A stretch of 14,627 nucleotides of DNA from Tardiphaga sp. (GTDB lineage: Bacteria > Pseudomonadota > Alphaproteobacteria > Rhizobiales > Xanthobacteraceae). This document shows, one piece after another, positions 1 through 14,627 of this stretch. Position 1 is the first letter of the stretch. Each line of letters begins with the position of its first letter. The stretch is from assembly GCA_028290765.1 (NCBI GenBank), contig JAQGJF010000066.1:1-14627 (forward strand). Reading direction: 5' to 3'. The notes under the pieces were generated by a model that was not told where the DNA came from, searched no databases, and saw only the letters and a list, made by a program, of their open reading frames with translations. A program made the position numbers and the translations under genes.

Positions 1-1239
1 GTTGCCGGCGACAAAATGCTCGACGAAATCGGCGACGCTGGTCGGGACCCAGGCAAAATAGGCGCCGGAGGTGAAATTCGCGGCGCAGCGCACGAACAGT
101 TCGGGCGTGATGTTGATCTGGGGTGCGGCACCGAGCGATGCGGCGAGCAGCACTTTCCAGCTCGCGGCATAGACCGGCGGTTCGGCGATGGTGCGCTCGT
201 CGTCGGCCAGCGCCATCTTCGCCCGCAATTTGAGCGCCACCAGATCCGGCGATCTGCCGGGGGGCAACTGCAGCAGGCGGGTCAGGTTGGCGATCACGAC
301 ATTGACCTGGGGTCGCAGTTCCGAGATGTCGGGCGGCATTGGGGGCGGTTTCGAATCGGCGGCGTCGAGCGCGTCGAACATCAGATGCGCCGCCGCCAGT
401 CCGGCCATCGGATCGGCGAACTTTTCATTGATCAGGATGTTCAGGATCCTCGGCGAAGCGCCGATCAGGCTGCCGGTGGCGAGCGCCAGGCGGGCGATCT
501 CGCTGCTTTCGTTGACCGGCTCCAGCGCGACGGGCGCGTTGACGCGCGTCATGTGGATGGCGACGTCGAGGAGATCGTTGCTTTTGGTCTGGGCCGGACG
601 CAGCTTCGACGGCACGGCCTGACGGCGGACGAACACCCGCGTCTGCCAGCGCGGCGAAACCGGGATAGCCTGCTCCGAAACGCGCATGCCGTCGTCGATC
701 TGAACGACATAGGTCCCGGCCTCGAGCGCCGTGCCGGCGATCGCCCATGCTTCACCGCCGATGACGTGACCCTCGGTGGCGGGAATCCGGGACGGATCGC
801 CGCCGGGACTCCAGCGCACCAGCCGTACCGCCGCCAGTGGCCAGGCCTCCGCTGCCTCGCCATCTGAAGGCGGCGGCGCCGGGATGCGTCCGACGAGCAG
901 CAGCCTCGAGGGGGTCTGTCCGCCGTCAACCTCGTCGGCCAGTTTCTCGATCTGCGCCAGGGCCTGCGGCTCCATCGTCCGCCGGAACGGCACCGTGGTG
1001 TCGAGGCCGGGCACGTCGATCCTGATTTCGGTGTCCCCGTCGAGTTCCAGCAGCCGCTCGGCGCCGGCCGAGGCACGCGTGGCCTTGATGCGGTAAAGCC
1101 CGTTCGGCTGCACGGTCCGCAGTTCGCCGACCGCGCGCGCAACCAGTTGCCGGTCATTGCCGATCAGGAATATCTCGGCATCGACATGTGTCGTCACCCG
1201 CAGCGAAGCCGTGTCCGGTATCGGCTGTACATCAGGCAT
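1..1239 (-). CDS. Unrecognised protein downstream of the caspase gene, 3' end outside window
   Basis: I do not recognise this protein and assign no function. The frame is open from an ATG at 1239 to the left edge (413 codons, no stop), so the C-terminus is missing. The ATG lies inside the end of the caspase gene (8-base overlap), which points to translational coupling in one operon. Residues 1-85 look beta-rich, like the small beta-sandwich domains often attached to bacterial caspases. Residues 110-210 form a second beta-rich segment that includes the stretch EAGTYVVQIDDG. From about 220 the protein becomes helical, with a notable FADPMAGLAAAHLMF at 274-288. No signal peptide or membrane helix is seen in the visible part. 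Codon use is even and GC-rich, and the other frames here translate into arginine-rich shadow sequence. As an operon partner it could be a substrate, regulator or effector of the two proteases; this is inference only. Confidence 0.85.
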   Translation of the reverse strand, partial: MPDVQPIPDTASLRVTTHVDAEIFLIGNDRQLVARAVGELRTVQPNGLYRIKATRASAGAERLLELDGDTEIRIDVPGLDTTVPFRRTMEPQALAQIEKLADEVDGGQTPSRLLLVGRIPAPPPSDGEAAEAWPLAAVRLVRWSPGGDPSRIPATEGHVIGGEAWAIAGTALEAGTYVVQIDDGMRVSEQAIPVSPRWQTRVFVRRQAVPSKLRPAQTKSNDLLDVAIHMTRVNAPVALEPVNESSEIARLALATGSLIGASPRILNILINEKFADPMAGLAAAHLMFDALDAADSKPPPMPPDISELRPQVNVVIANLTRLLQLPPGRSPDLVALKLRAKMALADDERTIAEPPVYAASWKVLLAASLGAAPQINITPELFVRCAANFTSGAYFAWVPTSVADFVEHFVAGN

Positions 1240-2314
1240 CGAGCTTGGCCTCGTCGGTGATCTCGATCAGCCGGCTGCCCTGGCCCCAATCCAGCTTGTA
1301 GAGGCCGGGCGGCAGTTCTTGGTCGAGGACGCCGCCATGGACGACGACTGTGCCGATCAGGCTGCGGGCGTGATCGAAGACCCGCACCGAGGTCCCATCC
1401 GGCAGCGTGCCCCCGCCATCGGGCGCGATCCGGATGCTTCTCGGCTTGGCGGTTGCGGGTGCCGTTGCGGGCGAGACGAACTCCATATCGTCGGCAGCGA
1501 GGAAATCGGGTTCGCGCGAAATTCCGGTTCGATCCGGCAATGGCAACTTGTCGATATGGGCGGCGACCGCCTTGAATAGGTAGGCCGTCAGGTCGCGGGT
1601 GCGAATGCCGCCGGTGGCGGGATTGATGGCGGCACCGCGCAATCCGCGCAGTAGTTCGTAGGTGAAGACGCTGTGAAATTCGCCGCCGGGCCCGAGCGGA
1701 AGTTCGATCGCCTGTAACGGAAACGCCGCGGCGCAGGCGGTGAACTGCGGCGCCGGTGGATTCAGGGCTTCGGTGATCTGAAACGGCGGCAGCGAAGGGA
1801 TGAGGGTGACCTGGGCCTGGGAGCAGAAGTCCATCCACAGCACATATTCGGAGAAGAAGAGTGAATTGCTCAGATTATCCTGCCACGCGGTCGCCATCAC
1901 ATGATCGATGAAGGTTTTGGCGAGCGCATTCGAGGTCACCAGCGCCCGCTTGGATTTCTCTGGAGCAAGGCCGTGACCGGAAAAATATAGATACAACCGG
2001 CGCCCTACCTGAGGCCCCTTGCCGGCGTTGACGTTTTCGTCGGACTTGACGACAAGGTCGGTGATCCATTGGTCGATATCATCGCGGACCGGTCGCGGTG
2101 GTCGCTCCACCCACGCCGCGCCGTTGTTTTGCACGGAGGTCAATAGCGTGATGTTCTTGACGCCAAGCTGCTCGCGCAGGAACTTTTCCATGGCGATGGC
2201 GTCATTGATCGGAGCCCGCAAATTGTTGGGTTCGGCGGGCGTTTTTCCGTATCTGGGATAGTTGGCGATTCCCACTACCAGTGCCCAATCGTCGGCACCA
2301 TTGACCATGGCCAT
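1232..2314 (-). CDS. Caspase-family (peptidase C14, p20-like) protease with C-terminal beta domain
   Basis: This is a 360-residue cysteine protease of the caspase/metacaspase clan. An N-terminal strand at 11-18 (ALVVGIAN) is followed by the acidic helix region at 33-50. The catalytic His is H114 in YLYFSGHG (109-115 region), and the catalytic Cys is C164 in WMDFCSQ (160-166). The segment around 212-226 (FHSVFTYELLRGLRG) matches the strand-helix that follows the active site in prokaryotic caspases. Residues about 290-355 form a small beta-sandwich-like domain that may bind the partner protein. No signal peptide is seen, so it is probably cytoplasmic. Prokaryotic caspases usually cut after basic residues; nothing here tests that. 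It starts 14 bases after the metzincin gene and overlaps the next gene by 8 bases. ATG at 2314 is used; an in-frame ATG at 2308 is also possible, and the ribosome site is weak for both. Confidence 0.93.
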   Translation of the reverse strand: MAMVNGADDWALVVGIANYPRYGKTPAEPNNLRAPINDAIAMEKFLREQLGVKNITLLTSVQNNGAAWVERPPRPVRDDIDQWITDLVVKSDENVNAGKGPQVGRRLYLYFSGHGLAPEKSKRALVTSNALAKTFIDHVMATAWQDNLSNSLFFSEYVLWMDFCSQAQVTLIPSLPPFQITEALNPPAPQFTACAAAFPLQAIELPLGPGGEFHSVFTYELLRGLRGAAINPATGGIRTRDLTAYLFKAVAAHIDKLPLPDRTGISREPDFLAADDMEFVSPATAPATAKPRSIRIAPDGGGTLPDGTSVRVFDHARSLIGTVVVHGGVLDQELPPGLYKLDWGQGSRLIEITDEAKLDA

Positions 2315-2328
2315 GACACCCGGCCCCG

Positions 2329-3048
2329 TCAGAAGTAGATGCTTTGGATGAGCGCCTTGTCCTGCGGCGAGAGGGTCGCATTGAAACTGGTGGTGAATCC
2401 GTCCTGGGTCCAGTTCGCCGGTATTTGGTACATCATGATGGACGTCTTATCGACGCCGGTCGCGATCACCGCGTCCTTGTCGTATTTCTTGAAGATGTTG
2501 TGCTCGATGGTGGCTGCGTCCCAGTTGTTCGGCGGGCCGCTCAGTTCAGCCTCGACCGCGGGACGGTCCCAATTGATGCCGTCTTTCGGATTCTGATGTT
2601 CGTGAATCAGTCCGAGTGCGTGGCCGAATTCGTGCAGCACCACCGAGCGCACGTCCTCGTCGGTCGAAGTGTCATCGAGCCACCCGAAATTCATCGTCGG
2701 CTTGTCCTTGGCGATGGTTTTGCACTGCGTGCCGAGGTAGGACCACGACCCGTTGCCCGGCTTGAAGGCGATCCGGACATTGGCGGTTTTCGGATCGACG
2801 CTGGGATCGGTCAAGAAAGCAAACCTGACTTTCGCGCCGGCCTCGGTGATCCAGAGTTTGGCGGCATCCGCGACTTTTTTGCACAGAGCGGGGGAGCCTT
2901 CCAGAAATCCAACGGTGATCATCGGGTTGGGTCCCCAGAACGCCTCCTTGAGCAATGCTGCCTTGCGGCCGAGAACGGCAGCTTCGCTGGCCGGTGACAG
3001 GCCAGACGGGTTGGGGCACATGCAAAAGCATAATTTGGTGAGGGCCAT
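2329..3048 (-). CDS. Metzincin zinc metalloprotease, astacin-like (M12A type)
   Basis: From the ATG at 3048 the protein has 239 residues. The zinc site HEFGHALGLIHE (139-150) fits HExxHxxGxxHE: H139, H143 and H149 bind zinc and E140 is the general base. The Glu after the third His is typical of astacins. The Met-turn SIMMY (203-207) supplies the tyrosine expected of astacins (Y207). No signal peptide is visible, which is unusual because most astacins are secreted; the N-terminus instead carries CFCMC (7-11). ATG 3048 was chosen because AAGGAG lies 6 bases upstream (3055-3060). A longer in-frame version could start at TTG 3207, adding 53 residues that include in-frame repeats. The gene is first in the operon with the caspase gene. 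Family assignment rests on motifs; the exact subfamily is less certain. Confidence 0.9.
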   Translation of the reverse strand: MALTKLCFCMCPNPSGLSPASEAAVLGRKAALLKEAFWGPNPMITVGFLEGSPALCKKVADAAKLWITEAGAKVRFAFLTDPSVDPKTANVRIAFKPGNGSWSYLGTQCKTIAKDKPTMNFGWLDDTSTDEDVRSVVLHEFGHALGLIHEHQNPKDGINWDRPAVEAELSGPPNNWDAATIEHNIFKKYDKDAVIATGVDKTSIMMYQIPANWTQDGFTTSFNATLSPQDKALIQSIYF

Positions 3049-3117
3049 GTCTTTCTCCTTGTCGAGAGGGCCTTTCTCCTTGTCGAAAGGGCCTTTGTCG
3101 AAATCGTCTTTGTTGAA
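3049..3117 (-). repeat. Short tandem repeat that carries the ribosome-binding site
   Basis: Four head-to-tail units lie directly upstream of the metzincin ATG, read on the minus strand: 15 bases (3103-3117), 15 (3088-3102), 21 (3067-3087) and 18 (3049-3066). The core is TTCGACAAGGAGAAAGGCCC, with the AGGAGA part missing from the first two. The last two units each carry AAGGAG, and the last copy is correctly spaced to the start codon. All unit lengths are multiples of three, so the repeat could also be translated if a start further upstream is used. Confidence 0.8.
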
Positions 3118-3191
3118 ATAGCCGTGTTGTCGAAATCGCTCTGCCGGGCAAACCAATGGCCCTTGCTCGAAAGTTAGTTTGAATATCGACG

Positions 3192-3225
3192 GACGGCTGT
3201 GAACCAATTCACTGACGGCTGCGAA
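3192..3225. promoter_or_regulatory. Operator-like direct repeats flanking a small palindrome
   Basis: GACGGCTGTGAA (3192-3203) and GACGGCTGCGAA (3214-3225) are direct repeats with a 22-base period, two helical turns. A small inverted repeat, GTGAA-CCAA-TTCAC (3199-3212), overlaps the first copy and the spacer. They lie in the AT-richer divergent region between the metzincin gene and the small membrane protein gene, where a regulator of the locus could bind. No promoter boxes could be fixed with confidence at 3050-3360. Confidence 0.4.
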
Positions 3226-3363
3226 TTAAATCGCTTAGGTAAAATATGTCGCAGGCTCTGATGGCGATCGCATAATTGCAATCTTAAGTTGATCACAGTA
3301 GGTTCTGATTGTCAATGTGAGCTTGGGATGCCGCACCCGTCTGCTGCGACCGCAGGAGCATTC

Positions 3364-3621
3364 ATGCCGCATTGGCTTTGGGGTGCGGTAGTGATCGGTG
3401 CAATTTGCGGCTGGCTTTGCCAGATGTTTTACGCGCCTGCTCGTCGTCGGACGCGCGCGCAGATTATTATTCTTGCCGCGATGATTTTACCGGCCGCCGC
3501 TTTATACTTATACGCAGCGTTCGGATTCAAGGCGGCGCTTGGTTTCGCTATTTCAGCTTCGGTGTTTTGCTTTTTTCATGCCGCCTGGCACCGCGCCTCC
3601 GGTCCCAGAGGGAGTATTTAA
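3364..3621 (+). CDS. Small three-helix membrane protein, unknown function
   Basis: I do not recognise the family. From ATG 3364 it is 85 residues with three hydrophobic segments at about 4-23, 33-52 and 55-75. A basic cluster, ARRRTRAQ (about 26-33), follows the first segment. ATG 3364 was chosen because an AGGAG (3353-3357) sits just upstream; longer versions from ATG 3328 or TTG 3289 add a stretch with no clear ribosome site. The stop lies 17 bases before the GTG of the large hydrolase gene, so the two are probably cotranscribed. A small membrane protein placed before a wall hydrolase recalls holin-lysin pairs, but the sequence itself does not show holin activity. Confidence 0.75.
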   Translation: MPHWLWGAVVIGAICGWLCQMFYAPARRRTRAQIIILAAMILPAAALYLYAAFGFKAALGFAISASVFCFFHAAWHRASGPRGSI

Positions 3622-3639
3622 CGCAGGGAGTATTTAACG
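3609..3639 (+). repeat. 16-base tandem duplication at a gene junction
   Basis: AGGGAGTATTTAACG occurs at 3609-3623 and again at 3625-3639 (period 16). The first copy contains the TAA stop of the small membrane protein. The second supplies AGGGAG as ribosome-binding site and the first base of the GTG start of the next gene. This supports GTG 3639 as the real start of the hydrolase gene. Confidence 0.85.
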
Positions 3640-5771
3640 TGGCACATATTATTACATTGATTGGAGCTGGCACGTTCGGTGCCATGATCGGCTGGTACGT
3701 TTACTACATCAACCGTTACCGCAAATCCGATGTTCAACTCGGTGACATCACCACCCTGATCGGTGTGCTCGGCGGCGGCGCGGCGACCGCCTTGTTCGCG
3801 CCGAGCGGCGAGTTGTTCGGTGCCTATGGCATCGGCCTGTTCGTCGGGTTCTTCGGCTATTTCGTTTCGCTGATCTACCTCGTCGAGCGTTCCGCCAATT
3901 TCGACGCCGACTGGTTTCTCGACGGCCGCCGCAAGCGGCCCGAGGAGCCGTATTACATTCCGGGCGACGTCGGCCCGACGACCCATCCGATGGCGCTGCA
4001 GCCATTGCCGCGGCCGGCTCCGGCGGCGCTGTCCGGCATGGCCGTCGAGCCGACGCTTCGACAGGCGCACCCGCTGGACGAAGTCATCGTAGCCGCGCAG
4101 GCGCCGCGGCAGTTGCAGCCGCCGATGGGCGAAGTCGTGCCGCTACCGGAGGCTGCGGTCGCACCGGACCTGAGCCAGGCTTCGATCGACGCCTGCGTCG
4201 CGATCAGGTTGCGGAAAGCGTCCGACATCGAGGCGCATTTCGCCGACGCCGGCGGATTCATCGCCTGGTACAATCGAACGCTCAGTTCGCATCCGGCGTT
4301 CAGGCACCGCGGCAAGATCAGGGCGACCGACATCGTCAGGCAGCGCTTCGATGCGTTCTGGGACCAGATCCCCGCCGTGTTCGGATCCGCGGAAATCACC
4401 ATGGTGGAATTCTGCGCGCTGATGTCGATCGGAATTCAGGAGAATTCCGGCGACCTGTGGGCGAATCCCGAAAAGGTCGGCACGGCGGGGCACCCGGGGC
4501 TGGCCTACGCGTTCGACAGGATTCCCGGCAAGAAGCAGTCGTATAATCATGCCAATGGCAACTGGACGGCGCTGAAGCTGTTCACCGATGCCAGCTATCT
4601 GTCGGCCCACCGCACCTTGCCCGGGGCCGACCGCGTGCTGCAAAACGGTGTTTCGCAGGCGTGGGCCGGCGACAGCTGGCCGGGCGGATTCCCCACCGCC
4701 GAAGACGCGTCGGTCAATGGCTTCGTGATGGAGGCGGACTTCTACAAGTTCCGCGGGCGCGGCATTATCCAGACCACCGGCCGCGCCGATTACAATCCGC
4801 TGATCGAATTCATCCTCAACGATGCCGAAGCCCGGGCCAATCCGGCGCTTACCGCCCTGGCTACGGCGTGGCGGCAGGCGAGTGGCGGCGCTCCCGATAC
4901 CATCAACGCGATGGCCAGCCTGTCGACCAATCGCCAGTGGGATACGGCCTTCGGCGAAGCGCTGGTGCTGGCCGCCGGCATCCGGATCGACAGCACCAGC
5001 AAGGGTCATTACCTCGAACTTAGCCACCAGCGCGCGGTGCTGAACGGTGGCGTGAGCACCCGGGGATCGCTGTTCTTCCTGGCGCGCAAGATCAACGGCG
5101 GCGGCTATCCCGATCAGGTGGTGCCGATGATGCGGACGATGATCCAGGCGGTGGCCCAGGTCACCGCGCCGTCGGCGGATCTCCGAATGCCGCGCGAATT
5201 GGCGGAGGAACCGGCGCCATTCGACAGCGTGATTCGGCCCAGCGACATCAAGCCGTGGGAAGAATTGACGCCGAACTCGCTGGATGACGAGGGCGTCGAG
5301 CCGGACGGCGAACTCGCGCCACTGGGCGCCGTCCCGCCGCGATGGCGCGTCGCCAAGAGCCTGTTGGCGCTGCGCGACCAGGTCAACCGCATGGCCCCCA
5401 ATCGCAAAAAGGGCAACGACGGCACGATCGGTGACGAGCGCCACCAGGGCCACGATTCCGATCACAACGCCTGGGTCAGGGACGGCGCCATCGGCGTCGT
5501 CACCGCCCTCGACATCACCCACGATCCCGCCAACGGCTGCGACGCCGGACGTCTGGCGGAAATCCTTCGGACCAGCCACGACAACCGCATCAAATACGTC
5601 ATCTGGAATCGCCGCATCGCCAACCACGCGGCGATCGGCGGCAGCGCGGCGTGGGAATGGCGTCCCTATCGCGGCCCGAACCCCCACGATCACCATTTTC
5701 ATCTATCGGTGAAACCGGAACGGGCGGCGTATGACGCGACGGATGCGTGGTCGATCTCGCCGACGGCGTGA
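3639..5771 (+). CDS. Membrane-anchored bifunctional peptidoglycan hydrolase (GH19/lysozyme-like plus M15-like peptidase)
   Basis: A protein of 710 residues. Three hydrophobic segments (about 2-23, 36-55, 60-83) anchor it, followed by a proline-rich linker (about 100-185). Residues about 255-500 form a lysozyme-fold domain of the GH19 type, with a candidate catalytic Glu at E268 (IQENSGD), the signature FRGRGIIQTTGR (371-382) and ARKINGG (482-488). Residues about 585-695 form an M15-like zinc peptidase domain, with SDH (H609), ALDIT (D625) and HDHHFH (683-688) as likely zinc and catalytic residues. Together these would cut the glycan strand and the stem peptide of peptidoglycan; the substrate is inferred from family. 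GTG 3639 is chosen because AGGGAG lies 8 bases upstream and the membrane segment begins at once. An in-frame extension upstream overlaps the preceding gene and is implausible. It could be a phage-lysin-derived housekeeping enzyme instead of part of a lysis system. Confidence 0.9.
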   Translation: MAHIITLIGAGTFGAMIGWYVYYINRYRKSDVQLGDITTLIGVLGGGAATALFAPSGELFGAYGIGLFVGFFGYFVSLIYLVERSANFDADWFLDGRRKRPEEPYYIPGDVGPTTHPMALQPLPRPAPAALSGMAVEPTLRQAHPLDEVIVAAQAPRQLQPPMGEVVPLPEAAVAPDLSQASIDACVAIRLRKASDIEAHFADAGGFIAWYNRTLSSHPAFRHRGKIRATDIVRQRFDAFWDQIPAVFGSAEITMVEFCALMSIGIQENSGDLWANPEKVGTAGHPGLAYAFDRIPGKKQSYNHANGNWTALKLFTDASYLSAHRTLPGADRVLQNGVSQAWAGDSWPGGFPTAEDASVNGFVMEADFYKFRGRGIIQTTGRADYNPLIEFILNDAEARANPALTALATAWRQASGGAPDTINAMASLSTNRQWDTAFGEALVLAAGIRIDSTSKGHYLELSHQRAVLNGGVSTRGSLFFLARKINGGGYPDQVVPMMRTMIQAVAQVTAPSADLRMPRELAEEPAPFDSVIRPSDIKPWEELTPNSLDDEGVEPDGELAPLGAVPPRWRVAKSLLALRDQVNRMAPNRKKGNDGTIGDERHQGHDSDHNAWVRDGAIGVVTALDITHDPANGCDAGRLAEILRTSHDNRIKYVIWNRRIANHAAIGGSAAWEWRPYRGPNPHDHHFHLSVKPERAAYDATDAWSISPTA

Positions 5772-5868
5772 GCGGACAGCGGCTGTCATCTGTTGATGGA
5801 GCTGTTCAGCGCTTCAGTTGACGCAAGAAGGCAGTGCAGAAATTCATGCGGGGGGCATGCCCGCAGGA

Positions 5869-5900
5869 CAAAAAGGCCCGCCGATTTGCACCGGCGGGCC
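5869..5900 (-). terminator. Intrinsic terminator of the cold-shock gene
   Basis: Arms 5875-5883 and 5892-5900 (GGCCCGCCG / CGGCGGGCC) form a 9-bp GC-rich stem. On the minus strand the stem is followed at once by TTTTTG (5869-5874). It lies about 85 bases past the cold-shock stop codon. The T-run exists only in the minus direction. Between the hydrolase stop (5771) and this hairpin I see no comparable plus-strand terminator. Confidence 0.85.
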
Positions 5901-5985
5901 TGAGGCGTGGTATTTCACACCGTGAGGACGGAGCGACCGATCCAGGGATCCCAGTACATCCGTGGAAATCCCGGATCAGTCGGCG

Positions 5986-6195
5986 TCAGGCGGCGCGCAA
6001 GTCTTCAGCGCTGGTCTTGCCGCGCATGCTGTCGACCTTCGCTTCATACGAAATCTTCTGGCCTTCGTTCAGGGAACCCAGGCCGGCGCGTTCGACCGCG
6101 CTTATATGCACGAATACGTCGTTGCCGCCGTCATCCGGCTGAATGAAGCCGAAGCCCTTGGTCGCGTTGAACCACTTAACTGTTCCGGTAGCCAT
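5986..6195 (-). CDS. CspA-family cold-shock protein
   Basis: A 69-residue single cold-shock domain, the normal family length. RNP1 is KGFGFI (about 13-18) and RNP2 is DVFVHI (about 26-31). The opening [10 protein letters not shown] is typical. Such proteins bind single-stranded RNA and DNA in the cytoplasm and act as RNA chaperones. ATG 6195 was chosen because GGAG sits 7 bases upstream and the domain begins there; an in-frame start at 6225 would add ten atypical residues. The gene is monocistronic: an intrinsic terminator follows it, and the next gene upstream (tctC-type) ends 240 bases away. Its leader contains two hairpins, which could matter for temperature control. Which Csp paralogue this is cannot be told from sequence alone. 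Confidence 0.97.
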
Positions 6196-6211
6196 GTCAT
6201 TTCTCCAAGAC

Positions 6212-6248
6212 GCGCAAATGCGCAATGCTCGCGCGACATCCGCGCGAG
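6212..6248 (-). promoter_or_regulatory. Two hairpins in the cold-shock gene leader
   Basis: A perfect 8-bp stem with a 5-base loop (arms 6228-6235 and 6241-6248, CTCGCGCG / CGCGCGAG) is followed towards the gene by a 5-bp stem (GCGCA / TGCGC, 6212-6223). The inner edge of the second hairpin is about 16 bases from the start codon, next to the ribosome site. Structured leaders are known to control csp mRNAs, but a role here is inferred. Confidence 0.45.
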
Positions 6249-6367
6249 TTCAATCCGATTCAACGATGTCTTGGGGAATGGAGCCGGTAAGGCGCGGTCA
6301 ACAAGGCAAGCGATTATTCGAATACGAGCCATATAGTCCTTTTGATCTCGAATAGCAAGGAAGCACG

Positions 6368-6394
6368 CCGAAACGGGCGCGCGCCCCGTTTCGG
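6368..6394 (-). terminator. Strong hairpin downstream of the tctC-type gene, without a T-run
   Basis: CCGAAACGGG (6368-6377) and CCCGTTTCGG (6385-6394) form a 10-bp stem about 40 bases past the stop of the broken tctC-type gene. No T-run follows on either strand, so it may only stabilise the 3' end or act with Rho. Confidence 0.4.
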
Positions 6395-6435
6395 GTGTGA
6401 CAGGTAGCGGGGGACGGGGGCGTCTGCTTCGCGCC

Positions 6436-7409
6436 TCAGTCCACCGACACGCCGGCGAATTCCACCACCTTGCGCCACTTATCGGTCTCGTCGGCGACCA
6501 GCTTGCCGAATTCCGCCGGTGTCATCGGCTTCGGAATTCCGCCGACTTCGCCAAGTCGCGCGACCAGTTTGGGATCCTTCAGCGCTTCGCCGACCGCCTT
6601 GTTGAGAAGGTCGATGATTTCGGGCGGCGTGCCCTTGGGCGCGGAGATGCCGTAGAACCCGACCGACTCGAAGCCGGGTACGGTCTCGGCGATCGCCGGA
6701 ACGTCCGGCACGCTGGGCCAGCGCTGCGGCGAGGTGACGCCGAGTGCGCGCACGGTGCCGCCGCGGGCCTGCTCGAGGGCGGAGGGCAGATTGTCGAAGA
6801 TCAGCTGGACCTTGTTGGAAATGATGTCGGGAAATGCCAGGGCCGATCCGCGATAGGGCACATGGATCATGTCGACCTTGGTCATGGCCTTGAACAGTTC
6901 CGCCGACATATGCACCGAGGTGCCGTTGCCCGATGAGGCATAGGAGACCTTGCCCGGATTGGCCTTCAGTAGTCGATGAACTCCTGGACGGTTTTCACCG
7001 GCAGGTCGTTCGACACCACCAGCATATTGGTCAGTTGCATGATGCTGGCGACCGGCGTGGTGTCGCGGATGAAATCGTAAGACAGCTTCTTGTAGAGCGA
7101 GGTCGAGATGGCGTTGTTGGGCGCGACGAACAGCAGCGTGTAGCCGTCGGGCGGCGAATTGATCGCGGCGGCCGCGGCGATATTGCCGCCGGAACCGGCG
7201 CGATTTTCCACCACGAATTGCTGGCCGAAACGATCCGACAACCACTGCGCCATGATCCGCGCCACGATGTCGACCGGGCCGCCGGCGGCAAACCCGATCA
7301 GCCAGCGCACCGGTCGGTTCGGATAGTCCGCCGCGGCGGCCGGCACCACAGTGGTGGCGAGACAGAGAAGGCAGACCAAGCCCGACAGTGCGGCGCGCAG
7401 AAATTTCAT
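6436..7409 (-). pseudogene. TctC/Bug-family periplasmic solute-binding protein gene, frameshifted
   Basis: Two overlapping frames together encode a full-length Bug protein, the binding component of tripartite tricarboxylate transporters. The N-terminal part starts at ATG 7409 (GGGAG upstream) with a signal peptide (cleavage near AAA-ADYPNRP) and has the family's PNRPVRWLIGFAAGGPVD and VENRAGSGGNIA. It reaches an early stop at 6966-6968 after VQEFIDY. The rest continues in another frame with LLKANPGKVSYASSGNGTS, IHVPYRG, QLIFDNLPSALE and so on to 6436. One base is missing near 6970-6971: adding one restores FIDxLKANPGK, the expected family sequence. It is either a recent pseudogene or a sequencing error; both halves are otherwise intact. 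No TctA or TctB membrane genes are nearby, which is usual for Bug proteins. A 7-bp hairpin (7435-7451) precedes the ribosome site. Confidence 0.9.
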
Positions 7410-7586
7410 CAAGTTATCTCCCTCAATTGTTTCGGCCCGGCGCTGCCGGGCAGCGTCACGAAACCGTCGAGCTTTTGCCGCTCGTTGCCGGTATGGTTTC
7501 ACAGAAAACGCGGATTGCCTAGCGCATGAGATTCACGGCGCAGCGCGCTGGCCTCGCTTGCGGGGAAAGGTCGGCTCCTGGTGACG

Positions 7587-7886
7587 TCACGTGCGCAGCA
7601 AGCGCAGCACGGCGGCGGTCGCAGCAATCAAGGCCAGAACAATAACGGCCGCCCGCCAAACAAGCTGCTGTCGTGCGGTGCGCTCGTCGTGGAACGCAAG
7701 CCAGTCCCGGACGAATCCCGCCGGAATGTCAAATATGACAGCGCGCCTGCCGGGATGATGCGTTTCGTGATCGGCGAACATCGTCCGCACGTTCGTCAGT
7801 CCCAATCGCTCAAGCTCGCAATTCCACTCCCATGCGTGCTTGCCGTTGGTCCATCGGTTTTCGAAGGGAAGCCTGTGCGATTTCAT
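7587..7886 (-). CDS. Small tail-anchored protein, unknown function
   Basis: I do not recognise this 99-residue protein. It has a hydrophilic N-terminal part with several His and Trp residues (ADHETHHPGRR at about 38-48, DWLAFHDERTARQQ at about 61-74). A single hydrophobic helix near the C-terminus (about 76-95) ends in LLRT. No signal peptide is seen, so it is probably inserted by its tail with the bulk in the cytoplasm. The start is well supported: AAGGAGG lies 6 bases before ATG 7886. It is divergent from the riboswitch-TAXI unit, and the 295-base gap between them holds that unit's promoter and riboswitch. No terminator is seen after it. Confidence 0.8.
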   Translation of the reverse strand: MKSHRLPFENRWTNGKHAWEWNCELERLGLTNVRTMFADHETHHPGRRAVIFDIPAGFVRDWLAFHDERTARQQLVWRAAVIVLALIAATAAVLRLLRT

Positions 7887-7939
7887 CGCGAACCTCCTTC
7901 AAATCTCCTTGTTCATTGGTTTATCCATTCTAGCACCAT

Positions 7940-7968
7940 TTGCCGAAAAATACCGAACCGATTAGTCT
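7940..7968 (+). promoter_or_regulatory. Possible promoter of the riboswitch-TAXI transcript
   Basis: TTGCCG (7940-7945) and TAGTCT (7963-7968) are separated by 17 bases and would start transcription just before the aptamer. The match to the sigma-70 consensus is modest; position is the main support. Confidence 0.35.
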
Positions 7969-7983
7969 CTACGCCGTTACCAG

Positions 7984-8036
7984 ACGGGGATGGAGTCTCC
8001 CGTAACCGCTCCGTCGCAGGGGTTAATGACTCCTAC
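7984..8036 (+). promoter_or_regulatory. Fluoride riboswitch aptamer (crcB motif)
   Basis: The segment has the conserved parts of the fluoride aptamer in order. First comes the GGGGATGGAGTCTCCC hairpin (7986-8001; stem 7984-7989 with 7998-8003). Then come TAACCGC (8003-8009), a short variable stem (CTCC 8009-8012 with GGGG 8019-8022), and TTAATGACTCCTACC (8023-8037). The loop bases GGAGTC (7992-7997) are exactly complementary to GACTCC (8028-8033), the defining pseudoknot. The match to the known B. cereus and Thermotoga aptamers, recalled from memory, is close at all these positions. Such RNAs bind fluoride with magnesium and normally turn on fluoride exporters (crcB/fluc, clcF) and a few metabolic genes. 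Here the next plus-strand gene is a TAXI-type binding protein about 145 bases downstream. Confidence 0.92.
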
Positions 8037-8075
8037 CGCGTTTTGGCGCGGTGGGACCGTGCCTCCACCGCACGG
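8031..8075 (+). promoter_or_regulatory. Riboswitch expression platform: competing hairpin plus second hairpin
   Basis: TCCTACCGCG (8031-8040) pairs with CGCGGTGGGA (8047-8056) in a 10-bp stem (one G-T pair, loop 8041-8046). This stem uses the aptamer's own pseudoknot strand, so hairpin and fluoride-bound aptamer exclude each other. A second 6-bp hairpin follows directly (8057-8062 with 8070-8075), then a short TTTT at 8086-8089. The layout suggests fluoride-dependent antitermination, but the poor T-run leaves room for Rho-dependent control. The remaining stretch 8090-8171 shows nothing else I can name. Confidence 0.7.
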
Positions 8076-8181
8076 GTGGATTCGCTTTTCATTGCCGTTC
8101 GTGGACGGCAAATCGCATTGCGCTTTGCTTAATAATTTTGCATTGATCGCGCATCGCTGGCTCAACGCGTGAGGACAGTCA

Positions 8182-9147
8182 ATGAAGATCATCGAGTTCG
8201 TTTGCGCAGGTCTGCTGCTGGCGAGCGGCGCGATGGCGCAGGATGGAGGACGGGTCATTCAAAAGACGAGCATTAGCCTGGGCACGGCAACGCCGGGCGG
8301 CGGGTTTCCATTATATGGCGGCGCCTTTGCCGAGGTCATGAACCAGGCCGATCCGACCCTTTCGATCGAGCCGCGCAACACCAAGGGCAGCAACGAGAAC
8401 ATTCCGCTGCTGGAACAGGGTCAGCTCGATCTCGCGCTGGTCGCCGGCGAGCCCGCCTACGAAGCCTTCATGGGCATTGGCGGCCGTCCCCGCACCAATC
8501 TGAAGATTCTCACCGCGATCTATTCCAATCCCGGCATGTTCGTGGTGCGCGCGGACAGTCCCTACAAGACCATCCGCGACCTGGTCGGCAAGCCGATCGC
8601 GTTCGGCGCGAAGGGCTCCGGCCTGCCAATCCTGTCGCGCTACGTGCTCGACGGGCTCGGCCTCGAGCAGGACAAGGATTTCGGCGCGATCTATCTCGAC
8701 CGCGCCGGTGACGGGCCGGCGATGCTGGAAGACGGCCGGGTCGCCGCACTGTGGGGCGCTGGCCTCGGCTGGCCGGGGTTTGCCGCCGTGGCCAGCAGTC
8801 CGGGCGGCGCGCGCTTCATCGCACCGGATGCCGGCGAGATCGCGCGCATCCAGGCCAAGCACAGCTTTCTCAAACCGATGACGGTGCCGGCCGGCAGTTA
8901 CCCGAACCAGAACGCGCCGATCAACTCGCTGGGGTCATGGAGTTACGTGCTGGTGCGCCCGACGCGCGAAGACGAGGTCGCCGATCGCTTGGCCGGGACA
9001 CGGCACCTAGCCGAAACAGCGCTTGGCAACAAGCTCGCCCAGGCCAAGGAAACCACCGCGGCCAACACGGTGGCGGCGGCGCCGAGCCTCGACCTGATCC
9101 ATCCTGGCGTGCTGCGCTATCTGCGCGAGATCGGGCTGGTGAAGTGA
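8182..9147 (+). CDS. TAXI-family TRAP transporter solute-binding protein
   Basis: A 321-residue periplasmic binding protein. A signal peptide (1-19, cleavage after GAMA) is followed by the TAXI opening ISLGTATPGGGFPLYGGAFAEVMN, then NTKGSNENIPLLEQGQLDLALV, LTAIYSNPGMFVV and VGKPIAFGAKGSGLPILSRYVLDGLG. All are typical of TRAP-associated extracytoplasmic proteins. The family normally delivers a solute such as an organic acid to a fused DctQM-type membrane permease. No such permease lies in the window, so this is an orphan whose partner is elsewhere or absent. The ligand cannot be read from sequence. ATG 8182 is preceded by GAGGA. The upstream fluoride riboswitch implies induction by fluoride, an unusual setting for this family. 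It converges on the ABC binding protein gene across a large inverted repeat. Confidence 0.93.
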   Translation: MKIIEFVCAGLLLASGAMAQDGGRVIQKTSISLGTATPGGGFPLYGGAFAEVMNQADPTLSIEPRNTKGSNENIPLLEQGQLDLALVAGEPAYEAFMGIGGRPRTNLKILTAIYSNPGMFVVRADSPYKTIRDLVGKPIAFGAKGSGLPILSRYVLDGLGLEQDKDFGAIYLDRAGDGPAMLEDGRVAALWGAGLGWPGFAAVASSPGGARFIAPDAGEIARIQAKHSFLKPMTVPAGSYPNQNAPINSLGSWSYVLVRPTREDEVADRLAGTRHLAETALGNKLAQAKETTAANTVAAAPSLDLIHPGVLRYLREIGLVK

Positions 9148-9151
9148 GGCG

Positions 9152-9243
9152 GCGAATAGGGAGTAGCGAATAGCGAGTAGAGGGCTGAAGCCTTGCTATT
9201 CGCTACTCACTACTCCCTATTCGCTTCTTCACGCGCTATTCGC
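9152..9243. repeat. Inverted repeat built from a tandem heptamer, between convergent genes
   Basis: Arms 9152-9180 and 9196-9224 are 29 bases each and complementary at 26 positions, with a 15-base loop. Each arm is itself a tandem of a degenerate 7-base unit (GCGAATA, GGGAGTA, GCGAATA, GCGAGTA). One more inverted copy lies at 9233-9243. It begins 4 bases past the TAXI stop and ends 5 bases before the ABC gene's stop, so it probably ends or insulates both transcripts. It resembles dispersed intergenic repeats I associate with Bradyrhizobium relatives. Confidence 0.85.
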
Positions 9244-9247
9244 GACT

Positions 9248-10456
9248 TTACTTCTTCACCATCGGACACGCCGGATCCATCGGCCCGAACGCCTCTTCGC
9301 CCGGAATCTTCGCGAGAATCTTGTAGTAGTCCCACGGATACTTGGATTCTTCCGGGGTCTTGACCTGCACCAGCATCAAATCGTGCACCATCAGATTGTC
9401 CTCGCGCAGTTTGCCGTTGCGGGCGAAGAAATCCTCGATCGGCTTTTCGCGCATTTTGGCCGCCACCTTCAGCGGCTCGTCGGTGCCGGCTTCCTTGATG
9501 GCGGTGAGATAGGACATCACCGAGGAATAGACGCCGGCCTGCCACATCGAGGGCATCTGGTTCATCTTGGCGAAATAGCGCTTCGACCATTCGCGGGTCT
9601 TGTCGTCCATGTCCCAGTAGAACGACGTCGTCAGCAGCAGGCCTTGCGCGGCCGCGAGCCCCAGCGAGTGAACGTCGGTGATCAGCACCAGCAGGCCGGC
9701 CATCTGCTGACCGCCCTTGAAGATGCCGAATTCGCCGCCTGTCTTGATCTCGTTGACATTGTTCGGCGGTCCGCCGGCGATACCGATGATTTTGGCTTTC
9801 GAGGCCTGCGCCTGCAGCACGAATGACGACAGATCGGGCGTGCCGTAGGGAGGCCGCACCGATCCGACCACCTTGCCGCCGTTCTTGACGATCACGGCGG
9901 AGGCGTCCCGTTCCAGCGAGTGTCCGAACGCGTAATCGTCGGTGATGAAGAACCAGCTGTCGCCGCCGCGCTTGACCACTTCCTGCGCGGTGCCGACCGC
10001 CAGCGCGTGGGTGTCGAACACCCACTGCATGGTATAGGGCGTGCAGAACTTGCCGTGGAAATCCGCCGTGCCGGTGGAATGGGCGATGAACATCTTCTTC
10101 TTGTCGTTGGCGATGTTCTGTACCGCCAGCCCGACCGCCGAGATCGGCACGTCGACGATCAGATCGACCTGCTCGATGTCGTACCAGCGCCGCGCGATGC
10201 CGGCGCCGATATCCGGTTTGAGCTGGTGATCGCCGACCACCACGGTGATCGGCTTGCCCAGCACCTTGCCGCCGAAATCCTCGACCGCCATCTGCGCCGC
10301 GGTGACCGAGCCCTTGCCGGTCGGGCTGGACGCCGGCCCGTTCATGTCGGTGAGAACGCCGATCTTGACCACGTCGTCGGACACCTGCGCCTGTGCCAGC
10401 GATGGCGACAGCAGCGCGGCGAGCAAGCCGGTCGCGGCGATTTTTCCAAGATGCAT
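9248..10456 (-). CDS. Branched-chain-amino-acid-type ABC transporter substrate-binding protein
   Basis: A 402-residue type I periplasmic binding protein of the LivJ/Peripla_BP_6 group. A signal peptide (1-23, cleavage after AQA) is followed by the usual opening VVKIGVLTDMNGPAS (29-43), then VEDFGGKVLGKPITVVVGDHQ and RRWYDIEQVDLIVDVPISAV. The hinge region TDDYAFGHSLERD and the end of the second lobe, FFARNGKLREDNLMVHDL, also fit. Proteins of this group bind amino acids, aromatic acids, amides and other small organics; the ligand is not predictable here. No permease or ATPase genes are adjacent, so it is an orphan in this window. ATG 10456 is preceded by GGGAGG 8 bases upstream. Its promoter must lie in 10457-10686, shared with the divergent moeA-like gene and largely filled by a palindromic element. 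Confidence 0.95.
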   Translation of the reverse strand: MHLGKIAATGLLAALLSPSLAQAQVSDDVVKIGVLTDMNGPASSPTGKGSVTAAQMAVEDFGGKVLGKPITVVVGDHQLKPDIGAGIARRWYDIEQVDLIVDVPISAVGLAVQNIANDKKKMFIAHSTGTADFHGKFCTPYTMQWVFDTHALAVGTAQEVVKRGGDSWFFITDDYAFGHSLERDASAVIVKNGGKVVGSVRPPYGTPDLSSFVLQAQASKAKIIGIAGGPPNNVNEIKTGGEFGIFKGGQQMAGLLVLITDVHSLGLAAAQGLLLTTSFYWDMDDKTREWSKRYFAKMNQMPSMWQAGVYSSVMSYLTAIKEAGTDEPLKVAAKMREKPIEDFFARNGKLREDNLMVHDLMLVQVKTPEESKYPWDYYKILAKIPGEEAFGPMDPACPMVKK

Positions 10457-10527
10457 TATGTATCCCTCCCAGCGGCGCGTTGGCCGTATTGTTTGATTGG
10501 TCCGAAGCTTAGCCTACGCATTTCAAC

Positions 10528-10649
10528 GAGTCATCCCGGCGACCGCCGGGATCCAGACGCCGTGTCGTCGCAGTTTTGCACGGAGGGAGTGGCCTCCTCA
10601 TAACCAGGTAGGCCAGGGGTTCTGGGTCCCGGCTTTCGCCGGGACGACG
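10528..10649. repeat. REP-doublet-like palindromic element
   Basis: Two related hairpin units face each other. The left one is at 10528-10556 with a perfect stem TCCCGGCG / CGCCGGGA (10534-10551). The right one is at 10622-10649 with stem GTCCCGGC / GCCGGGAC (10626-10645). The left unit and the reverse complement of the right unit share the order CGTC-CCCGGCG-CCGGGA-CCAG. This is the layout of paired inverted REPs. It fills over half of the 230-base divergent gap between the ABC binding protein gene and the moeA-like gene. The rest of the gap shows no promoter I can fix. Confidence 0.8.
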
Positions 10650-10686
10650 CCCAGTTTTTTGCAGCGGTTGCCAAACAGCCTGACCC

Positions 10687-11832
10687 ATGGTCCACCATTC
10701 TCCGATGACCACCACGCAACGACTGCCGTCTTCGCTCACGCCGCTCGATGCCGCGCTGGCGATGCTGCTCGATGGACTTTCGCCCGTCGCCCCGCGCGAA
10801 CTGCCGCTCGACGAGGCGCTGGGCTGCGTTGCCGCGGAGATGCCCGCGTTGAAGGCGCTCCCGGCCCGTAACATCGCCGCCGCCGACGGCTGGGCGTTCC
10901 GGGCCCGCGATCTGGTCGGCGCCTCGTCCTATTCACCGTTGCCGCTGGCGCAGCCGCCGGTCTGGGTCGAGGCCGGCGATGCCATGCCTGGCGGTTGCGA
11001 CTGCGTGGTCGATGCCGATCTGGTCGAAGCGGCGGGACCGATCGTTCACGTGGTGGCGGAAGCGTTTCCGGGACAGGGCGTCCGTCGCGCCGGCGAGGAT
11101 GTTGCGGAAGGTAACCGCGTCATCGCAGCCGGGACGCCCGTTCGGGCGACCGATCTGCTGGTCGCTCGCGTTGCAGGATCGAAGGCGTTTGCGGTGCGCC
11201 GTCCGCGCCTGCGTCTGGTCGGCGTGCCGACGACGGCTGGAACAAATGCGACCGCTCAACTCATCGCTGAGTTGGCGAAAGCCGCCGGCGCCGCGGTCAT
11301 GCGCGCCGAAACGACGGGCAGGGATACCGCTTCGATCGCGACGGCGTTGGATGCAAGCGCCTGCGATGTCCTGATCATCGTAGGCGGCACCGGTGTTGGC
11401 CGCAGCGATGCGACGGTCGAGGCGCTCGCTGCCCGTGGCAAGGTTCTGGCGCATGGCGTCGCGCTGCGACCGGGCCCGACCGCCGCGATCGGCACGATCG
11501 CCGGCATTCCCGTCATCGCCTTGCCCGGCGCCCCCGACCAGGCGCTGGCGGTGTGGTGGACGCTGGCGCTGCCGTTGCTGGACCGGTTGTCGGCCCGGCA
11601 ACCGCGATCGATGTTGAGGTTACCGCTGGCGCGCAAGATCGCTTCCGGCGTCGGTGTCGCCGAAATCGTGCTGCTCGAGCAAGTCGAAAATAGCTGGGTG
11701 CCGCTGGCATCCGGCGAGCTGTCGCTCGATGCCATCGCCCGCGCCGATGCATGGTTGGCGGTTCCGGCCGGCAGCGAGGGATTTGCGGCGGGCACGCCGG
11801 TCGATGCCTATATGATGCAGGATCGATCGTGA
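10687..11832 (+). CDS. Diverged MoeA-like molybdopterin-binding protein
   Basis: A 381-residue cytoplasmic protein of the MoeA family, which inserts molybdate into adenylylated molybdopterin. Retained motifs include AADGWAFRARD (65-75), GDAMPGGCDCVV (97-108), RRAGEDV (133-139), GGTGVGRSD (233-241) and HGVALRPGPTAAIG (256-269) with LPGAPDQAL (279-287). The usual TGDEL and DSNG motifs at the start of the MPT-binding domain are missing; the matching place reads VGVPTTAGTNATAQ (178-191). It may therefore be a non-catalytic or altered paralogue working with the MoeA encoded directly downstream, whose start it overlaps by 4 bases. ATG 10687 is used, but an in-frame ATG at 10705 is equally possible; neither has a clear ribosome site. 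Confidence 0.9.
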   Translation: MVHHSPMTTTQRLPSSLTPLDAALAMLLDGLSPVAPRELPLDEALGCVAAEMPALKALPARNIAAADGWAFRARDLVGASSYSPLPLAQPPVWVEAGDAMPGGCDCVVDADLVEAAGPIVHVVAEAFPGQGVRRAGEDVAEGNRVIAAGTPVRATDLLVARVAGSKAFAVRRPRLRLVGVPTTAGTNATAQLIAELAKAAGAAVMRAETTGRDTASIATALDASACDVLIIVGGTGVGRSDATVEALAARGKVLAHGVALRPGPTAAIGTIAGIPVIALPGAPDQALAVWWTLALPLLDRLSARQPRSMLRLPLARKIASGVGVAEIVLLEQVENSWVPLASGELSLDAIARADAWLAVPAGSEGFAAGTPVDAYMMQDRS

Positions 11833-13835
11833 GCGGTGCCGACATGCCGAATTCGCCGACCTCTAAAAATAGCGGTACCGTCGAGCAGGAGCAGTTCCTG
11901 ACCATCCTCTCCCGCGAGGATGCGCTGGCGCGATTCGAGGCCGCGTTGTTTCCCCGCGCCGCCTTGAGCGAGACCCGATTGCTGGGCGATGCGCTCGGCC
12001 ACGCACTGGCGCAGGACGTCGTGGCGCCGATCGATGTGCCACCGTTCGACCGTTCCAATGTCGATGGCTTTGCGGTGCGTTCCGCGGATATCGCCGCCGC
12101 AAGCGAGGCGGCGCCGGTTCGGATGCGGCTCAACGACGAGATCATCACCTGCGGCACCGCGCCGACGCGGCCGGTGCTGACAGGAACCGCGACGTCGATT
12201 GCGACAGGCGGCCCGGTGCCGCGCGGCGCCGATGCCATTGTCATGGTCGAACATACCGAACCCGTTTCCGCCAATACCATCTCGATTCGCCGCGCCGCAT
12301 CTCCCGGACAGTTCGTCTCCTATGCCGGCTCCGATATCGCACGCAGCGAGGCGTTATTACGCGCCGGCACCGTGATCGGCTCGCGCGAGATCGGCATGCT
12401 CGCCGCCTGCGGTATCGCCGAGGTGCCGGTGGCGCGCCGGCCGCGCGTCGCGGTGATCTCCACCGGTGACGAGTTGGTGCAGCCCGGGTTGCCGCTACGG
12501 CCCGCCGCGATCTACGACAGCAACGGCGCCATCGTCACCGCGGCGGTGAACGAGAATGGCGGCGATGCGGTCTTTCTCGGCGCCGTTGTCGACGACGAAC
12601 AAGCGCTCGAAACAGTGATGCGCCAGGCGCTCGAAAGCTCCGACATGCTGGTGCTGTCGGGCGGCACCTCGAAAGGTGCCGGCGACGTTTCCCATCGCAT
12701 CATCGGCCGGCTCGGTGGGCCGGGCATCATCGCGCACGGCGTGGCGCTGAAGCCGGGCAAGCCGTTATGCCTGGCGGTTTGCGACGGCAAGCCGGTGGTG
12801 ATCCTGCCGGGCTTTCCGACCTCGGCGATGTTCACCTTTCACGACATGATCGTACCGGTGCTGCGCCGCATGGCCGGGCTGCGGCCGCGCGCCGACGCGA
12901 AAGTCACGGCAAAGGTCCCGGTACGGATCGCCTCTGAACTCGGTCGCACCGAATTCGTCATGGTGTCGCTGGTCGAGGGTTCGGAAGGCCTGATCGCCTA
13001 TCCCACCGGCAAGGGCTCCGGCGCCATCACCTCGTTCGCGCAAGCCGACGGCTTTCTCAAGATCGATGCGCTGGCGGATCAGATGCCCTCGGGGACAGAA
13101 GCCGAGGTGACGCTGTTCACGCCGCATGTGCGGGTGCCTGATCTCGTCATCGTCGGCAGCCATTGCACCGGCCTCGATCTGGTCACGGCGCCGTTGTCGC
13201 GGGCGGGGCTTTCCGTGCGCTCGATTGCGGTCGGCAGCCTCGGAGGCCTCGCGGCCGCCAAGCGCGGCGAATGCGATCTGGCGCCGATCCACCTGTTCGA
13301 CGAGAGGACCGAAAGCTACAACATATCGTATCTCAGCGAAGGCCTCGAACTGGTGCCGGGCTGGCGCCGCATGCAAGGCATCGTATTTCGCGCCGATGAC
13401 AAGCGCTTTGACGGCCTCGATGCGCAGGGCGCGGTGCGTGCGGCACTGGCCGATCCCGCCTGCATCATGGTCAATCGCAACCAGGGCGCCGGCACCCGCA
13501 TCCTGATCGATCGCCTGCTGGGCTCAGCGCGTCCCGACGGCTACTGGAACCAGCCGCGCTCGCACAACGCGGTCGCAGCCGCGGTGGCCCAAGGCCGCGC
13601 CGACTGGGGCATGACCATCGCGCCGGTCGCGCATGCGGCGGGCTTAGGATTCATTCCGCTGGCGGAAGAACATTATGATTTCGCACTGGTGAGCGCGCGC
13701 AAGGATCGCCCGGCGGTGCAGGCGTTTTTGCAGTCGCTGGCGTCGGAAGCGAGCCGCGATGCGCTGACCGCGGCGGGTTTTCGGGTGCTTCCTTCTCCCT
13801 CCCCCCTTGCGGGGGAGGGTCGGGGTGGGGGGTAG
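11829..13835 (+). CDS. moeA: MoeA molybdopterin molybdotransferase fused to a PBP-like domain
   Basis: A 668-residue fusion. Residues about 23-430 are a complete MoeA with the expected motifs: NVDGFAVRS (77-85), GGPVPRGADAIVMVEHT (127-143), AGSDI (166-170), STGDELV (211-217), DSNGA (230-234), SGGTSKGAGD (277-286), HGVALKPGKPL (303-313) and LPGFPTSA (326-333). Residues about 436-652 are a periplasmic-binding-protein-like domain without a signal peptide (VGSHCTGLDL, NRNQGAGTRILIDRLL), a known partner of MoeA in many bacteria that may sense molybdate or a cofactor. GTG 11829 overlaps the upstream stop as GTGA and has AGGA 6 bases before it; ATG 11844 is an alternative. The last 12 or so residues (PSPSPLAGEGRGGG) are encoded by a palindromic repeat and are probably not ancestral. 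Confidence 0.94.
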   Translation: MSGADMPNSPTSKNSGTVEQEQFLTILSREDALARFEAALFPRAALSETRLLGDALGHALAQDVVAPIDVPPFDRSNVDGFAVRSADIAAASEAAPVRMRLNDEIITCGTAPTRPVLTGTATSIATGGPVPRGADAIVMVEHTEPVSANTISIRRAASPGQFVSYAGSDIARSEALLRAGTVIGSREIGMLAACGIAEVPVARRPRVAVISTGDELVQPGLPLRPAAIYDSNGAIVTAAVNENGGDAVFLGAVVDDEQALETVMRQALESSDMLVLSGGTSKGAGDVSHRIIGRLGGPGIIAHGVALKPGKPLCLAVCDGKPVVILPGFPTSAMFTFHDMIVPVLRRMAGLRPRADAKVTAKVPVRIASELGRTEFVMVSLVEGSEGLIAYPTGKGSGAITSFAQADGFLKIDALADQMPSGTEAEVTLFTPHVRVPDLVIVGSHCTGLDLVTAPLSRAGLSVRSIAVGSLGGLAAAKRGECDLAPIHLFDERTESYNISYLSEGLELVPGWRRMQGIVFRADDKRFDGLDAQGAVRAALADPACIMVNRNQGAGTRILIDRLLGSARPDGYWNQPRSHNAVAAAVAQGRADWGMTIAPVAHAAGLGFIPLAEEHYDFALVSARKDRPAVQAFLQSLASEASRDALTAAGFRVLPSPSPLAGEGRGGG

Positions 13836-13917
13836 CCGCGAGTCCGTACGCGTGGACCCCCACCCCCGCCCCGGATTCGAGCTCCGCTCGAATCTACCCC
13901 GCAAGGGAGGAGGGGAG
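13797..13917. repeat. GC-rich palindromic element overlapping the end of moeA
   Basis: Several stems are nested here: CCCTCCCCC / GGGGGAGGG (13797-13805 with 13811-13819), GGGGTGGGGG / CCCCCACCCC (13822-13831 with 13857-13866), and ATTCGAGC / GCTCGAAT (13875-13882 with 13886-13893). The CCTTGCGGGG core on the left recurs inverted on the right (CCCCGCAAGG, near 13897-13906), so the element is a paired inverted repeat. It fills the whole gap between convergent moeA and mobA and covers the last codons of moeA. Confidence 0.85.
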
Positions 13918-14547
13918 TCAGCCCCCGTCCAATTCCGCCAGCCGTTCCGCCTCCGCGATATCATCCATCGTGTTCGCATTGAAAAACGGATCGAGCGGCG
14001 TGGTCGGCCACGTCACCGTTGCAAGCCTGTAGCGGGCGGTCCAGCGGTCGATCTTACGGATGTCCTCCACCACCAGCGCGTGACGAAGTTCCTCGCGCAA
14101 GGCAACACTCCACAGCCCGATCACCGGATGCGACTGTCCATCCGACGCCGCGACCGCGAGCTGCGCGTTTTGGTCGGCGCGAGCCTGATGCAGGCGCGCG
14201 ACGAGGTCGCGGGGCAAGAAGGGGCAGTCGGCGGCGGCGCTCAAAATCCATTCGACGTCGGGCCGGTTGGCCGCGGTCCAGTCGAGCGCGGCCAGAATGC
14301 CGGCGAGCGGTCCGGGAAAATCCGCGACGCTGTCGGCAATCACCGGCAGGCCGAATGCCGCGAAGCGCGCCGGATCGCCATTGGCATTGAGAATGAGGCG
14401 ATCGCATTGTGGCATCAGGCGCGCGATCACGCGTTCCAGGATGGTGCGGCCGCCGATCCGGCGCATCGGCTTGTCGCCGCCGCCCATCCGGCGCGCCAGA
14501 CCGCCGGCGAGCAGCACACCGGGCGTTGCCGGAGTTTTATTCGTCAC
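13918..14547 (-). CDS. mobA: Molybdenum cofactor guanylyltransferase MobA
   Basis: From GTG 14547 the protein has 209 residues, normal for MobA, which joins GMP from GTP to molybdenum cofactor to make the MGD form used by DMSO-reductase-type enzymes. The GTP-binding loop is [19 protein letters not shown] (about 9-27). Further family marks are [18 protein letters not shown] (the metal-binding Asp motif), SHPVIGLW and the end [15 protein letters not shown]. It acts in the cytoplasm with the moeA genes, which converge on it. GTG 14547 is chosen because the next in-frame start (TTG 14598) adds a stretch unlike MobA and a longer overlap. The gene overlaps the 3' end of an upstream gene by 11 bases, so the two are probably cotranscribed. 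The ribosome site is weak (GGGCGG region). Confidence 0.95.
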
Positions 14548-14627
14548 GGTCGCCGCCCTTGCGCTTGTGCCGAGCGGATTCTTCCTCGACGAAGGCAAGA
14601 TTCTGATCGTAGATGATGCGCTCCTGG
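14537..14627 (-). CDS. C-terminal fragment of an unidentified gene upstream of mobA
   Basis: A frame open from the right edge ends at TAA 14537-14539, giving 29 visible residues. It begins [17 protein letters not shown] and ends in a charged tail ([12 protein letters not shown]). The TAA lies inside mobA (11-base overlap), which argues that this is a real gene end and the first gene of a mobA operon. The fragment is too short to name; a cofactor-related or molybdoenzyme-related product would fit the position, but that is only context. Confidence 0.65.

Follow-up and report, generated by a model that had tools for sequence, protein, structure and literature searches.

A fluoride riboswitch aptamer inserted ahead of a TAXI-family solute-binding protein gene: a possible case of regulatory capture

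Why should a fluoride riboswitch stand in front of the gene for a TAXI-family solute-binding protein? The arrangement occurs in a 14,627-nucleotide stretch of Tardiphaga sp. DNA, analysed here in full (the window), and its preliminary description had proposed that the protein may counter fluoride stress, may handle an organofluorine acid or may be part of an unrecognised fluoride response. The common targets of fluoride riboswitches are said to include exporters, Na+/H+ antiporters, pyrophosphatase, enolase and formate hydrogen lyase (PMC11139923), and an early survey (PMC2864571) names genes for DNA repair, for K+ or Cl- transport and for formate hydrogen lyase; no report of a TAXI or TRAP target was found in the open-licence literature. 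The answer that we narrowly favour is regulatory capture, in which an inserted fluoride switch would now precede TAXI in one lineage, the protein having no dedicated role in the response to fluoride.

The fluoride aptamer and its competing hairpin

The preliminary description had reported a close match to the crcB/fluoride aptamer and had suggested a covariance search with the Rfam model RF01734. That search was significant, the model matching 7977-8042 of the plus strand from end to end (model positions 1-64) at 39.1 bits (E 6e-8), which exceeds the gathering score of 34 bits; at E <= 0.1 the whole window gave no match to Rfam besides the fluoride aptamer. An independent covariance model, R1, built on 19 aptamers found elsewhere in the bacterial family, with the window left out, scored the element at 43.1 bits (E 5.4e-11 in the 996,093 bases searched), and the runner-up among those bases reached 12.8 bits. 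R1 was built on alignment A3, which omits L093, L095, L101, L110 and L082 of alignment A2, and shorter or variant aptamers consequently score lower with it. Sub-cut-off matches in six related genomes peak at 21 bits. The aptamer comprises P1 (7986-7989/7998-8001), P3 (8008-8011/8020-8023), in which two of the pairs are G-U, and a pseudoknot of 6 bp without mismatch that joins the P1 loop (7992-7997, GGAGTC) to the 3' strand (8028-8033, GACTCC), precisely where it had been noticed at the outset. Judged by its sequence, this is a true fluoride riboswitch aptamer, which would be expected to bind fluoride.

The score of the window aptamer ranks 75th among 85 aligned family matches (two places being listed twice), and the element therefore lies on the weak side of the family. 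In the 85-row alignment the foot of P3 carries a C to U change found in the window alone (1 of the 83 rows with a letter), and a G to A change next to the ligand site is present in 3 of 84 rows, the window included. It could be argued from these features that the aptamer is an orphan relic, which arrived by insertion and either is not transcribed into TAXI from a promoter of its own or is followed by a separate promoter, in 8090-8172, that drives the gene, so that TAXI would not respond to fluoride. We regard this explanation as possible but doubtful. It should be emphasized, however, that the pseudoknot is intact, as are the linchpin bases and those that we take to contact the ligand, two neighbouring bases deviating, and that members of the aptamer cluster of genome G263 (see below) likewise score 36-45 bits. 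The linchpin of the fluoride riboswitch is named as A40-U48 in PMC11077080.

Downstream, an 11-bp hairpin with a UUUG loop (8031-8056, plus strand; -19.1 kcal/mol in the predicted fold) takes three bases of the pseudoknot's 3' strand and would thus compete with the pseudoknot. In the predicted fold the element therefore has an expression platform of this competing type, and a hairpin overlapping the 3' pseudoknot strand is the arrangement described for fluoride riboswitches in PMC13273304. The stability of the 8026-8130 fold (z -3.92) was equalled by none of 200 shuffles; the fold of the whole leader, 7977-8200, is unremarkable (z -1.16, with 23 of 200 shuffles equally stable). Counted inward from 8032, the second-last base of the pseudoknot strand, the window hairpin has 10 pairs. 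Of 125 family aptamers, 52 have at least 8 such pairs, a length that 1.8% of simple shuffles reach, and 9, window included, have at least 10. The hairpin is thus among the longest, which again argues against an orphan relic.

By a simple test neither a U-rich tail nor a masked ribosome or start site lies immediately 3' of 8031-8056, and the same test finds neither output signal in 62 of the 98 family aptamers with a helix of at least 6, the window among them. A terminator scan and folding point to a weak terminator-like hairpin at 8064-8080 with a UUCGCUUUUC tail (8064-8090 overall, plus strand). The scan, which covered both strands of 7500-8300, returned 2 terminator-like sites against 1.0 expected by chance, this hairpin being the one on the plus strand, and no clear terminator was seen in the leader downstream of the aptamer. 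The weakness of this terminator, the missing U tract and the unremarkable fold of the whole leader count against control of TAXI by the riboswitch. A clean terminator/antiterminator switch (8048-8054/8065-8071, by eye) was considered and rejected, as in the predicted folds an RNA that extends to 8090 contains the weak terminator whichever state it is in.

The TAXI gene and the targets of fluoride aptamers in relatives

The TAXI gene (8182-9147, plus strand; 321 aa), whose start aligns with those of relatives, begins 139 bases downstream of the aptamer. Its product matches TIGR02122 over the full length at 249.4 bits (cut-off 84.35) and the Pfam family NMT1_3 at 128.6 bits, has a signal-peptide-like N terminus (by eye) and is related to PDB entries 1us4, 8s4j and 9ibo; the early identification of the next downstream gene as encoding a TAXI-type binding protein is upheld by the TIGR02122 score. 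PMC11574862 reports that a Vibrio TAXI protein binds glutamate and names Y45, Q93 and E125 as contacts. At these positions the window protein has F, A and N, in an alignment read by eye, and on that reading glutamate was rejected as its ligand since the main contact residues are replaced. A Pfam scan of ten ORFs of the window, a set that leaves aside the ORF at 1-1239 and many small or overlapping ORFs, found neither a TRAP membrane subunit nor a dehalogenase. A TAXI protein partnered with a different permease is on record (PMC12344293).

It is conceivable that fluoride-induced TAXI aids survival, for instance through carboxylate uptake that would refill central metabolism under enolase inhibition. 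Such adaptive recruitment would be in keeping with the intact parts of the switch, with the depletion of PEP and TCA intermediates by fluoride in Pseudomonas putida (PMC11139923) and with the glutamate bound by the Vibrio protein. The replacement of the Vibrio contacts by F, A and N, the lack of a TRAP membrane subunit among the ten scanned ORFs and the unconserved pairing of aptamer and gene described below all argue against it, however, and we consider it improbable; any benefit that the TAXI protein might confer under fluoride is speculative.

The closest homologues of the TAXI protein are metagenomic (94-98% identical). Relatives from named genomes are mostly Bradyrhizobium, plus a Tardiphaga record, with 72-80% best-segment identity across 80 loci, and a further match set spans 57-80% identity. 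The preliminary description had proposed comparing the upstream regions of orthologous TAXI genes, a comparison that went against a shared fluoride function: the aptamer was found at 0 of the 80 loci (R1; best other score 12.8 bits), at 0 of 30 further loci (L121-L150) and at 0 of another 8 (L201-L208), in sets that overlap in species and cover ~0.4 to 6 kb of upstream DNA. RF01734 itself, applied to 11 of the 80 loci, likewise found no aptamer. The window thus stands alone among the loci examined in associating the aptamer with TAXI, and a conserved TAXI-fluoride link was rejected on these counts.

Fluoride aptamers themselves are common, being present in 195 of 391 genomes of the family (E <= 1e-4), in 28 of 249 genomes of the order (E <= 1e-6) and in 4 of 18 genomes of the genus of G175. 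A census of their targets took in 124 aptamer places besides that of the window, for 121 of which a downstream ORF was chosen by a GC3-weighted picker that can still err, together with 32 further places, giving 156 contexts; the places are unevenly drawn, many coming from few genomes and 22 from one contig. Named by their representatives, the clusters of targets include CrcB (45), Na+/H+ exchanger (10), MFS (8), NADH-dehydrogenase-like (8) and enolase (4), and the TAXI gene of the window clusters alone. There are 33 other clusters; for 32 of them a representative was scanned with Pfam, and no solute-binding family was matched. Of these representatives 12 have no Pfam family at all, and some of these may be wrongly picked ORFs. 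At the 32 further places, 26 targets match the earlier set, with no binding protein among them, and the remaining six are assigned by Pfam to CLC (three), MFS (one), a GDT1/OFeT-like protein (one) and a phosphatase (one), again with no solute-binding family. Across the orthologue loci and the 156 other contexts, no repeated association of the TAXI family with fluoride aptamers was observed.

The census also brought to light contig C49 of G263 (L151-L154; 73,244 bases), which is a dense fluoride regulon. It carries 22 distinct fluoride aptamers (36-73 bits), including four divergent pairs, and their targets comprise enolase, pyrophosphatase, histidine phosphatase, NUDIX, cytochrome oxidase I and IlvD/Edd, as well as GH15, CMAS, dynamin-like, DedA-like and LuxR genes. 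A protein family of 120-165 residues was found downstream of fluoride aptamers, with nine members (L093, L095, L153, L156, L217, L221, L224, L226 and L240), of which L240 was scanned and has no Pfam match. At L093, L217, L224 and L240 the family gene and an aptamer ahead of an NADH-dehydrogenase-like gene are divergently oriented.

The inserted block and the sequence preceding the aptamer

In three relatives, G345, G175 and G249, tctC (minus strand) and TAXI (plus strand) are divergent and close together, and the gene order tctC - TAXI - ABC binding protein - moeA - moeA - mobA is common to G345 and the window. A remnant of the divergent intergenic region is retained in the window at 7492-7521 (motif TATGGTTTCACAG...TTGCCTA), as seen in pairwise alignments with the three relatives and by MAFFT with 14 of 110 relatives. 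It is followed by a block of ~630 bases (7522-8154) that is missing from the tctC-TAXI gap of the three aligned genomes and that contains a small hypothetical gene, on the minus strand, and the fluoride aptamer. Homology on the left stops at 7521 with G345 and G175, with a weak gapped extension to 7617 with G249, and on the right it resumes at 8155 (G249) or 8171 (G345); a weak gapped alignment with G175 reaches back to 8092, and the edges of the block can for that reason be placed only to within tens of bases. By eye, CGCTGGC occurs as a direct repeat of 7 bases, at 7546-7552 and again at 8155-8161, which may reflect the insertion event or chance. That the block was misjoined during assembly is very improbable, as this would need two independent false joins ~630 bases apart, with tctC on one side and the TAXI-to-mobA genes on the other in the order of G345. 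Searching 265 genomes of one genus for copies of the block gave 58 places, 55 matching the small gene with its start region and 3 the aptamer core, and none matching both the small gene and the aptamer. A plasmid origin was rejected, no plasmid record covering 80% of 6400-10500.

The flanks of the locus have features of their own. A frame shift near 6965, natural or due to a sequencing error, splits the tctC gene (6436-7502, minus strand) into two overlapping ORFs. The gene at 11751-13835 (plus strand) combines a MoeA with a periplasmic-binding-protein-like domain (PF12727) and has a second MoeA and MobA as neighbours. Further away, a caspase-like (Peptidase_C14) gene (1232-3207, minus strand) adjoins a metalloprotease-like gene and is unmatched in the relatives' loci that were searched.

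The small gene of the block, u99 (7587-7886, minus strand), encodes a conserved hypothetical protein of 99 aa and is divergent from the riboswitch. It is present in 33 of 391 family genomes; a homologue search gave 252 proteins at E <= 0.001, and NCBIfam gave no match. At 30 fetched loci (of 34 places) u99 lies beside an aptamer only once, in G371, which belongs to the genus that includes a Bradyrhizobium jicamae genome; there it is divergent from an aptamer preceding a Na+/H+ exchanger gene (PF00999). This unit (L169) resembles the window in its divergent arrangement with u99, but the exchanger is absent from the window, TAXI is in its place and the spacers cannot be aligned above shuffles (129 of 500 shuffles as good for 7887-7975). 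Common descent of the spacer with G371 was accordingly rejected, the likeness being to G175 instead. Indeed, the 89 bases at 7887-7975, which stop 1 base before the aptamer match, align with the u99 upstream region of G175 at a score of 45 that none of 500 shuffles reached, and this remained so (0 of 500) when the first 24 bases were removed. Shorter alignments were obtained with G249 and G130, and the u99 upstream region is alike in G175 and G249 for ~120 bases before it diverges. In G175 no aptamer was found in the genome, the u99 upstream region included. The likeness suggests that u99 brought its own upstream region with it, the aptamer starting right behind.

No other result weighs as much against control of TAXI by the aptamer as this likeness to G175, and it lowers the probability that we assign to such control. 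Since the 89 preceding bases match the u99 upstream region of a genome in which no aptamer was found, the junction may have cost the aptamer its own promoter, which favours the explanation of the aptamer as an orphan relic. A weak and doubtful promoter-like sequence, TTGCCG-17-TAGTCT (7940-7968, plus strand), lies just before the aptamer and may or may not serve as its promoter. In a set of 121 family aptamers, TTG is over-represented at 35-44 bases ahead of P1 and promoter-like signals fall in the 44 bases before P1; in the window the TTG is at 49, the corresponding stretch is largely u99 upstream region, and TTGCCG recurs without an aptamer in G175 and G249. On the other hand, a sigma-70 scan of 7500-8300 returned no promoter site at all, and hence none for TAXI alone, although such a scan is weak evidence in this phylum.

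The relic explanation also draws on the genes around the aptamer. By tblastn the window contains no counterpart of the aptamer-linked Na+/H+ exchanger, CrcB, MFS or EamA proteins (E 1e-7), nor of the three CLC proteins, another MFS, the GDT1/OFeT-like protein or the phosphatase (E 1e-3). The earlier statement that no exporter is nearby therefore holds within the window, and an exporter relic inside it was rejected. In G240 and G354 (L249-L251), the TAXI-moeA-mobA neighbourhood includes aptamers ~4-11 kb past mobA, one followed by two crcB-like genes and another by a Na+/H+ exchanger gene; the window ends at mobA, and an exporter of its own could lie just outside.

Regulatory capture as the preferred reading

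Regulatory capture takes up the computed aptamer, hairpin, insertion relative to relatives and unconserved pairing as follows. A short block bearing the aptamer, u99 and the u99 upstream region would have entered the gap that separates the old tctC/TAXI region from the TAXI start, making TAXI the first gene downstream of the riboswitch. When fluoride-Mg2+ is bound the pseudoknot would keep its 3' strand, the hairpin at 8031-8056 would not form and downstream expression would be predicted to rise, as in an ON switch, with transcription presumably running from the aptamer on into TAXI. On these features it is plausible that fluoride controls the gene. That a riboswitch plugged before TAXI by transposition now makes solute capture fluoride-inducible, which would add an uptake-side target to the fluoride response, appears unlikely. 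The preliminary description was thus right to place a fluoride riboswitch before TAXI, in both coordinates and gene; the roles that it offered for the protein in counteracting stress, in organofluorine handling or in an unrecognised response are not supported, given the insertion, a pairing confined to the window among the loci examined, and no dehalogenase or TRAP membrane subunit among the ten scanned ORFs.

If TAXI is indeed switched by fluoride, the locus would show clearly how, in nature, a riboswitch can acquire a new target when a short block is inserted between a promoter region and a gene, with the ancestral and derived arrangements both visible at the tctC-TAXI locus. Switching of TAXI would not in itself add a new fluoride-resistance function, and the locus cautions that a single riboswitch-gene pairing is a poor guide to gene function.

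Compared with TAXI TRAP solute-binding proteins (TIGR02122; 1us4, 8s4j, 9ibo), the window protein shows a full-length family match, but its gene has no TRAP membrane subunit in view nearby and, by eye, other residues stand at the main positions through which the Vibrio protein contacts glutamate. Relative to riboswitches of RF01734, the window differs in its target, a TAXI binding protein in place of an exporter, exchanger or fluoride-sensitive enzyme, in the two G-U pairs of P3 and in having no U tract after the switching hairpin, but it shares with them the aptamer, the pseudoknot, P1, P3 and a hairpin that overlaps the 3' pseudoknot strand.
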